From assembly GCA_025362585.1 (NCBI GenBank), contig JANYFR010000018.1, forward strand, positions 38,895 through 102,894: a DNA stretch of 64,000 nt. Direction: 5' to 3'. The DNA comes from Acidimicrobiales bacterium (GTDB taxonomy: Bacteria > Actinomycetota > Acidimicrobiia > Acidimicrobiales > RAAP-2). Made by a program: the position numbers and the translations under genes. The notes beneath the pieces were generated by a model. It was given only the letters and a program-made list of their open reading frames with translations, had not been told where the DNA came from and ran no database searches. The number at the start of each line of letters is the position of its first letter. Positions within the stretch are counted from its first letter, which is position 1. Positions 1-64,000 of this stretch are shown in pieces.

Positions 1-768
1 ACTCGACGCCTCGATGGGCTGTTGGTCGAAACGGGGACCGCGATCGCCGGGCCCCGCCCCCCCGACGGCGGTGACGGAGAGGTGACCGTCCAGGGTCTCG
101 CGTTCGAGCAGCCACTCGAGGAGGTCGAGACCCCGTCGAACGAGGTCGTCTCGTCCCAACGCGGTGCCGACGGCCATCATCGCGTCCGGCAGTACCGCGT
201 TGGCGTAGGCCAATCTCACTTCGGGCCACGGCCAGCCGCTCGCCGGTGCCCGAGGCAGACTCATCAGCGTCGCGTTGAATTCGAGGAGGTCGAGGGCTCC
301 TCGATTGGTGGGATCGACGTCGAAGACGGCCGCCGCCCCGAGTGACGCGAACGCCATTGATCGAGGTGAGGTCGTTCGACGCGTCGCTCCGCGTTCAAAG
401 AGCGCCAGCGCCTCGGCGCCGAGATTGAGGTCGGTGTTCGCCGCCGCCGTGCCGAGGCCCCAGAGGCTCCGTCCCCAGCTGTCCTTCACCGAACCGCGAC
501 TGGTCCAGCAGCCATCCGCGGCGCGGCGATTGCGACTGTCCCCACGCGCACCGAGGGAGGCGCGAATGAACGCCAGTGATGACGCGGCGAGTGCGCGCAC
601 CGGAGGCTCCGGCGCCGGCTCGCGCGCCGCGACCACCAACACCCGCGCGACGTCGTCGGCGCAGTACCCGTGCTCGCGTCGGGGACGGGATCCCTCGGCG
701 TGCTCGAAGGTGCCGAATCGGTCCGTGAGGGCAATGAGGTGATCGAACCGCCCAGGCGGCGCGGTCAC
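1..768 (-). CDS. Partial glycosyltransferase-partner protein, cut by the window edge
   Basis: This open frame is absent from the ORF track because it runs off the left edge. Read on the minus strand it opens with GTG at 768, whose GTGA overlaps the stop of the glycosyltransferase at 765, so the two are translationally coupled. About 255 residues are visible without a stop. The motifs HGYCADDVARVL near the start, SGWPWPE, and RFDQQPIEA near the window edge are those I know from the alpha-helical (alpha/alpha-toroid-like) proteins that accompany GT4 glycosyltransferases in actinobacteria and cyanobacteria. The catalytic role of this family is not established to my knowledge. The C-terminus is missing. 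Confidence 0.8.
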   Translation of the reverse strand, partial: MTAPPGRFDHLIALTDRFGTFEHAEGSRPRREHGYCADDVARVLVVAAREPAPEPPVRALAASSLAFIRASLGARGDSRNRRAADGCWTSRGSVKDSWGRSLWGLGTAAANTDLNLGAEALALFERGATRRTTSPRSMAFASLGAAAVFDVDPTNRGALDLLEFNATLMSLPRAPASGWPWPEVRLAYANAVLPDAMMAVGTALGRDDLVRRGLDLLEWLLERETLDGHLSVTAVGGAGPGDRGPRFDQQPIEASS

Positions 769-1895
769 ACCGCGACCGGCGTGCGTCGGCGCATCAGCGC
801 CCCGCCGAGCGACGCGTAGCGCGCCGCGACGCTCGACCACGCCAGCGACGGCGCCAGACGGCGCGCCTCGCGCGCCATGGACTCAGCCAGTCGGGGATTG
901 GTGAGCACCATTCGGATGGCGTGGGCCAGCGCTTGGGGGTCGCGTTGGGGCACCACCACTCCCGCACCGCTCGAGAGCAGCTCTACGGCGTGGGGGAAGG
1001 CGGTGGCGATCACTGGACGTCCGGCCGCGATGGCGTCGACCAGCACACCGGACGTCACCTGGTCGGGTGAGTCGTAGGGCAGGACGACAATTGACGACTC
1101 GGCAATCAGGTGCGCGAGGTCGTCGAGCTCCCGGTAGCCAGCGTCGAACTCGACCTGACCGGCGACCCCGCGTTCGTGCGAGCGCTCCTTCAGCATGTCG
1201 CGGTACGACTCTCCCGAGTTCGCCACCACCTTGGGGTGCGTGTCGCCCGCGATTCGGTACGTGGGTCGGGGTCGCACGTCGTCGAGGAGGGCCAGTGCGT
1301 CGATGGCCCACTCGATGCCCTTGCCGGGACCGAGGAGACCCCACGTCAACAACTGGGGGACGCGCCGGCGCGGCGCGTTGGACGGCGGCTCGGCGACGGT
1401 GGCGCCATGGGGAATGACCGAGACCTTGGAAGGATCGACGTCGAAGCCCGAGCACAGTCGCGTTCGACCGGCCTCGGTCATCACGACGACCGCGTCGGCC
1501 AGATGCACGACCTCTTCGAGAATCGCTCGTTGGTGCGGCGTTGGCTGCTCGAGCACCGTGTGCGCGACCACAATCGTTGGCCGGTCGATCGACTCGAGGA
1601 CCCCGACCACCGAGTCGCCGTCGGGGCCGGGGTAGATCCCGTACTCGTGCTGGAGCACGACGACGTCGGCCCGCTCGAGGCTCTCAGCGGCGGCGTGAGT
1701 GAGTGACCGGCCGTCGTAGTGGGCCTCGACGAGTCCCCTCGTGCCGTCGCCCGTGGCCCCGAGGCGAACGATCCCCACGTCCTGTCCCTGATCAACGAGT
1801 CCGCCACTCAACGCCGCGGCGAAGGTGGCGATGCCGCACGGGGTGGGGGGGTAGGTCGAAACGATGGCGAACTTGAGCGTCTGGCGAGCGTTCAC
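765..1895 (-). CDS. GT4-family glycosyltransferase
   Basis: A 376-residue GT-B fold glycosyltransferase. The N-terminus (KFAIVSTYPPTPCGIATF, about residues 8-25) is the usual first Rossmann strand and glycine-rich loop of GT4 enzymes. The C-terminal half has VVLPYDSPDQVTSGVLVDAIAAGRPVIAT, the donor-nucleotide-binding region with the ExxxA-type helix replaced by SGVLVDA. It probably transfers a sugar from a nucleotide donor to a cell-envelope or exopolysaccharide acceptor; the substrate cannot be read from sequence. The stop overlaps the start of the partial gene at 768 by 4 bp, so the two form one transcription unit running off the left edge. Confidence 0.88.
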   Translation of the reverse strand: MNARQTLKFAIVSTYPPTPCGIATFAAALSGGLVDQGQDVGIVRLGATGDGTRGLVEAHYDGRSLTHAAAESLERADVVVLQHEYGIYPGPDGDSVVGVLESIDRPTIVVAHTVLEQPTPHQRAILEEVVHLADAVVVMTEAGRTRLCSGFDVDPSKVSVIPHGATVAEPPSNAPRRRVPQLLTWGLLGPGKGIEWAIDALALLDDVRPRPTYRIAGDTHPKVVANSGESYRDMLKERSHERGVAGQVEFDAGYRELDDLAHLIAESSIVVLPYDSPDQVTSGVLVDAIAAGRPVIATAFPHAVELLSSGAGVVVPQRDPQALAHAIRMVLTNPRLAESMAREARRLAPSLAWSSVAARYASLGGALMRRRTPVAV

Positions 1896-2327
1896 GCGAC
1901 GACACTTCCGTGATGGGACATGGCGACCTCAGGATTGCGAGGCGTCGAGCCCGATCGGGCGACCATCGAAACGATCGGCCGACCCAAACAAGGCGCCCCT
2001 AAATGGAGTGGAATCACAGCAACTTCCACCTACAATCTACCGCCCTCCAGCCCGGCATAATCCGGCTTGTGAACCGGAATCGGACGTGGGCCGATTACGG
2101 GGCAGCCACTGACGGCGGTTCGCCAGGAGATTCACGAGTCCAACGCGTTGACGCACGCGTTCGACTCGTAGGCTAGAGCGACGCCAACGACGACCCGACG
2201 GCGCTTTGCGGACGGACCTAACCGCGTAGGCCCACGCCAACACCGCGCCCGACCAGCGATTCGACGCTCCACGTGACGTCGAACGCGACGTCGAACGGTC
2301 GGAACGACTGATCCCCAGGAGGTACTG
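1896..2327. other. Divergent intergenic region, 432 bp
   Basis: No coding frame of convincing quality lies here. It separates the minus-strand glycosyltransferase from the plus-strand permease-like gene and must hold both promoters. Visible elements are a possible promoter at 2148-2174 and a loose inverted repeat (TAATCCGGC near 2059 with GCCGATTA near 2090). No tRNA or other RNA gene is recognisable. Confidence 0.5.
2148..2174 (+). promoter_or_regulatory. Possible promoter for the permease-like gene
   Basis: TTGACG (2148-2153) is followed after 15 bp by TAGGCT (2169-2174). The spacer is shorter than the usual 16-18 bp, so this is only a candidate. Confidence 0.3.
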
Positions 2328-2921
2328 ATGACCAACAACGAAAGAGAGTCCGGGTCCCCGCGCCGTCAGCGCGGCTCGAGGCCGTCATTCTTGGACCGAC
2401 GCGGGCGTCCGCGTGCCGCAGAAGGCGCGGGGGCCCGCCGATTCGACGTCGAGACAATGGACGAGTACGCCGACGAGATCGGCCGTACCGAGCGCGCCAT
2501 CAACCGCAAGACGGCGCAGCTGGGAAAGATGAGCACGCTGCTCTACCGGATCGACTACTACACGTCACTGCCGGTCGTCTCGATCACCGTCGTGGGCCTC
2601 TTCGCCGCAATGCTCGTGATAGGCATCGTTCTGCGCTTCCCCATCGCCTGGGTCAATACCTTCGAGATAGCCGTGTCGACGGTGACCTTGCTGATGGTCT
2701 TCACCATCCAGCACACCCAGGGACGCGAACAGGTGGCGACGCAACGCAAGCTCGACGAGCTCCTGCGAGCCACTCCCGGCGCCGCCGAAGCCCTCATGAT
2801 GCTCGAAGAGGCACCCCGCGAATTCATGATGGAGGTCGAGGACTTCCAGCGTGAGGTCCGCGCCGACCTCGTGGACGCCGACGCCGACCCCGACCCCGAC
2901 CGCCAACAGTCCGAATCCTGA
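2328..2921 (+). CDS. Low-affinity iron permease-like small membrane protein
   Basis: A 197-residue protein with two predicted membrane helices (about 82-103 and 111-128) after a basic hydrophilic N-terminus, then a cytoplasmic helix with TIQHTQGREQVATQRKLDELLRA. That last motif is characteristic of the short bacterial proteins assigned to the low-affinity iron permease family (Fe_perm). AGGAGG at 2317-2322 lies 5 bp before the ATG and fixes the start. Iron transport by the bacterial short forms is a family annotation and not a demonstrated function. The C-terminus is an acidic Asp-Pro repeat (DADADPDPDR). It stands alone; the next gene converges on it. Confidence 0.75.
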   Translation: MTNNERESGSPRRQRGSRPSFLDRRGRPRAAEGAGARRFDVETMDEYADEIGRTERAINRKTAQLGKMSTLLYRIDYYTSLPVVSITVVGLFAAMLVIGIVLRFPIAWVNTFEIAVSTVTLLMVFTIQHTQGREQVATQRKLDELLRATPGAAEALMMLEEAPREFMMEVEDFQREVRADLVDADADPDPDRQQSES

Positions 2922-2942
2922 GCCTCGAGGAGCGCCGCCTCG

Positions 2943-3761
2943 CTACTTCGCGATGCGCGTCGCGCGGACCCGTGGCACGAAGTTATCGCTCCCGGTCAGA
3001 CGAGCCGCGATGAGAATCGGAATGAACATGAGGATGACGACCAGGGTGACGACCACGTTCACCTCGGGGAGTTGCTGACCCAAGCGAATCGCCCCGAAGA
3101 TCCAGATCGGCAGCGTGTTCTGGGCACCGGCCGTGAATGTCGTCACGATGACCTCGTCGAAACTGAGCGCGAACGCGAGCAGAGCGCCCGAGACGAGCGC
3201 CGTGGCGATGGTCGGCAGCGTGACGAAGCGAAACGTCTGGAGGCCGGTCGCCCCCAGATCGGCCGACGCCTCGAGCAAAGTGTTCGAGGTCCGGCGCAGG
3301 CGCGCGATCACATTGTTGTAGATCACGACAATGCAGAACGTGGTGTGGCCGACAATGATCGTCCAGAGCGAGAGGGTGATACCGGCCCAGCGAAACGCGG
3401 AGTTGAGCGCCACGCCGGTGATAATGCCCGGCAGCGCCAGGGGCAGGATCAGCAAGAGGGAGATCGAATCGCGACCGAAGAATCGCGCCTTGTGGACTCC
3501 GAAGGCCGCCATGGAGCCAAGAATGGTGGCGAGGATGGTCGCGGCAACGGCGGCCTTCAGCGATAGGACGAAAGCGGACCGGACCTGCGGGTCGTGCCAC
3601 GCCACCGAGTACCACGACAGCGTCCAATGGCGAATGGGCCAGGTCTCAATGACCGATCGGTCGAAACCAAAGAGGATGATGGTGACAATCGGCGCGAAGA
3701 GAAAGACCAGCACGCCAATCACCCAGAGCCACAGACCGAGACGCGCGGCCTTCGCCCGCAT
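2943..3761 (-). CDS. potC: Polyamine-type ABC transporter permease, PotC-like
   Basis: Second inner-membrane permease of the import system, 272 residues. The ORF track extends it to 4145, but the upstream part is a shadow of potB. The ATG at 3761 overlaps the potB stop by one base (TGATG) and gives MRAKAARLGLWLW, a good first membrane segment. Six hydrophobic segments are visible. The EAA loop that contacts the ATPase is LLEASADLGATGLQTFRFVTLP. The closing stretch (NVVVTLVVILMFIPILIAA) is typical of PotC/YdcV. Last gene of a potA-potD-potB-potC operon. Substrate could be putrescine, spermidine or a related cation. Confidence 0.88.
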   Translation of the reverse strand: MRAKAARLGLWLWVIGVLVFLFAPIVTIILFGFDRSVIETWPIRHWTLSWYSVAWHDPQVRSAFVLSLKAAVAATILATILGSMAAFGVHKARFFGRDSISLLLILPLALPGIITGVALNSAFRWAGITLSLWTIIVGHTTFCIVVIYNNVIARLRRTSNTLLEASADLGATGLQTFRFVTLPTIATALVSGALLAFALSFDEVIVTTFTAGAQNTLPIWIFGAIRLGQQLPEVNVVVTLVVILMFIPILIAARLTGSDNFVPRVRATRIAK

Positions 3762-4654
3762 CACAACGCCTCGAAGGCGCCGAGGCGACGGGCGACGAGC
3801 AGATAGACCACCATTACGGCGATGGGCACCGTAGCGAGGGCCGCGGCCAGCGGAAGGTTGCCGCCGGTCAGCAGGTTCTCGTAGATGGCGTTGCCCACGA
3901 GCGTCGAGTTCGCCCCGCCAATCAACAGTGGCGTCACGTAGTCGCCCAGCGTCAACGAGAACGTGAAGATCGATCCGGCCACGAGACCGGGCAACACGAG
4001 CGGGAGCATCACGCGACGAAAGGTCGCGGTCCAGGGGGCGCCGAGGTCCGCGGAGGCGTCCAGTAGCGACGAGGGAATACGCTCCAACGCGCCGTAGATC
4101 GGCACGATCATGTACGGCAACCATATGTAGCAAAAGACGATCCACATCGCGCCATTCGTAAAACCGAGGTTCGGTGACGGCAGCCCGATGAGGTTAAAAG
4201 TCCAGTTGAGCGCGCCGCCGTTGATCAGGATCGACGTCCAGGCGAAGACTTTCGCGAGGTAACTGGCCCAGAGCGGCAGTAGGACGGCGACGAGGAGGAG
4301 GCGCTGGGTCCGCCGCGACGCCACCCGGGCCATGGCGTAGGCGAAGGGAAACGCGACGACGACGTCGGTGATGGTGACGAGGGCGGCCAGCAGCACCGTG
4401 CGCCCGATGATCGCCGGGTAGGCACCCGTGGCGATCTGGTGGAAGTTCTGTCCCGTCAGATGGTGATCAACCAGATTCGTGAAGCCGTTGACGCTCCAAA
4501 AGGACGTGACGAGCATAAGGCCCAGTGAACTGAAGTAGATCACCAGGAACCACAGCAACGGCGGCGACAGCAGGAACGCGGTACGCCAGCGTGTCCGGGC
4601 CAACGCCGAAACGTGGGGGCCACGCCGCCCCCGAGCGTCGACCGAAGTCGTCAT
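3761..4654 (-). CDS. potB: Polyamine-type ABC transporter permease, PotB-like
   Basis: A 297-residue inner-membrane permease with about six transmembrane helices, starting around RTAFLLSPPLLWFLVIYFSSLGLMLVTSFW. The EAA coupling motif is LLDASADLGAPWTATFRRVMLP. I place the start at the ATG at 4654 (MTTSVDARG), which overlaps the potD stop as ATGA, in preference to the GTG-type start ten codons upstream given in the ORF track. It overlaps potC downstream by one base, so potD, potB and potC are coupled. It pairs with PotC to form the transmembrane channel. Confidence 0.88.
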   Translation of the reverse strand: MTTSVDARGRRGPHVSALARTRWRTAFLLSPPLLWFLVIYFSSLGLMLVTSFWSVNGFTNLVDHHLTGQNFHQIATGAYPAIIGRTVLLAALVTITDVVVAFPFAYAMARVASRRTQRLLLVAVLLPLWASYLAKVFAWTSILINGGALNWTFNLIGLPSPNLGFTNGAMWIVFCYIWLPYMIVPIYGALERIPSSLLDASADLGAPWTATFRRVMLPLVLPGLVAGSIFTFSLTLGDYVTPLLIGGANSTLVGNAIYENLLTGGNLPLAAALATVPIAVMVVYLLVARRLGAFEAL

Positions 4655-5847
4655 CCCGCTATTTGCGTCCAAGCATTGGTCCACTCGCTGTAGGGAACGC
4701 AGTTGTTCTGACCGTTGTCACAGGTCGTCAGCGGCGTCTTCCAGAACTTGATGGACTGAAAGTACGACTGGGGCTTGTCGGCGTGGTACGCCGCACACCC
4801 GCCGGCCTGCAACTTGTTCATGATCGCGCAGGCCAACGAGTTGGCCGGCGTCTCTCCGAAGTTCAGTGCCTGTTCGGCCTGGACCCGGGGCGTCGAGACC
4901 CACTGCATCCACTTGTAGGCGCAGTTGGGGTGCGGCGCCTTGGTCGCCAACATCCACGTGTCGGCCCAGCCGGTCGCTCCCTCGGACGGGATCGTGTCCT
5001 TCACGGCCAACTTGGCGGCCTGGAGGGTGTTGGTCTGGTACGGCCAGGCGGCTCCGGCGACGACGGTCCCGCTCTGGAACAGGGTGATCTCGTCACTGGC
5101 CTGACCCCAGTACTTCGGAACCAGTGGCTTCTGGGCCTTCAGTAGTTTGATCGTGGCCGCGAACTGCGTCTGGGTGAGCTCGTAGGGGTCGGTGATGCCG
5201 AGCGACGGCTGGGACTTCATGAGGTAGAGCGCCGCGTCGGCGATCTGGATCGGGTTATTCGGCACCGTAATCTTGCCCTTGTACTTTTTGCTGTAGAGGA
5301 CCGACCACGAGGTCGGCGGCGACTTGAAGGTCTTGGTCGAGTAGAGCAAGACGTTGGGGCCAAACTGAAGGCTCACGCCGAAGTGCACTCCCTTGATCGT
5401 ATTGAAACTCGGCGACTGCAGGAACGGCCGGAACTGCTTCCACGACGGAATGAGCGCCATGTTGACGGGCTTCACGTCGCCGGCGTAAATGAGCCGCAGG
5501 TCCGCGTCACCCGACGCCGACACCAGGTCGTACTGACCCGCGCCACCGTTGGCCATCAGTGACACCATCTCCCCGGACGATCCGGCGTACTTGGCGTTCA
5601 CGACGCAACCGGTCGCCTTGGTGAACGGCTTGACCCACTGGGGCTGGGCGTAGCCGCTCCACGCGATCAAGTTGAGCGTTCCCTCACCTTTGCCAACCGA
5701 CTGCGCCGGCTTCATGCCAGCGGTGGGCGCCGTGAGGCCCGAGGCGCCCGCCCCCGACGAGATCGTCGCGAACCCGAGGGTGACGATTGAAAGCGCCGAG
5801 AACGCGGTCGCGGCACGCCTCACCATGTTGTGAACTCGATGCTCCAT
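4651..5847 (-). CDS. potD: Polyamine-type ABC transporter substrate-binding protein, PotD-like
   Basis: Extracellular solute-binding protein, 398 residues. The true start is the ATG at 5847 (MEHRVHNMVRRAATAF), with GGGGGAAC just upstream; the ORF track start lies 29 codons too far upstream. A signal peptide spans about residues 1-35 and has no lipobox cysteine, so the protein may be secreted or held by an uncleaved helix. The mature part begins GTLNLIAWSGYAQPQWVKPF, the usual first strand of PotD/PotF-type proteins. The C-terminal third is rich in cysteines (CAYKW, LACAIM, GGCAAY, TTCDNGQNNC), suggesting disulfides. It overlaps potB by 4 bp and follows potA by about 40 bp. Confidence 0.87.
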   Translation of the reverse strand: MEHRVHNMVRRAATAFSALSIVTLGFATISSGAGASGLTAPTAGMKPAQSVGKGEGTLNLIAWSGYAQPQWVKPFTKATGCVVNAKYAGSSGEMVSLMANGGAGQYDLVSASGDADLRLIYAGDVKPVNMALIPSWKQFRPFLQSPSFNTIKGVHFGVSLQFGPNVLLYSTKTFKSPPTSWSVLYSKKYKGKITVPNNPIQIADAALYLMKSQPSLGITDPYELTQTQFAATIKLLKAQKPLVPKYWGQASDEITLFQSGTVVAGAAWPYQTNTLQAAKLAVKDTIPSEGATGWADTWMLATKAPHPNCAYKWMQWVSTPRVQAEQALNFGETPANSLACAIMNKLQAGGCAAYHADKPQSYFQSIKFWKTPLTTCDNGQNNCVPYSEWTNAWTQIAG

Positions 5848-5888
5848 TGTTCCCCCAGTTGTCGATTCCGTGCTACCCGTTAAGAGGT

Positions 5889-6905
5889 TCAGACTACAGC
5901 GGTCTCGAGATCGAAGGCGTCCTCCGGGCGCCACGCCACCCGAATCCGATCGCCGCGCCGCGGCACCGGTGCGCCCGTCGAAGACCCGTCATTCGTCTGC
6001 ACCGCTACGAGGTCGTCCCCTCCGTCCAGGCCGACGAAAATTCTGGTGACCATCCCCAAGTAGACCACGTCGACAACGTTGCCCCACTCGAACGTGACGT
6101 CATCGGGCGCGATCATCGATGGCCCGAGCAGCAGCAGTCGTTCGGGTCGCAACGACTGGGTCCGGCCACGGCGCACGATCACGTTCGAGGTCCCGACGAA
6201 GCTCGCGACGAAGGCCGTCGCCGGCAACTCGTAGACCTCCTGCGGGGAGCCGACCTGCTCGATGACCCCCTGGTTCATGATGGCGATGCGGTCGCTCATC
6301 GCCATCGCCTCCTCCTGATCGTGCGTGACGTAGAGAAAGGTGATACCGATTCGCCGCTGGATGGCCTTCAGCTCGGTCTGCATCTCTTGACGCAACTTGA
6401 GGTCGAGGGCCCCGAGGGGTTCGTCGAGCAACAGGACACTCGGCTCGTTGACAATTGCGCGAGCGAGGGCGACCCGCTGGCGCTGGCCGCCCGACAACTG
6501 GGCGGGACGTCGCCCCGCGAATCCCTCGAGACGTACCAGGGCGAGGGCCGCCTCGGCCTTTCGCCGTCGCTCCTCGCGGCCAACTCCCGCGACCCGCAGT
6601 CCGTATTCGACGTTCGTCACGACGTCCATATGGGGGAAGAGGGCGTAGTCTTGGAAGACGGTGTTCACTGGGCGCAGATGCGCCGGGCGTTGGGTAACGT
6701 CGTCGCCGTGGAGCCTGATCGTGCCAGCGTCGGGCGACTCGAAACCGGCCACCATCCGCAACAGGGTGGTCTTGCCCGACCCCGACGGACCGAGCATGGT
6801 AAAGAACTCACCGTCGCGGATTTCGAGGGTGATGTCGTGTAACACCGTCGTCTGCGCAAAGGACTTCGCGACGCCGCGAATGTCAATCGCTGATTGATCC
6901 CCCAT
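5889..6905 (-). CDS. potA: Polyamine-type ABC transporter ATPase, PotA-like
   Basis: First gene of the importer operon, 338 residues from the ATG at 6905 (MGDQSAIDIRG), which has GGGAGGCG in front; the longer ORF-track start is unlikely. Walker A is GPSGSGKT (39-46), the Q-loop is FQDYALFPH, the signature is LSGGQRQR (137-144), Walker B is VLLLDEP and the switch histidine is in VTHDQEEA. A C-terminal TOBE-like domain (about 245-338) follows, as in PotA/MalK. It hydrolyses ATP on the cytoplasmic face to drive PotB/PotC. It is divergent from the propeller gene at 7149, so the 243-bp spacer carries the operon promoter. Confidence 0.92.
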   Translation of the reverse strand: MGDQSAIDIRGVAKSFAQTTVLHDITLEIRDGEFFTMLGPSGSGKTTLLRMVAGFESPDAGTIRLHGDDVTQRPAHLRPVNTVFQDYALFPHMDVVTNVEYGLRVAGVGREERRRKAEAALALVRLEGFAGRRPAQLSGGQRQRVALARAIVNEPSVLLLDEPLGALDLKLRQEMQTELKAIQRRIGITFLYVTHDQEEAMAMSDRIAIMNQGVIEQVGSPQEVYELPATAFVASFVGTSNVIVRRGRTQSLRPERLLLLGPSMIAPDDVTFEWGNVVDVVYLGMVTRIFVGLDGGDDLVAVQTNDGSSTGAPVPRRGDRIRVAWRPEDAFDLETAVV

Positions 6906-7148
6906 CACGCCTCCCGGTAACGCCCCCGGGCGTACACCGACCATCACGGTACTCGCGAACGTCACTCGCGGTCCACCACGCACTCTTGCAAAGTGGAGGG
7001 TGGCACCTCGAGGCCCACGTCACTGACCGCGCCGTCGGTCCCTCCTTATACTGAACTGAGATCAACGACGGGCACGAAGCCGGCCGATGATTCCCGAAAC
7101 GTGTTGATACCCCGGAGGGCTCGGGCCGTTCCAAACAGTGGAGTCTGA

Positions 7149-8603
7149 ATGAGGTTGCAACGCGTGACAGGGCTAGTCGTCGCGGTGACGTGCGCGGCCC
7201 TCGCGTTGCCCGCGGCGGCGACCGCGACGGCGCCCGTGTGGCATCACGCGCAGCGACTGTCGCTCCCGATTGGCGGCGCCGGCCTGCCCCAGGGCTACCT
7301 TCCGGCGCTCTCGTGTCCTTCGACGGGTAACTGCAGCGCGGGCGGCGCCTTCAGCGACGCGACCGGCAAAAGCCAAGGGCTCTTGCTCGACGAAGTGAAC
7401 GGCACGTGGCGGGCGCCGACGAAACTACGCGCACCCCGGGGCGCCGCGACCAATCCGGCGGTCACCGTTGACGCTCTGTCGTGTGGATCGGCCGGCAACT
7501 GCTCCGTCGTCGGCAGCTACCAGGACATCGCCGGGAGCCTGCAGAGTTTCGTGGCGAACGAAGTGCGGCGCAAGTGGTCGCGCGCCGTCAAGGTCGCCCT
7601 GCCCCTCGGCGCCGCGACCAAAGCGCAGAACAGTGCGACGCGCTCGATCGACTGCCCGTCGCCCGCCAACTGCAGCGCGGTCGGCACCTACGTCAGCGCC
7701 GGCACCTCCGTGGGGCACCTCACCGCCTTCACGTTGAGTGAGGTCCGGGGCACGTGGACTCGGGCCCGACAAGTCGCGCTGCCCCGTGACGCCAACACCA
7801 ACCCCTTCGTGACCATTATTCAGGTTGCCTGTGCGGGCCCGGGACGCTGCAGCGCCGTGGGCTCGTACGTCAACGCGCAGGGGGCGTCGCGCGGACTCGT
7901 GGTCGATCAGATCAACGCAGGGTGGGCGCGCGGCGTGCCCATCACCCTGCCCGGCGACGCGAACGCCTTTCCGAGCGCGACCCTGAGCGAGGTCGCGTGC
8001 GTGGCGTCGGGCAACTGCACCGCGCTCGGGACCTACACCAACAACGCGGGCGCGGTCGAGGGACTCACGGTCATCGAGAGTGACGGGATATGGACGAGGG
8101 CCGTCACGATGGCGATGCCCGCGGGCGCCGCGACCAATCCCCACGTCTTCTTCTACGGCTTTGGGGGTCTCTCGTGTCGCTCGATTGGCAACTGCGCTGC
8201 CGGCGGGCAGTACCGCGACGGTGCCGGGCAGTACCAGGGGTTCTTCATCAACGAGAGCGACGGCGCCTGGCAGCCGGCGAGTGAGCTCACCCTCCCGAAC
8301 GGAGCACTCGCCGCGGGCAAGAACGGCGGCGTGGTCGCGGTGTCATGTCGCTCGGTCGGCAGCTGTAGAGCGGGCGCGGCGTACATCGACGGTGCCGGCA
8401 ACTACCAGGCCCTCGTGGTGAACGAGCAGTCCAGTCACTGGCAACAGGGCACCATCGTGGCCTTGCCCGCCGGGGCCACGACCGTCGGCGTCGACGGAGG
8501 GGTCTACGGTCTGGTCTGTACGGCAACTGACGCGTGCACCGCCACGGGCAGCTACCTGGCCTCGCCGAACCGCTATCAGGGCTTCAGCGTCGCCTTCGAC
8601 TGA
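7149..8603 (+). CDS. Secreted repeat protein, probable eight-bladed beta-propeller
   Basis: A 484-residue exported protein of unknown function. Residues about 1-28 form a signal peptide ending in the AAATATA region. The rest is built of seven full repeats of about 55-60 residues with the pattern (L/V)SC-x5-C(S/T)A.G.Y.D..G..QG..V.E..G.W..A..(V/L).LP.GA. It ends in a half repeat (LVCTATDACTATGSY...GFSVAFD), and the N-terminus opens with the complementary half (VWHHAQRLSLPIGGA). A ring closed by first and last strands (velcro closure) with eight blades is the natural reading. The two cysteines of each repeat probably form a disulfide. Ligand and partner are unknown. It converges on the amidase with zero spacing (TGA/TCA adjacent). 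Confidence 0.8.
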   Translation: MRLQRVTGLVVAVTCAALALPAAATATAPVWHHAQRLSLPIGGAGLPQGYLPALSCPSTGNCSAGGAFSDATGKSQGLLLDEVNGTWRAPTKLRAPRGAATNPAVTVDALSCGSAGNCSVVGSYQDIAGSLQSFVANEVRRKWSRAVKVALPLGAATKAQNSATRSIDCPSPANCSAVGTYVSAGTSVGHLTAFTLSEVRGTWTRARQVALPRDANTNPFVTIIQVACAGPGRCSAVGSYVNAQGASRGLVVDQINAGWARGVPITLPGDANAFPSATLSEVACVASGNCTALGTYTNNAGAVEGLTVIESDGIWTRAVTMAMPAGAATNPHVFFYGFGGLSCRSIGNCAAGGQYRDGAGQYQGFFINESDGAWQPASELTLPNGALAAGKNGGVVAVSCRSVGSCRAGAAYIDGAGNYQALVVNEQSSHWQQGTIVALPAGATTVGVDGGVYGLVCTATDACTATGSYLASPNRYQGFSVAFD

Positions 8604-9524
8604 TCACAGCCGAAACGGCGTCGGATTCGACGAAAGTTTTGGAATCCGCATGCGAGCGATGACGCTGCCCGGCGAGGGATGACAGTACTGCGCGATGCCG
8701 AGGTCGCCCGCGACCGAGAGGAACATGAACGCGTCTTCCATCGAGAACGCCCACTCGTCGACCAAGAGCCGCGCCGCCTCCTCGCAGGCCATCTTCAGCG
8801 CGTCATCAATGCTGTCCGGTGAGGTGGCGTGGGTGTAGATCGCCTCAGGGGTCTCGGTGATGGGCCATCCGCCGCACTTGGCCTTGATCACGTCCACTTT
8901 GATGATGCCGGTGCCGCCGACCTCGACGCCCGTACCCGAGATCTCGCCGTCGCCCATCGACGCGTGCATGTCGCCGATGGCGAGTTGGGCGCCGGATTGG
9001 AAGACCGGCAAGTGGATCGTCGCGCCGATGCCGTTGACGTGATCGTCCATGTTCCCTCCGTGACGATCGGCGAAGAACGTCGAGACGTCCCCGGATGCCG
9101 GCGACACACCGATGACGCCGAACATTGGGCGCGCCGGAAACGAGACGCGATCGTTCATGGTCACGACGCCGTTGGCCACGTGGAAGATCCGCGTGGTCGG
9201 CGAATGGACCCGGTCGATGAGCTGGCCCCATCCGGGAATGCACATCGCCGCACCCTGGCTCCCCGGTCGGATGTCGAGCAGCGTCACCGAGAGGGTGTCG
9301 CCAGGCTCGGCGCCCCGCACGGCGATCGGTCCCGTCGCACTATTGATTCGACTGAGGTCGAGCTTCTCGAGGGTGTCTTCCTCACTCTGGACCTGACCCG
9401 TGAAGCAGTCCCATGTCTCAATCTCGATCACGGTGCCGGGCTCGACAGTGACCACCGCCTCGCGCTCCGCGGCGAAGGACCACACGTGCTGGTCACGACC
9501 AATCTTGACGGTTGCCTGTTCCAT
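8604..9524 (-). CDS. Acetamidase/formamidase family protein
   Basis: A 306-residue hydrolase of the FmdA/AmdA family, which releases ammonia from short amides. The true start is the ATG at 9524 (MEQATVKIGRDQHVW) with GGAGGG upstream; the 758-residue ORF in the track is an antisense run joined in front. Family hallmarks are GDTLSVTLLDI, the metal-site region FFADRHGGNMDDH, and AIGDMHASMGDGEISGTGVE, which is very conserved in formamidases. Cytoplasmic, no signal peptide. It is monocistronic and ends nose to nose with the propeller gene. The exact amide is not predictable. Confidence 0.92.
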   Translation of the reverse strand: MEQATVKIGRDQHVWSFAAEREAVVTVEPGTVIEIETWDCFTGQVQSEEDTLEKLDLSRINSATGPIAVRGAEPGDTLSVTLLDIRPGSQGAAMCIPGWGQLIDRVHSPTTRIFHVANGVVTMNDRVSFPARPMFGVIGVSPASGDVSTFFADRHGGNMDDHVNGIGATIHLPVFQSGAQLAIGDMHASMGDGEISGTGVEVGGTGIIKVDVIKAKCGGWPITETPEAIYTHATSPDSIDDALKMACEEAARLLVDEWAFSMEDAFMFLSVAGDLGIAQYCHPSPGSVIARMRIPKLSSNPTPFRL

Positions 9525-9594
9525 AGTCCCTCCGAAGCGCTCTACCCACGAGTTAAGCAAACTTTGGTGCGCGACGAGGCCACGATATCGATCT

Positions 9595-9809
9595 CCGCCG
9601 CATGGAGACTTGCTGGGACTGTTCGCAACTCGACTCAGCCAGGTCGTCACGCGAGGTCTGTCTCGACACGTTGTGGTGGGGTCTCGAGCTCTCCGACACG
9701 CGTACGCTCGACACGCGTGAGGCGACTGCGCCAGAAGATCGAGAACGATCGGGCAGCCCCACGCCACCTCATCACAATTCGCGGTGTGGGCTTTCGCCTT
9801 GACGCCTAA
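9595..9809 (+). pseudogene. OmpR-type response-regulator remnant, frameshifted
   Basis: The C-terminal winged-helix domain of a two-component response regulator can be read only by moving through all three plus frames. The first frame (codons from 9601) gives LLGLFATRLSQVVTR, the next gives EVCLDTLWWGLELSDTRTLDT, and the third gives VRRLRQKIENDRAAPRHLITIRGVGFRLDA followed by TAA at 9807-9809. In order these match helix 1, the transactivation loop/helix 2, the recognition helix and the wing of PhoB/OmpR-family regulators. No receiver domain is present upstream, where the amidase lies on the other strand. Both a truncation and two shifts are needed, so this is a decayed gene. Sequencing error alone would not explain the missing half. 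Confidence 0.8.
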
Positions 9810-9818
9810 TCTGCTGGA
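9807..9818 (+). promoter_or_regulatory. Candidate leaderless promoter of the peroxiredoxin gene
   Basis: TAATCT is followed by exactly six bases and then the ATG at 9819, so transcription would begin at or next to the start codon. No Shine-Dalgarno sequence is present. The first three bases are also the pseudogene stop codon, so chance is possible. Confidence 0.45.
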
Positions 9819-10274
9819 ATGCAGATTGGCGACCTCGCCCCCGACTTCACGCTGCTCGACCACGAGGGTCACGAACAGCGCCTGACGACCTTGCTCGAAG
9901 GGGGGCCGGTCGTCCTGTTCTTCTACCCGGCCGCGATGACCAAGGGCTGTACGAAGGAGTCGTGTCACTTTCGCGACCTCGCGAGTGAGTTCGTCGACCT
10001 CGGTGCACAGCGCATCGGGATCTCGATGGACGCGGTGGAGCGCCAGTCCCAGTTCGCCGACCACAACGGGCTCGACTACCCGCTGCTCGCCGACGTGCGT
10101 GGCGTGGTCGCCGCCCAGTACGGGGTGAAGCGCTCGCTCGATTTCTTGAAGGTGCGCAGAACGACCTTCGTCATTGGTCGCGACCGTCGGATCATCGAGA
10201 TGGTCAGCAGCGAGATGAACATGGACGTGCACGCCGACCGGGCCCTCGCCGCCTTGCGACCGGGCGCCGCCTAG
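9819..10274 (+). CDS. bcp: Thiol peroxidase, Bcp/PrxQ peroxiredoxin
   Basis: A 151-residue thioredoxin-fold peroxidase that reduces hydrogen peroxide and organic hydroperoxides using thioredoxin. The active-site stretch is FYPAAMTKGCTKESCHF. Cys44 is the peroxidatic cysteine (T-x3-C context) and Cys49 is the resolving cysteine five residues on, the PrxQ arrangement that forms an intramolecular disulfide on the same helix. The length is normal for the family. The start has no ribosome-binding site but a leaderless-type promoter. It overlaps the E2 gene on the other strand by 4 bp at its end. TrxA and TrxB in this window could supply its electrons (inference). Confidence 0.92.
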   Translation: MQIGDLAPDFTLLDHEGHEQRLTTLLEGGPVVLFFYPAAMTKGCTKESCHFRDLASEFVDLGAQRIGISMDAVERQSQFADHNGLDYPLLADVRGVVAAQYGVKRSLDFLKVRRTTFVIGRDRRIIEMVSSEMNMDVHADRALAALRPGAA

Positions 10275-11635
10275 CGAGCGATGATGGCTGGCGCCGGATC
10301 GCTGAGGAAGCCTCCGACGTGGGCCAACACCGCCGAGGCCATGGCGCCGTCGATTTGGCGGTGGTCGAAGGCGATGGAGAGCTCGACCACGTGACGCACC
10401 ACGACCAGGTCGTCGACGACCCACGGGGACTTCGCGATCTGACCGACCGCCAGAATCGCGCCGGTGCCCGGTGGCAGGATCGGAATCGCGCCGTCGACAC
10501 CGAACGGCCCCACGTTGGTAATCGTCAGAGTGGTCCCTTGCATCGCACTTGGCGTCGTCGTGCCCGCCCGGGCCGTGTCCACGAGGGTCGTCAGCGCCGC
10601 GGCCATCTCGAAGAGGTTCAGCCGGTCCGCGCCCTTGATATTGGGCACGATGAGCCCCCTCGGCGTGTTGGCCGCGATCCCGAGGTTGACGCTTCGCCGC
10701 ACGACCACCTCGCTCGCCGCGGCGTCGAAACTTGAGTTGATGCCGGGAAAGTGACGGGCCGCGTCGCACACCGCGAGCGCCACGATTGTCAAGGGTGACA
10801 GGCGAATCGTGGCGGAGTCCCTGCGACCCCTCAACGACGTGATCAACTCGACGGTTCTGGTCGCGTCGACGCGAACCCACGCCGCCGCGTGCGGCGCGCT
10901 AAACGCGCTCTGCACCATCGCCTCGGCCATCGAGCGCAGAACCCCCTTGACCGGAATGCGCTCCTCCTGCGGTCCGCTCGACCATGACGCGAGTTCGCGT
11001 CCGACGAATCGCGACGCGACGTTCGGTCCGGTCTCCGCTGCCAACACGTGGGCCGCCTCGACTCCCCCCACGGCCCGTTCGACGTCATCGCGCGTGATCA
11101 GTCCATCACGACCTGAACCCGTCAAGAGTGAGAGTTCCACTCCGCGCTGCTTGGCGTAGAGCCGGACCGGTGGCGTCGAACGCACGCTCGGAGTGGCGGG
11201 CGCGGCGGTGGTCTCCTCCGACGGTGGCGCCTCGGTCACGACCGACCTCGCGCCGGGACGACGGTGTTGGCGGGTGACGACCGAATCTTCGTTCGCCACG
11301 CCGTAGCCAATGAGGACGGCCTGACGACCCTGGCCGACCGGGGCCTCCGCTTCGGTCGGGATCGACGCGACAGCCGGCGGGGTCGTCGCGGCGCCGCCAA
11401 CCTCGAAGCTGATCAGAGGTCGGTGGACCTCGATGATGTCGCCCACGACCCCGTGCAACGTCACGACGGTGCCCGCGTAGGGACTCGGCAGTTCGACGAC
11501 CGCCTTGGCGGTCTCGATGTCGACGAGTGGTTGGTTCAAGACGACGGTGTCACCGACCGCGACCTTCCACGTGACAATCTCGGCCTCGGTCAGTCCTTCA
11601 CCGACGTCCGGTAGGAGAAAGGTCTCTTCGCTCAA
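10271..11635 (-). CDS. bkdB: 2-oxoacid dehydrogenase E2 (dihydrolipoyl acyltransferase)
   Basis: Core acyltransferase of a 2-oxoacid dehydrogenase complex, 454 residues. I start it at the TTG at 11635, whose TTGA overlaps the E1 beta stop; this gives MSEETFLLPDVGEGLTEAEIV, the standard E2 N-terminus. The 47 extra residues in the ORF track are read from inside E1 beta. Domains: one lipoyl domain with lysine in DIETAKAVVELPSPYAG (about 39-55), a peripheral-subunit-binding domain (VRLYAKQRGVELSLLTGSGRDGLITRDDVERAV), and a catalytic domain ending with the FDHRQIDGA active-site histidine motif. A single lipoyl domain and the neighbours favour a branched-chain 2-oxoacid complex, but pyruvate cannot be excluded. 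Confidence 0.87.
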   Translation of the reverse strand: MSEETFLLPDVGEGLTEAEIVTWKVAVGDTVVLNQPLVDIETAKAVVELPSPYAGTVVTLHGVVGDIIEVHRPLISFEVGGAATTPPAVASIPTEAEAPVGQGRQAVLIGYGVANEDSVVTRQHRRPGARSVVTEAPPSEETTAAPATPSVRSTPPVRLYAKQRGVELSLLTGSGRDGLITRDDVERAVGGVEAAHVLAAETGPNVASRFVGRELASWSSGPQEERIPVKGVLRSMAEAMVQSAFSAPHAAAWVRVDATRTVELITSLRGRRDSATIRLSPLTIVALAVCDAARHFPGINSSFDAAASEVVVRRSVNLGIAANTPRGLIVPNIKGADRLNLFEMAAALTTLVDTARAGTTTPSAMQGTTLTITNVGPFGVDGAIPILPPGTGAILAVGQIAKSPWVVDDLVVVRHVVELSIAFDHRQIDGAMASAVLAHVGGFLSDPAPAIIAR

Positions 11636-12618
11636 CTGTCGTATCCCATCGTTCGGTCGACCGCGTCGAGGATGCGGTCCACGCTCGGTCGAAAGTCGTC
11701 CTCGATCCTGGACGGTGGGTAGGGCACGTGGTAGCCACTCACCCTCAGACCCGGTGCGCGCAACGAGTAGAAGCACCGTTCGGTCAACTCGGCGACGATC
11801 TCGGACCCGATCGACGCCGTGTGCGGCGCCTCCTGGACGACCACCAGCCGGCCCGTCTTCTGGACGGACCGCGCCATCGTGTCGAGGTCGAGTGGAGCGA
11901 CCGACCGTGCATCGATCACCTCGAGGGAGGTGCCCTCGAGTTCGGCGGTGTCGGCCGCTCGCAGCATTGTCTTGACGGATGAACCGTAACCAATGACGGT
12001 CACGTCCCGTCCCTCACGACGGACTTCGGCCTCGAAGAGGCCCCGGGGAGCACCCTCGAGGTCGACCTCGCCCTTCTCCCAGTAGCGGCTCTTGGGCTCG
12101 CAGAAGATGATCGGATCGTCGTGCTCCACCGACTGCTGGATCATCCAGTACGCGTCGTTCGGAGTGGCGCACGAGACAACGCGCAGCCCCGCCGTCTGGG
12201 CGAAGTAGGACTCGGGGCTCTCCGAATGGTGCTCGATCGCGCCGATTCCCCCCTGAAACGGAATGCGGATCACGAGGCCCATGGTGTAGACGCCCTCGGA
12301 GCGCTTGTGCAGCTTGGCGACCTGGGAGACGATCTGGTCGAACGCGGGATAGACGAAACCGTCGAACTGAATCTCACAGACCGTGCGGTAGCCGCGTATG
12401 GCCAGTCCCACCGCCGTGCCGACGATCGCCGACTCGGCCAGCGGTGCGTCGATCACGCGATCCTCTCCGAAGTCCTTCTGTAGACCGTCGGTGATGCGAA
12501 AGACGCCACCCAGGCGGCCGATGTCCTCGCCCATCAAGAGGACCTTGGGGTTCTTCTCCATCGCTCGTCGCAGTCCCTCGTTGAGGGCCTTGGCCATGGT
12601 CATCGTGGTCGACGCCAT
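11632..12618 (-). CDS. bkdA2: 2-oxoacid dehydrogenase E1 beta subunit
   Basis: Beta subunit (328 residues) of the thiamine-diphosphate-dependent E1 heterotetramer, which decarboxylates the 2-oxoacid and passes the acyl group to the lipoyl arm of E2. Characteristic stretches are LLMGEDIGRLGGVFRITDGL near the N-terminus with the ThDP-contacting glutamate (GED), DAPLAESAIVGTAVGLA, and GIGAIEHHSESPESYFAQTAGL. The C-terminal half carries the swivelling domain. The ATG at 12618 overlaps the E1 alpha stop by one base and the stop overlaps the TTG start of E2, so all three subunits are coupled. Confidence 0.92.
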   Translation of the reverse strand: MASTTMTMAKALNEGLRRAMEKNPKVLLMGEDIGRLGGVFRITDGLQKDFGEDRVIDAPLAESAIVGTAVGLAIRGYRTVCEIQFDGFVYPAFDQIVSQVAKLHKRSEGVYTMGLVIRIPFQGGIGAIEHHSESPESYFAQTAGLRVVSCATPNDAYWMIQQSVEHDDPIIFCEPKSRYWEKGEVDLEGAPRGLFEAEVRREGRDVTVIGYGSSVKTMLRAADTAELEGTSLEVIDARSVAPLDLDTMARSVQKTGRLVVVQEAPHTASIGSEIVAELTERCFYSLRAPGLRVSGYHVPYPPSRIEDDFRPSVDRILDAVDRTMGYDS

Positions 12619-13685
12619 CAGTGACTGCCGCCACTGATGCCGAGCTCCACCATCTCGCGACGGCCCTCGTCGACGAGCGGGTGCGGCGCCGCGTAGGCGT
12701 GGTCGAACATCGTGATCGGATCGGGTCGCCCCATGGCGAGGACGTCGTCGCGTAGCTTCAGCGCGAGGCTCTCCGCCTCCGCGGCGACCTTCTCGAAGGT
12801 TGCCTTATTCACTTTGTACTCGCGCACCAGCAGCGACTTGACACGCTCGAGCGGGTCACGATGCTTCCACACCTCGACCTCGGCGTCGATGCGATAGCGC
12901 GTCGGGTCGTCCGAGGTCGTGTGGGCACCGATACGGTAGGTGTAGGCCTCAATCAGCGTCGGGCCACCCCCGACGCGCGCATTCTCGAGGGCCCGCCGCG
13001 TGACCTCGTAGACCGCGAGCACGTCGTTGCCGTCCACGCGAATCCCGGGGAATCCGAAGCCGTGGGCGCGGTGCGAGAGAGGGATCCTCGACTGCACCGA
13101 CGAGGGGGTCGAGATGCCCCACTGGTTGTTCTGACAGAAAAAGACAACGGGGGCGTTGAACGACGCGGCCCACACGAAGGACTCGAGGACGTCGCCCTGG
13201 CTCGACGCGCCGTCGCCGAAAAACGTCAAAACGGCCTCTTCCGCGCCGTCTCGTTGGACGCCCATCGCGTAGCCCACGGCGTGCAGTGTCTGATTGCCCA
13301 GGACGACTGTCGGCACCGAGTGGCGATACTTCTGGGGGTCCCAGCCACCGGTCGTCACCGCGCGAAAGACCCGCAGCATGTCCTCGGGCGGTACGCCGCG
13401 ACACCAGGCCACGCCGTGCTCGCGATACGAGGGAAAGGAGAAGTCCTTCGGTGCGAGAGCGCGTCCGGCACCGATCTGTGCCGCCTCTTGGCCCTGGACT
13501 GGCGCCCACAGGGCCAGTTGGCCCTGGCGCTGCAGCGACGTCGATTCGTTGCACAACCGGCGAATAATGACCATGTCGCGGTAGAGGCCAACGATCTCGT
13601 CGCGTCCGAGGGTCGACTCGTAGTCGGGATTGACGTTGCGCAGGCCCTCGGGAGTCAGCAACTGGACCAGTTCCTCGTCGATCAT
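12618..13685 (-). CDS. bkdA1: 2-oxoacid dehydrogenase E1 alpha subunit
   Basis: Alpha subunit, 355 residues, first gene of the operon. The ThDP-binding motif runs from GDGASSQGDVLES to FFCQNNQWGIS. The substrate-side stretch LQRQGQLALWAPVQGQEAAQIGAGRALAPKDFSFPSYREHGVA is typical of the branched-chain and BkdA-like group. AAGGAGAG precedes the ATG at 13685. No E3 lipoamide dehydrogenase is encoded here; E3 must come from elsewhere in the genome. Likely role: entry of Val/Leu/Ile carbon into acyl-CoA metabolism, for branched fatty acid synthesis or degradation (inference). Confidence 0.88.
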   Translation of the reverse strand: MIDEELVQLLTPEGLRNVNPDYESTLGRDEIVGLYRDMVIIRRLCNESTSLQRQGQLALWAPVQGQEAAQIGAGRALAPKDFSFPSYREHGVAWCRGVPPEDMLRVFRAVTTGGWDPQKYRHSVPTVVLGNQTLHAVGYAMGVQRDGAEEAVLTFFGDGASSQGDVLESFVWAASFNAPVVFFCQNNQWGISTPSSVQSRIPLSHRAHGFGFPGIRVDGNDVLAVYEVTRRALENARVGGGPTLIEAYTYRIGAHTTSDDPTRYRIDAEVEVWKHRDPLERVKSLLVREYKVNKATFEKVAAEAESLALKLRDDVLAMGRPDPITMFDHAYAAPHPLVDEGRREMVELGISGGSH

Positions 13686-13727
13686 CGACTCTCCTTAGAC
13701 CACGAACTCGCTCGAACCTTACTCTCG

Positions 13728-13739
13728 TACGATAAACGG
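13728..13739 (+). promoter_or_regulatory. Candidate leaderless promoter of the MFS gene
   Basis: TACGAT (13728-13733), six bases, then the ATG at 13740. No Shine-Dalgarno sequence lies in front of the gene. The hexamer is independent of any stop codon, which makes this one of the better examples of the TAnnnT-N6-ATG pattern. Confidence 0.55.
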
Positions 13740-14963
13740 ATGCCTAGGCTCCTCGTCGACGTAGGTCCCCTCCGAGCAAACCGCGACTTTCGTTTCCTCT
13801 ACTTCGGCCAGGTGATCTCGCTACTCGGCAGTAATTTGACGGTGGTCGCCGTGCCCTTCCAGGTGTATCGGGAGACCCATTCGAGCCTGTGGGTCGGACT
13901 CGCGAGCGTGCTACAACTTCCCTTCCTCGTCACCGGTGCACTCTGGGGTGGTGCGATGGGTGACCGTGGCGACAAGCGTCGCCTCATGCTCGCCTGTTCG
14001 TCGCTCCTCGCACTGCTCAGCGCGGCGCTCGCCCTCAACGCGCGCTTCGACCACGGTCACCTGTTCGTGCTCGTGCTGCTGGCCGCGATGTCGGCGGGGA
14101 TCGCGGGTTTCTCGGCGCCGCTACGTTCGGCGGCGATTCCCTCACTCGTCGGCGCGCAGGAACTGGTCGCGGCCTTTTCGCTGAACCAGCTCGCGTTCAA
14201 CGTGGCGGTGGTCGTTGGTCCGGCGATCGCGGGCCTGTTGATTGCGGGCGTCGGACTCTTCTCCTGCTACGGCGTCGACGCGGTCACTTTCACGCTGCTC
14301 ACCGTCTTTACGATGTTCCTCACGCCAATGCCGGCGACCGGCCGCCACCGCGACACGCGGATCCTCCGGTCCGTCGCCGAGGGGTTCCGCTACGTACGAG
14401 GCCACGTCGTGACCCAGGCCGTGTACCTCGTCGATCTGAACGCCATGGTCTTTGGACTGCCGCGGGCGCTCTTTCCCGCCGTCGCGTTGACGATCTACCA
14501 CGGTGGGCCCCGAACCCTAGGACTGCTGTACGCGGCCCCGGGCGCCGGCGCGGTCGTCATGGCGATCGCGACGGGCTGGCTGGCTCGCGTCCAACGGCAG
14601 GGTCGCCTCGTGGCGATGACCGTCGTCGCGTGGGGCTCAGCAATGACGCTATTTGGCCTCGTGCACGTGGCGTGGTTCGGACTGGCCTGTCTCGCCTTCG
14701 CCGGCGCCATGGACGTGATCTCCACGGTGTTGCGCAATACCATTATCCAGACCGCGATCACTGACGAGTTTCGCAGCCGCATCTCTTCGATCTACCTGGC
14801 CGTCGTGACCGGCGGTCCGCGCCTGGGCGATCTGGAGTCGGGAGTGGTGGCGAGCCTCTCCTCCACCGAGTTCTCAATCGTGTCGGGCGGGGTGGCCTGC
14901 GTCGTCGGCGTCGTCGCACTGATGCGGTGGCGACCGACTTTTTGGAACCGGGTGGCTCCCTAG
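13740..14963 (+). CDS. MFS exporter, EntS-like
   Basis: A 407-residue major facilitator with about 12 membrane helices. The start is the ATG at 13740 (MPRLLVDVGPLRANRDFRFLYFGQVISLLG); the 700-residue ORF in the track reads antisense through E1 alpha first. The N-terminal signature (RFLYFGQVISLLGSNLTVVAVPFQVY) and the loop GDRGDKRRLML after helix 2 fit the MFS_3/EntS group of siderophore, macrolide and other small-molecule exporters. Divergent from the E1 operon with a 54-bp spacer. Its TAG stop overlaps the stop of rlmN on the opposite strand within the palindrome CTAG. Substrate unknown. Confidence 0.87.
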   Translation: MPRLLVDVGPLRANRDFRFLYFGQVISLLGSNLTVVAVPFQVYRETHSSLWVGLASVLQLPFLVTGALWGGAMGDRGDKRRLMLACSSLLALLSAALALNARFDHGHLFVLVLLAAMSAGIAGFSAPLRSAAIPSLVGAQELVAAFSLNQLAFNVAVVVGPAIAGLLIAGVGLFSCYGVDAVTFTLLTVFTMFLTPMPATGRHRDTRILRSVAEGFRYVRGHVVTQAVYLVDLNAMVFGLPRALFPAVALTIYHGGPRTLGLLYAAPGAGAVVMAIATGWLARVQRQGRLVAMTVVAWGSAMTLFGLVHVAWFGLACLAFAGAMDVISTVLRNTIIQTAITDEFRSRISSIYLAVVTGGPRLGDLESGVVASLSSTEFSIVSGGVACVVGVVALMRWRPTFWNRVAP

Positions 14964-16000
14964 GCCGAGCGCACCGGTAGGGAGCGGCGACGGCCGTTGG
15001 TCACGCTCGCCAGCTGCCCGCAGGCCGCGTCAATCGATCGGCCGCGCGTGTGGCGGACCGTGGCGTTCACGCCACGCTCGACCAGCCCGTCGCGGAACTG
15101 GCGCACGCGCTGGGCCGACGAGCCCATCACGAGATAGCCCGGTGTGGGATTGAGCGGGATCAGGTTAACGTGCGCGCGCAGTGGCAACGCGTACTTCGCC
15201 AATTCGTCCAGAGCGTCCTCGGTGTCGTTCACCCCATCGATGAGCGCCCACTCGAAGCTGAGTCGTCGTCCCGTGGCGGCCATCCACGTCACGCAGGCCT
15301 CGCGGAGTCGTTCGAGCGGGTAGCGACGGTTCAGTGGCACCAACTCACTGCGCGTCGCATTGTTCGCGGCGTGCAGGCTGACCGCGAGCGTCAGCGGTAG
15401 TCCTTCGCCGGCCATTCGTTCGATGGCGGGCGCCACGCCCACGGTCGAGACCGTGAGGTGGCGTGCCGAGAGGCCCCGGTAGTCGTGGAGGCGCCGAATC
15501 GCGTTCATCGTCACGCGATAGTTCGCGAGCGGCTCGCCCATCCCCATGAACACCACGTTCGACAGGCGTCGCGGCGCGGCCGCGCGAACGGCGAACATCA
15601 CCTGTTCGAGGACCTCGCCGGCGGTGAGATGTCTCGAGAAGCCGGCTTGACCCGTCGCGCAGAACGTGCAACCCATCGCGCAACCGGCCTGACTCGAGAC
15701 GCAGACGGTGACCCGGTCGTCGTAGCTCATGAGCACCGTCTCGATAGTCGAGCCGTCCCCGAGACGAAAGACCCACTTGCGCGTAGCGCCGTGATCGCTC
15801 TGTACGTCGTTGGCGACAACGAGGCCGGAGGGGAACTGCTCGGCCAGACGCGAGCGCAACGCCTTCGGGATCGTGGTGATGTGGCCAATCTCTTGACCTT
15901 CGGTCCACAGACCGTGCCAGACCTGCTCGACGCGGTAGTGCGGTTCATCGTCCATCAGGGCGGCAAACTCATCTCTGTTGTACTCGTAGGCCGACGGCAT
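14960..16000 (-). CDS. rlmN: 23S rRNA (and tRNA) adenine C2-methyltransferase RlmN
   Basis: Radical SAM methyltransferase of 346 residues that methylates C2 of A2503 in 23S rRNA and, in studied bacteria, A37 of some tRNAs. The cluster motif is CAMGCTFCATGQAGF (CxxxCxxC). VFMGMGEPLANY, LTVSTVGVAPAI and SLHAANN are standard RlmN blocks. The catalytic pair is the cysteine in the C-terminal AACGQL and one upstream. I prefer the ATG at 16000 (MPSAYEYNRDEF) over the GTG one codon earlier because a leaderless promoter points to it. It ends inside the MFS stop codon. Confidence 0.95.
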   Translation of the reverse strand: MPSAYEYNRDEFAALMDDEPHYRVEQVWHGLWTEGQEIGHITTIPKALRSRLAEQFPSGLVVANDVQSDHGATRKWVFRLGDGSTIETVLMSYDDRVTVCVSSQAGCAMGCTFCATGQAGFSRHLTAGEVLEQVMFAVRAAAPRRLSNVVFMGMGEPLANYRVTMNAIRRLHDYRGLSARHLTVSTVGVAPAIERMAGEGLPLTLAVSLHAANNATRSELVPLNRRYPLERLREACVTWMAATGRRLSFEWALIDGVNDTEDALDELAKYALPLRAHVNLIPLNPTPGYLVMGSSAQRVRQFRDGLVERGVNATVRHTRGRSIDAACGQLASVTNGRRRSLPVRSA

Positions 16001-16012
16001 CACCCCACGCTA
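16001..16012 (-). promoter_or_regulatory. Candidate leaderless promoter of rlmN
   Basis: On the minus strand TAGCGT is followed by GGGGTG and the ATG at 16000, a six-base gap. This chooses the ATG over the adjacent GTG. Confidence 0.5.
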
Positions 16013-16089
16013 GAGGGCCGAGCGGAAGATTCCCGAAGCGGAACCTGCCCACACCCGCACGGTTCTTAGTCGCTCCTTCGAGTCCTCTT

Positions 16090-16437
16090 GTGGTGCTCTT
16101 GCCCCCGGCCGCGAGACTTCGCTCAGTCCACGCCCAGAGAAAGCAGATCAACGTGATCGCGTTTATCCTCTCCCTCCCCCTGATTCTCCTCACCTTGACG
16201 ACGGGTCTCGTCGTGCCTTGGCTCGCACTGCGCTTGGAGATGACCCACCGCGCCGAGCGACGTTTGGAGGATGCCCTCAAGGCGCTCGAGACCGCGAAGC
16301 GTCTCGTCCGTGACCAGGCGTCCACGATCGAGGCCTACCGGGAGCTCGTGGCGCTCGACGGGCGCTACGCGTTGGCGCCGCTCTCGCCAAGCCCTCAGCG
16401 CTGGGCGCAACTGGCGCGGGCCGCTCGGGGGTCGTGA
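16090..16437 (+). CDS. Hypothetical small membrane protein with a helical tail
   Basis: A 115-residue frame opening with GTG. It has one strong hydrophobic segment (VIAFILSLPLILLTLTTGLVVPWLAL, about 22-47) and then a charged, Leu/Ala-rich helix with heptad character (RAERRLEDALKALETAKRLVRDQASTIEAYREL, about 54-86), which may be a coiled coil. I do not recognise a family. The amino-acid pattern looks like a genuine single-pass protein and the reverse-strand frames do not. There is no clear ribosome-binding site. It lies between rlmN, which diverges from it, and the SDR gene 60 bp downstream. Confidence 0.5.
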   Translation: MVLLPPAARLRSVHAQRKQINVIAFILSLPLILLTLTTGLVVPWLALRLEMTHRAERRLEDALKALETAKRLVRDQASTIEAYRELVALDGRYALAPLSPSPQRWAQLARAARGS

Positions 16438-16496
16438 ACTCTGCTTGACTCGGTAGCGGTCCTGTCGCGTACGCGGCCCCCGACAACAGGAGCATC

Positions 16497-17273
16497 ATGG
16501 AACTTAACAACACCTCAGCCGTCGTCACCGGTGGAGCGTCGGGACTCGGCGAGGCCACCGCGCGCGCCCTCTTCGCCCGTGGCGTCACCGTCGTGGTCGC
16601 CGACCTCAACGATGAGCGTGGCGCCGCCGTCGCCACCGAGATTGGGGGCGCGTACGTTCACTGTGACGTGACCAACACCGCAGAGGTCATTGCGGCGATT
16701 GAGGCGGCTAAGGCGATGGCCCCGCTCTGGTCCACCGTCAACTGCGCCGGCATTGGATGGGCCACGAGAACCATTGGTAGGGACGGGGAGTACGCCTCCG
16801 CGCACGACCTCGACCTCTATCGCAAGGTGATCGAGATCAACCTCATCGGCACGTTCAATGTCTGCCGACTGGCGGCCACCGCCATGAGCCACAACCGCCC
16901 CGACGTTGACAACATGCGCGGGGCGCTCGTGAACACCGCGTCGGTCGCCGCCGAGGACGGCCAGATCGGCCAGGTCGCCTACTCGTCATCCAAGGGCGGC
17001 ATCGTGGGCCTCACATTGCCGCTCGCGCGCGACATCGCGCCCATTGGCGTGCGCGCGAACTGCATCCTGCCGGGCCTAATCGATACGCCAATCTACGGTA
17101 CCGGCCCTCAGTCCGACGAATTCAAGGCTCGGTTGGGCGCGGGCGTGCTCTTTCCCAAGCGCCTCGGGTACGCCGAGGAGTTCGCGTCACTCGCGGTCGA
17201 GTTGCTCTCCAACAGCTACATGAACGGCGAATCGATTCGCATCGACGCCGGCATTCGCATGCAGCCGAAATAG
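16497..17273 (+). CDS. Short-chain dehydrogenase, type-II 3-hydroxyacyl-CoA dehydrogenase-like
   Basis: A 258-residue classical SDR. The NAD(H)-binding glycine motif is TGGASGLG (11-18), the acidic D36 in VVADLND selects NAD over NADP, the NAG-type motif is NCAGIG, and the catalytic residues are Ser149, Tyr162 and Lys166 (YSSSK). The sequence most resembles HSD17B10/FabG-like 3-hydroxyacyl-CoA dehydrogenases (ARDIAPIGVRANCILPGLIDTPI; LFPKRLGYAEEFASLAVEL). It probably oxidises a 3-hydroxyacyl-CoA in fatty acid or branched-chain degradation, which would fit the acyltransferase operon nearby (inference). GGAGCATC gives the ribosome-binding site. The 272 bp after it hold nothing I can identify. 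Confidence 0.85.
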   Translation: MELNNTSAVVTGGASGLGEATARALFARGVTVVVADLNDERGAAVATEIGGAYVHCDVTNTAEVIAAIEAAKAMAPLWSTVNCAGIGWATRTIGRDGEYASAHDLDLYRKVIEINLIGTFNVCRLAATAMSHNRPDVDNMRGALVNTASVAAEDGQIGQVAYSSSKGGIVGLTLPLARDIAPIGVRANCILPGLIDTPIYGTGPQSDEFKARLGAGVLFPKRLGYAEEFASLAVELLSNSYMNGESIRIDAGIRMQPK

Positions 17274-17545
17274 CAGACGTCACCGTCGCTCGCAACCCCG
17301 TCCGACGTTCGCTTCCGACGTCGAGGTGGACGTCAGCGGCGACCAGCCCTCGAGGGCCGCGTCGGTCGGGCGTTGACAGCGTCCGGGGGTCACCCCGTGG
17401 ACGATTCAGTCCGAGCGTCGCGATCGAACGTCGCTCCGCAGGTCTACCGGGTCGCTCGTGCGCGTCGGCGCCGATCAACGTTTCGTATCGTTGAGACAAC
17501 GAGGGTCGGTCGAGTCACGCTCGCTCCCTGCGCGTCGACCGCGAA

Positions 17546-18913
17546 TTAAATCTCTCGAGCTTCAGCGACGTTGTCGAACCGGGCAAACTCGCCACGCCAC
17601 GTGAGGTGCGCGGTGCGCGTGGGACCGTTTCGGTTCTTACCCACGATGATCTCCGCGTCGGCCTTCTTGTCGTTGGCGACCTCGCCGTACTGCTCGGGGC
17701 GAAAGAGGAACAGTACGACGTCGGCGTCCTGCTCGAGCGAGCCCGATTCGCGAAGGTCCGACATCATCGGCCGCTTGTCCGCTCGTTCTTCGAGCTTTCG
17801 CGACAGCTGCGAGAGGGCGATGACCGGGCACTGCAACTCACGGGCCAGGATCTTGAGTGATCGGCTCATCTCCGAGACCTCCACCTGGCGATTCTCCGCA
17901 CGTCCGCGCGAACTCATTAACTGCAGGTAGTCAATGATCACGACGCCGAGGTCGCCGTTCTGCTGACGAATGCGTCGGGCCCGCGCTCGTACGTCCATCA
18001 CGGTCAACGCCGGGTTGTCGTCAATGAAGACCTTCGCCGATTGCAGGTATCCGAACGCCTCGTGGGCGCGGTTCCAGTCGGTATCACTGAGGTCACCGGT
18101 GCGCAACTTCGAAGAGTCAATCCGGGCGGTCGAGGCGAGGATCCGCTCGGCAAGTTCCTGGCGGCTCATCTCGAGAGAGAAGAAGAGTGCCGGCCGCTTC
18201 ACGACCGCCCCGACGTGAATCAGGATCCCCAGGGCGAAGGCCGTCTTACCGGTACCCGGTCGAGCGCCGATGATGGTCATGCTGCTCGGCTGCAGGCCTT
18301 GCAGAATCAGGTCCAACGATTTATAACCGGTCTCTAGACCGTTGATCCTTCCACGGGTCTCGCCCCGCTCTTCGAGAATGTCCGCTTCACTGAGCAACAG
18401 ACGCTGCAGGGGTGAGACCGAGTCGGTCCGACCCTGGTCACCAATGGCGTTGATCTTGCGTTCGGCCTCGTCAATGAGGCCCACCACGTCCTCGCTCGCG
18501 ACGTAGGCGTCGTCGACGATCTCACCGGCCACCGATATGAGCCGGCGCTGCTGCGCCTTCTCACGAACGAGTTCGGCGTAGTGCTGGGCGTTCGCCGCGG
18601 AGGGCGTATTCATTTGCAACGCCGAGAGCACGGCGAGCTCGACCGCCACGGCTCCGCGCTCTTGGAGTTTCGCCTGCACGGTCACGTAGTCAACGGGCTC
18701 TCCCGAGTTCGCCAGAGCGATGATGGCGCTGAATATCTGGCCGTGCAGCGGACGATAGAAATCTTCGGGTTGCACCGTTTCGTACGCCACACTGACCGCT
18801 TCGGTCGAAAGCAGCATCGCGCCGATCAACGACTCTTCGGCCTCGATGGCACTGGGCGGAACACGTCCACCGCCAGTGGCCTGGCGACCTCGGTCGGATT
18901 CAATCTGCGTCAT
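17546..18913 (-). CDS. dnaB: Replicative DNA helicase DnaB
   Basis: Hexameric 5'-3' helicase of the replisome, 455 residues with no intein. The N-terminal collar domain (PPSAIEAEESLIGAMLLSTEAVS) mediates loader and primase contacts. The RecA-like C-terminal domain has Walker A GARPGTGKTAFALG, Walker B VVIIDYLQLM and the arginine-finger region RNGPTRTAHLTW. GAGG stands before the ATG. It lies downstream of rplI on the same strand, as in mycobacteria, separated by a strong hairpin. The window also encodes DciA, the probable loader for this helicase in bacteria without DnaC or DnaI. Confidence 0.97.
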   Translation of the reverse strand: MTQIESDRGRQATGGGRVPPSAIEAEESLIGAMLLSTEAVSVAYETVQPEDFYRPLHGQIFSAIIALANSGEPVDYVTVQAKLQERGAVAVELAVLSALQMNTPSAANAQHYAELVREKAQQRRLISVAGEIVDDAYVASEDVVGLIDEAERKINAIGDQGRTDSVSPLQRLLLSEADILEERGETRGRINGLETGYKSLDLILQGLQPSSMTIIGARPGTGKTAFALGILIHVGAVVKRPALFFSLEMSRQELAERILASTARIDSSKLRTGDLSDTDWNRAHEAFGYLQSAKVFIDDNPALTVMDVRARARRIRQQNGDLGVVIIDYLQLMSSRGRAENRQVEVSEMSRSLKILARELQCPVIALSQLSRKLEERADKRPMMSDLRESGSLEQDADVVLFLFRPEQYGEVANDKKADAEIIVGKNRNGPTRTAHLTWRGEFARFDNVAEAREI

Positions 18914-19020
18914 AAGACCTCAACGGTTGCCCACTATGGCTGTGCGGCACAAGAACAACAACGTGGGGAAATACCTGTGCTTAACTTCACGAAATTTAGT
19001 GTCACATCACGCTGTTACAT

Positions 19021-19051
19021 CACCACGCCGGGGCAGTGCCCCGGCGTGGTG
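19021..19051 (-). terminator. Strong hairpin terminator after the rpsF operon
   Basis: CACCACGCCGGGGC, a 3-base loop AGT, then its perfect 14-base complement. It begins 22 bp beyond the rplI stop and precedes dnaB. There is no U-tract, as is common in high-GC actinobacteria. The hairpin is symmetric and could act on either strand. Confidence 0.75.
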
Positions 19052-19072
19052 AGAACGTTGTGATGCGTTGGA

Positions 19073-19519
19073 CTACTTGGCCACGACCTCCACGTTGAGC
19101 GTGGCGACGACACCATCAAACAGTGACGCGGTCACCGTCGCGGTACCGATCTCTTTTAAGTGTTCCCTCATATGAATCGCGTGGCGATCGAGTGAGATCC
19201 CGGTCGCGGTGCGCAGCACGTTGACGATGTCGGACTCGGTGACCGATCCGAACAGTCGCCCATTCGCACTGGCACGAGCGGCCACCGTCAACACCTGGCC
19301 CTCGATCAACCCCCGCTGGGTTTCGGCGGCCTCGCGACTCTGGGCGTCGCGAACGTCACGGGCCTTGCGCATTGACGTGGCCTGTAGTTCGGAGGTCGCA
19401 CTGGCCGCGAGAGCTGCGCCGGAGGGGAGGAGGAAGTTTCGTGCGTATCCCGACTTCACCTCGACGATGTCGCCGCGCCGGCCCACGCCGAGGACGTCAC
19501 TGCGCAGAAGTACCTTCAT
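19073..19519 (-). CDS. rplI: 50S ribosomal protein bL9
   Basis: A 148-residue ribosomal protein, normal for bL9. The N-terminal domain [39 protein letters not shown] contains the conserved G-x-G-x2-V-x-V-K-x-G-YARN-L-P signature. A long helix ([12 protein letters not shown]) links it to the C-terminal rRNA-binding domain ([16 protein letters not shown]). The ATG overlaps the rpsR stop by 4 bp. Last gene of the rpsF-ssb-rpsR-rplI operon. Confidence 0.97.
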
Positions 19520-19974
19520 TCGCTGACCTTTTCGAGAGTCTCGGAAGCGACGACCTCGGCGCTGGCGCTCGCGTCGTCGACGGCGACGGCCGCGACGTCG
19601 GCGACGGTCTTCTCGACTGACGCCTCGGCACTGTCCCGATCGGGACGTGGTCCCCGCGGTCCGCGGTCGTCGCGACCGCCGCGTCCGCCGCGGCGCTCGG
19701 TCACGGTGCGCTGGGTGTACGGCAACAGGGCGAGCTCCCGCGCCGTTTTGATGGCGTCGGTCACGTCACGCTGGTGTTGCTGGCAGTTGCCCGACACTTT
19801 CCGTCCACGAATCTTGCCGCGGTCCGAAATGTACTTGCGCAACTGGGCCAAGTCCTTGTAGTCAACGGTGTCGACGCCGTGTTGGCAGAAGGCGCAGGGC
19901 TTCTTCTTGGCTCCGCGACGCGTGTCGATCTTGGGGGCGCGCTTGGGCGGTTTGGGATTATTAATACGGGGCAC
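19516..19974 (-). CDS. rpsR: 30S ribosomal protein bS18 with a long C-terminal tail
   Basis: The first 85 or so residues are a normal bS18. PCAFC (27-31) with GNCQQH supply zinc-type cysteines (the C+ form), and [24 protein letters not shown] and ALLPYTQR are conserved. The protein then continues for about 65 residues: an Arg/Gly-rich segment ([20 protein letters not shown]) followed by an acidic, Ala/Val/Ser-rich end. bS18 is usually 75-95 residues, so 152 is unusual. It starts with GTG overlapping the ssb stop by one base. The tail is in frame and codon use looks normal, so I do not think it is an artefact. Confidence 0.95.
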
Positions 19975-20429
19975 TAGAAGGGCTCCTCATCAAAGGCGTA
20001 GGTGCTTGGTTCGTTCGAGCGCGGGGCGGCCGCCGGTCGGTCGTTCGACTGGAAGTTGCCACCTTCGGCGCGCGGGGTCTTCGTGACGGCGGCCGTCGCC
20101 CACTTGAGGCTCGGTCCGATCTCGTCGGCATTGATCTCGACAATCGAGCGCTTGTCGCCGTTCTCGGTCTCCCAGCTGCGCTGCTCGAGACGTCCGTTCA
20201 CAATGACCCGTGATCCCTTCGACAGTGAGTTCGCGGCGTTCTCGGCGAGGGAGCCGTAGCCCACGACCTCGAAGTACGAGACGCGCTCCTCCCACTCTTG
20301 GGTCTGGCGGTTCTGCCACCGGCGATTGACGGCGATCGAGAGGCGAAGCGCCGCCTGACCGCTATTGAGGAATTTCAGTTCCGGGTCGCGGGTGACGTTT
20401 CCGACGACAGTAATTGCATTATCGGCCAT
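19974..20429 (-). CDS. ssb: Single-stranded DNA-binding protein
   Basis: A 151-residue SSB. The OB fold spans about 1-110 ([75 protein letters not shown]). A short linker ends in DEEPF, the acidic tip that recruits partner proteins. The linker is shorter and less Gly-rich than in mycobacteria. Located between rpsF and rpsR, the standard arrangement. Confidence 0.96.
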
Positions 20430-20461
20430 GTTCTTCTCCTTGTTTCGCTGAGCGTCCGAAA

Positions 20462-20782
20462 CTACGCCTGGGCCGTAACACGGCTGGCGCTCTTTCGCAC
20501 GTGACGTCGCAGGATCTTGAAGCGCAGGACTTCGTCCGAGAGGGTCAAGATGCGGTCCAGCTCGACGACGGTGATCGACTCGCCCGCGAACTCCACCAGC
20601 ACGTAGTAACCCTCTTTACGCTTGTTGATCTCGTACGCCAAGGGACGCTTGCCCCAACGGTCGATGGCTCCCGGAGTTCCACCGTGGGTTCGGATGGTCT
20701 CCAACGCTCGGTCGAGAGCGATCTGGATACTCTGCGCGTCGACGGCGGTGTCGAACACGATCATGGTCTCATAGGGCCTCAT
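20462..20782 (-). CDS. rpsF: 30S ribosomal protein bS6
   Basis: A 106-residue bS6 starting at the ATG at 20782 (MRPYETMIVFD) with GGAAAGGAAA in front; the 26 residues added in the ORF track are leader. The ferredoxin-like fold includes RWGKRPLAYEINKRKEGYYVLVEF, the classic bS6 motif. It binds 16S rRNA together with bS18. First gene of the operon; the leader holds a hairpin that may bind the S6:S18 pair. Confidence 0.97.
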   Translation of the reverse strand: MRPYETMIVFDTAVDAQSIQIALDRALETIRTHGGTPGAIDRWGKRPLAYEINKRKEGYYVLVEFAGESITVVELDRILTLSDEVLRFKILRRHVRKSASRVTAQA

Positions 20783-20818
20783 GGCCGGTTTCCTTTCCCT
20801 CTGGTCCGGCTCGGCCGG

Positions 20819-20837
20819 GCTCTGCGGAAAACAGAGC
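20819..20837 (-). promoter_or_regulatory. Candidate S6:S18 autoregulatory leader hairpin
   Basis: In the rpsF leader, 36 bases before the ATG, GCTCTG pairs perfectly with CAGAGC around the loop TTTTCCG. Known S6:S18 leaders are hairpins with a CCG in the apical loop that mimic the 16S binding site. The CCG and the position fit; the flanking secondary structure was not modelled. Confidence 0.5.
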
Positions 20838-20884
20838 AGGGTTCTCTGGCACTCCCCCACGTTCGCGGGAAGGACCAGCCTACT

Positions 20885-20901
20885 CCACTCCCCCGGAGTG
20901 G
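20885..20901 (-). terminator. Short hairpin directly after panB
   Basis: CCACTCC, loop CCC, GGAGTGG: a perfect 7-bp stem beginning at the base after the panB stop codon. It could end panB transcription before the rpsF promoter. There is no T-run. Confidence 0.5.
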
Positions 20902-21720
20902 CTAGTCGAAGAGCCCGTCCGGGCTCGCGTAGGCCTCGTCGCGGCTCGGAAAGTCTCCACTGCGCACGTCGGTCGCGAAGTGGCCCACCGCCTCGGTGAT
21001 CTGGGCACCGAGGTCGGCGTACTGACGGACAAACTTCGCCGGCGTGCGGTCCGTCAGACCAAGGAGATCGTGAAAGACCAGAACCTGGCCATCAGTGTCC
21101 GGTCCGGCCCCGATGCCGATCGTGGGGATGTCGATCACGTCCGTCACGTGCTGACCCACCACGCTCGGCACGCCTTCAATGACAATGGCGAAGGCGCCCT
21201 CGTCCTGGAGTACGGCCGCGTCCTCCAGCAGCAGCTTGGCCGCCTCGTGCGTCCTGGCCTGGACCTTGAAGCCCCCGAACTTCATGACGCTCTGGGGAGT
21301 GAGGCCGAGGTGACCCATGACGGGGATCTCCGCGGCGAACAACGCCCGCACCACGTCGCGTCGGGCCTGGCCGCCCTCGAGCTTGACGCTGTGGGCGCCG
21401 CTGCGGATGAGGGCGGCGGCGTTTCGAACGCTCTCGTCAATACTCAAGTGGTAACTCAGCCACGGCATGTCGGCGACCACGTGGACGTCGCAGCGCGCGG
21501 CCGCCACCGCCCGCACGTGGTGGCACATATCGTCAATCGTCACGTGGAGCGTGTTTTCGTGACCCAGCACGACGTTGGCGAGTGAGTCCCCGACGAGTAT
21601 CAAGTCCACCCCGGCGGCCGCGACGTAGCGCGCGCCGGGCTCGTCGTAGGCGGTCACCATGACGAGTGGCGCTGCGCCGTGGCGCCTCTTGCGCGCACGG
21701 ATCGCCGGCGCGCCGAGCAC
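20902..21720 (-). CDS. panB: 3-methyl-2-oxobutanoate hydroxymethyltransferase PanB
   Basis: First committed enzyme of pantothenate synthesis. It transfers a hydroxymethyl group from 5,10-methylene-THF to 2-oxoisovalerate to give ketopantoate. The start is the GTG at 21720 overlapping the upstream stop as TAGTG, giving 272 residues; the longer ORF-track start lies inside the upstream gene. Conserved blocks: MVTAYDEPGARYVAAAGVDLILVGDSLANVVLG (Mg-binding DS), VVADMPWLSYHLS, VKLEGG and GHLGLTPQS; the catalytic Glu is in VIEGVP. Its substrate is also a substrate of branched-chain 2-oxoacid dehydrogenase. Confidence 0.94.
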   Translation of the reverse strand: MLGAPAIRARKRRHGAAPLVMVTAYDEPGARYVAAAGVDLILVGDSLANVVLGHENTLHVTIDDMCHHVRAVAAARCDVHVVADMPWLSYHLSIDESVRNAAALIRSGAHSVKLEGGQARRDVVRALFAAEIPVMGHLGLTPQSVMKFGGFKVQARTHEAAKLLLEDAAVLQDEGAFAIVIEGVPSVVGQHVTDVIDIPTIGIGAGPDTDGQVLVFHDLLGLTDRTPAKFVRQYADLGAQITEAVGHFATDVRSGDFPSRDEAYASPDGLFD

Positions 21721-22148
21721 TACTCGCCCACTTCCTGGCGCTGGGCCGACTGCGGGCGTCGCACCCGGCGCGCGCCGGCCGACCACTTGCGAACCAGGTG
21801 GTGGAAGTTGCAACCGACGCAGACCTCGACCGCGTAACACTGCACCGGGTCCTCGCGGCGCTCGAGCTTCAACAGCTCCGCGCGCGACGTGGGACAGGTC
21901 CCGCCCGCGGGAAGACGAGCCCCAAAGACGTAGGTCACCTCGACGAGCTCCACGTCACTGCAGACGGGGCAGGTTTCGCCGGTCTTGCGCCCGATGTTGC
22001 GCGCCGCACGCAGTAGTTCGGGATGGGCGTCACAGACGTCTTCGTAGCGCAGCAACCCGGCGGCGACCTTGGCCAGCATGGCGTGACGCACGAGACCGAA
22101 CTCGACAACTGCTCCGTCGGCAGTGCTGGTGCGGAACCGCTTATCCAT
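21720..22148 (-). CDS. DUF5318 family zinc-ribbon protein
   Basis: A 142-residue protein of an actinobacterial family of unknown function (mycobacterial relative next to ponA1). The start is the ATG at 22148 (MDKRFRTSTADG); the ORF track begins 17 codons earlier. Typical motifs are EDVCDAHPELLRAARNIG, TCPVC, VTYVFGARLP, and YAVEVCVGCNFHHLVRKW. CPVC with CVGC form a likely zinc site. TAGTGT lies eight bases ahead of the ATG and there is no ribosome-binding site, so the transcript may be nearly leaderless. It is coupled to panB by a one-base overlap. Confidence 0.82.
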   Translation of the reverse strand: MDKRFRTSTADGAVVEFGLVRHAMLAKVAAGLLRYEDVCDAHPELLRAARNIGRKTGETCPVCSDVELVEVTYVFGARLPAGGTCPTSRAELLKLERREDPVQCYAVEVCVGCNFHHLVRKWSAGARRVRRPQSAQRQEVGE

Positions 22149-22200
22149 TACGGGTGACACTACAGGCCAGCAATTGCACCGCCACGGCATGGGCGTCACG

Positions 22201-22214
22201 TTCGATATATCGAA
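22201..22214. promoter_or_regulatory. Perfect 14-bp palindrome upstream of padR
   Basis: TTCGATATATCGAA is its own reverse complement. It sits in the 74-bp divergent spacer between the DUF5318 gene and padR, and its centre contains TATATC, a possible -10 box 11 bp before the padR ATG. A palindrome over the promoter of a DNA-binding regulator is a natural autoregulatory operator; PadR as the binder is an inference. Confidence 0.55.
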
Positions 22215-22222
22215 CTGATACT

Positions 22223-22843
22223 ATGTTTGACGTGTTAGACATCGCCATCCTGGGACTGTTGATGGACCGAGACCATCACGGATACGAGATTCGCACGCAG
22301 TTGCGTGAGCGTCTCGGGCTCTGGGCGAACGTCTCGTTCGGATCGATCTACCCCGCACTCGCCCGCCTTGCACGCTACGGCCTCGTAGAAGCAGTGGTGG
22401 CGAGTGACGCACGCATCGGGTCGCTGTCGACCGGATCACTCTCGGGCGAGCGTGCCTCGCTTCGCTCCCTGCGCAGTGCCCCGGGCATCGGGCGGCGGGG
22501 TCGCAAGGTCTACCGCATAACCGCCAAGGGACGCGAAGAGTTCGTGACGCTGCTGAGCGATCCCGCGACCCTCGATGACAGCAAGAACTTCTCTCTCCGC
22601 ATGGCGCTCGCGAAGTACCTCACCCCGAGCCTGCGGGTGGGGCTACTCGAGCGCCGCCGCAGCGACCTCGTGGCCCGTCTGGCCGAAGTGCGGGTTAGCG
22701 CGCACAACGAACAACTCGACTCGTACGCCCGAAGTGTGATGGAACACGCGGCCCGGGGTGTGGAGTTGGACCTCGCGTGGATCGACAACCTGTTGTCCAC
22801 CGAACGAAGTAACCAGCAATCCTTCGCACGAGAAGCGAAGTAG
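22223..22843 (+). CDS. PadR-family transcriptional regulator
   Basis: A 206-residue winged-helix regulator from the ATG at 22223 (MFDVLDIAILGLLMDRDHHGYEIRTQL). The N-terminal HTH is typical (FGSIYPALARLARYGLVE), and the C-terminal dimerisation helices span about 120-200. The wing is enlarged: about 35 residues rich in Ser, Gly and Arg (ASDARIGSLSTGSLSGERAS...) are inserted between VEA and RKVYRIT. The 13-bp spacing to ino1 and the same pairing in mycobacteria suggest it controls inositol phosphate synthesis. The ORF-track start at 21659 reads antisense to panB and is rejected. Confidence 0.88.
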   Translation: MFDVLDIAILGLLMDRDHHGYEIRTQLRERLGLWANVSFGSIYPALARLARYGLVEAVVASDARIGSLSTGSLSGERASLRSLRSAPGIGRRGRKVYRITAKGREEFVTLLSDPATLDDSKNFSLRMALAKYLTPSLRVGLLERRRSDLVARLAEVRVSAHNEQLDSYARSVMEHAARGVELDLAWIDNLLSTERSNQQSFAREAK

Positions 22844-22855
22844 GAAAGGAGCGCC

Positions 22856-23950
22856 ATGGAGAAGATTCGTGTGGCCATTGCGGGCGTCGGAAACTGCGCA
22901 AGCTCGCTCGTACAGGGCGTGACGTACTACCGCGACGCCAAGGCCGGCGACCACGTGCCTGGCTTGATGCACGTCGTGCTCGGCGGCTACCACGTCAGTG
23001 AGATCGAGTTCGTCGCCGCCTTCGACGTCGACGGTTCCAAGGTCGGGAGCGACCTCAGCAAGGCCATCGATGGAGGGATGAATAACACGGTCAAGTTCGC
23101 CGACGTCCCCTCGCTCGGAGTCAGCGTTCTTCGCGGTCCCACGATGGACGGCCTCAACAAGTACTACCGCGCCGTGATCGAAGAGTCGCCGGCTGAGCCG
23201 GTCGACGTCGCCCAGGCCCTGCGCGACGCGCGCGCCGAGGTCTTGGTCTCGTACCTGCCTGTCGGATCCGAGGAGGCCCAGCGCCACTACGCCCAGGCGG
23301 CGCTCGACGCGGGGGTGGCCTTCGTAAACGCCATCCCCGTCTTCATTGCCTCGGACCCGGTGTGGGCCCAGAAGTTCGTCGACGCCGGCGTGCCGATCAT
23401 TGGTGACGACATCAAGAGCCAGGTCGGGGCGACGATCGTCCATCGGGTGCTCACGCGTCTCTTCGAGGACCGCGGCCTCGCGCTCGACCACACCTACCAG
23501 TTGAACGTCGGCGGCAACATGGACTTCAAGAACATGCTGGAACGAGAGCGCCTCGAGTCCAAGAAAATCTCCAAGACCCAGGCCGTCACGTCCCAACTGG
23601 ACTTCAGCCACCTGGACCCCGACGACGTGCACATCGGACCAAGTGACCACGTGCCGTGGCTGCTCGACCGCAAGTGGGCCTACATCCGCATGGAGGGTCG
23701 CAACTTCGGCGACGTGCCGCTCAACATCGAACTGAAGCTCGAAGTCTGGGACTCCCCCAACTCCGCGGGCGTCATCATCGACGCGGTGCGCTGCGCCAAG
23801 GTCGCCCTCGACCGGGGCATCGGTGGACCAATCATCGGTCCGTCCGCCTACTTCATGAAATCCCCTCCCGTACAGTTCCACGACGACATCGCGCACAACA
23901 TGGTCGAGGAGTTCGCCGACCAGGGCGCCGAGAATCCCGTCTGGCCATAG
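22856..23950 (+). CDS. ino1: Inositol-3-phosphate synthase
   Basis: A 364-residue NAD-dependent enzyme converting glucose 6-phosphate to 1L-myo-inositol 3-phosphate, the source of inositol for phosphatidylinositol, glycolipids and mycothiol. The actinobacterial/archaeal short form is recognised by the N-terminal [71 protein letters not shown] and [22 protein letters not shown] lies just before the ATG. Transcribed with padR. A 466-residue antisense frame in the track is a shadow. Confidence 0.95.
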
Positions 23951-23964
23951 GTTTCGCTCGCCCC

Positions 23965-23988
23965 ACGCTCCCGTCGCGACGGAAGCGT
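23965..23988. terminator. Bidirectional hairpin between ino1 and cca
   Basis: ACGCT-C-CCGT-CGCG-ACGG-A-AGCGT: an interrupted inverted repeat placed in the 43 bp between two convergent genes. There is no T-run on either side, so function as a terminator is inferred from position. Confidence 0.5.
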
Positions 23989-23993
23989 TGTCG

Positions 23994-25418
23994 TCAGCGG
24001 CGCAGTTCGTCCCACCATTCGCGCAGGCGAACAGCCGCCTCATCAGGGGTGATCTCGCCCTCGTCGAGGCGGATCTCCATCAAGAAGTCGAGGGCCCGCC
24101 CCACGACTGGACTCGGCGCGATGTCGAGCAGGGCCATCACGGCGACACCGTCGAGTGCGGGCCGCAGGCGACTCAGGTCCTCTTGCTCGCGTAGTTCGTC
24201 AATGCGTACGATGAGCTCGTCCATACGCTGCGCCAGTACGGCCGCCTTGCGAGCGTTGCGAGTGGTGCAGTCGCACCGGGTCAACTCGTTGAGATCGTCG
24301 AGTAGTGGTCCCGCGTCTCGAACGTAGCGCCGAACGGCCTTGTCGCTCCATCCCATTTTGTAGGTGTGGAAGCGCAGGTGCAGCTCCACGAGTGCGCTGA
24401 CGTCGTCGATCATCTCCTGGGAGTACTTCAGTGCGGCCATGCGTTTTCTCGTTATTTTGGCGCCCACCACCTCGTGGAAGCGAAAGGTGACCCCTTCGTC
24501 GCCGATGGCCCGCGTGTTGGGCTTACCAATGTCGTGAAACAGGGCCGCGAGACGCAGACGAAGCGTTGGCGAGGTCTTGTCGACGACGGCCCACGTGTGC
24601 TTCAGCACGTCCTTGTGTTGATGAATCGGGTCCTGTTCGAGTTGCAGTTTGGGCAGTTCTGGAAAGAAGTGGTCGGCCAGGCCGGTTCGCACGATGAAAT
24701 CGAGACCGATGGAGGGCTCGGCGGTCGCCATCAAGAGGTCGAGCTCCCCGCGAATTCGTTCGGACGAGACCTTCGCGAGCTTGTCGGCCATCGCGGTCGC
24801 CGCGATTTCGATGCTCGGGTCGATGGACATCTTGAATCGCGCCGCGAATCGCGCCGCGCGCAGCATCCGCAGGGGGTCGTCGCGAAAGAGGATCTCGGGA
24901 TCGATGGGGGTGCGCAGCACCAACTCGTGGAGGTCGCCAAAGCCGTGGTGGTAGTCGAACAGCGTCTGAACGTCCGCAGTGCGCGCGTCGAGTGCCACGA
25001 CGTCGAGCGCGAGGGCGTTGATCGTGAAGTCGCGGCGACTGAGATCGGCCTCGAGCGAGTCGCCCCACTCCACCGAGGGCTTGCGCGAGTGATCGACGTA
25101 CGCCTCGGAGCGAAAGGTGGTGATCTCCGCGCGCACCCCACTCGCGCGCAGTAGCCCGCCGATCGTGCCAAAGGCGCGGCCCTGCTCCCAGAGCGCGCCG
25201 CAGAGCGGCGTCATGAGCCGCACGATGTCGTCGGGACGGGCGTTCGTGGTGTAGTCAATTTCGAACTCCTCGCCCCGGGCCACGCCCAGGATCGCGTCGC
25301 GCACCGAACCGCCAACGGCGTACAGCGAGAAGCCCGCCGCGGCGAACGCGCGAGCCAGGGGACTCGAAATGTGGGCAAGTTCGTTGAGTCGGTCGTGGAC
25401 GAGATCGTAAGAAGTCAC
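23994..25418 (-). CDS. pcnA: CCA-adding tRNA nucleotidyltransferase
   Basis: A 474-residue class II nucleotidyltransferase that builds or repairs the 3'-CCA of tRNA. The N-terminal catalytic domain has YAVGGSVRDAILG (first metal-site loop) and EFEIDYTTNARPDDIVRLM with the E-x-D-type aspartates. RRDFTINALALD follows, then the RNA-binding helices (RMLRAARFAARF). The C-terminal part has an HD domain (LFHDIGKPNT), as in the actinobacterial group. It starts with GTG, and TACCCT lies eight bases upstream, so it may be near-leaderless. Divergent from DUF6049, as pcnA is in mycobacteria. Confidence 0.94.
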   Translation of the reverse strand: MTSYDLVHDRLNELAHISSPLARAFAAAGFSLYAVGGSVRDAILGVARGEEFEIDYTTNARPDDIVRLMTPLCGALWEQGRAFGTIGGLLRASGVRAEITTFRSEAYVDHSRKPSVEWGDSLEADLSRRDFTINALALDVVALDARTADVQTLFDYHHGFGDLHELVLRTPIDPEILFRDDPLRMLRAARFAARFKMSIDPSIEIAATAMADKLAKVSSERIRGELDLLMATAEPSIGLDFIVRTGLADHFFPELPKLQLEQDPIHQHKDVLKHTWAVVDKTSPTLRLRLAALFHDIGKPNTRAIGDEGVTFRFHEVVGAKITRKRMAALKYSQEMIDDVSALVELHLRFHTYKMGWSDKAVRRYVRDAGPLLDDLNELTRCDCTTRNARKAAVLAQRMDELIVRIDELREQEDLSRLRPALDGVAVMALLDIAPSPVVGRALDFLMEIRLDEGEITPDEAAVRLREWWDELRR

Positions 25419-25477
25419 TTCGATCGAGGGTAGTTGGCGCCCGTCGTGACGGCTGCACGAAGGTAGCCTGTGAAAGC

Positions 25478-27433
25478 ATGTTCCACCGATTTTCGACCTG
25501 GTGGCGGGCGCTCGGCGTCGTACTACTCAGCCTCGCGACGGTGCCGTGGCCCTCGGCCGCGCAGGCCCTGACGTCGCCGACGTTCACGATCGATCACCAG
25601 GACGTCGTGGCCGTACTCTCCGCGAGCGGGGCCGGACGATACAGCACGACCATCAGCCTGGCGTCGCGCGACCCGACGACTCGAGTCCAGGTGGCCATCT
25701 TCCCCCGCCTCGTCGAACGCTCCCAGGTCGCCGCGATCACCAACGGCGCGGGCACGACGGCCCGGCCGACCGCGGTGACCCGACTAATTCCGATCTCGTG
25801 CGTGCATCAAAACGAAGTCACGATCACTGTCGACGTGCACACCAGGCGTCCGGGACCGTCCCACGGGCCCTGCGCCGGCGCGAGGCCGCGACTTCGACTT
25901 CGCTGTTCGGGGGCGCGCTGCGATGGCGTCTACCCGTTGCGAATCGCGGTGAGCGTGCACGGCGCGTTGACGACCAAATGGTCCCTCCTGGTCGTCCAGA
26001 CCACACCGGTCGCCCAGCCTCTCCAGGTCAGCCTGATCTTGACCCTCGACCCCTCGTCGTGGCGTCACCTCCACCGCGCCATCGCCGTCCTCGACACCAT
26101 TGGTCGCCACGCGTCGCCCGTCACCCTGAGCGCCGACTATCGCACGCTCGTCGCGGTCCAGGCGAACAGTCCCCTGAGTTTTCAGTTTCAGGCGGCCCTC
26201 GAAAGAGCACTCACCAGTCCACTGCACCAGATCGTCGACGCACCGCCCGGTTTCGTTGACTTCGCCGGACTGGTGGCGAACGGCCTGGGCCGCCAGGTAC
26301 GCGAGCAACTCTCGTTGTCGTCAGACCTCCTCAAGACCTTGACTGGTCGCTACGTCGACGGACCAGTGCTCTTGAACGGCGCGCCCAGCGTCGCGAGCCT
26401 GGTGGCCCTCAACCACTCTGGCGTCAGCAACGTGGTGATCCCCGAAGAAGATCTCAGCGTGGCCCCCTCCTCGACCCTCGACTGGGGTTCGCCCTTCCAC
26501 GTCGAGGGTGCCGGACCGCTGAGCGCCCTCACGACCGACGGACCGCTCTCGCGCCTGGCGACCGATTCGTCGATTGAGCCCGGACTTCGGGCCGCACTGA
26601 CGCTCGCGACCCTCGACTTTCTCCACTTCGAGGCACCGTTCGCGTCGGCGCCTCGCACGGTGGTGATCGAGGCGCCGGTCGCCCTCGCCTCGGCGCCCTA
26701 CGTCAACGACCTTCTGGCCAGTTTTCGCCACGACCCTTTCGCCCAATTGGCGACGCTCTCACCGTCGTTCAACAGTGCGCTCGTCGGCTCGAACGGCGCT
26801 CCGAGCTCTCGCGCGCTGGCGTCGGACGCGACGCCGTCACACTGGACGGGGCACAACGTGAGTTCGCTGCGGACGCTGATCGCCGGCGTCACTTCCTACA
26901 GCGACGCCGTGTCGTCGAGCAACGTGGGCTCGAGGTTGCGCGTCGCCGTCGCGAGCGCCGAGACCTCCGGTGGTCCCGACGTTCGTCAGACCGCCATCAA
27001 CGCCGTCCAGGCCGCGCTCGGCGTCCAATTGAGCAACTTCTCAGTCGATCCGAGCACGATCACCCTCGCCGGCCCGGGAACCTCACTGCCGATCACCCTG
27101 CTGAGTCGCGCCAACTACACCGTCACCGCCGAGGTCCACCTCATCACCGACCGACTCTCGTTCCCCAAGGGCAACCGGTTCGTCATCGTGATGGATTCGC
27201 CGACCAAATCGTTGCGTGTGCCTACCGCTCCCCACTCGGGCAGCAACCTCACCCTGCAGGTGGTCATCACCACGCCCGACAACCACATCGTCCTCGCCCG
27301 GGCCGCGATCCAGGTCAGAATTGCGGGCACGTCGATCGTCGGCTACCTCCTCACCTTCGCCTCGCTCGTCGTCCTCGCCTACTGGTGGCTGCGTACGTCT
27401 CGACGGCGCCACAAGGGCCGTCACGCCCGATGA
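25478..27433 (+). CDS. DUF6049 family exported membrane-anchored protein
   Basis: A 651-residue protein corresponding by position and layout to mycobacterial Rv3909. A signal peptide (about 8-31) precedes a large extracellular region. A single C-terminal membrane helix (GYLLTFASLVVLAYWWL, about 622-638) and a basic cytoplasmic tail RRRHKGRHAR follow. There is an Ig-like domain near 535-610. Its function is unknown; the fixed pairing with MurJ suggests a role in envelope assembly. The stop overlaps the murJ ATG (ATGA). TAGCCT lies eight bases before the ATG, with no ribosome-binding site. Confidence 0.8.
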   Translation: MFHRFSTWWRALGVVLLSLATVPWPSAAQALTSPTFTIDHQDVVAVLSASGAGRYSTTISLASRDPTTRVQVAIFPRLVERSQVAAITNGAGTTARPTAVTRLIPISCVHQNEVTITVDVHTRRPGPSHGPCAGARPRLRLRCSGARCDGVYPLRIAVSVHGALTTKWSLLVVQTTPVAQPLQVSLILTLDPSSWRHLHRAIAVLDTIGRHASPVTLSADYRTLVAVQANSPLSFQFQAALERALTSPLHQIVDAPPGFVDFAGLVANGLGRQVREQLSLSSDLLKTLTGRYVDGPVLLNGAPSVASLVALNHSGVSNVVIPEEDLSVAPSSTLDWGSPFHVEGAGPLSALTTDGPLSRLATDSSIEPGLRAALTLATLDFLHFEAPFASAPRTVVIEAPVALASAPYVNDLLASFRHDPFAQLATLSPSFNSALVGSNGAPSSRALASDATPSHWTGHNVSSLRTLIAGVTSYSDAVSSSNVGSRLRVAVASAETSGGPDVRQTAINAVQAALGVQLSNFSVDPSTITLAGPGTSLPITLLSRANYTVTAEVHLITDRLSFPKGNRFVIVMDSPTKSLRVPTAPHSGSNLTLQVVITTPDNHIVLARAAIQVRIAGTSIVGYLLTFASLVVLAYWWLRTSRRRHKGRHAR

Positions 27434-29034
27434 CCGCTGTGTCGACCCACGGAGCGCGCGTCCTCTCGATGGCGAGCGGGACCCTCGTCTCGCGTCTCAC
27501 CGGACTCCTTCGCGTGCTCGTGCTGGCCTGGGTGCTCGGCTTCACGCCAATCGCCGACGCCTTCAACCTCGCCAACACCGTTCCGAACATGCTGTTCGAC
27601 CTGGTACTCGGCGGCGTCGCCGGGGCGACCTTCATCCCCGTATTCGTGGAGCGACTCGCCCTGGACGGGGAACGGCGCGCCTGGAAGTCGATTTCGAGCG
27701 TGATCACCGCGGCGCTGCTCGTGCTGGCGACGGCGTCAGTGGTCGCGTGGTTCTCTGCGCCGTGGATCATCGACGGTTTCACGTTCATGCATCACGTGAG
27801 CTCCGCGCGGTCCGCGGCGTCGCTCGTGCAGCAGCGTCAAGTCGCGACCGAACTGCTGCGCTGGTTCGTCCCCCAGATCTTCTTCTACGGCCTCATCGGC
27901 ATTGCGACGGCGCTGCTCAACATCCGCAGCCGCTTCGGCATCGGCTCGTGGGTCCCGGTCGCCAACAACCTCGTCTGCATCGCGGTACTGGTGTGGTTCC
28001 ATCTCGTGGACCCGGGCCCGACCCTCGCGACCCTGCACGGGTCGCACGATCTGTTCTGGCTGGGGATTGGCACGACAGTGGGTGTGGCCGTCCAGTTCCT
28101 CTGCCTCGCGCCTTCGCTCGCCAAGAGTGACCTGTGGCGGCTCTCGTGGCGGCTCAACCTGCGCGACCCCGCCGTGAGGGCCGTGGGGCGTCTCGGCAGC
28201 TGGACCCTGCTCGTCGTGGTCGCTAACCAGGTGTCGCTCTACGTGGTCCTCGTCTTCGCCTTCGGCATCGGCGGGAGCGGCCCGGTCAGCGCGTACACCT
28301 ACGGGTGGTCGTTCATGCAGATGCCGTACGCCGTTGTCGTCGTCTCGGTGATTGGGGCCCTGACCCCGCAGCTGGCCGCGATGGCGACGGCCCACGACTT
28401 CGCGGGTCTGGCCGAGCGACTGCGCTTCGGCCTTCGCCAATCGCTGGTCATCATCATTCCCTGCGCTCTGGTGCTGCTGATCCTCGCCCAACCCATCGTG
28501 GCGATTCTGTTAAATCGCGTGGACGCCACGCACCCGATCGCGGCCGGCACCGTGCTGGCCGTGCTCGCCGCGGGACTGCCCGGTTTCACGATCTTCCAGT
28601 TGGGCGTGCGAGGACTACAGGCGATGCAGCGGGCCCGGGAGGTCTTCTACCTCTACGCCTTTCAGAACGCACTCACGGTCGTGCTCTGTGTGGCCATTGG
28701 TCGCCATTCACTCGCGGGACTCACGGCGAGCGTTTCCATCGCCTACAGCGCCGCGGCAGTGGTGGCGCTGGCGACGTTGGCGCGCCACGACGTGAGTATC
28801 GCGTCCGTCGTATGGTCTCTGCACGTACGGCGCAGCCTCTGGGCGTCGCTGTTGGCGACGGCGGTCATGGCCCTCGCCTACGCCGGGCCGACGTGGAGTC
28901 GGGGCGCCGGCCTGGTCGCACGATTCTCCTTGACCGTGGCCCTGGGCGGCGCCAGCTACGCACTCGTCGTACTCGTCCAACAGCGACGCATGACGCGAGC
29001 GACATCGAAAGATGTCAAACTGAGGGGATTCTAA
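27430..29034 (+). CDS. murJ: Lipid II flippase MurJ
   Basis: A 534-residue MOP-superfamily flippase with about 14 membrane helices, moving lipid II to the outer face of the membrane. The start is the ATG at 27430 (MTAVSTHGARVLSMASGTLVSRLTGLLRV) overlapping the DUF6049 stop. Conserved features include ADAFNLANTVPNMLFDLVLGGV with the key Asn and Arg/Asp environment, FFYGLIGIATALLNIR and YTYGWSFMQMPYAVVVVSV. Unlike the mycobacterial orthologue, no C-terminal pseudokinase or extracellular domain is attached. Confidence 0.93.
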   Translation: MTAVSTHGARVLSMASGTLVSRLTGLLRVLVLAWVLGFTPIADAFNLANTVPNMLFDLVLGGVAGATFIPVFVERLALDGERRAWKSISSVITAALLVLATASVVAWFSAPWIIDGFTFMHHVSSARSAASLVQQRQVATELLRWFVPQIFFYGLIGIATALLNIRSRFGIGSWVPVANNLVCIAVLVWFHLVDPGPTLATLHGSHDLFWLGIGTTVGVAVQFLCLAPSLAKSDLWRLSWRLNLRDPAVRAVGRLGSWTLLVVVANQVSLYVVLVFAFGIGGSGPVSAYTYGWSFMQMPYAVVVVSVIGALTPQLAAMATAHDFAGLAERLRFGLRQSLVIIIPCALVLLILAQPIVAILLNRVDATHPIAAGTVLAVLAAGLPGFTIFQLGVRGLQAMQRAREVFYLYAFQNALTVVLCVAIGRHSLAGLTASVSIAYSAAAVVALATLARHDVSIASVVWSLHVRRSLWASLLATAVMALAYAGPTWSRGAGLVARFSLTVALGGASYALVVLVQQRRMTRATSKDVKLRGF

Positions 29035-29042
29035 GGGGGGGC

Positions 29043-29897
29043 ATGGCCCGGATCCGCGTGGTCACCGACAGCGCCTGCGACATTCCAGAGTCGGAGGCTC
29101 GTCGCCTCGACATCGACGTGGTGTCACTCAGCATTCGATTCGGTGACGACGAGTACACCGACCGCGTCGACCTCACGCCCGAGGCCTTCTGGGCAAAGTG
29201 CAAGGCCTCCAAGACGCTTCCCGAGACCGCCGCGCCCTCGCCCGGCGTTTTTCAACGGGCCTACGAGCGCGCCCAGGCGGACGGTTGCGACGGCGTCGTC
29301 GTCCTGACCCTCTCGGCGCTGTTGTCGGCGACGTACCAATCGGCGGTGATCGCCCGCGACGCCGTCGCCGGCACCATTGACGTTCGCGTGGTCGACACCA
29401 AGGCCGTCTCCATGGCCCAGGGACTGCTCGCCATCGACGTCGCCGAGGCGGCCGCGACCGGCGCCGACCTCGACCAACTGGTGGCGCGCGCGAACTCCCT
29501 CGTCCCCACGGTCGGGGTCGTGGCGATGCTCGACACCCTCGAGCACCTCATCAAGGGCGGTCGGGTCGGTGGAGCGCGCGCACTCCTCGGTCAGGTCCTC
29601 TCCATCAAACCCCTTCTTGAATTACGTGACGGAGTCGTCGCCGAAGCCGGTCGTCAGCGCACGCGGGCCAAAGCGTTGGTGGCCATCGTGGAGACCGCCG
29701 CGTCGCACGCGCCGCTTCGACGCCTCGCGCTGGTGCACGGGGCGTCGGGAGAGGTCGCGGCCCTCGAGGCCCTCGCCGCCGGCCTCGCCACCGAGTACCC
29801 GATTATCGTGACGGACATGGGCCCCGTCGTTGGTACGCACGGTGGCCCGGGGATCATCGGCCTCTGTTGGGTTGAGGCCGAGGCTCGGTCCCGCTAA
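29043..29897 (+). CDS. DegV family fatty-acid-binding protein
   Basis: A 284-residue DegV/FakB-type protein that binds a single fatty acid. In Firmicutes FakB presents it to the kinase FakA for phosphorylation; a FakA partner is not in this window. The start is the ATG at 29043 (MARIRVVTDSACDIP) behind GGGGGG. Motifs: VTDSACDIPES, TAAPSPGVFQRAYE, LSALLSATYQSA, DTKAVSMAQGLLA and LEHLIKGGRVGGARALLG. It sits where mycobacteria have sigM. Confidence 0.9.
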   Translation: MARIRVVTDSACDIPESEARRLDIDVVSLSIRFGDDEYTDRVDLTPEAFWAKCKASKTLPETAAPSPGVFQRAYERAQADGCDGVVVLTLSALLSATYQSAVIARDAVAGTIDVRVVDTKAVSMAQGLLAIDVAEAAATGADLDQLVARANSLVPTVGVVAMLDTLEHLIKGGRVGGARALLGQVLSIKPLLELRDGVVAEAGRQRTRAKALVAIVETAASHAPLRRLALVHGASGEVAALEALAAGLATEYPIIVTDMGPVVGTHGGPGIIGLCWVEAEARSR

Positions 29898-29906
29898 GTT
29901 CATGGG
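29895..29906 (+). promoter_or_regulatory. Possible leaderless promoter of the small membrane protein
   Basis: TAAGTT, six bases, ATG at 29907. The TAA is also the degV stop, so the match may be accidental. Confidence 0.3.
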
Positions 29907-30224
29907 ATGAACGAAGCGACCCCCAGCCGCGAGACCGACTTTGTCGACAAGGCCCTACGGTCGTTCGACCACGTCCTCGATCTGGTGCACGACAAGGTGC
30001 TCCGGCCGCTGCTGGTGGCCGGGCGGGCGATCGCCTTCGGGTTCATCATCCTCCTGGCGTCGATCGTCCTGTTGGGCGCCCTGGTCATAGGAATCGTGCG
30101 GGTAATGAACGTCTACCTCTTCGCCGGCCACGAATGGCTGAGCTACCTCGTGCTCGGCGCCATCTTTCTGAGCGTCGGGCTGATCATCTGGCGTAAGCGC
30201 CGGCGCCTCACCATAAGGAAGTAA
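29907..30224 (+). CDS. Small two-helix membrane protein, function unknown
   Basis: A 105-residue protein. It has an amphipathic N-terminal helix ([26 protein letters not shown]), a membrane helix (about 42-66, [24 protein letters not shown]), a second one (about 77-95, [19 protein letters not shown]) and a strongly basic end [10 protein letters not shown]. No known domain is recognised. The stop overlaps the trxB ATG (TAATG), so it is coupled to thioredoxin reductase. The arrangement recalls small membrane proteins that follow degV or sigM in other actinobacterial origins, but I cannot assign a role. Confidence 0.75.
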
Positions 30225-31177
30225 TGACCGAACACACCCCGGTGCTTGTCATCGGCTCGGGACCGGCCGGACTCACCGCCGCCATCTACAGCGCTCGGGC
30301 TCAGTTGCGTCCCCTCGTGATCGAGGGCGAGCCATCATCCACGACCGACCAGCCCGGTGGCCAACTCATGCTCACCACCGATATCGAAAACTTTCCGGGC
30401 TTTCCAGAGGGTCTCACGGGGCCCGAGTTGATGATAAACATGCGGGCCCAGGCCGAACGTTTCGGTGCGCAAATACGCACCTCCAAGGTGCAAGCCCTCG
30501 ACACCTCGAGTCGACCATTTCGTGCCTGGCTCACGGACGACCTGGAACCGAGTGTCACCGCCGACGCGGTTATTCTCGCCACGGGCGCACGCTCGCTGAT
30601 GATGAACGTGCCCGGTGAAGAGCGCCTTCTCAGCCACGGTCTCTCCACCTGCGCCACGTGCGACGGATTCTTCTTTCGCGGTCAGGACATCGCGGTCATC
30701 GGCGGCGGCGACTCCGCGATCGAGGAGGCGACGTTCCTCACGCGATTCGCGACGAGCGTGACCATCGTGCATCGTCGCGACAAGCTGCGGGCATCGAAGA
30801 TCATGCAGGAACGGGCCTTTGCCAACGAGAAAATCAGTTTTGCGTGGAACACGCAGGTCACCGAAGTCCTCGGCGAGGAGAAGGTGTCGGGTCTTCGGGT
30901 TCGCGACACCATCACCGGCGTCGAGCGGGACCTCAACGTCACCGGCGTCTTCGTCGCCATTGGCCACCTCCCCAACACCACGTTGGTCGCGGGGACGCTC
31001 GACCTGGAGGAGAACGGCTACGTGCGAACGGGTCCCGGATCGTTCACGAACGTGGAGGGACTTTTCGCGGCGGGCGACGTACAGGACCACGTCTATCGTC
31101 AGGCGGTCACCGCTGCCGGATCGGGCTGCGTCGCGGCGATCGACGCGGAGCGGTGGCTCGAATCGCAAGGTCACTAA
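30224..31177 (+). CDS. trxB: Thioredoxin reductase
   Basis: A 317-residue low-molecular-weight flavoprotein that passes electrons from NADPH to thioredoxin. FAD motif GSGPAG (11-16), redox-active CATC (143-146), NADPH-binding [15 protein letters not shown] and the second FAD motif [25 protein letters not shown] are all intact. AAGGAAG lies inside the end of the preceding gene. Forms the thioredoxin system with trxA 64 bp downstream, as at mycobacterial origins. Confidence 0.96.
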
Positions 31178-31241
31178 CGACCTTTTCGGTCGCTAAGGTG
31201 GACGATGCGACTCTCGCAGGGGGGTCATCTTGGAGGAAGTT

Positions 31242-31568
31242 ATGAGCCAGCAGATCACGACACTGACCGACGCCACATTCGATGAAGTGATCGGCGCCTC
31301 CGAGAAGCCGATCCTCGTTGACTTCTGGGCGGAGTGGTGCGGACCGTGCAAGTTGATCGCGCCAATCCTCGAGGAGCTGGCGACCGAGCAGTCCGACAAG
31401 TTCTCCATCGGCAAGCTCGACGTCGACGTCAACGTCGCGACAGCCACCAAATTCTCGGTGATGAGCATCCCGACGCTGCTGCTGTTCAAGGACGGAGCGG
31501 TCGTCGCCCGACTGGTCGGCGCAAAGCCTAAGGGTGCTCTCCTCCAAGAGATCACCGCGAACCTGTAA
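31242..31568 (+). CDS. trxA: Thioredoxin
   Basis: A 108-residue classical thioredoxin with the active site WCGPC at 32-36 and the cis-Pro loop [11 protein letters not shown]. The start is the ATG at 31242 with GGAGGAAG upstream, rather than the TTG four codons earlier. It reduces ribonucleotide reductase, peroxiredoxins and other disulfides in the cytoplasm. Its last 35 bases overlap the only standard start codon of the next gene. Confidence 0.96.
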
Positions 31569-32526
31569 TCCAATCCCCCTGAACTTCGAGTCGATCCACC
31601 ACGGCGACACGGGTTCGCGGGTCCGCGAACTGCGTGACCGCCTCGCCACCCTCGGTCACCCCTCCTCGGGCGACGACGTCGACGTCTTCGGTGACGGTAC
31701 CGTCGCGGTCGTCGAGGGGTTTCAGCGCTCGAGAGGCCTTCCCATCACCGGCGAGGTGGACGCGATCACCTGGGCGGCGCTCGTCGAAGCTGGATGGCGC
31801 CTCGGCCAACGCCTCCTCTACTTCACCCGACCGAATCTGCGCGGCGACGACGTCGCCGAACTTCAGGTCCGCCTGGCGCAACTCGGCTTCAATCCCGGTC
31901 GGATCGACGGGATCTTCGGCCGGCTTCTCGAAGAGGCACTGATCGACTTTCAACGCAACTGCGCCATCGACGCCAGTGGCACCTGCACGAGTGCCACCCT
32001 GCACGAGCTGATGCGCATGACCTCGTACGGCCAGCCGATGAGCCTCGTGACCGAGGCGCGAACGCTCGCGGGTTTCGACGTCGAAACCTCGGGCCCGGTG
32101 GTCGTGTGCGGTGAGAGTCCGGTCGCGGCGATGATCTCGCACTTGGGTGCGCAGACGATGAACGTCACGCTCCTTCGAGACACGCGCCCGGAGGACGTCG
32201 CCGCCTACGCCAACACCAACGGGGCGTCGGCAGTGATCTGTCTCGAGACCCTCAAGCAGATTGATGGCGTCCGTCTCCATTACTGGGCTGGCTACCGATC
32301 GCACTCGCGGCGAGGCGAGCTCCTCGCCAGTGAAATCGCCTCCGCGTTGGCGACCTTCGAGCAACTCCCTCGGGTTGAAGTGACCGGCATGGCGTTGCCG
32401 ATTCTTCGTGAGACGAAGATGACGACCCTACTGATCGAGCACGGACTGCTCGACAGCGGCGCACTCTCCGAGCTCGCCACCGCCGTCACCCGCGTACTGG
32501 GTCTAGTTATCCACAGGCAAGGCTAA
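31534..32526 (+). CDS. cwlM: CwlM-like peptidoglycan-binding pseudo-amidase
   Basis: By position this is the counterpart of mycobacterial CwlM, a regulator of MurA and not an active amidase. Two PG_binding_1 repeats (about 20-80 and 95-150: [48 protein letters not shown]) precede an Amidase_3-like domain. In that domain the HxxE zinc motif after the first strand is replaced by [11 protein letters not shown], and the SIHAN histidine by VICLETL; only the glutamate near IEHGLLDSG remains. Zinc catalysis therefore looks lost. The only standard start is the GTG at 31534, inside trxA; a CTG at 31579 ([10 protein letters not shown]) is an alternative. The real N-terminus is uncertain. Confidence 0.82.
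32507..32515 (+). promoter_or_regulatory. Perfect DnaA box inside the end of cwlM
   Basis: TTATCCACA matches the consensus at all nine positions. It lies in the last codons of cwlM, 6 kb from dnaA, next to an A/T-rich 128-bp spacer. It may titrate DnaA or be accidental. Confidence 0.6.
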
Positions 32527-32654
32527 AAACTCACTCGAAAGTTCGCTATTTCACTGCCGATATTCCTTTATTTGCAGCAAAACGAGAGAAACCCACAACT
32601 TCATGCACAAGTTGGGGATAACTTCAACAAGAGGGTTACCTTCAGAGTTGAGAC

Positions 32655-33578
32655 TTAACTCGGATTCGAAATCGCTATATAGAGTCGTTCAAGGTCATCC
32701 AGATCCGCAAAGTCAATGATTATGCGACCATTTCGGCCCTTTAAGTCCACGTGGACCCTGGTATCGAGATAGTCCTCCAGGAGATGTTCCAACTCGGCCA
32801 CACTGGCGTCGGGGACGGGGCGCAGCCGGGGAGCACCACTCTCGGGCTTCGTCGATGGTTCAATATCAACGATTGGCTTGGGCTCGATGAACGTCTTCAC
32901 CGCGTCTTCCGTCGCACGAACGGAGAGTTCGTTCTTGATCACCCGGGCAACCATTGTTGACTGGGCGTTGGGGTCCGTGATGGCGAGCAGGGACCGGGCG
33001 TGGCCCGCCGTAATCTGGGACGACGCAAGCGCCGCTTGTGCCGTCTCCCCCAATTGAAGAAGTCGTAACGTGTTCGTAACATTTGCTCTACTCTTGCCAA
33101 CGCGCTGCGCCACCTGTTCATGCGTCAGATCAAACTCGTCGATGAGCTGCTGATACGCGGCGGCCTCCTCCAGGGAGTGCAGATCGACGCGATGCAGGTT
33201 TTCCACGACGGCCTGTTCAAGCGACAGCCGATCATTGACGTCTAACTGGACCAGGACCGGCACGAATTCTAACTCCGCAATTATTGCGGCGCGCCAGCGA
33301 CGCTCTCCCGCGATAAGTTCGAACTGATCAATTTCGCCCTCAATCGGTCGAACGATGATGGGTTGAAGTACTCCCAACTCTTTCACGGACGAGGCGAGCG
33401 TCTTTAGACTATCGTCATTGAAGTCTTTTCGCGGCTGAAACTGATTGGGGCGAATTGACGCGACGGGCACTCGCCGCAGCGGACCCTCGGTGGGTGGCGC
33501 AACGTGGTGCTCCGCTGATTCCTCGCCATCGGGGATCAGGGCACCGAGGCCCTTGCCTAAACCTGGTTTTCTAGCCAT
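32655..33578 (-). CDS. parB: Chromosome-partitioning protein ParB
   Basis: A 307-residue CTP-dependent DNA clamp that loads at parS and slides outward to recruit SMC and ParA. After a basic start (ARKPGLGKGLGALIPDG, the ParA-stimulating tip) come the N-terminal CTP-binding domain (QPRKDFNDDSLKTLASSVKELGVLQPIIVRP; box II GERRWRAA), the HTH (THEQVAQRVGKSRANVTNTLRLLQL) and a C-terminal dimerisation domain. The start overlaps parA by 8 bp. Four parS sites lie just upstream of parA. Confidence 0.97.
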   Translation of the reverse strand: MARKPGLGKGLGALIPDGEESAEHHVAPPTEGPLRRVPVASIRPNQFQPRKDFNDDSLKTLASSVKELGVLQPIIVRPIEGEIDQFELIAGERRWRAAIIAELEFVPVLVQLDVNDRLSLEQAVVENLHRVDLHSLEEAAAYQQLIDEFDLTHEQVAQRVGKSRANVTNTLRLLQLGETAQAALASSQITAGHARSLLAITDPNAQSTMVARVIKNELSVRATEDAVKTFIEPKPIVDIEPSTKPESGAPRLRPVPDASVAELEHLLEDYLDTRVHVDLKGRNGRIIIDFADLDDLERLYIAISNPS

Positions 33579-34344
33579 TCATGATCTCCTCTGCTAGTGC
33601 GCGATACGCCTTCGCCCCCTTGGACGACGGATCGAAAACGGTGATGGGCTGTCCAAACGAGGGCGCTTCAGCGAGGCGCACCGTGCGGGGAATGACTGTA
33701 CGACACAGTTCGTTCTCGAAGTGACGCCCTACCTCTTTGGCCACATCCCCCGAAAGAGTGATTCGCGAGTCGTACATCGTCAAAACGACTTTGGTTATCC
33801 GGAGGGTTGGATTCAGGTTCTTCTGCACCAGGTCAACAATTCGCTGAAGTTGGTTCAGGCCCTCGAGAGCGTAGAACTCAGTCTGGACTGGCACCATGAT
33901 TTCCGTCGCGGCGGCGAACGCGTTAATGGTGATGAGACCGAGGGATGGGGGGCAGTCAATGAAGACGTAGTCGAAATCGCCCTCTACTGAAGCTAACGCT
34001 TTCTTCAATCTCAGTTCGCGGGAGATTACGGAGGTTAATTCCTGCTCCACGCCGGCCAGGTCGAGGGTGGCCGGCGCTACAAAAAGGTTGCTATAACCCG
34101 TCGGCTCAACAATATCGACCATTGGCACGTCATTGAGCAGCACGTCGTAGACCGATCGCTCAAACTGGCGTCCATCAACGCCAAGACCGGTTGTCGCATT
34201 ACCCTGGGGATCGAGGTCCACAATCAACACGCGCTTACCCTGTTCGGCCAATGCGGCTCCCAAAGAGGTAGTGGTTGTGGTCTTTCCTACGCCGCCCTTT
34301 TGATTGGCGACAGCGAAAATCCTCATCAAGCTGGCGTCCGCCAT
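33571..34344 (-). CDS. parA: Chromosome-partitioning ATPase ParA
   Basis: A 257-residue deviant-Walker ATPase: KGGVGKTTTTTSLGAALAEQGKRVLIVDLDPQGNATTGLG at the N-terminus and FIDCPPSLGLITINAF as switch II. ATP-bound dimers coat the nucleoid, and ParB-parS complexes move along the gradient. AAAGAGG precedes the ATG at 34344, favouring it over the internal ATG six codons later. There is no long N-terminal extension. Operon with parB. Confidence 0.97.
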   Translation of the reverse strand: MADASLMRIFAVANQKGGVGKTTTTTSLGAALAEQGKRVLIVDLDPQGNATTGLGVDGRQFERSVYDVLLNDVPMVDIVEPTGYSNLFVAPATLDLAGVEQELTSVISRELRLKKALASVEGDFDYVFIDCPPSLGLITINAFAAATEIMVPVQTEFYALEGLNQLQRIVDLVQKNLNPTLRITKVVLTMYDSRITLSGDVAKEVGRHFENELCRTVIPRTVRLAEAPSFGQPITVFDPSSKGAKAYRALAEEIMNG

Positions 34345-34431
34345 GAGCCTCTTTCCGACCTAATCGTGGTTACCGACACTTCGTCGAACTCTGCTATTCA
34401 ACTCGGTTTTCGCCGAGCCGTCAAGTATCAG

Positions 34432-34447
34432 TGTTTCACGTGAAACA
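34432..34447. promoter_or_regulatory. parS: parS site 1
   Basis: TGTTTCACGTGAAACA, a perfect match to the bacterial parS consensus bound by ParB. It is 85 bp upstream of the parA start, so it may also serve parA autoregulation. Confidence 0.97.
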
Positions 34448-34556
34448 TTGTTGCTGGCCGATCTTCATTGATTCCCCAATTGGACCCAGAGTATTCCCCA
34501 TTCTTTCAAGGCTTTCGGTGGATCGCGCGGCGGATACATTCGAGACACCCAAAGAG

Positions 34557-34572
34557 TGTTTCACGTGAAACA
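34557..34572. promoter_or_regulatory. parS: parS site 2
   Basis: Perfect 16-bp parS palindrome, 125 bp after site 1 and exactly 298 bp before site 3. Confidence 0.97.
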
Positions 34573-34780
34573 TTTTTCGTGGGAGTACCGACCGCGCCAC
34601 TTGTTATTTTTCGTCTCCCCAACCTGCTTGAGCTCCAACCGACTCTTCGATGCACGGATGGCCTTCAATCAGTTGACCGTCACGTACAGCGTCTGTTGTA
34701 GCATCGCCCAATTGAATACAAGGGGCGTCGAGACCTGTGTGGCGCCGATCAATCTATCCGGTCGTACCCCAAGGCAATCT

Positions 34781-34828
34781 CGCCAGAATAACTTTCACCC
34801 GCCGAACCACGATGTCTCTTGCGGGCCA
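34781..34828 (+). repeat. Direct repeat copy A, ahead of parS site 3
   Basis: A 48-bp block beginning CGCCAGAATAACTTTCACCC and ending in GCGGGCCA. It recurs with only a few changes at 35079-35126. Both copies end 26 bp before a parS site. Confidence 0.85.
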
Positions 34829-34854
34829 CCCGGAACTTCCGCAGCTCAACGCAA

Positions 34855-34870
34855 TGTTTCACGTGAAACA
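34855..34870. promoter_or_regulatory. parS: parS site 3
   Basis: Perfect 16-bp parS palindrome, exactly 298 bp after site 2 and 298 bp before site 4. Confidence 0.97.
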
Positions 34871-35078
34871 ATTCTCACGGTCACTGATGGAAGATGCTTT
34901 TGAGGTGATGGCGGTGGCCCGCAGAAAACCTTCCGATACTTGCATCCAGCCGCCGATGCCCCGGTCGGCTGATATCGATGAATCGACCTCATTATCGCCC
35001 AATCCCAGTGGATCACAGCCGGCGCCGAGATTGGAGTGTCTTCGACAAACCGGTACGGTCTCAGCCCGGAGGAGTTCG

Positions 35079-35126
35079 CGCCAGAGTAACTTTCACCCGC
35101 CGAACCGCGATGTCTGATGCGGGCAA
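35079..35126 (+). repeat. Direct repeat copy B, ahead of parS site 4
   Basis: A 48-bp block beginning CGCCAGAGTAACTTTCACCC, 298 bp from copy A and in the same position relative to parS. Block and parS together look like the best-kept part of an old tandem duplication. Confidence 0.85.
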
Positions 35127-35152
35127 TCTGAAAACTTGAGTTGACTCCTCAA

Positions 35153-35168
35153 TGTTTCACGTGAAACA
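35153..35168. promoter_or_regulatory. parS: parS site 4
   Basis: Perfect 16-bp parS palindrome, exactly 298 bp after site 3; about 95 bp beyond the rsmG stop. Confidence 0.97.
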
Positions 35169-35263
35169 TTGATTGATGACTGCACCCAGAGATTCACTAT
35201 TCAATTGTGCAGAAGTGATTCTCGATGGACTGCAAAGTCCGTCACTCCCCTATCCAGAAGGCA

Positions 35264-35887
35264 TTAGAACAGGGGCCGTTTTCGTGGAACACCGATGCCG
35301 CGAGGAAACTCCGGCATCGTTGCATGCGACTTCTGCAGAACCTGAAACGAAGCCCCGTGGCGAACGCGACCTAAATCCCGGAGCCCCAATATCTTCAGAC
35401 CCTTGGCTGGCCATCGTCCAGTCTCCGAGTCATTCGGGGGTTCGGAGATGACCATTACTCCCCCAACTTTCAAGAAACGAACCCCGCATTCGGCGGTGAC
35501 CGACGGGGGGCCGAACGATCGCGCAGAAACGAGATCAAAGATTCCGTCTAGTTGCTGATTTCGTGCAATCTCTTCCGCCCGACCAATCATGACCACGCCA
35601 CCCTCTGGTGCGTCGTTCCACTCCATGACTTCGACGAGAAATTTTGCTCGCTTCATCATTGAATCAGTGAAGACTGCTCGGTTCCGCCATCGCTCAAGTA
35701 GTACGAGTCCAGGAAGACCGCCGCCGCTTCCTAGATCGAGGAACGAGGCCGGGGGAGTGGGCGACAGTTCCTGCCAGCATTGCGCGAACCCATCTGCATG
35801 GGCAATTTGAGGCTCGATGGGACCCGGCCCTAAATAGCCCCGCGCCCTCGATTCATCGAGGGCGCGGTTCAACCAGTCAGTACTCAC
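35264..35887 (-). CDS. rsmG: 16S rRNA G527 N7-methyltransferase RsmG
   Basis: A 207-residue SAM-dependent methyltransferase (GidB) that modifies G527 in the 530 loop of 16S rRNA; loss gives low-level streptomycin resistance in known species. The SAM motif is FLDLGSGGGLPGLVL, followed by the FTDSMMKRAKFL acidic loop and DLVSARSFGPPSVTAECGVRFLKVGG. It ends close to parS site 4 and is the last gene of the rpmH-to-rsmG operon. Confidence 0.94.
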   Translation of the reverse strand: MSTDWLNRALDESRARGYLGPGPIEPQIAHADGFAQCWQELSPTPPASFLDLGSGGGLPGLVLLERWRNRAVFTDSMMKRAKFLVEVMEWNDAPEGGVVMIGRAEEIARNQQLDGIFDLVSARSFGPPSVTAECGVRFLKVGGVMVISEPPNDSETGRWPAKGLKILGLRDLGRVRHGASFQVLQKSHATMPEFPRGIGVPRKRPLF

Positions 35888-35894
35888 TTTTCAA

Positions 35895-36761
35895 CTACGC
35901 CGGAGCGACCACCACGAAGCGGCGAGGGTCCTCTCCCTCGGAGCGGGTCACCACTCCGTTACTTTCGCTCAGGGCGTCGTGAACTGCTTTGCGGTCCGCC
36001 GCGGACATTGGTTCGAGCGCCCGCTCCTCTCCCGTTTGAGTGACTTCTTGGGCAACCTGCTGGGCAAATCGTCCAAGGGCGGCGACTCGACGCTCGCGAT
36101 ACTGCGCCACGTCAACCAGTATCCGGTCGGTTCGACTCGGACTCTTCGACTGTACGACGGTCCTCGTAACCTCCTGTAGCGCCTGAAGCGTGGTGCCGCG
36201 TGGTCCCACCAGCACGCCTAATTCGGTCGGGGGACTGGCGTTCACTGAAAGTTCGACGGTCTCCTCGTCCAACTCCTTGACGATGACGTCAGCCGTAATG
36301 TTCATCGTCACCAGGAGTCCCTCGAGGAACTCCTTGGCAATCGATCCTTGTTCGGCCAGTGAGATTCCCTCAGCCATGTTGTCCTCCTTCAATGGACTCT
36401 TTTCCGATCGGGATGTGGACTTAGCCGCACCTTCATCTTGCGGTCGAGCAGAATTGCCCTTCGCCTTTTCCTTTCGGAGGGCGTCGCCGCTGCTTCGAGG
36501 AGCTCGGGGCTTCTCTCCCACGCCGGTCGTGGCGCGCGGGCGCTCTTCTCGAACGCCGGAACGACGCGATCGCTTTGGGCGCGGGCCGCTGGGGCGTACC
36601 CTGGCCCGCACTCGAGCTTCGCCTCGAACTCGACCAAAGAGGCCGGCTTTGGGCTCCTCGAGCACCTCTACTTCGGCATCGTCCCGGTGGACGCCCAAAT
36701 GCGCCAAGGCGCGTTCGGTTGCCTCGTCAATTGATTTTCCTGTGGTTTCTACCCAGTCCAT
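35895..36761 (-). CDS. jag: RNA-binding protein Jag/KhpB
   Basis: A 288-residue protein with the Jag N-terminal domain (VETTGKSIDEATERALAHLGVHRDDAEVEVLEEPKAGLFGRV). A long basic low-complexity linker follows (about 50-130), then a KH domain (ELGVLVGPRGTTLQALQEVTRTVV) and an R3H domain (EERALEPMSAADRKAVHDALSESNGVVTRSEGEDPRRFVVV). KhpB proteins bind small RNAs and mRNAs and influence cell division. The linker is longer than in Firmicutes. It lies between yidC and rsmG, the usual order. Confidence 0.93.
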   Translation of the reverse strand: MDWVETTGKSIDEATERALAHLGVHRDDAEVEVLEEPKAGLFGRVRGEARVRARVRPSGPRPKRSRRSGVREERPRATTGVGEKPRAPRSSGDALRKEKAKGNSARPQDEGAAKSTSRSEKSPLKEDNMAEGISLAEQGSIAKEFLEGLLVTMNITADVIVKELDEETVELSVNASPPTELGVLVGPRGTTLQALQEVTRTVVQSKSPSRTDRILVDVAQYRERRVAALGRFAQQVAQEVTQTGEERALEPMSAADRKAVHDALSESNGVVTRSEGEDPRRFVVVAPA

Positions 36762-36764
36762 GGG

Positions 36765-37715
36765 TTAACGCGCCTTTCTCTTTCGCTTCGTCTTCGAGCG
36801 TGACTGTGGTGGTGGCTTGATAGTTGAAGGTTTAGCCGCCTTCGCCGTCGGCTTAACTTCAGGCTCATTATTCGGCTCGGGGGCCGGCGCTACCCGTTCG
36901 GGAATTTTACTGACACCATTCTTGTGAGGGTTTGATACACCCGCCCGGAACATCAGGTCCTGAGTAATTATGCGTATGACTGTAGAAACAATCATGTACA
37001 GGACGACTGCCGCCGGAATGACCATGTAGAAGTAGGCAAACATCAATGGCAGGAATCGCTGCATCATCAACTGCTGGCTGGGCATTGGCTGCCCCGTCTT
37101 CCTGTTTCGATTATTCATCTGAGCCATTTGGAAGTACTGCAGGCCCACTGCGGCCGCCACGAACACAATGAAGGGAATCTGCGCCGCGAACGAGCTGTGT
37201 GAGCTAAAGAGCTTTAAGTTGAGGTCCATGCCGAAGGCCTTGATGGACCCGCCCGAGGAAACGAGATTGTGGTACATCTTCGATCCAGAAGGGATATAAC
37301 GAGGCTGCGCGACGGCGACGCCGTGCATCAAAACCCTGTTCGACAGACCCTTGATCACACTGTACAAAATGAAGAGGAACGGTGCCTGCAAGAGAACCGG
37401 CAGGCAGCCGCCAACTGGATTTGCCCCCTCCTCCTTGTAGAGGCGCATCAACTCTTCATTGAGCAGTTGGCGGTTTTCGGGACCCTTGTACTTCTGTTGA
37501 AGCTTCTTGATCTCTGGCTGCAGCTTCTGCATGGCCATCATTGACTTGGTGCTCTTGATTGTGAATGGTGTGAGGGCGCCCATAATGACGACGGTCAAGA
37601 GCGAGATCGCGATTGCGTAGTTGGGGATGAGACCGTAGAAAAAGGCCAGGATCCATCCGAAAAGGTGGAAAACCGGCTGAAATATAGATCCAACGGTGTG
37701 GGCAAATGACTTCAT
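36765..37715 (-). CDS. yidC: Membrane protein insertase YidC
   Basis: A 316-residue Oxa1/YidC insertase of the Gram-positive type, without a large periplasmic domain. The first membrane segment (FHLFGWILAFFYGLIPNYAIAISLLTVVIMGALTPFTIKSTKSMMAMQKLQPEIKKLQQKYKG) leads into the coiled cytoplasmic C1 loop. Four more membrane segments follow, including VGGCLPVLLQAPFLFILYSVIKG. The tail is very basic (RSKTKRKRKAR) and may contact the ribosome. The ATG overlaps the yidD stop (ATGA). Confidence 0.96.
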   Translation of the reverse strand: MKSFAHTVGSIFQPVFHLFGWILAFFYGLIPNYAIAISLLTVVIMGALTPFTIKSTKSMMAMQKLQPEIKKLQQKYKGPENRQLLNEELMRLYKEEGANPVGGCLPVLLQAPFLFILYSVIKGLSNRVLMHGVAVAQPRYIPSGSKMYHNLVSSGGSIKAFGMDLNLKLFSSHSSFAAQIPFIVFVAAAVGLQYFQMAQMNNRNRKTGQPMPSQQLMMQRFLPLMFAYFYMVIPAAVVLYMIVSTVIRIITQDLMFRAGVSNPHKNGVSKIPERVAPAPEPNNEPEVKPTAKAAKPSTIKPPPQSRSKTKRKRKAR

Positions 37716-37969
37716 CGCTGAAAACTCCTAGCTTTCTTTGGTTCGGGCACCAGGTCCACTCCGTGTGGACCGAAGGGGCGACAACGGCTGAGGCGACGTA
37801 TGGCGAGGCCGGCGCCTCGCACGACGCCGTGGCTTTGGACCGCCTCGACCGCGTAGTTCGAGCACGATGGGTAAAAGCGACAGGGGGAGGGGCGTCCCGA
37901 AGTGAGGCGTTGGTAGGCGCCGAATACCCTGATCACCACCTTCGCGAGTGGGGAGACCTTAGAGGGCAC
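37712..37969 (-). CDS. yidD: Membrane protein insertion efficiency factor YidD
   Basis: YidD is normally 70-100 residues and starts a few residues before IRxYQ. The GTG at 37969 gives VPSKVSPLAKVVIRVFGAYQRLTSGRPSPCRFYPSCSNYAVEAVQSHG, 85 residues, and overlaps the rnpA end by 11 bp. The ATG starts at 38041 and 38014 would add residues unlike the family and overlap rnpA by far more. CRFYPSCSNYAVEA is the family signature. It helps YidC-dependent membrane insertion. Confidence 0.9.
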   Translation of the reverse strand: MPSKVSPLAKVVIRVFGAYQRLTSGRPSPCRFYPSCSNYAVEAVQSHGVVRGAGLAIRRLSRCRPFGPHGVDLVPEPKKARSFQR

Positions 37970-38288
37970 CGGTGCGTCCCAGTGCTTGGTGCAGATGATG
38001 GCGGAGTTCGTCATATGAGAGGCTTCCAGTCTCAACACCACACCTGATTAGGTAGTTACCCAAATGTGGCTGAGGATCTAGTTCGTCCACGAGTGCCCGG
38101 AGTCGGCGTCTGATCCTATTGCGAATCACCGCATTTCCGACCTTTCGACTGATCACGTAGGCCACGCCCACTGGAGGGATTTGCGAGGGCACCGCCACGA
38201 AACTGATTCGTATCGGTCCACTCTGGCCTCGTCCAGACGGTGCAGCAAACAACGAGAACTGCCGGCGGGTCCGAACCCGTCCAGGCAC
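37959..38288 (-). CDS. rnpA: Ribonuclease P protein component
   Basis: A 109-residue RNase P protein, which binds the M1-type RNA and helps recognise the pre-tRNA leader. The RNR motif RKVGNAVIRNRIRRRLRAL is intact. It starts with GTG, 6 bp after the rpmH stop, as in the widespread rpmH-rnpA-yidD-yidC operon. The C-terminus overlaps the yidD start. Confidence 0.94.
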   Translation of the reverse strand: MPGRVRTRRQFSLFAAPSGRGQSGPIRISFVAVPSQIPPVGVAYVISRKVGNAVIRNRIRRRLRALVDELDPQPHLGNYLIRCGVETGSLSYDELRHHLHQALGRTGAL

Positions 38289-38294
38289 GTGCGC

Positions 38295-38429
38295 TTAGAC
38301 CGTTAGTGAATGACGGCCCTTGTTGCGACGAGCCTTAAGAATGGACCGGCCGGCGCGGGTGCGCATCCGGGCGCGAAAACCGTGGGTTTTCGCCCGCTTT
38401 CGCTGGTTTGGCTGATAGGTACGCTTCAC
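38295..38429 (-). CDS. rpmH: 50S ribosomal protein bL34
   Basis: Too short for the ORF track. On the minus strand GTG at 38429 opens [44 protein letters not shown], a complete 44-residue bL34. AGAGGAT precedes it. It is the first gene of the rpmH-rnpA-yidD-yidC-jag-rsmG operon and is divergent from dnaA, with a 211-bp spacer. Confidence 0.97.
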
Positions 38430-38603
38430 AACATCCTCTTCTCAAACTGATTTCATGCGCTTCGCGGTACCCCCGAGGGGTCGCTGGCGCGCTGCTGTGA
38501 GCAATCTTACCCGATGGTCATTGGTCCCTCTGCGGGACCAGAGAATTAGGTGTATGGTGGCACTCCCCAGAGGCATCTCGATGTGAATGAACGGCGCGAG
38601 GCC

Positions 38604-38612
38604 TGTGGATAA
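38604..38612 (-). promoter_or_regulatory. Perfect DnaA box in the dnaA leader
   Basis: TGTGGATAA on the plus strand is the complement of TTATCCACA. It lies 28 bp before the dnaA GTG start chosen here and would allow DnaA to repress its own gene. The ORF-track start at 38587 would put this box inside the coding sequence. Confidence 0.85.
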
Positions 38613-38640
38613 AGTTGAATTCTACCTGTGGAGGAAACCG

Positions 38641-40014
38641 GTGCAAGGTGGTGAGGAGATCTGGTCCGCACTGCGAGACTCCTTACGTGGCAACGCTTCT
38701 GAGGCCGTTTGGGCAGCGGGACTTAACACACTGCGCCTTGTGGATTACCATGACAATCAGATTGTCATCGGAGCCCCGAACCAGATTCAACTACTGCGTG
38801 TTCAACAGCGCTACCTCCCCTTCATCACCGAGCAGGCGCAGATCTTGGTCGGTCGCGAGGTCCAGGTTTCACTGACGGTGAGCGAGACGTCAGGCACGAG
38901 CGAAGTCCACGAAGCTGCCATGGACGACTCCGACACCAGCACCGGTGGTTCGGAGTCGTACGTCGCGAGCGTCGACCGCCCGGCGCGCCTCGACCCGCGC
39001 ATGACGTTTGATTCCTTCGTACCCGGATCATCGAATCGTCTCGCGTTCGCGGCCGCGCAATCCGTCGCTGAAACTCCTGGTCGAGCCTATAATCCCCTGA
39101 TGATCTATGGGAATTCCGGGCTCGGCAAGACCCACTTGCTGCACGCGATTGGCAACTACGTCCAGGAGAACTACCCGGGTCGCAAGGTCCTCTACGTCTC
39201 CACCGAGACGTTTCTTAACGACTTCATTCGAGCCATCCAGACGAGAACGCAGCTCGCCCTGCACGAGCGCTACCGCGAGAACGATGTTCTCTTGATCGAC
39301 GACATCCAGTTCATGGAAACGCGTGGTGAGACGTTCCACGAGGAGATCTTCCACACCTACAACGCACTCCACGGCGAAGGTAAGCAGATCGTACTGACCT
39401 CGGATCGTTCGCCTCGCGACCTCGCGGGCCTCCAGGAGCGATTTCGCAGCCGTCTGCTGCAGGGACTCGTTACCGAAATCGACCAGCCGGACCTTGAGAC
39501 GAGAATTGCGATCCTGCGTTCTAAAGCCGAGCGTGAAGGGATCGCGCTACCGAATGACGTCGCCGAGTGGATCGCTCACAGGGTTCGTGACAACATTCGA
39601 GAGCTCGAAGGTTCAATCACGATGTTGCGAGCTTTCGCCAACCTTCGTCAGGAACCCATCTCACTCGAGCTCGCCAAGGCCCATCTCACCAACCTCGGCC
39701 ACGAACAGATTGTCCTGAAACCTGAGACAATCCTGTCAGTGGTCGCTGACTTCTACGGACTCTCCGTGGAGGATGTGCGGGGCTCAAAACGCCTGCGGCC
39801 GCTGGTGCACGCTCGACATGTCGCGATGTACCTCATTCGAGACCTCTTAAACAACTACTCGTATCCAATGATTGCTCGCATCTTCGATGGTCGTAACCAC
39901 ACGACCGTGATCAGCGGTGTGGAGAAGATCAAAGAACAGATCACGGTCAATCCTGAGGTACTCGCCCAGGTGAACCAGTTGAAGCGCCGACTGCAGGGGG
40001 AGAACAGGGAATAG
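38641..40014 (+). CDS. dnaA: Chromosomal replication initiator DnaA
   Basis: A 457-residue initiator. I choose the GTG at 38641 because GGAGGAAA (38630-38637) precedes it at ideal distance and VQGGEEIWSALRDSLRG is the normal domain I start. Domain II is short (about 85-120). Domain III has Walker A GNSGLGKTHLL, Walker B VLLIDDIQF and the initiator-specific region with LYVSTETFLNDFIRAIQTRTQ. Domain IV has the DNA-binding signature MYLIRDLLNNYSYPMIARIFDGRNHTTVISG. Divergent from rpmH, with dnaN downstream. Confidence 0.97.
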   Translation: MQGGEEIWSALRDSLRGNASEAVWAAGLNTLRLVDYHDNQIVIGAPNQIQLLRVQQRYLPFITEQAQILVGREVQVSLTVSETSGTSEVHEAAMDDSDTSTGGSESYVASVDRPARLDPRMTFDSFVPGSSNRLAFAAAQSVAETPGRAYNPLMIYGNSGLGKTHLLHAIGNYVQENYPGRKVLYVSTETFLNDFIRAIQTRTQLALHERYRENDVLLIDDIQFMETRGETFHEEIFHTYNALHGEGKQIVLTSDRSPRDLAGLQERFRSRLLQGLVTEIDQPDLETRIAILRSKAEREGIALPNDVAEWIAHRVRDNIRELEGSITMLRAFANLRQEPISLELAKAHLTNLGHEQIVLKPETILSVVADFYGLSVEDVRGSKRLRPLVHARHVAMYLIRDLLNNYSYPMIARIFDGRNHTTVISGVEKIKEQITVNPEVLAQVNQLKRRLQGENRE

Positions 40015-40264
40015 TTTGTGTACAACCTTGGGGTCGGCCTGTTGATTAGCCGTCGACAACTCCCGTCTACTGCACAACACTCCAGGGTTGAGTTTCAATG
40101 GTTGAAGGAGTTAGTCACAGAGGTGTGTGTAGGTTGGCTTCAACAAAGAACAATTTGATCAGGACTGTTGCGGAGTAGTACACATACCCACAGACCTACT
40201 ACTACTAAGACCTCTCCACATACAGAAACACACCGCAACCCCAGTACCGAAGAAAGGCAGTTCC
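40015..40264. other. oriC: Probable oriC in the dnaA-dnaN spacer
   Basis: A 250-bp non-coding stretch in the position of oriC in mycobacteria and streptomycetes. It contains several imperfect DnaA boxes when compared with TT(A/G)TCCACA: TTGTACACA on the minus strand at 40017-40025, TTAGTCACA at 40111-40119, ATACCCACA at 40184-40192 and CTCTCCACA at 40212-40220. No box is perfect. It also has an A/T-rich run near 40140-40160 and a candidate DnaA-trio. Assignment rests on position and these motifs. Confidence 0.75.
40196..40220 (-). promoter_or_regulatory. Candidate DnaA-trio unwinding element
   Basis: Read on the minus strand: TGTGGAGAG (7 of 9 matches to a DnaA box), GTCT, then TAG four times in a row. 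Known DnaA-trios are repeats of 5'-TAG-like triplets a few bases from a DnaA box, where DnaA engages single-stranded DNA. Confidence 0.55.
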
Positions 40265-41365
40265 ATGAAGTTCAAATCAGAGCGAGACATCCTGGTTGAG
40301 GCGCTCAGTGCCGCGAGCCGCGTGGTCGCGACACGGCTCATTGGAGCATCTTCGGGAGTCCTGCTGTCGTTGAACGGCAACCAACTCGTGGTGACCGGCA
40401 CGGATCTCGACATCACCGTACGCACCACGGTCGACGTGATTGGCATTGAGGACGGCGCGTCGGTGGTGCCGTCGCGGCTGATTGTCGACGCCGTGCGCTC
40501 GCTCGAGGCCGGTGCGGTCACGATATCGAGCAACGATGAGACCGTGGAGGTCTCACTCGCCCGCGCAAAATTCTCACTACGCACGTTCTCGGTGATTGAC
40601 TATCCAAAACTGCCACCAGTCACCGGTTCACTGACGTCAATCGCGGCCAAGGACTTGATCCAAGGCCTCAACCAAGTCGTTCGCGCCGCCGCGAACGACG
40701 ACGCGCGCCCCTTGCTCACTGGCGTACTCTTCACGACAGAAAACGAGACGCTACGGCTCATCGCGACCGACTCGTACCGGCTCGCCGTACGCGACGTCCC
40801 GGGAGTGCAGGGAATCGGGGGCACCCACGACCTGCTCGTTCCGGCCCGTGCCCTCCAAGAGCTGCAGAGGGCCGCGGCGTCGCTCGATGAGGACGCGACC
40901 ATTGGAGTGACCCTCACTGACGCCGAGATCTGTTTCGTGGTCGAAAATACCAGCATCGCGTCGAGGTTGATCGATGGAAATTATCCCTCAGTGCTCCAAC
41001 TCATTCCAGCGAGCTACCCCAATCAATTGCGGGTCGCGAAGGACACGCTGCTCACGTCATTGAAGCGTGCCAAACTCCTCGCCAAGGACTCCACGTCATC
41101 CGTTCGACTCACGATGAAAGAGCGCTCGGTAGAGATCCGCACTCAAAGCCACGACGCCGGGGACGTGGAAGACAATGTCGACGCCGATTACAGCGGAGAA
41201 GAGATCACCATCGCGTTTAACCCCAGCTTTCTAATTGACGGCATCGAGGCGGTCCCCGGCGACGAAGTGGTCCTTGAGATGTCGGACTCCGTGCGCCCGG
41301 CCATGGTGCACGGCGTTGAGGACGTGAGGTTTCGCTACCTGCTCATGCCCGTGCGCGTCCAGTAG
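40265..41365 (+). CDS. dnaN: DNA polymerase III beta sliding clamp
   Basis: A 366-residue clamp subunit made of three similar domains; the dimer encircles DNA and tethers polymerase III. Typical stretches are MKFKSERDILVEALSAASRVVATR, RAANDDARPLLTGVLFTTENETLRLIATDSYRLAV and the C-terminal RPAMVHGVEDVRFRYLLMPVRVQ. GAAAGGCA is the ribosome-binding site. Downstream of oriC and co-oriented with dnaA, recF, dciA and gyrBA. Confidence 0.96.
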   Translation: MKFKSERDILVEALSAASRVVATRLIGASSGVLLSLNGNQLVVTGTDLDITVRTTVDVIGIEDGASVVPSRLIVDAVRSLEAGAVTISSNDETVEVSLARAKFSLRTFSVIDYPKLPPVTGSLTSIAAKDLIQGLNQVVRAAANDDARPLLTGVLFTTENETLRLIATDSYRLAVRDVPGVQGIGGTHDLLVPARALQELQRAAASLDEDATIGVTLTDAEICFVVENTSIASRLIDGNYPSVLQLIPASYPNQLRVAKDTLLTSLKRAKLLAKDSTSSVRLTMKERSVEIRTQSHDAGDVEDNVDADYSGEEITIAFNPSFLIDGIEAVPGDEVVLEMSDSVRPAMVHGVEDVRFRYLLMPVRVQ

Positions 41366-41380
41366 CGCATAAGGATCATC

Positions 41381-42463
41381 GTGGGTCTCCACGAACTTCG
41401 ACTGCGAAACTTCCGACTCTTCGACGAACTCGATTTTCGGCCCGATCCCAACGCCATCACGGTGTTGCTCTCGCGAAACGGAACGGGCAAGACGTCCGTA
41501 CTCGAGGCAGTCTTCGCGCTCGCCACCGCCTCCTCGTTCCGCACCAGTGCCGCGAGTGACATGATTCGCGCCGGCGAGGCTCTGGCCGAGGTGCACGGCG
41601 TGCTTTTTCACCGAGAGCGCCGCGTCCAGGTCGACATGACCCTCTCGCGAGGTGTCCGCAATACCACCAAGCGCATGCTCGTCAACGGCCAGCGGCCAAG
41701 GTCCCGGGCCGACCTTTCCGAGACCCTTCCCCTGACGGTTTTCACGCCCGAGGGAGTCGATATTGTTCGCCAGGGTCCCGAGCATCGCAGGCTCTTCCTC
41801 ACCAACCTCCTCACCGACGTCGACCCCACGACCGGTGAGGTGATCGAACGATTCACGCGCATCCTGAGTCAACGCAACGCGTTGCTGCGAGCTCTGCAAG
41901 GGGAGCGACCCACGACGTCCCAACACGACGAACTAGAGATCTGGACGAAGGACTTCTGTCGCGAAAGTGAACGGCTCATCGAGCACCGGACGAAGTTGCT
42001 CGATGAATTGGCACCACTCGTGTCACATTTCTACCGCGAGCTCGCGCACGACGACGCGGATGTCGCCGTGACCTACGAACGGTCGTGGAACGGGAGCCTC
42101 GCTGATTCGCTGCGCCGCGTCTTTGACGACGATCGGTTTCGGGGCCACACGACACTGGGACCACAGCGTGACGACATCGCACTCACCCTCGCGGGACGCG
42201 ATACCCGGCGTCAAGCGTCTCAAGGAGAACAGCGCACGCTCGCGTTGGCGTTACGCCTCGCTGGTCACGAACTGGTGCACCAGACTCGTGGGGTTGATCC
42301 TCTGTTACTGCTCGATGACGTGTTCAGTGAACTTGACCCGATGCGCGGTGACCGCCTTCTTCACCTCCTCCCATCAGGTCAAACTCTCGTGACAACCGCT
42401 TCGCCGCTGCCGAAGGGCATGAGCCCCGCCGTCGTCATCGATCTCACGCGGGTGTCGTCGTGA
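41381..42463 (+). CDS. recF: DNA repair protein RecF
   Basis: A 360-residue SMC-like ABC ATPase that helps RecOR load RecA at gaps. It starts with GTG behind AAGGAT. The N-terminal LHELRLRNFRLFDELDF is normal. The P-loop reads SRNGTGKTSVLEAV, so the first glycine of the usual GxNGxGKT is serine. The signature region is ASQGEQRTLALALRLAG and Walker B is PLLLLDDVFSELD. The stop overlaps the dciA start (GTGA). Confidence 0.95.
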   Translation: MGLHELRLRNFRLFDELDFRPDPNAITVLLSRNGTGKTSVLEAVFALATASSFRTSAASDMIRAGEALAEVHGVLFHRERRVQVDMTLSRGVRNTTKRMLVNGQRPRSRADLSETLPLTVFTPEGVDIVRQGPEHRRLFLTNLLTDVDPTTGEVIERFTRILSQRNALLRALQGERPTTSQHDELEIWTKDFCRESERLIEHRTKLLDELAPLVSHFYRELAHDDADVAVTYERSWNGSLADSLRRVFDDDRFRGHTTLGPQRDDIALTLAGRDTRRQASQGEQRTLALALRLAGHELVHQTRGVDPLLLLDDVFSELDPMRGDRLLHLLPSGQTLVTTASPLPKGMSPAVVIDLTRVSS

Positions 42464-42765
42464 CGAAGCGTGACGAGCCGCCCGCCCCACTCGGAGAGCT
42501 TCTCAACACCCTCGCGGGACGACTGCGCAAGGTCGACCTGCGACTCATTGACGAAGTGCGCGCGCTCTGGCCGAGCATCGTCGAACCGGTGATTGCCGAA
42601 CATTGCCGACCGGAATTTGTGAAGAACGGCGTCCTATTGGTGAAGGTGCCGTCGGGCGCTTACGCGCAGAGAATCGCGAGTGACGCGACCGCAATTCTGG
42701 ACGGATTCTCCTCGCTCGGGGAGAGGGCGCCCACGTCTCTTCGTACGGTGCTCGCCAGGCCCTAA
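42460..42765 (+). CDS. dciA: DciA (DUF721) helicase-loading factor
   Basis: A 101-residue protein of the DUF721/DciA family, found between recF and gyrB across actinobacteria (mycobacterial Rv0004). The KH-like core is LIDEVRALWPSIVEPVIAEHCRPEFVKNGVLLVKVPSGAYAQRI. In bacteria lacking DnaC/DnaI, DciA loads DnaB onto DNA; DnaB is encoded in this window. GTG start overlapping the recF stop. Shorter than the mycobacterial protein, lacking its long N-terminal extension. Confidence 0.9.
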   Translation: MTKRDEPPAPLGELLNTLAGRLRKVDLRLIDEVRALWPSIVEPVIAEHCRPEFVKNGVLLVKVPSGAYAQRIASDATAILDGFSSLGERAPTSLRTVLARP

Positions 42766-42808
42766 CGACCCATCAAGAAGTGGTCGAAAGCGGCGCCGGG
42801 ACGTCAAG

Positions 42809-42832
42809 TTGTCACATCGTGTCGAGTAGGAT
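42809..42832 (+). promoter_or_regulatory. Possible gyrB promoter
   Basis: TTGTCA (42809) and TAGGAT (42827) lie in the 134-bp spacer before gyrB. The 12-bp gap is too short for a standard pair, so only the -10-like box, about 68 bp before the start codon, is worth considering. Gyrase leaders often hold supercoiling-sensitive promoters. Confidence 0.25.
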
Positions 42833-42899
42833 AAAAGGGTCGAAAAAGTGTGTTCGACCGCGCGAAAACGCCGATATTTGTTACCGAAAGGAATCCTTC

Positions 42900-44831
42900 G
42901 TGGCCGAAAGGAAAAAGGGATCCGCCAGCTACGGAGCTAGCGACATTACCGTTCTCGAAGGTCTCGAACCGGTTCGCGTTCGTCCGGGGATGTACATCGG
43001 TTCCACCGGTCCCTCGGGCCTTCATCACTTGGTCTGGGAAGTCGTCGACAACGCTGTCGATGAGGCCATGGCCGGCTACTGCACGCGGATCGACGTGACG
43101 ATCCTGGCCAACGGCCGATGCCGCGTCGTCGACGACGGTCGGGGCATCCCCGTCGAGGAGCACCCCCAGTATCCGGGCAAGTCGGCGGCGGAGATTGTCC
43201 TCACCGTCCTGCACGCGGGCGGAAAGTTCGGGGGCGAGGGCTACAAGGTCTCGGGAGGGTTGCACGGCGTGGGCGTGTCGGTGGTGAACGCGTTGTCCAG
43301 TGAGTTGCTGCTCGAGGTTGACCGCAACGGCGAACACCACGAACTCGTTTTTCGCGACGGTGGCAAGCCCCAAGGCAAATTGCGGGTGACGGGATCGGCA
43401 CCAAGGGGTCGCACTGGTACCACCGTCACCTTCGTACCAGATCCGACCATTTTTGAGGACGTGGACTTCCGAGCTCAGACCATTCTCGAGCGGCTCCAGA
43501 TCATGGCGTTCTTGAATCGTGGTCTCGAAATCCGATTCGTCGACGAGCGTAAGGGTCGGGAGTCAAAGGAGACCTTCAAGTACAACGGTGGCATTGTTGA
43601 CTACGTGCGTCACCTCAACAGCGCCAAGGAGTCGCTCTTTCGCAAGGTTGGATCTTACGAACAGTCCGAGGAGGGACAGGAGGTCGAGGTCGCGTTCCAG
43701 TGGAACACCGGCTACTACGAGAGCATCCACTCGTTCGCGAACGGCATCTCGACGATCGAGGGCGGCATGCACGAGGAGGGTTTTCGCAAGGCCATCACCA
43801 ACGTAGTGAACCGCTACGCGCGAAAGCGGAACCTCTTAAAGGAGAAGGACGAAAACCTGCAGGGCGATGACGTGCGTGAGGGCCTGACGGCGATCATCGC
43901 GGTGCGCCTGGCCGAGCCCCAGTTCGAGGGCCAGACTAAGGGAAAACTCGGCAACGTGTCGATCCGTTCGCTGGTCGAGCGCGCGACGAACGAGAGGCTC
44001 GCCGACTGGCTCGAAGAGAACCCCAAAGAGGGGAGCCAGATCGTCGTGAAGGCGGTACAGGCGTCGCGGGCCCGAATGGCGGCTCAGCAAGCGCGCGCCC
44101 TCACGCGACGAAAGAGTGCGCTCGATGGCGCCGGACTCCCGGGCAAGCTGGTCGACTGCTCGTCCAACGAGCCGCGCGAGTGCGAACTCTTCATTGTGGA
44201 GGGAAACTCCGCCGGCGGCTCCGCCAAGGACGCGCGCAATCCTCGCAACCAGGCAATCCTGCCGATCCGGGGCAAGATCCTCAACGTCGAGAAGGCTCGT
44301 TCCGACAAAATCCTCCGCAACACCGAGATCCAGGCGTTGATTTCGGCGATCGGTGCGGGGGTCGAGGCCGACTTCGATGTCACGAAGATTCGCTACGACA
44401 AGATCATCTTGCTCGCCGACGCCGACGTTGACGGTAGCCACATTCGGACGTTGTTGCTCACGTTCTTCTTTCGTCAAATGACCGAGATGGTGAATAACGG
44501 ACACGTCTACGTTGCCCAGCCACCCCTGTACTCGACTCTCGTTGGCAAGGAGAAGGTCTACTTGCGCGACGACCTTGCCAAGAACACGTTCCTCGTGGAG
44601 CACCCCGACCACCGCAATGACTTCCAGCGCTTGAAGGGCCTTGGCGAGATGGACTTCGACGAACTGCGCGACACCACGATGGACCCGACCAAGCGCGCGC
44701 TGCTTCAGATCACGGTCGAACAGGCGGCCCTCGCTGACGAGGTCTGCTCGATTCTGATGGGCGACGACGTGCCCCAGCGCCGCCACTTCATTCAAACCAA
44801 CGCGAAAGACGTTCGCTTCCTAGACATCTAG
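42900..44831 (+). CDS. gyrB: DNA gyrase subunit B
   Basis: A 643-residue ATPase subunit. The start is the GTG at 42900 (VAERKKGSASYGASDITVLEGLEPVRVRPGMYIG) with GAAAGGAA upstream; the ORF track adds 40 leader residues. The GHKL ATPase has EVVDNAVDEAMAG, DDGRGIPV and GGKFGGEGYKVSGGLHGVGVSVVNALS. The Toprim domain has the EGNSAGGSAKDARN and DADVDGSHI metal-binding motifs, and GDDVPQRRHFIQ closes the protein. No insertion is seen. It is an operon with gyrA (12-bp gap). Confidence 0.97.
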   Translation: MAERKKGSASYGASDITVLEGLEPVRVRPGMYIGSTGPSGLHHLVWEVVDNAVDEAMAGYCTRIDVTILANGRCRVVDDGRGIPVEEHPQYPGKSAAEIVLTVLHAGGKFGGEGYKVSGGLHGVGVSVVNALSSELLLEVDRNGEHHELVFRDGGKPQGKLRVTGSAPRGRTGTTVTFVPDPTIFEDVDFRAQTILERLQIMAFLNRGLEIRFVDERKGRESKETFKYNGGIVDYVRHLNSAKESLFRKVGSYEQSEEGQEVEVAFQWNTGYYESIHSFANGISTIEGGMHEEGFRKAITNVVNRYARKRNLLKEKDENLQGDDVREGLTAIIAVRLAEPQFEGQTKGKLGNVSIRSLVERATNERLADWLEENPKEGSQIVVKAVQASRARMAAQQARALTRRKSALDGAGLPGKLVDCSSNEPRECELFIVEGNSAGGSAKDARNPRNQAILPIRGKILNVEKARSDKILRNTEIQALISAIGAGVEADFDVTKIRYDKIILLADADVDGSHIRTLLLTFFFRQMTEMVNNGHVYVAQPPLYSTLVGKEKVYLRDDLAKNTFLVEHPDHRNDFQRLKGLGEMDFDELRDTTMDPTKRALLQITVEQAALADEVCSILMGDDVPQRRHFIQTNAKDVRFLDI

Positions 44832-44843
44832 GAACGGGAAATC

Positions 44844-47330
44844 ATGGCACGCAAGAGCGACAACATCGGCGCGGGAACTCCGTCGGACGACGACGGCGTG
44901 CTCGGCTACATCGAACCAATCGAAATCAATCTCGAGATGGAGCGCTCATTCCTCGAGTATTCAATGTCCGTCATTGTCTCTCGCGCACTGCCCGACGCCC
45001 GTGACGGGCTGAAGCCCGTGCACCGTCGCATCCTCTACTCAATGTTCGATCAAGGACTGCGCCCGGATCGCCCTTACGCGAAGTGCGCCAAGGTCGTGGG
45101 CGAGGTCATGGGCACCTACCACCCCCACGGTGACAGCGCCATCTACGACGCCCTTGTGCGGATGGTCCAAGACTTTGCGATGCGACACCCCCTGATCAGC
45201 GGACACGGGAACTTCGGGGGTACGGGTCCCGACGAGGGCGCCGCCGCGATGCGCTACACCGAGTGCCGCCTCGCGCCGCTGGCGCTCGAGATGCTCGACT
45301 CGATTGACGAAGAGACCGTTGACTTTGAGCCGAACTACGACAACTCGACCCAGCAGCCGACGGTCCTGCCCTCGCGCTTTCCGAATCTGCTCGTCAACGG
45401 CTCCCAGGGCATCGCGGTAGGCATGGCAACCAAGATTCCTCCGCACAACCTCGGCGAGGTCGTCGACGCGGTTTTGCACCTGCTGGCCAACCCCGACGCC
45501 TCCTCGGATGACCTGATGGCGTTCGTGAAGGGCCCGGATTTTCCTACCGGTGCACAGATTCTCGGACGTCAAGGCATCCTGGACGCCTACCGCACGGGTC
45601 GCGGATCAGTGAAGATGCGCGCCGTCGCGGAGATCGAAGAGTCGGGCAAGGACGTGCGCATCGTGGTAACGGAGTTTCCTTACGAGGTTTCCGTTGAGTC
45701 CGTCGAGGAGAAGATTTACGACCTCGTGAAGAACGGCGACCTCGACGGGATTTCGGCGGTGCAGAACGACTCGGCCGGACGCAAGCCTCGCCTGGTAGTG
45801 AAGTTGAAGCGCGACGCCAACGCCAACGTTGTACTGAACAAGCTCTACAAGAACACCACGCTCCAAACGACGTTCGCCGTGAACATGTTGGCGCTGGTCG
45901 ACGGCGTGCCGCGTACGCTGAACCTCGCCCAGGCGTTGAAGCACTACATCGCCCACCAAGTTGAAGTCGTCACTCGCCGCACGCAGTTCCGACTGCGCAA
46001 GGCCGAGGCCCGCGCCCATATCGTCGAAGGTCTCTTGAAGGCCATTGACATGCTGGATCTGGTGATCACGACGATTCGTGGTTCCGATGATCGCCCCGCC
46101 GCACGCGTGGCCCTCATGGCCCCGCCCTTCGACTTCACCGAGGAGCAGGCCAATCACATCCTGGACATGACGCTGGGCCGGCTGACCCGGCTCGGACGCA
46201 GTGAGCTCGAAGAGGAGATGCGCAAACTCCGAGAGACCATTGCCGAACTGCAGTCGATCCTCGCGAGTGAGTCGAAGCTTCGCGGCGTCATCGCGGCTGA
46301 AATTGCGGCAATCCGCGACAAGTTCGCCAACAAGCGCGTCACCCAGATTGTCAATGACCCGGGCGAGATGGGAATGGAAGACCTGATCACTGATGAGGAC
46401 ATCGTGATCACGATGACGCAGGCCGGCTATGTGAAGTCCGTCGCCGTTGACGCCTTCCGCGTCCAGGGGCGCGGCGGGCGCGGTGTGCAAGGGGCGAAAC
46501 TTCGTGACGAGGACTTCGTCTCCCAGATCGTGCACACGACGACGCACGCCTACCTGTTGCTCTTTTCGAACCGCGGCCGGGTCTTTCGCCTCCGAGGTCA
46601 CGAGATCCCGATGAAGGAACGTACCGCGAAAGGTACCGCGATCGTCAACCTCTTGAACCTGCTCCCGAACGAGTCGATTCAGGCAATCGTTACCACGAAC
46701 GACTTCCCGAAGGACAAGTTCTTGGTCTTCGCGACGGCGAACGGGACCGTAAAAAAGACCGCCTTTAGTGAGTATGACAAGTCGAGACGGGAGGGGTGGA
46801 TCGCCATCAACCTGCGCGACGGCGACGAAGTGGTTCGCGTCGTGGCGACGGGCGGTGACGACGACCTGATGGTCGTCACCTACCGGGGCGCCGCAATCCG
46901 TTTCAACGAAGGTGAAGTTCGAGAGGTGGGGCGCGACTCGATGGGCGTGCGCGGCATACGCCTAAAGGGCGACGACAAGGCGATTGCGCTTGATGTGGTG
47001 CGCGATGAGGCCGACCTCTTCGTCGTGACCGACACGGGGTTCGGCAAACGCGTCAAGACCGAGCGATTCAACCGTCAAGGACGAGGCGGCCAGGGCGTCC
47101 GTGCAATACGGCTCAGCGCGGCGCGAGGTTTTCTGGTGGCGGCGTTCATGGTGCGACTCGACGACGAGGTACTCCTGGCCTCGTCGGGCGGCGTGTTGAT
47201 CCGCACCCCAGTGCGCGAAGTTTCCTCGCAGGGTCGTGACGCCACCGGAGTGCGGGTGATGAACCTCGACGACGGTCACTCCGTGGCAACGGCCGCGGTC
47301 GTGCCCGCGGAAGACGACGTCGAGGTCTAG
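44844..47330 (+). CDS. gyrA: DNA gyrase subunit A
   Basis: An 828-residue breakage-reunion subunit. The catalytic tyrosine is in AAMRYTECRL. The quinolone-resistance region reads YHPHGDSAIYDALVRMVQDF, with Ser and Asp in the wild-type positions. The C-terminal beta-pinwheel includes the GyrA box QGRGGRGVQG, needed for DNA wrapping and negative supercoiling, so this is gyrase and not topoisomerase IV. No intein. Co-transcribed with gyrB. Confidence 0.97.
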   Translation: MARKSDNIGAGTPSDDDGVLGYIEPIEINLEMERSFLEYSMSVIVSRALPDARDGLKPVHRRILYSMFDQGLRPDRPYAKCAKVVGEVMGTYHPHGDSAIYDALVRMVQDFAMRHPLISGHGNFGGTGPDEGAAAMRYTECRLAPLALEMLDSIDEETVDFEPNYDNSTQQPTVLPSRFPNLLVNGSQGIAVGMATKIPPHNLGEVVDAVLHLLANPDASSDDLMAFVKGPDFPTGAQILGRQGILDAYRTGRGSVKMRAVAEIEESGKDVRIVVTEFPYEVSVESVEEKIYDLVKNGDLDGISAVQNDSAGRKPRLVVKLKRDANANVVLNKLYKNTTLQTTFAVNMLALVDGVPRTLNLAQALKHYIAHQVEVVTRRTQFRLRKAEARAHIVEGLLKAIDMLDLVITTIRGSDDRPAARVALMAPPFDFTEEQANHILDMTLGRLTRLGRSELEEEMRKLRETIAELQSILASESKLRGVIAAEIAAIRDKFANKRVTQIVNDPGEMGMEDLITDEDIVITMTQAGYVKSVAVDAFRVQGRGGRGVQGAKLRDEDFVSQIVHTTTHAYLLLFSNRGRVFRLRGHEIPMKERTAKGTAIVNLLNLLPNESIQAIVTTNDFPKDKFLVFATANGTVKKTAFSEYDKSRREGWIAINLRDGDEVVRVVATGGDDDLMVVTYRGAAIRFNEGEVREVGRDSMGVRGIRLKGDDKAIALDVVRDEADLFVVTDTGFGKRVKTERFNRQGRGGQGVRAIRLSAARGFLVAAFMVRLDDEVLLASSGGVLIRTPVREVSSQGRDATGVRVMNLDDGHSVATAAVVPAEDDVEV

Positions 47331-47448
47331 GCGCGGCGTCCGGTCTCGAGCAGTTGCGCCGGAGGACCGCCGCGAGGGCACGTCGTTTTTCTGTCTAGTG
47401 TCGAGCTCGCTGGTGGGCAGCGAACTGAAGAGCCGTATCATTGGGAGC

Positions 47449-47628
47449 ATGACCCCGCTCTTCGCCGTCACCGCGCAACGCTCCCCAGCGGGCGAGGTCG
47501 TGGCCGGGTACGACGCCGTCGACTTACGCGCCATCGCGCGGCGTTATCGGGTCCGGGACCTCGGCGCAGTCGCCCATCCTTCGTCTCGAGACGAACTCGC
47601 GGCCTCCGTCGAGCTGTTAGGCCGCTAA
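47449..47628 (+). CDS. Hypothetical small protein upstream of the ABC-F gene
   Basis: A 59-residue frame from the ATG at 47449 (MTPLFAVTAQRSPAGEVVAGYDAVDLRAIARRYRVRDLGAVAHPSSRDELAASVELLGR). Its stop codon abuts the GTG of the next gene, which suggests coupling. TATCAT lies seven bases before the ATG, which would make the transcript almost leaderless. No known domain. It might be a real small protein or a translated leader. Confidence 0.5.
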   Translation: MTPLFAVTAQRSPAGEVVAGYDAVDLRAIARRYRVRDLGAVAHPSSRDELAASVELLGR

Positions 47629-49227
47629 GTGCTCATAGTTCGTGATTTGGGAATCGAGATTGCCGCGCGACGCATCCTCAACCCCGTCTCCTTCACCGTT
47701 GGCAACGGTGAGAAGGTCGGTCTGGTAGGGCGAAACGGAGCCGGCAAGTCAACGCTCCTGTCCGTGCTGCTCGGCTACCACCCAGAGCACCTGCGCATCA
47801 GTGGCACGGTCCAACACCAGGGAACGCTGAGCCACCTGCCCCAGGAGCCCGTCGCGGGTGGTCTCGGTGTCGAATCGATCGGGCTCAGCCACGTGCTGTC
47901 CGCGCGCGGCCTCGACCAGCTCGACGCGGAGATGCAGCACGCCCGCCACGCCCTCGCGGCCGATCCGACCGAGGAGACGATCGAACGATTCACGGCGCTC
48001 GAGGAGCAGTTCCGCGAGCGGGGCGGCTACGAGGCCGAGTCCGAGGTTTCGCGACTCGCCGCCGGCCTCGGCCTTGAGGAAGATCTCTTGCTCGAGGACC
48101 TCGACTCACTGTCGGGTGGGCAACGACGACGCGTCGACCTGATGCGCGTTCTCTACGAAGAGCCCCAGACCATGGTGCTCGACGAGCCGACGAATCACCT
48201 GGACAAGGCGGCCAAGCGCTGGCTGTTTGACGAACTCGAACGATTTCGGGGGACCGTGCTGGTGATAAGTCACGACCTGCCTCTGCTTGACAAGTCGATC
48301 GACCGAGTACTGGCTCTGCGCGAGGGCCAACTGCGCGAGTACAGGGGCAACTACTCGAAGTTTCTCCAGCTCGAAGAGGAGCGTCGACTGAGCGAAGAGA
48401 AGCTCGCTTCCCACCAGGACCAGCAGATCGACCGACTTTCCAAACTCGCGGACTCCATGCGCGGCCAGACCGAGAAGCGCGCCCGTCTCGCCAAAGTCCT
48501 CGACCGCAAGGTCGAGAAACTCCAGGACACTCGCGTCGAGGTCACGAAGAGGGAGAAGAAGGTCACCTTCCGCCTTCCCGAGCCGCCGCGCAGTGGCGAC
48601 GTGCCCATGACCGTGGAGCACGTGAAGGTGGGCTACGGGTCCCTCGAGGTCCTCAAGGACGTCAGTTTCATAACCCGCCGCGGCGACCGCATCGTGATCG
48701 TCGGCAAAAACGGCGCAGGTAAGTCGTCGATGCTTCGATGCCTGGCTGGCACGCAGAGGGCCCAGACCGGTCTCGTGAAGTTCGGCGCGAACGTGAAGGT
48801 CGGATACTTTGCCCAGGAGAACGAACAGCTGGATTTCGACAAGACCGTACTGGGCAATCTCGACAACGCGACCGTCGTCACTGAAGTGCAGCGGCGATCG
48901 CTGCTGGGCGCCTTTGGCCTGAAGGGTTCGGCGGCCCACCAGATGCCGGGCACGCTGTCGGGCGGGGAGCGCGCGAAGTTGGCCCTGGCGATTCTGGCGT
49001 CGTCGGACGCCAACCTTCTCCTGCTTGACGAACCGACCAACAATCTGGACCCCGCCAGTGTGCTGGCGCTTGGCGACATGATGCGCCAATGGAAGGGCAC
49101 CATTGTCGCAGTAAGTCACGAGCGCGGCTTCGTCGAGACCCTCGAACCGACTCACGTCGTGCTGCTGCCCGAAGAGCTCTTCGACCTGTGGGACGACGAC
49201 TACATGGACCTCATCGAACAGCGCTAA
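47629..49227 (+). CDS. ABC-F family ATPase
   Basis: A 532-residue soluble protein with two ABC domains: Walker A GRNGAGKST and GKNGAGKSS, signatures LSGGQRRR and LSGGERAK, Walker B MVLDEPTNHLD and LLLDEPTNNLD. A charged helical linker (EEERRLSEEKLASHQDQQIDRLSKLADSMRGQTEKRARLAKVLDRKVEKL) plays the P-site-tRNA interaction role in this family. ABC-F proteins act on the ribosome as translation factors or antibiotic-protection proteins; which applies here cannot be told. It starts with GTG directly after the stop of the small ORF. Confidence 0.92.
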   Translation: MLIVRDLGIEIAARRILNPVSFTVGNGEKVGLVGRNGAGKSTLLSVLLGYHPEHLRISGTVQHQGTLSHLPQEPVAGGLGVESIGLSHVLSARGLDQLDAEMQHARHALAADPTEETIERFTALEEQFRERGGYEAESEVSRLAAGLGLEEDLLLEDLDSLSGGQRRRVDLMRVLYEEPQTMVLDEPTNHLDKAAKRWLFDELERFRGTVLVISHDLPLLDKSIDRVLALREGQLREYRGNYSKFLQLEEERRLSEEKLASHQDQQIDRLSKLADSMRGQTEKRARLAKVLDRKVEKLQDTRVEVTKREKKVTFRLPEPPRSGDVPMTVEHVKVGYGSLEVLKDVSFITRRGDRIVIVGKNGAGKSSMLRCLAGTQRAQTGLVKFGANVKVGYFAQENEQLDFDKTVLGNLDNATVVTEVQRRSLLGAFGLKGSAAHQMPGTLSGGERAKLALAILASSDANLLLLDEPTNNLDPASVLALGDMMRQWKGTIVAVSHERGFVETLEPTHVVLLPEELFDLWDDDYMDLIEQR

Positions 49228-49341
49228 CAAATGACATCGGATCAGTCGCGCTGACGGCCCCGACGAGGTTAGGGTGCGCCATGCGCCACTTCCGGAGAAC
49301 GCGTCGTTGGCCGCTTCGACTCTCCACCGAGACGAATCACC

Positions 49342-49998
49342 GTGTGCTTCTCGCCTGAGGGGGATCTCATTGCCGGCGTCGTGGTGGCCGCGATTGGCGT
49401 TGACGCCTGCCTGCATCTGCGTGGACGGGCCGACTATCGGCTAATCGCGACGCTGCCGGTGGTGCTCGGACTGCACCAAGTGGTCGAGACGTTCGTGTGG
49501 TGGAAGCTCCAAGGCCACGTTCCGTCGAGCGTCGGCGTCGTGGCGATGTGGATTTACCTGCTGTTTGCGTTCGTCGTACTGCCCGTGCTCGTTCCCGCCC
49601 TGGTGCTCTGGCACGAACCGGCCGGACCGCGGCGATGGCGCATCGCGCCCTTCATGGTGCTCGGCGTGGGGGTGGCGGCGACGCTGCTCGTGACGATGGT
49701 GGCCGGTCATCCGACGGCCCGGCTCGGTTCGTACCACGTGGCTTACACCATTGGACTCAGGTACGGAATCCTCGTCATCGGTCTCTACATCGTGGCCACC
49801 TGTGGCTCGATGCTCGCCTCGGGGTATCGCGACGTCGTGTGGTTCGGCGCGGCGAATCTGGTGGCGATCGTCGTGCTCGCCCGACTCTGCGCCAACGGCT
49901 TCGCGTCGCTGTGGTGCCTCTACGCGGCGTTGGTGAGCGGGGCCATTGCGATAAGGATCCGTCGGGCCGAGAGGTCGACTCGCCGTGTAGCTATCTGA
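49342..49998 (+). CDS. DUF6629 family membrane protein
   Basis: A 218-residue polytopic protein with about seven membrane helices. It starts with GTG (MCFSPEGDLIAGVVVAAIGVDACLH). The opening MCFS, the conserved LPVVLGLHQVVETFVWWKLQGHV and the even spacing of helices match the DUF6629 family as I know it. Function unknown. No clear ribosome-binding site. It stands alone between the ABC-F gene and the channel-like gene. Confidence 0.78.
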   Translation: MCFSPEGDLIAGVVVAAIGVDACLHLRGRADYRLIATLPVVLGLHQVVETFVWWKLQGHVPSSVGVVAMWIYLLFAFVVLPVLVPALVLWHEPAGPRRWRIAPFMVLGVGVAATLLVTMVAGHPTARLGSYHVAYTIGLRYGILVIGLYIVATCGSMLASGYRDVVWFGAANLVAIVVLARLCANGFASLWCLYAALVSGAIAIRIRRAERSTRRVAI

Positions 49999-50151
49999 CG
50001 TTGAGTCGGCCACGGTGCCCGGTGGTGCTCCGTCGTCGCGCCCGTCGGACCGGTTGTCACGTTCAGTTGGTCGCGAGCGCGGCGATCGAAGCGGCGCGAC
50101 TACGTTATGAGCCACGTCGCCCTGGGGGGCGACCATAGCGGAGGAGTCGAC

Positions 50152-51306
50152 GTGAACTATCTGGCCTTCGTCGTCGGTCTCTTCATCGTGGTCTTGATGG
50201 TCATCAGCGTGCTGTTCATCCTGGTGCTGCCGCGCCGACCAACGGGCCTCCAGCGACTCTCGGTCTTCGTCAATCGAGTGGTCCGGCTCCTCTTTGTGGC
50301 CCTGTCGCGCCTCGCCAAGTCTTACGAAGGGAAGGACGCCATCCTCGCCCCGACCGCTCCCGTGGCGCTGCTGGCCCAACTGCTCTTGTGGGCGGCCGTC
50401 TTGGTCGCGGGCTTCGCCCTAATGCTGGTGCCGACCACCCACTCAATCGTCGATGGACTGATCCAGGCCCTGACGTCACTGTTTACCGTCGGCACCATTC
50501 ACGTTGGCGGACGCGCCAATGTCGCGATTGACATAGCGGCCGGCGCCACGTGGGTCGTCATCGTGGCCCTGCAGATTGCCTACCTGCCCTCGCTGTACAG
50601 CTCGTTCAGTCGCCGCGAGGGACTCGTGACAATGCTCGAGAGTCGGTCGGGAAGTCCGGCGTGGGGGCCGGAGTTGCTGATGCGCCACCAACTGGTCGGG
50701 ATCGTCGACACGTTGCCCGATCTCTACGAGAACTGGGAGGCGTGGGCGGCGGAGGTGACCGAGAGCCACACCACCTATCCAGTGCTGCTGTACTTTCGCT
50801 CACCCGAGCCGTGGCTGTCGTGGATGATTGGCCTGCTCGCGGTGCTCGACGCCGGGGCCATGCAGTTAGCGCTCGCGCCGGCGAGCGCCCCCTCGCAGGC
50901 GCGGCTGTGTCTGCGGATGGGCTTCACGCTGTACAACCGGATCGGCGCATCACAGGGCTGGTCCATCGACCCCGACCCCGACCCCGCGGGTCCCATCGAC
51001 CTCAGTTTCGAAGAGTTCGCGAGCGCCGTCGAACAACTGCGCTCGACCGGGTTCGCGATGGAGCGAACGGCCGAAGAGGCTTGGCCCCACTTCGTGGGTT
51101 GGCGGATCAACTACGAGAACACCGCCTATCGAATGGCCGACCGCTTCACGGCCCCGCCAGCTCCCTGGTCGGGGACGCGACGCCACCTGCGCGCCGGCAC
51201 CGTCGAGCCGCATCGCCCGCCTCATCGGGCTCCCGGTGGAAAAACCCAGCCTTCGCGGATCGGGCCCGAAGTGGTGATTGCGCCTCGACCTCGAAGGGGC
51301 CGCTAG
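50152..51306 (+). CDS. Actinobacterial membrane protein with a degenerate channel-like region
   Basis: A 384-residue protein. I choose the GTG at 50152 (VNYLAFVVGLFIVVLMVISVLFILVLPRR) because GGAGGAG lies 5 bp upstream; the ORF track starts 15 codons earlier. Three or four N-terminal helices include LIQALTSLFTVGTIHVGGRANVAIDIAAGATWVVIVALQIAYLPSLYSSFSRRE. This resembles a two-helix potassium-channel pore module whose filter TVGYG has become TVGTI. The soluble C-terminal part (WAAEVTESHTTYPVLLYFRSPEPWLSWM; LCLRMGF) is conserved in Streptomyces-type proteins of unknown function. Ion conduction is doubtful. Confidence 0.65.
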   Translation: MNYLAFVVGLFIVVLMVISVLFILVLPRRPTGLQRLSVFVNRVVRLLFVALSRLAKSYEGKDAILAPTAPVALLAQLLLWAAVLVAGFALMLVPTTHSIVDGLIQALTSLFTVGTIHVGGRANVAIDIAAGATWVVIVALQIAYLPSLYSSFSRREGLVTMLESRSGSPAWGPELLMRHQLVGIVDTLPDLYENWEAWAAEVTESHTTYPVLLYFRSPEPWLSWMIGLLAVLDAGAMQLALAPASAPSQARLCLRMGFTLYNRIGASQGWSIDPDPDPAGPIDLSFEEFASAVEQLRSTGFAMERTAEEAWPHFVGWRINYENTAYRMADRFTAPPAPWSGTRRHLRAGTVEPHRPPHRAPGGKTQPSRIGPEVVIAPRPRRGR

Positions 51307-51333
51307 CGCCCGGCTCGCCTCGATCGCCCAGAC

Positions 51334-52662
51334 CTAGTAGGCGATCGGATTGGTCTTCACGCTCAAGTGCACGTACGCCGGGTCGATGGCGAGCGTCGTC
51401 CAGGTACTCGTCGAGGTGGTCGCGTCAGCGTTGGTCACGGTGCCCGAGTAGTCGAAGATGGGAAGCAACCACTCGGTTCCGTTCGTCAACGAGTACGACT
51501 GGAGGTGCACGGTGGCCGAGTCCAGCGTCACGTTGACGATGGGTGGGCCGGTCGGCGCCGACGGGTCACTCGACGTCGGGGGTACCGTGTCGGCGGCACT
51601 CGTCGGCGCGCTCGTCGAACCGCCCGTGGGGGTCGGCGTCGTATTCGACGTCATTGGCGTCACGGCGCCCGATCCCGCCAGTGGCAAACCACCGCCCGTC
51701 GCGAAGGAGCTCTGCTGATCCGCGTTCAGGACCGCGACCCCGGCGACCTCGCTCTGCAACGGGTACACCAGGGCTGACGACACGCCAAAGGCGGGACCAG
51801 TGGCGTCAATGACCTGGAGGTTCGTGTCGAAGGTGAACTGCACCGACTGATCGGTCAACGTCCCCTTGACGGCGACGTCGTAGGTCAGGCTGAACTGGTT
51901 CGTCCCGTTCGAGCCCACCGAGACCGAGGACGACGTGACCTGGGGATTGACGACTTGATAGCCGTAGCCGAGTTTCGCCAGGTACTGCTGCGCCGCGGCC
52001 TCAATGGTGCTCGTCGTCGCCGCGCTGACCGGATCGGGTGGCGTGGACGATGTGCTCCCAGTCGCGCTCGTCCCGGTCGCGCCCGGTGTGGAGGAGACCG
52101 AACCCGCGTATTTCGCGTTGGTGGAGAAGTTCCACTGTGGCACTCCGCCAAAGTTGTTGTAGGTGACCGACGACCCCGCGGCATCGGTCACGGTCCAGTA
52201 GGAGTCGTCACCATTGGCGTCGACGGGAGGTCCGCTCAACGCGAAGATGGCCGCGACACGCGATGCCTCGGCCGAGCCGCTGGCCGCGAGGCGCAACTGG
52301 TAGGCGTTGGCACTCGAGCTGCCCGCGCTCAGTCCCGGACCGGCGGTGAACCGGAACTGCTCGTAGATCTTCATCATCGACGTGGCGCCGGGCAACGAGG
52401 AGTGCGACTGGTGGGTACCCCCGATCGCGAGGACCGCGATGCCGGGCCCGGCGGCGTCGAGGGCGGCGATGCCGCCGACGGTCACGAGCGTCGCCAGCGT
52501 GACGGCGCTCGCCATCTTCAACTTGAAGTCGCGCAGCAGGCTGCGTCGTCGAATCGGATACTGGGCCACGATCCTCGAGACCATGGCCTCCGCGTCGCGC
52601 TGGACGTAGGTCGCGCCCCTGGCGGGGTCCGCGGCCACCAGTCGTTCATGAAAGTCACTCAT
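51334..52662 (-). CDS. Membrane-anchored protein paired with the ECF sigma factor
   Basis: A 442-residue protein with a cytoplasmic N-terminus (about 1-50) and one membrane helix (ASAVTLATLVTVGGIAALDAAG, about 51-72). A large extracellular region is rich in Ser, Thr, Ala and Pro, including a low-complexity linker (TPTPTGGSTSAPTSAADTVPPTSSDPSAP). The topology and the position 52 bp after the sigma factor suggest an anti-sigma or sensor role, but the N-terminus has no clear HxxxCxxC zinc anti-sigma motif. Unknown family. GGGAGATGGA precedes the ATG. Confidence 0.65.
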   Translation of the reverse strand: MSDFHERLVAADPARGATYVQRDAEAMVSRIVAQYPIRRRSLLRDFKLKMASAVTLATLVTVGGIAALDAAGPGIAVLAIGGTHQSHSSLPGATSMMKIYEQFRFTAGPGLSAGSSSANAYQLRLAASGSAEASRVAAIFALSGPPVDANGDDSYWTVTDAAGSSVTYNNFGGVPQWNFSTNAKYAGSVSSTPGATGTSATGSTSSTPPDPVSAATTSTIEAAAQQYLAKLGYGYQVVNPQVTSSSVSVGSNGTNQFSLTYDVAVKGTLTDQSVQFTFDTNLQVIDATGPAFGVSSALVYPLQSEVAGVAVLNADQQSSFATGGGLPLAGSGAVTPMTSNTTPTPTGGSTSAPTSAADTVPPTSSDPSAPTGPPIVNVTLDSATVHLQSYSLTNGTEWLLPIFDYSGTVTNADATTSTSTWTTLAIDPAYVHLSVKTNPIAY

Positions 52663-52714
52663 TCCATCTCCCTCGCGTCCCTACCTAGTTCCTGTCGTGA
52701 GCTGCGTCGAACTT

Positions 52715-53218
52715 TCAATGAACCTCGGCGGCGGCGAAGGAGGTGCGAAATCGGGCTTGGGCGCGTGAAAGGCGCACCGCGGCGGCGTTGGTCGTGATCG
52801 CGAGGGCGACACCCAGGGCCGTGGTATCCAGTCCGTCCCACGCATTCAGCATCAGGATTTCGCGGTCGTCGTCATTGAGGGCCAGCAAGGCGTCGCGAAC
52901 GCTGGTATCGGCAATCACTTGGTCTTCGGCGGAAGGCCCACTCGAGTGGGGAACCAGGGACGACTCGAAGATAGTGCGTCGGTTCTGGTTGCGTCGCGCG
53001 TTGCGCAGTACGTTGCGCGCGACGCCGATCATCCAGGGCAGCTCGGCGTCGGGCGGAACTGCGTCGATGCGTCGCCACACCACGAGCATCGTCTCCTCCA
53101 CCAGGTCGTCGAGGTCCGCCGAGGAGAGGGGGTGCAGCCGCCGTCGCAGGTACGTGGCGACTTCCGTACTATTTTCGCGCACGAGGCGGCGGAATCGATC
53201 CTCTTCAGATGAGCCCAT
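52715..53218 (-). CDS. ECF-family RNA polymerase sigma factor
   Basis: A 167-residue sigma-70 family protein with only regions 2 and 4. Region 2 runs from DRFRRLVRENSTEVATYLRRRLHPLSSADLDDLVEETMLVVWRRIDAVPPDAELPWMIGVARNVLRNARR. Region 4 is SVRDALLALNDDDREILMLNAWDGLDTTALGVALAITTNAAAVRLSRAQARF. AGAGGG precedes the ATG. It is first in a two-gene unit with the membrane protein downstream, a typical sigma/anti-sigma layout. The signal is unknown. Confidence 0.88.
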   Translation of the reverse strand: MGSSEEDRFRRLVRENSTEVATYLRRRLHPLSSADLDDLVEETMLVVWRRIDAVPPDAELPWMIGVARNVLRNARRNQNRRTIFESSLVPHSSGPSAEDQVIADTSVRDALLALNDDDREILMLNAWDGLDTTALGVALAITTNAAAVRLSRAQARFRTSFAAAEVH

Positions 53219-53297
53219 AACCCTCTTCTGTCCGCTCTTCCACGATTATTACCGCTCCGAGACGTTCGGAATCGCCGCCGCCCGGTGACGCGGCCCC

Positions 53298-54266
53298 CTA
53301 GGGTCGTGCCGATCGAACGAGCATCGCTTCTTGCTCACGGGTCAGCCACCACCCGGGCCACTCGCGGTCGCCCCACCACGCAACGACGTCGTCAACGCTC
53401 TCAGTGAGGTTGCGAAGTCGCATTCCTGCCGCTAAGGCTTTCGCCGGATTCACCGAATCACTGTTGTCCCCGGACCACAGTGGAAACCTCGCGTCGAGGT
53501 GGTGGCTACTCACCTGTTGCGCCGAGACCTCCACGAGGTGCGTACCGTCGGGGGCGACGTGTGCGGCGACCTCCTCCATAACCGTGAAGAAGGTTGGAGC
53601 GGGAAAGGGTCCGGCGGCGTGGAAGGTACCGATCGTCGAATTCGCCGCGAGCGTCACGATGAACGCACCGAGGTCGCGCGCGTCGATGTATTGCAGTGCA
53701 CAGCCGCGCGGTCCAGCGACCGCCACGTTGCCACCGCGGCGAATCCGCTCGACCCAGTAGGGAAAGCGCATGGTCGCGTCGTGACTGCCAATGACGAACG
53801 TCGGACGCACAATGGTGATGTCGGGACCAAAATGCTCGAGGGCGGCCCTCTCGCAGGCAGCTTTCAGTGGGCCGTAGGACTCCGCGGTGATAGCCGCGTC
53901 GGGCTCGGTCGGGGCGTCGGCCCACAGGACCGCATCTTCTTCGACGAGCCCCTCGCCCATCGGGTCCTGGTACGCCGAGATCGACGAGACCTGGATGTGG
54001 TGGCCTCCCCGGTCGACCAGAACGTCCCGCAACACCGCGACGTCGTGGGGACGATACGCAATGACGTCGACGGTAACGTCGAACGAGAGTCGTGCGAGTG
54101 CCGAGAGATCGCGCTGGCGATCGCCGACCAGTCGCGTGACCGCGTCGGGCAGGTCCGAGGAGGTCTGTCCCCGGTTGATTACGGTGACGTCGTGGCCGTC
54201 GGCGAGGGCCGCGAACGCCACCGCCCGTCCCACGAACGACGTACCACCGACGATGAGAATTCGCAT
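53298..54266 (-). CDS. NAD-dependent epimerase/dehydratase-like protein
   Basis: A 322-residue extended SDR-type protein. The N-terminal Rossmann motif is MRILIVGGTSFVGRAVAFAALADGHDVTVINRG. It has a Y-x3-K-like stretch ESYGPLKAACERAALEHFG and the substrate loop GPRGCALQYIDARDLGAFIV. The closest groups are reductase/epimerase proteins of the RNA-binding/isoflavone-reductase-like set in actinobacteria, often annotated as nucleoside-diphosphate-sugar epimerase. The substrate cannot be assigned. AAGGGG precedes the ATG. Confidence 0.82.
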   Translation of the reverse strand: MRILIVGGTSFVGRAVAFAALADGHDVTVINRGQTSSDLPDAVTRLVGDRQRDLSALARLSFDVTVDVIAYRPHDVAVLRDVLVDRGGHHIQVSSISAYQDPMGEGLVEEDAVLWADAPTEPDAAITAESYGPLKAACERAALEHFGPDITIVRPTFVIGSHDATMRFPYWVERIRRGGNVAVAGPRGCALQYIDARDLGAFIVTLAANSTIGTFHAAGPFPAPTFFTVMEEVAAHVAPDGTHLVEVSAQQVSSHHLDARFPLWSGDNSDSVNPAKALAAGMRLRNLTESVDDVVAWWGDREWPGWWLTREQEAMLVRSARP

Positions 54267-54538
54267 TACACCCCTTGCCCTCGACTCTCGCCATGTTACG
54301 AGCCCGAGACCCAGCGAGACGTGAATGACGCAACGTCTCGACGGGCCGGCAATGGTCCGACGGTAGTGCCCTCTCGTGGGAGTTCACCACGTCGCGCGGC
54401 GGCGACGAACGCTCGTCCGTCAATCTGGTCCACGACGTCGCGGAGCCTTCGCCGGCGGTCCGTCCAGTGAGTGGATCCATGAACCGACGTTGGTGGTCGA
54501 GTATTTAGCACGAGAGGTCCCTCGACATTCGTCTCTTT

Positions 54539-54570
54539 CACTGGCCTTGAGGTGATGACCTGGGCCAGTG
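54539..54570 (+). repeat. Inverted repeat with nested stem
   Basis: CACTGGCC and GGCCAGTG pair over 8 bp. Inside, AGGT and ACCT pair around GATG, with TTG opposite G as an internal loop. It would form a stable RNA hairpin on either strand. Confidence 0.7.
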
Positions 54571-54600
54571 ACCTCGACGTTGCGACTGGTCGCGACTACT

Positions 54601-54631
54601 CTCGGCGCCGATGATTCGTGGCATCGCCGAG
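54601..54631 (+). repeat. Second inverted repeat in the same spacer
   Basis: CTCGG...CCGAG (5 bp) with an inner CGATG...CATCG (5 bp) separated by a 3-base bulge and an 8-base loop. It lies 30 bp after the first hairpin. Confidence 0.55.
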
Positions 54632-54807
54632 GGCGGCGTTGCGTGTCGGCGCTCGTGACCAGGGCGAACGCGCGGTCTTTCAGCCACGCCCCGTGCAGTT
54701 CTGACCTTCGGCCCTAGCTCAGGCGGTGCTCTCCCGTGTTGTATTGAAGCAACGCCCGATTCACGGACCGGCGCCTTACGAAATACTTGGTCGAGATCGG
54801 CGTTGTG

Positions 54808-55992
54808 ATGAACGACAGGGGGTTGGCCGTGCGAGAAAAGACACTCGATCGAGTTCTCGATCACTACGACCGCTCACCGCATTTGGTCTTTTGGGAGACG
54901 ACGAAGGCCTGCTCCCTCGCGTGCCAGCACTGTCGGGCCTCGGCCCAAGTTGACGCCCTGGAAGGGGAGTTAACAACCGAAGAGGGCTACGCCCTCATCG
55001 ACCAAATCTCGGCAATGGGAGAGCCAGCACCGATTCTGGTCCTTACCGGTGGTGACTGTTTTGCGCGCGAGGACCTCCCGGAACTCATCCGTTACGCACG
55101 GCTGCGCGGACTGCGTCTGGGTATCGCCCCATCGGTCACCGACCGACTGACCCGCGAGCGACTCCAAGTGATGTACGACCTGGGCGTGCGCAGTGTCTCG
55201 ATCAGTCTCGACGGATCGACCTCGGAGTCCCACGACGCACTGCGTGGGGTGCCGGGCCACTTTGCCAAGACCGTCGACGCGCTCACCATGATGCGCGACA
55301 TGGGGTTTCGTCTCCAGGTCAACACGACCGTGATGAGGCATAACGCCACGGAGATGGCCGACATCTTCTCGCTGCTGCGCCAAGTTGGGATCTCGATCTG
55401 GGAGGTCTTCTTTCTCGTCGGAGTCGGTCGCGGGGTCGACATCCTCGAGGTCGAACCGCGCGACGCCGAGGATCTCTGCCACTTCCTCGTCGACGCCACG
55501 ACCTACGGAATGACGGTCCGCACGGTCGAGGCGCCCTTTTTCCGACGAGTGCAGGCCGAGCGGGAGCCCTTCGGCGCCGCGGACCCTCGTCTGCACTTTC
55601 GCCTCGGCGAGTTGTACGAGACGTTGCGATCGCGACTGGATCGCGAGGGGGGTGACCGGGACCACGTTGTGCGCAGTACCACGATGGCGACGGGCGACGG
55701 GCGGGGCGTCATATTCGTGGGCCACGACGGTGAGGTCCACGCGTCGGGCTTCTTGCCAATGCCGCTCGGCAACGTCCGCGTTGATTCCCTCGGCGACATC
55801 TACACCGGGAACCTGTTACTGAGCGTTATCCGCTCGGGCCTCTTCAGTGGCGAGTGCGGTCGCTGCGACTACCGACGTCTCTGCGGCGGATCGCGAGCGC
55901 GCGCCTTCGCCCACTACGGAGAGGTGCTGGAGGACGATCCGTCGTGCGTTCGAACGCCGGCCGGTCGGCGGGTTCCACTCGCGCTTTCCTAG
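54808..55992 (+). CDS. Radical SAM/SPASM protein
   Basis: A 394-residue radical SAM enzyme. The cluster motif is CSLACQHC (Cys35, Cys39, Cys42) in FWETTKACSLACQHCRASAQ. VLTGGDCFAREDL and SISLDGSTSESHDALRG follow. The C-terminal SPASM-type region has auxiliary-cluster cysteines (GECGRCDYRRLCGGSRARAFAHYGEVLEDDPSCV). This is the group PGAP names TIGR04053, related to heme-synthesis enzymes AhbD/NirJ; the substrate is not known. Start choice is open: ATG 54808 (used here) or GTG 54829, which has AGGGGG in front. No small precursor peptide gene is evident next to it. Confidence 0.85.
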   Translation: MNDRGLAVREKTLDRVLDHYDRSPHLVFWETTKACSLACQHCRASAQVDALEGELTTEEGYALIDQISAMGEPAPILVLTGGDCFAREDLPELIRYARLRGLRLGIAPSVTDRLTRERLQVMYDLGVRSVSISLDGSTSESHDALRGVPGHFAKTVDALTMMRDMGFRLQVNTTVMRHNATEMADIFSLLRQVGISIWEVFFLVGVGRGVDILEVEPRDAEDLCHFLVDATTYGMTVRTVEAPFFRRVQAEREPFGAADPRLHFRLGELYETLRSRLDREGGDRDHVVRSTTMATGDGRGVIFVGHDGEVHASGFLPMPLGNVRVDSLGDIYTGNLLLSVIRSGLFSGECGRCDYRRLCGGSRARAFAHYGEVLEDDPSCVRTPAGRRVPLALS

Positions 55993-56001
55993 AGTGTGGG
56001 G
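55990..56001 (+). promoter_or_regulatory. Possible leaderless promoter of the FAD oxidase gene
   Basis: TAGAGT, six bases, ATG at 56002. The TAG is also the stop of the radical SAM gene, so this may be fortuitous. Confidence 0.35.
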
Positions 56002-57396
56002 ATGACCGAATCCGCCCTCATTGACGAACTGGTGGCGTTGGTCGGTGCCGACCGGGTCACCTTCGGCGACGCTATGAGCCCCGACGACCTGCACGACGAG
56101 TCGCTCCATCCGCGCGGACGGATACCCCTCGCCGTCGTGCGACCGCGCTCGACGGACGAGGTCTCCCGCGTCGCGCGCTTCGCCTCCGAGCACGCTCTCG
56201 CCCTTGTCCCTCGGGGCTCGGGGACGGGACTCTCGGGCGGGGCCACGCCGGTCTCCGGTGGACTGGTTGTCTCCTTTGCGGACATGAACGCGATTGTGCG
56301 AATCGACGAACTCGACCACGTGGCCGTCGTCCAGCCGGGGGTGACCTTGCGCGAGCTCGACGACGCACTCGCGCGCAGCGGCCTGCGCTACCCGGTCTAC
56401 CCCGGTGAGATGTCGGCGTCGCTCGGTGGCAACGTCAACACCAATGCCGGTGGGATGCGCGCGGTGCGTCACGGCGTCACCCGGCAACACGTGCTCGGCC
56501 TGGAGCTCGTGATGATGGACGGCACGGTACTGCGTACCGGTGGACCGGTCGTGAAATCCTCGAGCGGCTACGACCTCACCCAACTCGTCGTTGGCAGTGA
56601 AGGAACCCTGGCGATGGTGACCGAGGTGACCCTGCGCCTCTCGGCGCGCCTCGACTACGGCGCCACGATCCTCGTCCCTTTCGCCACGCTCGACGAGGTG
56701 ATCAGCGTCGTCTCGCCAATCGTCGCGTCCGGCCTGGCACCCTCGATCCTCGAATACCTTGACGTGTTCGCCATGGCGTCGGTTACCGGGCGGGCCGGTC
56801 TCGACCTCGGTATCAGCCCCGACATCGTGAGCGCCTCGACGGCGTACCTGATCATCGTGCTCGAGACCCGTACCCGCGACCAGCTTGACGCCGACATCGA
56901 GGCACTCGGTCAGATGCTCACCGACGCCGGTGCACTCGACACCTTTGTCCTGCCCGAGCACGCCGGCGTTCGCCTAATCGAAGCTCGCGAACAGCTCTTC
57001 TGGGCCTCGAAGGACGCGGGGGTCCACGACATCGTTGACATCGTCGTGCCACGCTCGGCGGTGCCGACGTTTCTCGCCGACGCGAAGCGATTGGCCGAGT
57101 TGTCGGGAGTCTTCATCGCCGGCTGTGGTCACGTGGGTGACGGCAACGTCCACCTGTCAATCATCGAGAGCGACGACCAGCGCCGCCACACGTTCTTGCG
57201 TGAACTGTTCGCCCACGGCGTGCGACTCGGGGGCGCCGTGTCGGGCGAGCACGGTATCGGGCTCGACAAGCAGGCGGCCTTCCTCGAGTGGAGCGACCCT
57301 TCGTCACTCATGCTGCAGCGCAGCATCAAAGCGCTCTTCGACCCCCACGGGCTCTTGAACCCCTACCGGCTGCTCGATGAGCGAGCGTTGCCGTAG
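56002..57396 (+). CDS. FAD-linked 2-hydroxyacid oxidase, GlcD-like
   Basis: A 464-residue enzyme of the PCMH/VAO flavoprotein family. The FAD-binding domain has VVRPRSTDEVSRVARFASEHALALVPRGSGTGLSGGATP and YPGEMSASLGGNVNTNAGGMRAVRHGVTR. SEGTLAMVTEVTL leads to the substrate domain, and GCGHVGDGNVHLSI with SGEHGIGLDK carry the conserved histidines. These features fit glycolate oxidase GlcD and D-lactate dehydrogenases. No iron-sulfur domain is fused. It starts 10 bp after the radical SAM stop, so the two may be cotranscribed. Confidence 0.88.
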   Translation: MTESALIDELVALVGADRVTFGDAMSPDDLHDESLHPRGRIPLAVVRPRSTDEVSRVARFASEHALALVPRGSGTGLSGGATPVSGGLVVSFADMNAIVRIDELDHVAVVQPGVTLRELDDALARSGLRYPVYPGEMSASLGGNVNTNAGGMRAVRHGVTRQHVLGLELVMMDGTVLRTGGPVVKSSSGYDLTQLVVGSEGTLAMVTEVTLRLSARLDYGATILVPFATLDEVISVVSPIVASGLAPSILEYLDVFAMASVTGRAGLDLGISPDIVSASTAYLIIVLETRTRDQLDADIEALGQMLTDAGALDTFVLPEHAGVRLIEAREQLFWASKDAGVHDIVDIVVPRSAVPTFLADAKRLAELSGVFIAGCGHVGDGNVHLSIIESDDQRRHTFLRELFAHGVRLGGAVSGEHGIGLDKQAAFLEWSDPSSLMLQRSIKALFDPHGLLNPYRLLDERALP

Positions 57397-57449
57397 GGCT
57401 CGGACGTCGAGGGCCGACCGCTCCGGTGGTCGATGGGGACGTTCGACCC

Positions 57450-57748
57450 GCCGGCGCCAGAACAGGTGACGCTCGGAGGCCCAGTTGGACAGTTGGCAGC
57501 GACTGGAGAGATGGAGTTTTTCGCAACACCGAAGAGACGTGACTCTCGACGGTCTTGGTCGAGATCGTCAACTCGGTGGCGACGTCTCTGTACGAGTAGC
57601 CGCGTGCGATGAGTCGCGACGCCGGGCGCTCGCGCTTGGTCCGGTTACCGAGTTCGGCGTCCATCGTGGCGAGTTCAGCGTCCGCGCTTGCGTCGGCGAA
57701 CGTGTCGAGGACGAATCCCGCGAGGCGCGGCGAAAAGCCGTGCGAGGG
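57450..57748 (-). pseudogene. LuxR-type response-regulator remnant with a frameshift
   Basis: On the minus strand one frame gives GFSPRLAGFVLDTFADAS...LGNRTKRERPASRLIARGYSYRDVATELTISTKTVESHVSSVLRK, the end of a receiver linker and three helices of a LuxR/NarL HTH. At the run of five A (CGAAAAACTCC) the frame is lost. Dropping one A restores LHLSSRCQLSNWASERHLFWRR, the expected fourth helix and C-terminus. Upstream an in-frame TGA at 57749-57751 cuts off any receiver domain. It is a truncated and frameshifted gene; ORF 57326-57664 in the track covers part of it. Confidence 0.82.
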
Positions 57749-57843
57749 TCACTCACACTGATCGTGAAGTTGGTCCACGTCGACGAGAGCGACGTCGAGT
57801 TCATGGACCGAGTATTGGAGAGATTCGACGAATGAGATCGACC

Positions 57844-59022
57844 TCAGGGATCGACGAGTGCCGAACGGTCAAGGTCCTTCACGTCGTTGACTCCGGTGAG
57901 CCCGAGGGTCACCAGCATCTCCTCGCGAAGTATCCGCAGGATGTGGTCCACGCCACGCTCGCCGCGCGCGGCGACGGCGTAGGCCCACGGTCGACCGATC
58001 AGGCAGGCGCGAGCGCCGAGCGAGAGGGCCTTGACGACGTCGAGTCCGCTGCGAATTCCCCCGTCCATTAGGACCTCACACCGGTCACCGACGGCGTCGG
58101 CGATCGCGGGCAGCGCGCGAATCGTGGAGGGGACGTCGTCCAGCTGACGTCCGCCGTGGTTCGAGACGACGACGGCGTCGACGCCGTGGTCGACAGCGGC
58201 GCGTGCGTCGTCCGCGTCGAGGATTCCCTTCAGGGCGATTCGACCGTGCCAGTGCTCACGGAGCCACGCGAGATCGTCCCAGTTGACGCTGGGGTCGAAC
58301 TGGCTCGCGACCCATCCCTGGAAATCGGCGGGGACGCGAGCCTCGGGGAGCGCTTTCTCGAGGTTGCCGAACGTGAGCGGCCGGCCCCCGAGCGCGACGT
58401 CGCGCACCCACGACGAGTGGCGCACGAGGTCGCCACCTCGACGCAAGCGCCCGAACGGCGAGAGGCGTCCGCTGATGCCGTTGCGCACGTCACGGTAGCG
58501 CTGGCCCACGACCGGCAGGTCGACGGTCAGGATCATCGTGGTGCAACCAACTGATTGCGCCCGAGCCATGAGGTCCTCGGCGTAGCCGCGGTCCTTCATG
58601 ACGTACAACTGAAACCAGATCGGCCGTTGGACGGCGCGCGCGACCTCCTCGATCGAACAGATCGAGAGTGTCGACTCACAGAAGGGGACGCCCGCACGTT
58701 CGGCCGCCCGCGCAGCCTGCACTTCGGCGCGTTGGGCGAACATGCCACCGAAACCGATGGGCGCGAGGACGACGGGGAGGGCGATCTCCTCGCCGAGGAC
58801 GGTCGTCGAGAGCGTGCGCTGGGTGACGTCGCGTAGGACTCGTTGACGAAAGTGGATAGCCCGCAGGTCGTGGCGGTTGGCCTCGAGGGTCGTCTCGGCA
58901 AATGACCCGCCGTCGATGTAGTCAAAGATCTGACGCGGCAGACGACGGCGCGCGAGTTCGCGGTAGTCACCGAGTGACGCCGGGGCAAGTCCGAGTGGGT
59001 GATCGCGGGGGTTGGCCGGCAC
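57844..59022 (-). CDS. lldD: FMN-dependent 2-hydroxyacid dehydrogenase, LldD-like
   Basis: A 392-residue alpha-hydroxyacid oxidase. It begins with GTG (MPANPRDHPLGLAPASLGDYRELARRRLPRQIFDYIDGGSFAETTLEAN). The FMN-barrel motifs are intact: PVVLAPIGFGGMF, FQLYVMKDR, TVDLPVVGQRYRDVRNG, LKGILDADDA and the catalytic His/Arg stretch VVSNHGGRQLDDVPSTI, then LMDGGIRSGLDVVKALSLGA. It most resembles membrane-associated L-lactate dehydrogenase. The GlcD-like gene nearby suggests oxidation of both lactate stereoisomers or of related hydroxyacids (inference). Confidence 0.9.
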   Translation of the reverse strand: MPANPRDHPLGLAPASLGDYRELARRRLPRQIFDYIDGGSFAETTLEANRHDLRAIHFRQRVLRDVTQRTLSTTVLGEEIALPVVLAPIGFGGMFAQRAEVQAARAAERAGVPFCESTLSICSIEEVARAVQRPIWFQLYVMKDRGYAEDLMARAQSVGCTTMILTVDLPVVGQRYRDVRNGISGRLSPFGRLRRGGDLVRHSSWVRDVALGGRPLTFGNLEKALPEARVPADFQGWVASQFDPSVNWDDLAWLREHWHGRIALKGILDADDARAAVDHGVDAVVVSNHGGRQLDDVPSTIRALPAIADAVGDRCEVLMDGGIRSGLDVVKALSLGARACLIGRPWAYAVAARGERGVDHILRILREEMLVTLGLTGVNDVKDLDRSALVDP

Positions 59023-59262
59023 GCATCACATTATGCACGCATCGTGCTCGTCGCGTCGGGTGATGACGCCCCCGTGAACGGGAATCGCGCGCCACAGGGC
59101 ACCGCGAAACGCCCAATTCCGCGGTGCCGCTTGGCACGCGGATCTCTCTACCGCGTGTGAACAATTCGCTCAGTGCACCGGTCAGAGGCTCGGGGACGAC
59201 GTCGGCTCCCGCAGCTGGCCACCCCTAGGCAAGAGCGAATCTGCTGACAAGTTGGTCGGCTG

Positions 59263-59274
59263 TAGTGTCGCCCG
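59263..59274 (+). promoter_or_regulatory. Candidate leaderless promoter of the hydrolase gene
   Basis: TAGTGT (59263-59268), six bases, ATG at 59275, with no Shine-Dalgarno sequence. Independent of any stop codon. Confidence 0.55.
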
Positions 59275-60225
59275 ATGAACCAGGTCACGCACCGTTCTCT
59301 CCACACGAATGGCATTGCCATGCATGTCGCCGAGCAGGGCGACGGACCGGCGGTGGTGTTGTGCCACGGCTTTCCCGAACTCTGGTACTCGTGGCGCCAT
59401 CAGATTGGTGCCCTCGCCAATGCCGGCTACCACGTGATTGCGCCCGACATGCGCGGTTACGGACAGAGCGACCGGCCCGCCGCGATCGAGGAGTACGACA
59501 TCATCCATCTCACCGACGACCTCATTGGTCTGCTCGACGCACTAGGAGAGGAGCAGGCGGTGTTCGTGGGCCACGACTTTGGAGCACCGGTGGTGTGGAA
59601 TCTGGCCCTGCGCGCGCCTGAACGGGTACGGGCCGTGGCGGGCTTGAGCGTGCCCTTCGTCAACCGTGGCGAGCGCGACCCGATCGAGGTGATGAAATTT
59701 ATGTTCGGCGAGAACTTCTTCTACATCCTCTACTTTCAGTCGCCGGGTAGGGCCGACGCCGAATTGGCTCTCGATACGAGGGAGACCCTGCGTCGCACGA
59801 TGAGGGTTACGTCCCCGAGGGAGACGACCGAGGCCCTGCGGACGCTACCGCGCCAGGGGACTGGTTGGTTGGACTGGTTGCCTCGGGCGCGTACGTTGCC
59901 CACGTGGCTCTCCGAAGATGACCTTGACCTGTACGTCACCGAGTTCACCCGGACCGGATTCACCGGTGGTCTCAACTGGTATCGCAACATCAGTCGAAAC
60001 TGGCAGTTGACGGCGGACCTCGCCGGCGGGAAAGTGACGATGCCCGCAATGTTCCTCGCCGGTGAGCAGGACCTCGTCGCAACGTTCATGTCCGACGCGG
60101 AGATGGCCACGTGGGTGACGGACCTGCGAGTGCGGGTGAAACTGCCCAACACCGGGCACTGGGTCCAACAGGAGCGACCCGACGAGGTCAATGCGGCACT
60201 CCTCGGATTCCTCGCCTCGCTCTGA
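59275..60225 (+). CDS. Alpha/beta hydrolase, epoxide hydrolase-like
   Basis: A 316-residue alpha/beta hydrolase. The oxyanion motif is CHGFPELWYSWRHQI (30-44). The nucleophile is Asp101 in VGHDFGAPVVW, which marks epoxide hydrolases and haloalkane dehalogenases apart from esterases. AGEQDLV supplies the acid and GHWVQQERP the histidine. The lid region (YRNISRNWQLTADL) has a tyrosine typical of epoxide hydrolases. It probably opens an epoxide to a diol; the substrate is unknown. Next to an acyl-CoA synthetase, 123 bp downstream. Confidence 0.87.
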   Translation: MNQVTHRSLHTNGIAMHVAEQGDGPAVVLCHGFPELWYSWRHQIGALANAGYHVIAPDMRGYGQSDRPAAIEEYDIIHLTDDLIGLLDALGEEQAVFVGHDFGAPVVWNLALRAPERVRAVAGLSVPFVNRGERDPIEVMKFMFGENFFYILYFQSPGRADAELALDTRETLRRTMRVTSPRETTEALRTLPRQGTGWLDWLPRARTLPTWLSEDDLDLYVTEFTRTGFTGGLNWYRNISRNWQLTADLAGGKVTMPAMFLAGEQDLVATFMSDAEMATWVTDLRVRVKLPNTGHWVQQERPDEVNAALLGFLASL

Positions 60226-60348
60226 GCGACCGGAGCGCGGCACCACGGCGTCGAGGGGGATTCGTCGTCACGGTCGCACGGGAGTGCTCCGGTATCGTGG
60301 TCCCAGCACCGTGCGGGTGCTCAGCGACGTTGGGCCGATCGGGGGAGC

Positions 60349-61971
60349 ATGGACCTGCATTTCGCGACCGCCTGGGAACATGTGGCCGATACGGTCCCCG
60401 AGCTCGACGCCGTGGTGCACGGTCGACGTCGCTTGACGTACGGAGCGTTCGACGAGTGCGCCGCCCGGTTCGCGGCAGCGCTGGAGGACGCGGGGGTTGG
60501 CGTGGGTGGCAAGGTCGCCCTGTTCCTCTACAACGGCCCGGAGTACCTGATTGCTCAGTACGGCTCATTCAAGCACCGCGCGGTCCCGATCAACGTGAAC
60601 TACCGCTACCTCGGCGACGAACTGGTCTACCTCCTCGAGAACTGCGACGCCGAAGTACTGGTGTTCCATCGCTCACTCGCCCCCCGTGTCGCCGGCGTGT
60701 CCGCTCGGCTTCCTCGATTGCGTCTGCTGGTTGAGGTGGACGACGGCGGCGCGCACCTCGACGAATCCGTGGACTTCGACGAGCTCGTAGCGGCCCACGA
60801 ACCCCAGGAGCGCAAGGAGCGCTCGCGCGACGACCTCTACATGCTCTACACCGGGGGAACTACCGGCAATCCCAAAGGCGTGATGTTCCACCAAGGCGAC
60901 TTTGTCGAGCGACTGTACGGCGCCTTCGCGACGTTCGGGTTGCAGTCCCCACTTCCTACGAGCGCCGAGCACGTAATCTCCCTCGTTCGAGAGGTGCGCG
61001 CCCTGGGCCCAGTGGTCTCGGTCGCCTGTTGCCCCTTGATGCACGGCACCGCCATGTGGCTCTCGGCGATGCGGGCGCTTCTCTCGGGCGGGACCGTCGT
61101 CCTACTGGAGCACCGTACGTTCGACCCTCACGAAGTCTGGTCAACGTGCCAGCGTGAGGGTGCCAACGAGGTCGTGATCGTGGGCGACGCCTTCGCTCGA
61201 CCGATGTTGCGCGCTCTCGTGGAGCGCGAGTCCGCCGGTCGCCCGTACGACACGTCGGGCGTGCGCACCATCGTGTCGTCGGGCGCGATCTGGAGTGCCG
61301 AAATCAAGGATCAGCTCCGATCGCGTCTGACGGCTCAACTGATCGACGCCCTGGGTTCGACCGAGGCTGGCAGTGTGGGCGTGAGCGTCGCGAGCGCCGA
61401 CGCCCGGGCCGAGACCGCCAAGTTCTTTTTTGCGCCGACCACCCGAGTGATCACCGAGGACGACCGCGACGTGGCGCCAGGTTCGGGAGTGGCCGGTCGG
61501 CTCGTAAGTCAGAACGCCGCATTCGGCTACTACAAGGACGACGTGAAATCCCGTGCCACCTTCGTAGAGCTCGACGGTCGCACTTTCGTGATTACTGGTG
61601 ACTGGGCGACCGTGGGGATCGACGGTGAGATTGCCCTGCTGGGGCGAGGTTCGATGTGCATCAACTCGGGCGGGGAGAAGATCTTTGCCGAGGAGGTCGA
61701 GGAGGCCATCAAGCGCCACCCGGGTGTTGACGACTGTCAAGTAGTCGCACTGGCGGACGAGCGGTTCGGGCAGCGGGTCGTCGCCGTGGCGTCGTCATCC
61801 ACGCTCGACGCGTCGAGTGGCGACGCGATTCGTGAGTGGCTGCGCTCCTCGCTCGCGCATTACAAGATTCCTCGCACTATCACCATCCTCGACACCCTCC
61901 AACGCTCCCCCAATGGCAAGGCTGACTACGCGTGGGCGAGGGAAGCGGCCCTCGCGCACGGCGGCCAGTAG
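60349..61971 (+). CDS. Acyl-CoA synthetase (AMP-forming), FadD-like
   Basis: A 540-residue ANL-superfamily ligase that activates a carboxylic acid as acyl-AMP and then acyl-CoA. Motif A3/P-loop is YMLYTGGTTGNPKGVMF, motif A5 is IDALGSTEAG and motif A7 is FVITGDWATVGIDGEIALLGRGSMCINSGGEKIF. The C-terminal lysine is in RSPNGKADYAWAR. The acid could be a fatty acid, or a degradation product linked to the preceding hydrolase. GGGGGAGC precedes the ATG. Confidence 0.9.
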   Translation: MDLHFATAWEHVADTVPELDAVVHGRRRLTYGAFDECAARFAAALEDAGVGVGGKVALFLYNGPEYLIAQYGSFKHRAVPINVNYRYLGDELVYLLENCDAEVLVFHRSLAPRVAGVSARLPRLRLLVEVDDGGAHLDESVDFDELVAAHEPQERKERSRDDLYMLYTGGTTGNPKGVMFHQGDFVERLYGAFATFGLQSPLPTSAEHVISLVREVRALGPVVSVACCPLMHGTAMWLSAMRALLSGGTVVLLEHRTFDPHEVWSTCQREGANEVVIVGDAFARPMLRALVERESAGRPYDTSGVRTIVSSGAIWSAEIKDQLRSRLTAQLIDALGSTEAGSVGVSVASADARAETAKFFFAPTTRVITEDDRDVAPGSGVAGRLVSQNAAFGYYKDDVKSRATFVELDGRTFVITGDWATVGIDGEIALLGRGSMCINSGGEKIFAEEVEEAIKRHPGVDDCQVVALADERFGQRVVAVASSSTLDASSGDAIREWLRSSLAHYKIPRTITILDTLQRSPNGKADYAWAREAALAHGGQ

Positions 61972-62474
61972 CGGCACTTGGCGAATCGGCGGCGCTGCGT
62001 GTTGCGATCACACGGCGCTGGCGTGGCGTCCCTAACGGCGAGTCGGCGAGGGCGTGACGGCACGCCACTGGCGATTTGTTGAGGTAGTGCCGGACAACTC
62101 CGCCATCGTGCTGTCAACATGAACGACTGACAAGAGAACCACCCACGACTTCTAATGAAGTTGGGTGTGGCCCGAGTTGGTCGTGTGAGGTCTGTACCTT
62201 TTGCAAGAATGGGGCAACTCGTCAGTATCGCCGAATTAACGACGCCGCCTGCTGTTTGGAACACCCTAAAAACCCTTTGATTCACTGCAAAGATGGGACG
62301 GCGCACCACTTTGGTCCGTGCCCGGTAGAGTGACAACCCCTCCGCGTTAACAATACTGACGTGGCTACCGGTTGGGTCCCTCATTGTAGGTCCTGATCAT
62401 TAGGCCCTTCGTCTGCGGCGGGCAACCTAGGCATCGCCACTGGGGCGGTGCACGTAACCAAGCGAGGTCCCTCA
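61972..62474. other. 503-bp spacer of lower G+C, no gene identified
   Basis: The stretch 62080-62400 is visibly richer in A and T than the coding regions. The minus frame 61926-62384 overlaps the end of the acyl-CoA synthetase and has no protein character I recognise. It could be the eroded remains of a mobile element or gene, but I find no terminal repeats or transposase motif. It must contain the promoter of the lysozyme-like gene. Confidence 0.45.
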
Positions 62475-63095
62475 GTGCCCAGCCCGCACTATCGATCAAC
62501 CGGCGTCAACTCGAAGCTGCCCTGGCTCGCCCGGAGTCGCACCATTGCCTTCGTCGTGGCGGCGGTCGCCGTCACGATCACAATGCCGGGAAGCGGGCGC
62601 GCTCACGGACCGGTACCGGTCGAGACTGGGTCCCACACCACCATCGTGGCGGCCAGTCAGGCCGGCGCCGGATGGCTCGCGAGTCACCTTCGTGTGACTC
62701 TGGTGTCCCTGCCCGTGTTGAAGGTTCACCACGAAGCCGCGCGGGTCGTGGCTCGGCCGCTCTCCTACCTCGTCTCGCCGGCACGAACGAACGCCTACGT
62801 TGTCTCTCTAATCCATTCGACGTTCCCGCGAACGGCCTGGCGTGACGCTGAGGCCGTTGCCTGGTGCGAGTCCAAATACCGTCCGTTGGACATTGCCTAT
62901 GACAGCAACGGTACTCATGACCGTGGAGTTTTCCAACTGAACGACGGGGGGACTGAGCAGTACCTCCTGGAGCGCCTCGGTCTAAACCCCAACAACCTCA
63001 GTTTGGCGTTCAACCCGGTGCTCAACATTCGAGCGGCCGCCCTGTTGTTCGCTCGCGACGGTTGGAGTCAGTGGTCCTGCGCGTCAGCTTTGTAG
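62475..63095 (+). CDS. Secreted lysozyme-like (transglycosylase) protein
   Basis: A 206-residue exported protein. I use the GTG at 62475, which has GAGG seven bases upstream, instead of the GTG at 62448. A signal peptide or anchor spans about 18-44 (TIAFVVAAVAVTITMPGSGRAHG). The C-terminal 80 residues are lysozyme-like: AEAVAWCESKYRPLDIAYDSNGTHDRGVFQLNDGGTEQYL has the catalytic glutamate (CES) and the Gly-x-FQL element of SLT/Rpf-type domains, and it ends FNPVLNIRAAALLFARDGWSQWSCAS. It probably cleaves peptidoglycan strands outside the cell. Confidence 0.83.
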   Translation: MPSPHYRSTGVNSKLPWLARSRTIAFVVAAVAVTITMPGSGRAHGPVPVETGSHTTIVAASQAGAGWLASHLRVTLVSLPVLKVHHEAARVVARPLSYLVSPARTNAYVVSLIHSTFPRTAWRDAEAVAWCESKYRPLDIAYDSNGTHDRGVFQLNDGGTEQYLLERLGLNPNNLSLAFNPVLNIRAAALLFARDGWSQWSCASAL

Positions 63096-63331
63096 AAACC
63101 GCGGCGCGCAGCCTCGGCGTTGGGACGCCCCCAGACATTGATTGCGTAACGTTGGCCGTTGCGCCACGATGAAGTATTCGTGAAATATCGCATTGAAATT
63201 GAAGACGTGACGAACGGGTGCATGATTGATAGATTCGACGCGCCAATTGTCTGGCGAGAACGCTGCGACTGACGGTCAGTGACGCCGGCACCCGGACGGA
63301 CGGATTGCGTCAGCGATCGATGCCCCAGTGT

Positions 63332-63937
63332 TCAGATATGGCGAAACAATCGTTCCGGCGTAGTCGTCGCGACGTCGCGAATGTGGATGTAGCCCGATGG
63401 CTGCGAGAAGGGAACCCAGCCGCTGCTCGTGAAGCCCCCGCTTCCCCCGTTGTAGTTGTCGGCTACTAAGTAAACGGTGCCGTTCGTCCAGTTGATCCGC
63501 GCGACGTAAGCAACGTGTCCCATCGCGCCACCGGCGTACCAGGCAATCGAACCGACCGCCGGGGTTGACGTCGTCACTGCGCCAAGAGATTGGCCCCATT
63601 GGTCGGCGTAGCCCCACGAATGGCCAGGGTCGGCCAGTCCGTTGTGGGCGAGCATCCATGCCGCGTAGAGGGTGCAATTGTGTGGGGGAGTGCCAATGCC
63701 GCCCTTGGTGCTCGATCCGTAATATTTGAAGGCCCAGTTGCTGTTCATCGAGGTCGCGTTGTAGCCATCAATCACGCAACGGTAAGCGGCGCTTTTGCAC
63801 CCCGTGGCGGCGTGAGCCAAGTTGACGGGCATGAGGACCGTCGTGACGAAGAGCGCGCCAAGTCCCCAGACGACGACGAGTGTCGAAAGAAGCGATGCGC
63901 GAGGCCTCTTGGCGCGCACTGATTGAGTGATCGCCAA
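63332..63937 (-). CDS. Secreted CHAP-domain protein
   Basis: A 201-residue exported protein starting with TTG at 63937, behind AGGGGAT. The signal peptide is about residues 15-43 (LLSTLVVVWGLGALFVTTVLMPVNLAHA). The CHAP domain has the catalytic cysteine in PPHNCTLYAAWMLAHNG, then WGYADQWGQSLGAVTTSTPAVGSIAWYAGGAMGHVAYVARIN with the catalytic histidine. CHAP enzymes are amidases or endopeptidases acting on peptidoglycan. It converges on the lysozyme-like gene with a 236-bp spacer, so the pair may cooperate in wall turnover (inference). Confidence 0.85.
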   Translation of the reverse strand: MAITQSVRAKRPRASLLSTLVVVWGLGALFVTTVLMPVNLAHAATGCKSAAYRCVIDGYNATSMNSNWAFKYYGSSTKGGIGTPPHNCTLYAAWMLAHNGLADPGHSWGYADQWGQSLGAVTTSTPAVGSIAWYAGGAMGHVAYVARINWTNGTVYLVADNYNGGSGGFTSSGWVPFSQPSGYIHIRDVATTTPERLFRHI

Positions 63938-64000
63938 TGGATCCCCTGTCGTGATGCTTCACGGACCGTAGCACTGAGCGGGAAATCATTCAAATAGAAC

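Follow-up and report, generated by a model that had tools for sequence, protein, structure and literature searches.

Exact 298-bp spacing of parS sites in the origin region of an uncultured actinobacterium probably derives from tandem duplication

The four parS sites near dnaA in an uncultured actinobacterium most likely make up a chromosomal ParABS centromere of the ordinary kind with several parS, and do not represent a new spacing code. The last three sites are exactly 298 bp apart and a 48-bp block is repeated at the same offset, both features being probably accounted for by one tandem duplication of the interval between two parS sites.

The parS cluster and its genetic context

The window, a stretch of 64,000 nucleotides, is the origin region of an uncultured, peatland-type actinobacterium (Acidimicrobiaceae-type), whose near relatives are metagenome-assembled genomes (MAGs) labelled mostly Acidimicrobiaceae or Actinomycetes, many of them of bog and palsa origin. 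Genes rsmG, parA and parB are on the minus strand, with dnaA and dnaN beyond them on the plus strand; the parS sites are about 3.4-4.2 kb away from the dnaA start at 38587, and a perfect DnaA box is present at 38604. As in chromosomal ParABS systems, parA is adjacent to a parB whose product has, by Pfam, the ParB_N, HTH and C-terminal dimerisation domains, and the genes lie close to the origin, as marked by dnaA and dnaN.

The parA-rsmG intergenic region, 919 bp in length, holds all four parS, each a perfect copy of TGTTTCACGTGAAACA, at spacings of 125, 298 and 298 bp (Table 1). A chance origin of the four sites is ruled out, since no further parS was found at ≤2 mismatches elsewhere in the 2.09-Mb genome. 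The sequence-only reading had described four identical 16-bp palindromes at these places, an exact 298-bp distance between the last three, a 48-bp block recurring at the 298-bp offset and strong divergence of the sequence in between, and our measurements agree with it on each of these points.

Table 1. Coordinates of the features in and around the parA-rsmG intergenic region
Feature	Position	Strand	Remarks
parB	32655..33578	-	Pfam ParB_N, HTH_ParB, ParB_C; GERRWRA motif in translation
parA	33571..34344	-	Pfam AAA_31; ORF; 8-bp overlap with parB start
Probable parA promoter	34396..34424	-	TTGACG-N17-TTGAAT; conserved in the genus
parS1	34432..34447		Perfect palindrome; 7 bp upstream of parA -35 hexamer
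parS2	34557..34572		Close to genus-wide second position, ~130 bp from parS1
Interval I (282 bp)	34573..34854		Probable first copy of duplicated parS-to-parS spacer
48-bp block, copy 1	34781..34828		43/48 identical to copy 2
parS3	34855..34870		Perfect site
Interval I' (282 bp)	34871..35152		Probable second copy of duplicated spacer
48-bp block, copy 2	35079..35126		Same 298-bp offset as copy 1
parS4	35153..35168		95 bp from rsmG stop
rsmG (gidB)	35264..35887	-	Pfam GidB

Comparison of the two 298-bp intervals

Autocorrelation of the intergenic region peaked at lag 298 (z 4.6, versus 2.4 for the runner-up), where the block forms part of a direct repeat at the exact parS-parS lag, its similarity extending to 69 nt (34767-34835) with 55/69 positions identical to the copy. 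The block occurs at the equivalent place in both intervals, has no counterpart at the corresponding position before parS2 and no third copy found in the genome, and contrasts sharply with its flanks, where 10/26 positions are identical (Fisher 6e-6). With block and parS excluded, the ungapped identity of I and I' was 48/194, or 24.7% (background 25.2 +/- 3.2%). Gapped alignment of the rest of the intervals gave a weak similarity (p 0.0025-0.0075 against dinucleotide shuffles), the score being equalled by only 6 and 5 of 1733 unrelated windows from the genus; because ungapped identity outside the block equals background, whole-interval homology rests on a p of about 0.003, and the gapped resemblance may be taken as a sign of it that is suggestive only. 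The intervals were not significantly similar to L163, the nearest of the complete relatives. An inversion between the palindromic parS was also considered as a cause of equal length with lost sequence, and no convincing inverted similarity was observed.

The block has no better-than-chance match in 98 congeners (best E 0.04 over 17 bp), and in 86 intergenic regions its best match was 26 of 42, compared with 25 for a reversed control. Exact 20-mers of its core are absent from 85,462 GTDB species genomes and from viral contigs, collections from which the genome itself and near-identical ones may have been omitted. No credible match suggested a dispersed, phage or plasmid element; it folded no better than shuffled controls, with no Rfam match to indicate an RNA or hairpin, and promoter and terminator signals were absent. 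As for coding capacity, the two A/G changes leave the translation of two frames unaltered, but the differing sites are too few, and one of these two frames contains a stop.

parS number and spacing in related genomes

We surveyed the region upstream of parA in 87 loci, of which 76 extend in full to rsmG, and counted parS in the relatives at ≤2 mismatches. For the closest relative, L162 (97% ParA identity), the comparison covers the 394 bp upstream of parA up to the contig end, beyond which a 298-bp period may be shared. The intergenic region varied from 129 to 2546 bp and contained 2-8 parS. Among the sampled loci the parS spacings took 154 distinct values, the smallest 27 bp and the largest 1051 bp, and showed no helical phase (Rayleigh p 0.28-0.96). 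The survey indicates that the number and spacing of parS turn over fast within one actinobacterial genus. In 15 of the 87 loci, that of the window included, there were direct repeats whose lag equalled a parS-parS distance or differed from one by no more than 6 bp, a figure that counts loci rather than independent events in genomes sampled unevenly across the tree. Segments bearing parS are therefore often duplicated in tandem in the genus, with repeat units of 80, 89, 111, 118/471, 153, 167-176, 184, 191, 230, 263, 274, 298, 404-426 and 631/740 bp. For example, L184 has spacings of 89/89 with copies identical at 70/73 positions, L169 has eight parS about 118 bp apart, and L235 (intergenic 247-799) has a 184-bp two-parS unit repeated head to tail with 337/352 identity. 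The parS gaps of L235 (119/65/119/65/119/65) form a clean, recent array.

Variation of other kinds was also seen. L222 contains a short tandem repeat of 8-bp period between or beyond parS (intergenic 756-825), and in L189, L192, L193, L196 and L239 the parA-rsmG region is 1.9-2.5 kb long and contains six parS, two of which keep a distance of 234-236 bp. All three parS of L234 and L237 are TGTTCCACGTGGAACA, while mixed variants occur in other genomes (also L227, L228 and L220); this looks like a concerted change of parS in L234 and L237, perhaps along with ParB specificity.

Amid this turnover, two parS positions are often maintained, one beside the parA promoter and the other where rsmG ends; the combination amounts to a natural experiment on the requirements of a ParB centromere. 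The first parS lies 85-88 bp from the parA start in 61/86 loci. An alignment of 72 leaders showed both hexamers of the probable parA promoter, a pair missed by a simple promoter scan, to be ≥95% conserved at most positions. In the window (34396-34447) and in relatives L162-L241, parS1 appears locked 7 bp upstream of these promoter-like hexamers; because of this position beside a conserved promoter, ParB probably influences parA expression there. At the other side, 47 of the 76 complete loci, such as L164, L169 and L175, have their last parS directly against the rsmG stop codon (0-1 bp); it lies 95 bp from this stop in the window, where it is displaced, and 106 bp from it in L163.

When the members of 11 closely related species pairs were compared, the spacers separating parS were 43-88% identical with a length difference of 0-1 bp, and the dnaA-dnaN gap behaved similarly in 10 of the 11. 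In a compact three-site form, likewise, the gaps stay at 36-40 and 91-98 bp from clade to clade, with spacers that are scarcely alignable. Slow indels and selection on length would fit these data alike. Since spacers in the genus diverge mostly without net change in length, an exact 298-bp distance with lost sequence is unremarkable. The same anatomy was seen in L188 (intergenic 210-637), where an exact period of 153/153 accompanies a patch of about 60 bp beside parS at ~95-100% identity, the middle of the first interval having ~10-25% identity yet equal length. The patch is unrelated in sequence to the block in the window, and L188 is an independent parallel.

Origin of the equal spacing

These data are probably best explained by a change from A-I-B to A-I-B-I'-B', in which the parS-to-parS interval would have been duplicated together with the far parS, the simplest routes being slippage or unequal exchange involving a pair of identical 16-bp sites. 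A single duplication of this kind, which we consider the probable event, would therefore leave both 298-bp gaps equal and the blocks at the same offset. Afterwards, selection would hold parS exact, and the spacers would erode mainly by substitution with little net change in length; the 48-bp block would be a leftover patch, locally re-copied between the repeats or weakly constrained in this lineage. ParB, a CTP-dependent clamp by homology, would load at each parS and spread, ParA would then move the complex, and the additional parS would provide loading redundancy. Counting against this account, the contrast between block and flanks is not explained by uniform neutral drift, and the homogenisation of the block that we infer has a single parallel, L188. 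Local homogenisation between tandem copies nevertheless seems likelier than an accessory-factor site or lineage-specific constraint. We doubt strongly that the block is a lineage-specific, still selected site of a protein acting beside parS, such as a ParB roadblock or a factor for SMC loading, and that its fixed 26-bp distance from parS matters.

A shorter copy, limited to about 105 bp and comprising the block, a parS and the 26-bp spacer that separates them, would require the parS2-parS3 gap to equal the next one by chance. It is in keeping with ungapped homology being detectable only in ~34767-34872 and its copy, and across the 87 loci two adjacent gaps of ≥150 bp would be equal by chance at least once with a probability of ~0.10; for this single genome, however, the coincidence is estimated from the spacing pool at ~1%, and the faint gapped similarity of I and I' favours a copy of the full interval, so that we regard the shorter copy as rather unlikely. 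The sequence-only reading had proposed that the unit was probably duplicated and then kept only at parS, the block and the spacing, with the 298-bp distance or the block being functional, for example in ParB clamp loading or for an accessory factor. Its duplication half is supported by the 15 loci with repeats near their parS spacing. The functional half can appeal to the far better conservation of the block than of its flanks, and to the fact that nothing else is alike but parS, block and spacing. Against it are the wide range of spacings without helical phase and the failure to match the block in congeners or its core exactly in GTDB genomes or viral contigs. The block also has no third copy, belongs to no RNA family, and lacks both a stable fold and any signal of a promoter or terminator. 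In addition, the portions of the literature available describe one parS as sufficient for segregation in Corynebacterium glutamicum, which has ten over 35 kb (PMC7083940), and any single one of four as sufficient in Pseudomonas aeruginosa (PMC4368675); the same portions, and those of a paper describing ParB as CTP clamps that slide off parS (PMC8494293), state no requirement for a fixed inter-parS distance. The relatives, in which spacing is variable and, among those searched, the block occurs in none, thus speak mostly against a function of distance or block, which we consider improbable. The fallback offered by the sequence-only reading, a merely recent duplication, does not fit copies that are old and sequence-saturated.

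An assembly artefact deserves mention because the assembly is split into 64 contigs and the congeneric genomes are MAGs. The copies differ at many positions and so do not represent a collapsed or doubled repeat, the region is deep within a contig of >100 kb with normal gene order, and similar arrays are present in many independently assembled relatives, which makes this explanation hardly credible.

Comparison with known centromeres

The cluster shares with the chromosomal ParABS systems of C. glutamicum and P. aeruginosa the B. subtilis-type 16-bp palindrome, the ParA and ParB families, clustering near dnaA and redundant sites. It differs from that of C. glutamicum, with sites across 35 kb, in that all parS of the window are within 737 bp of one intergenic region, and from both in being, as we interpret it, partly made by tandem duplication. 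The arrays of the congeners L184, L188, L169 and L235 are at the same locus and likewise show tandem duplications at the parS spacing, L188 also sharing the eroded middle and kept patch, but their unit lengths and sequences are unrelated to those of the window, and most are recent and near-identical, whereas the window copies are saturated apart from the 48 bp.

Plasmid-type centromeres such as sopC of the F plasmid consist of many short identical tandem repeats with a fixed period. ParB-type sites at a regular period are common to sopC and the window, but the window has two eroded copies and belongs to a genus without any fixed period. However striking, an exact period does not by itself imply a distance rule in a bacterial centromere, since it can be the fossil of a tandem duplication.
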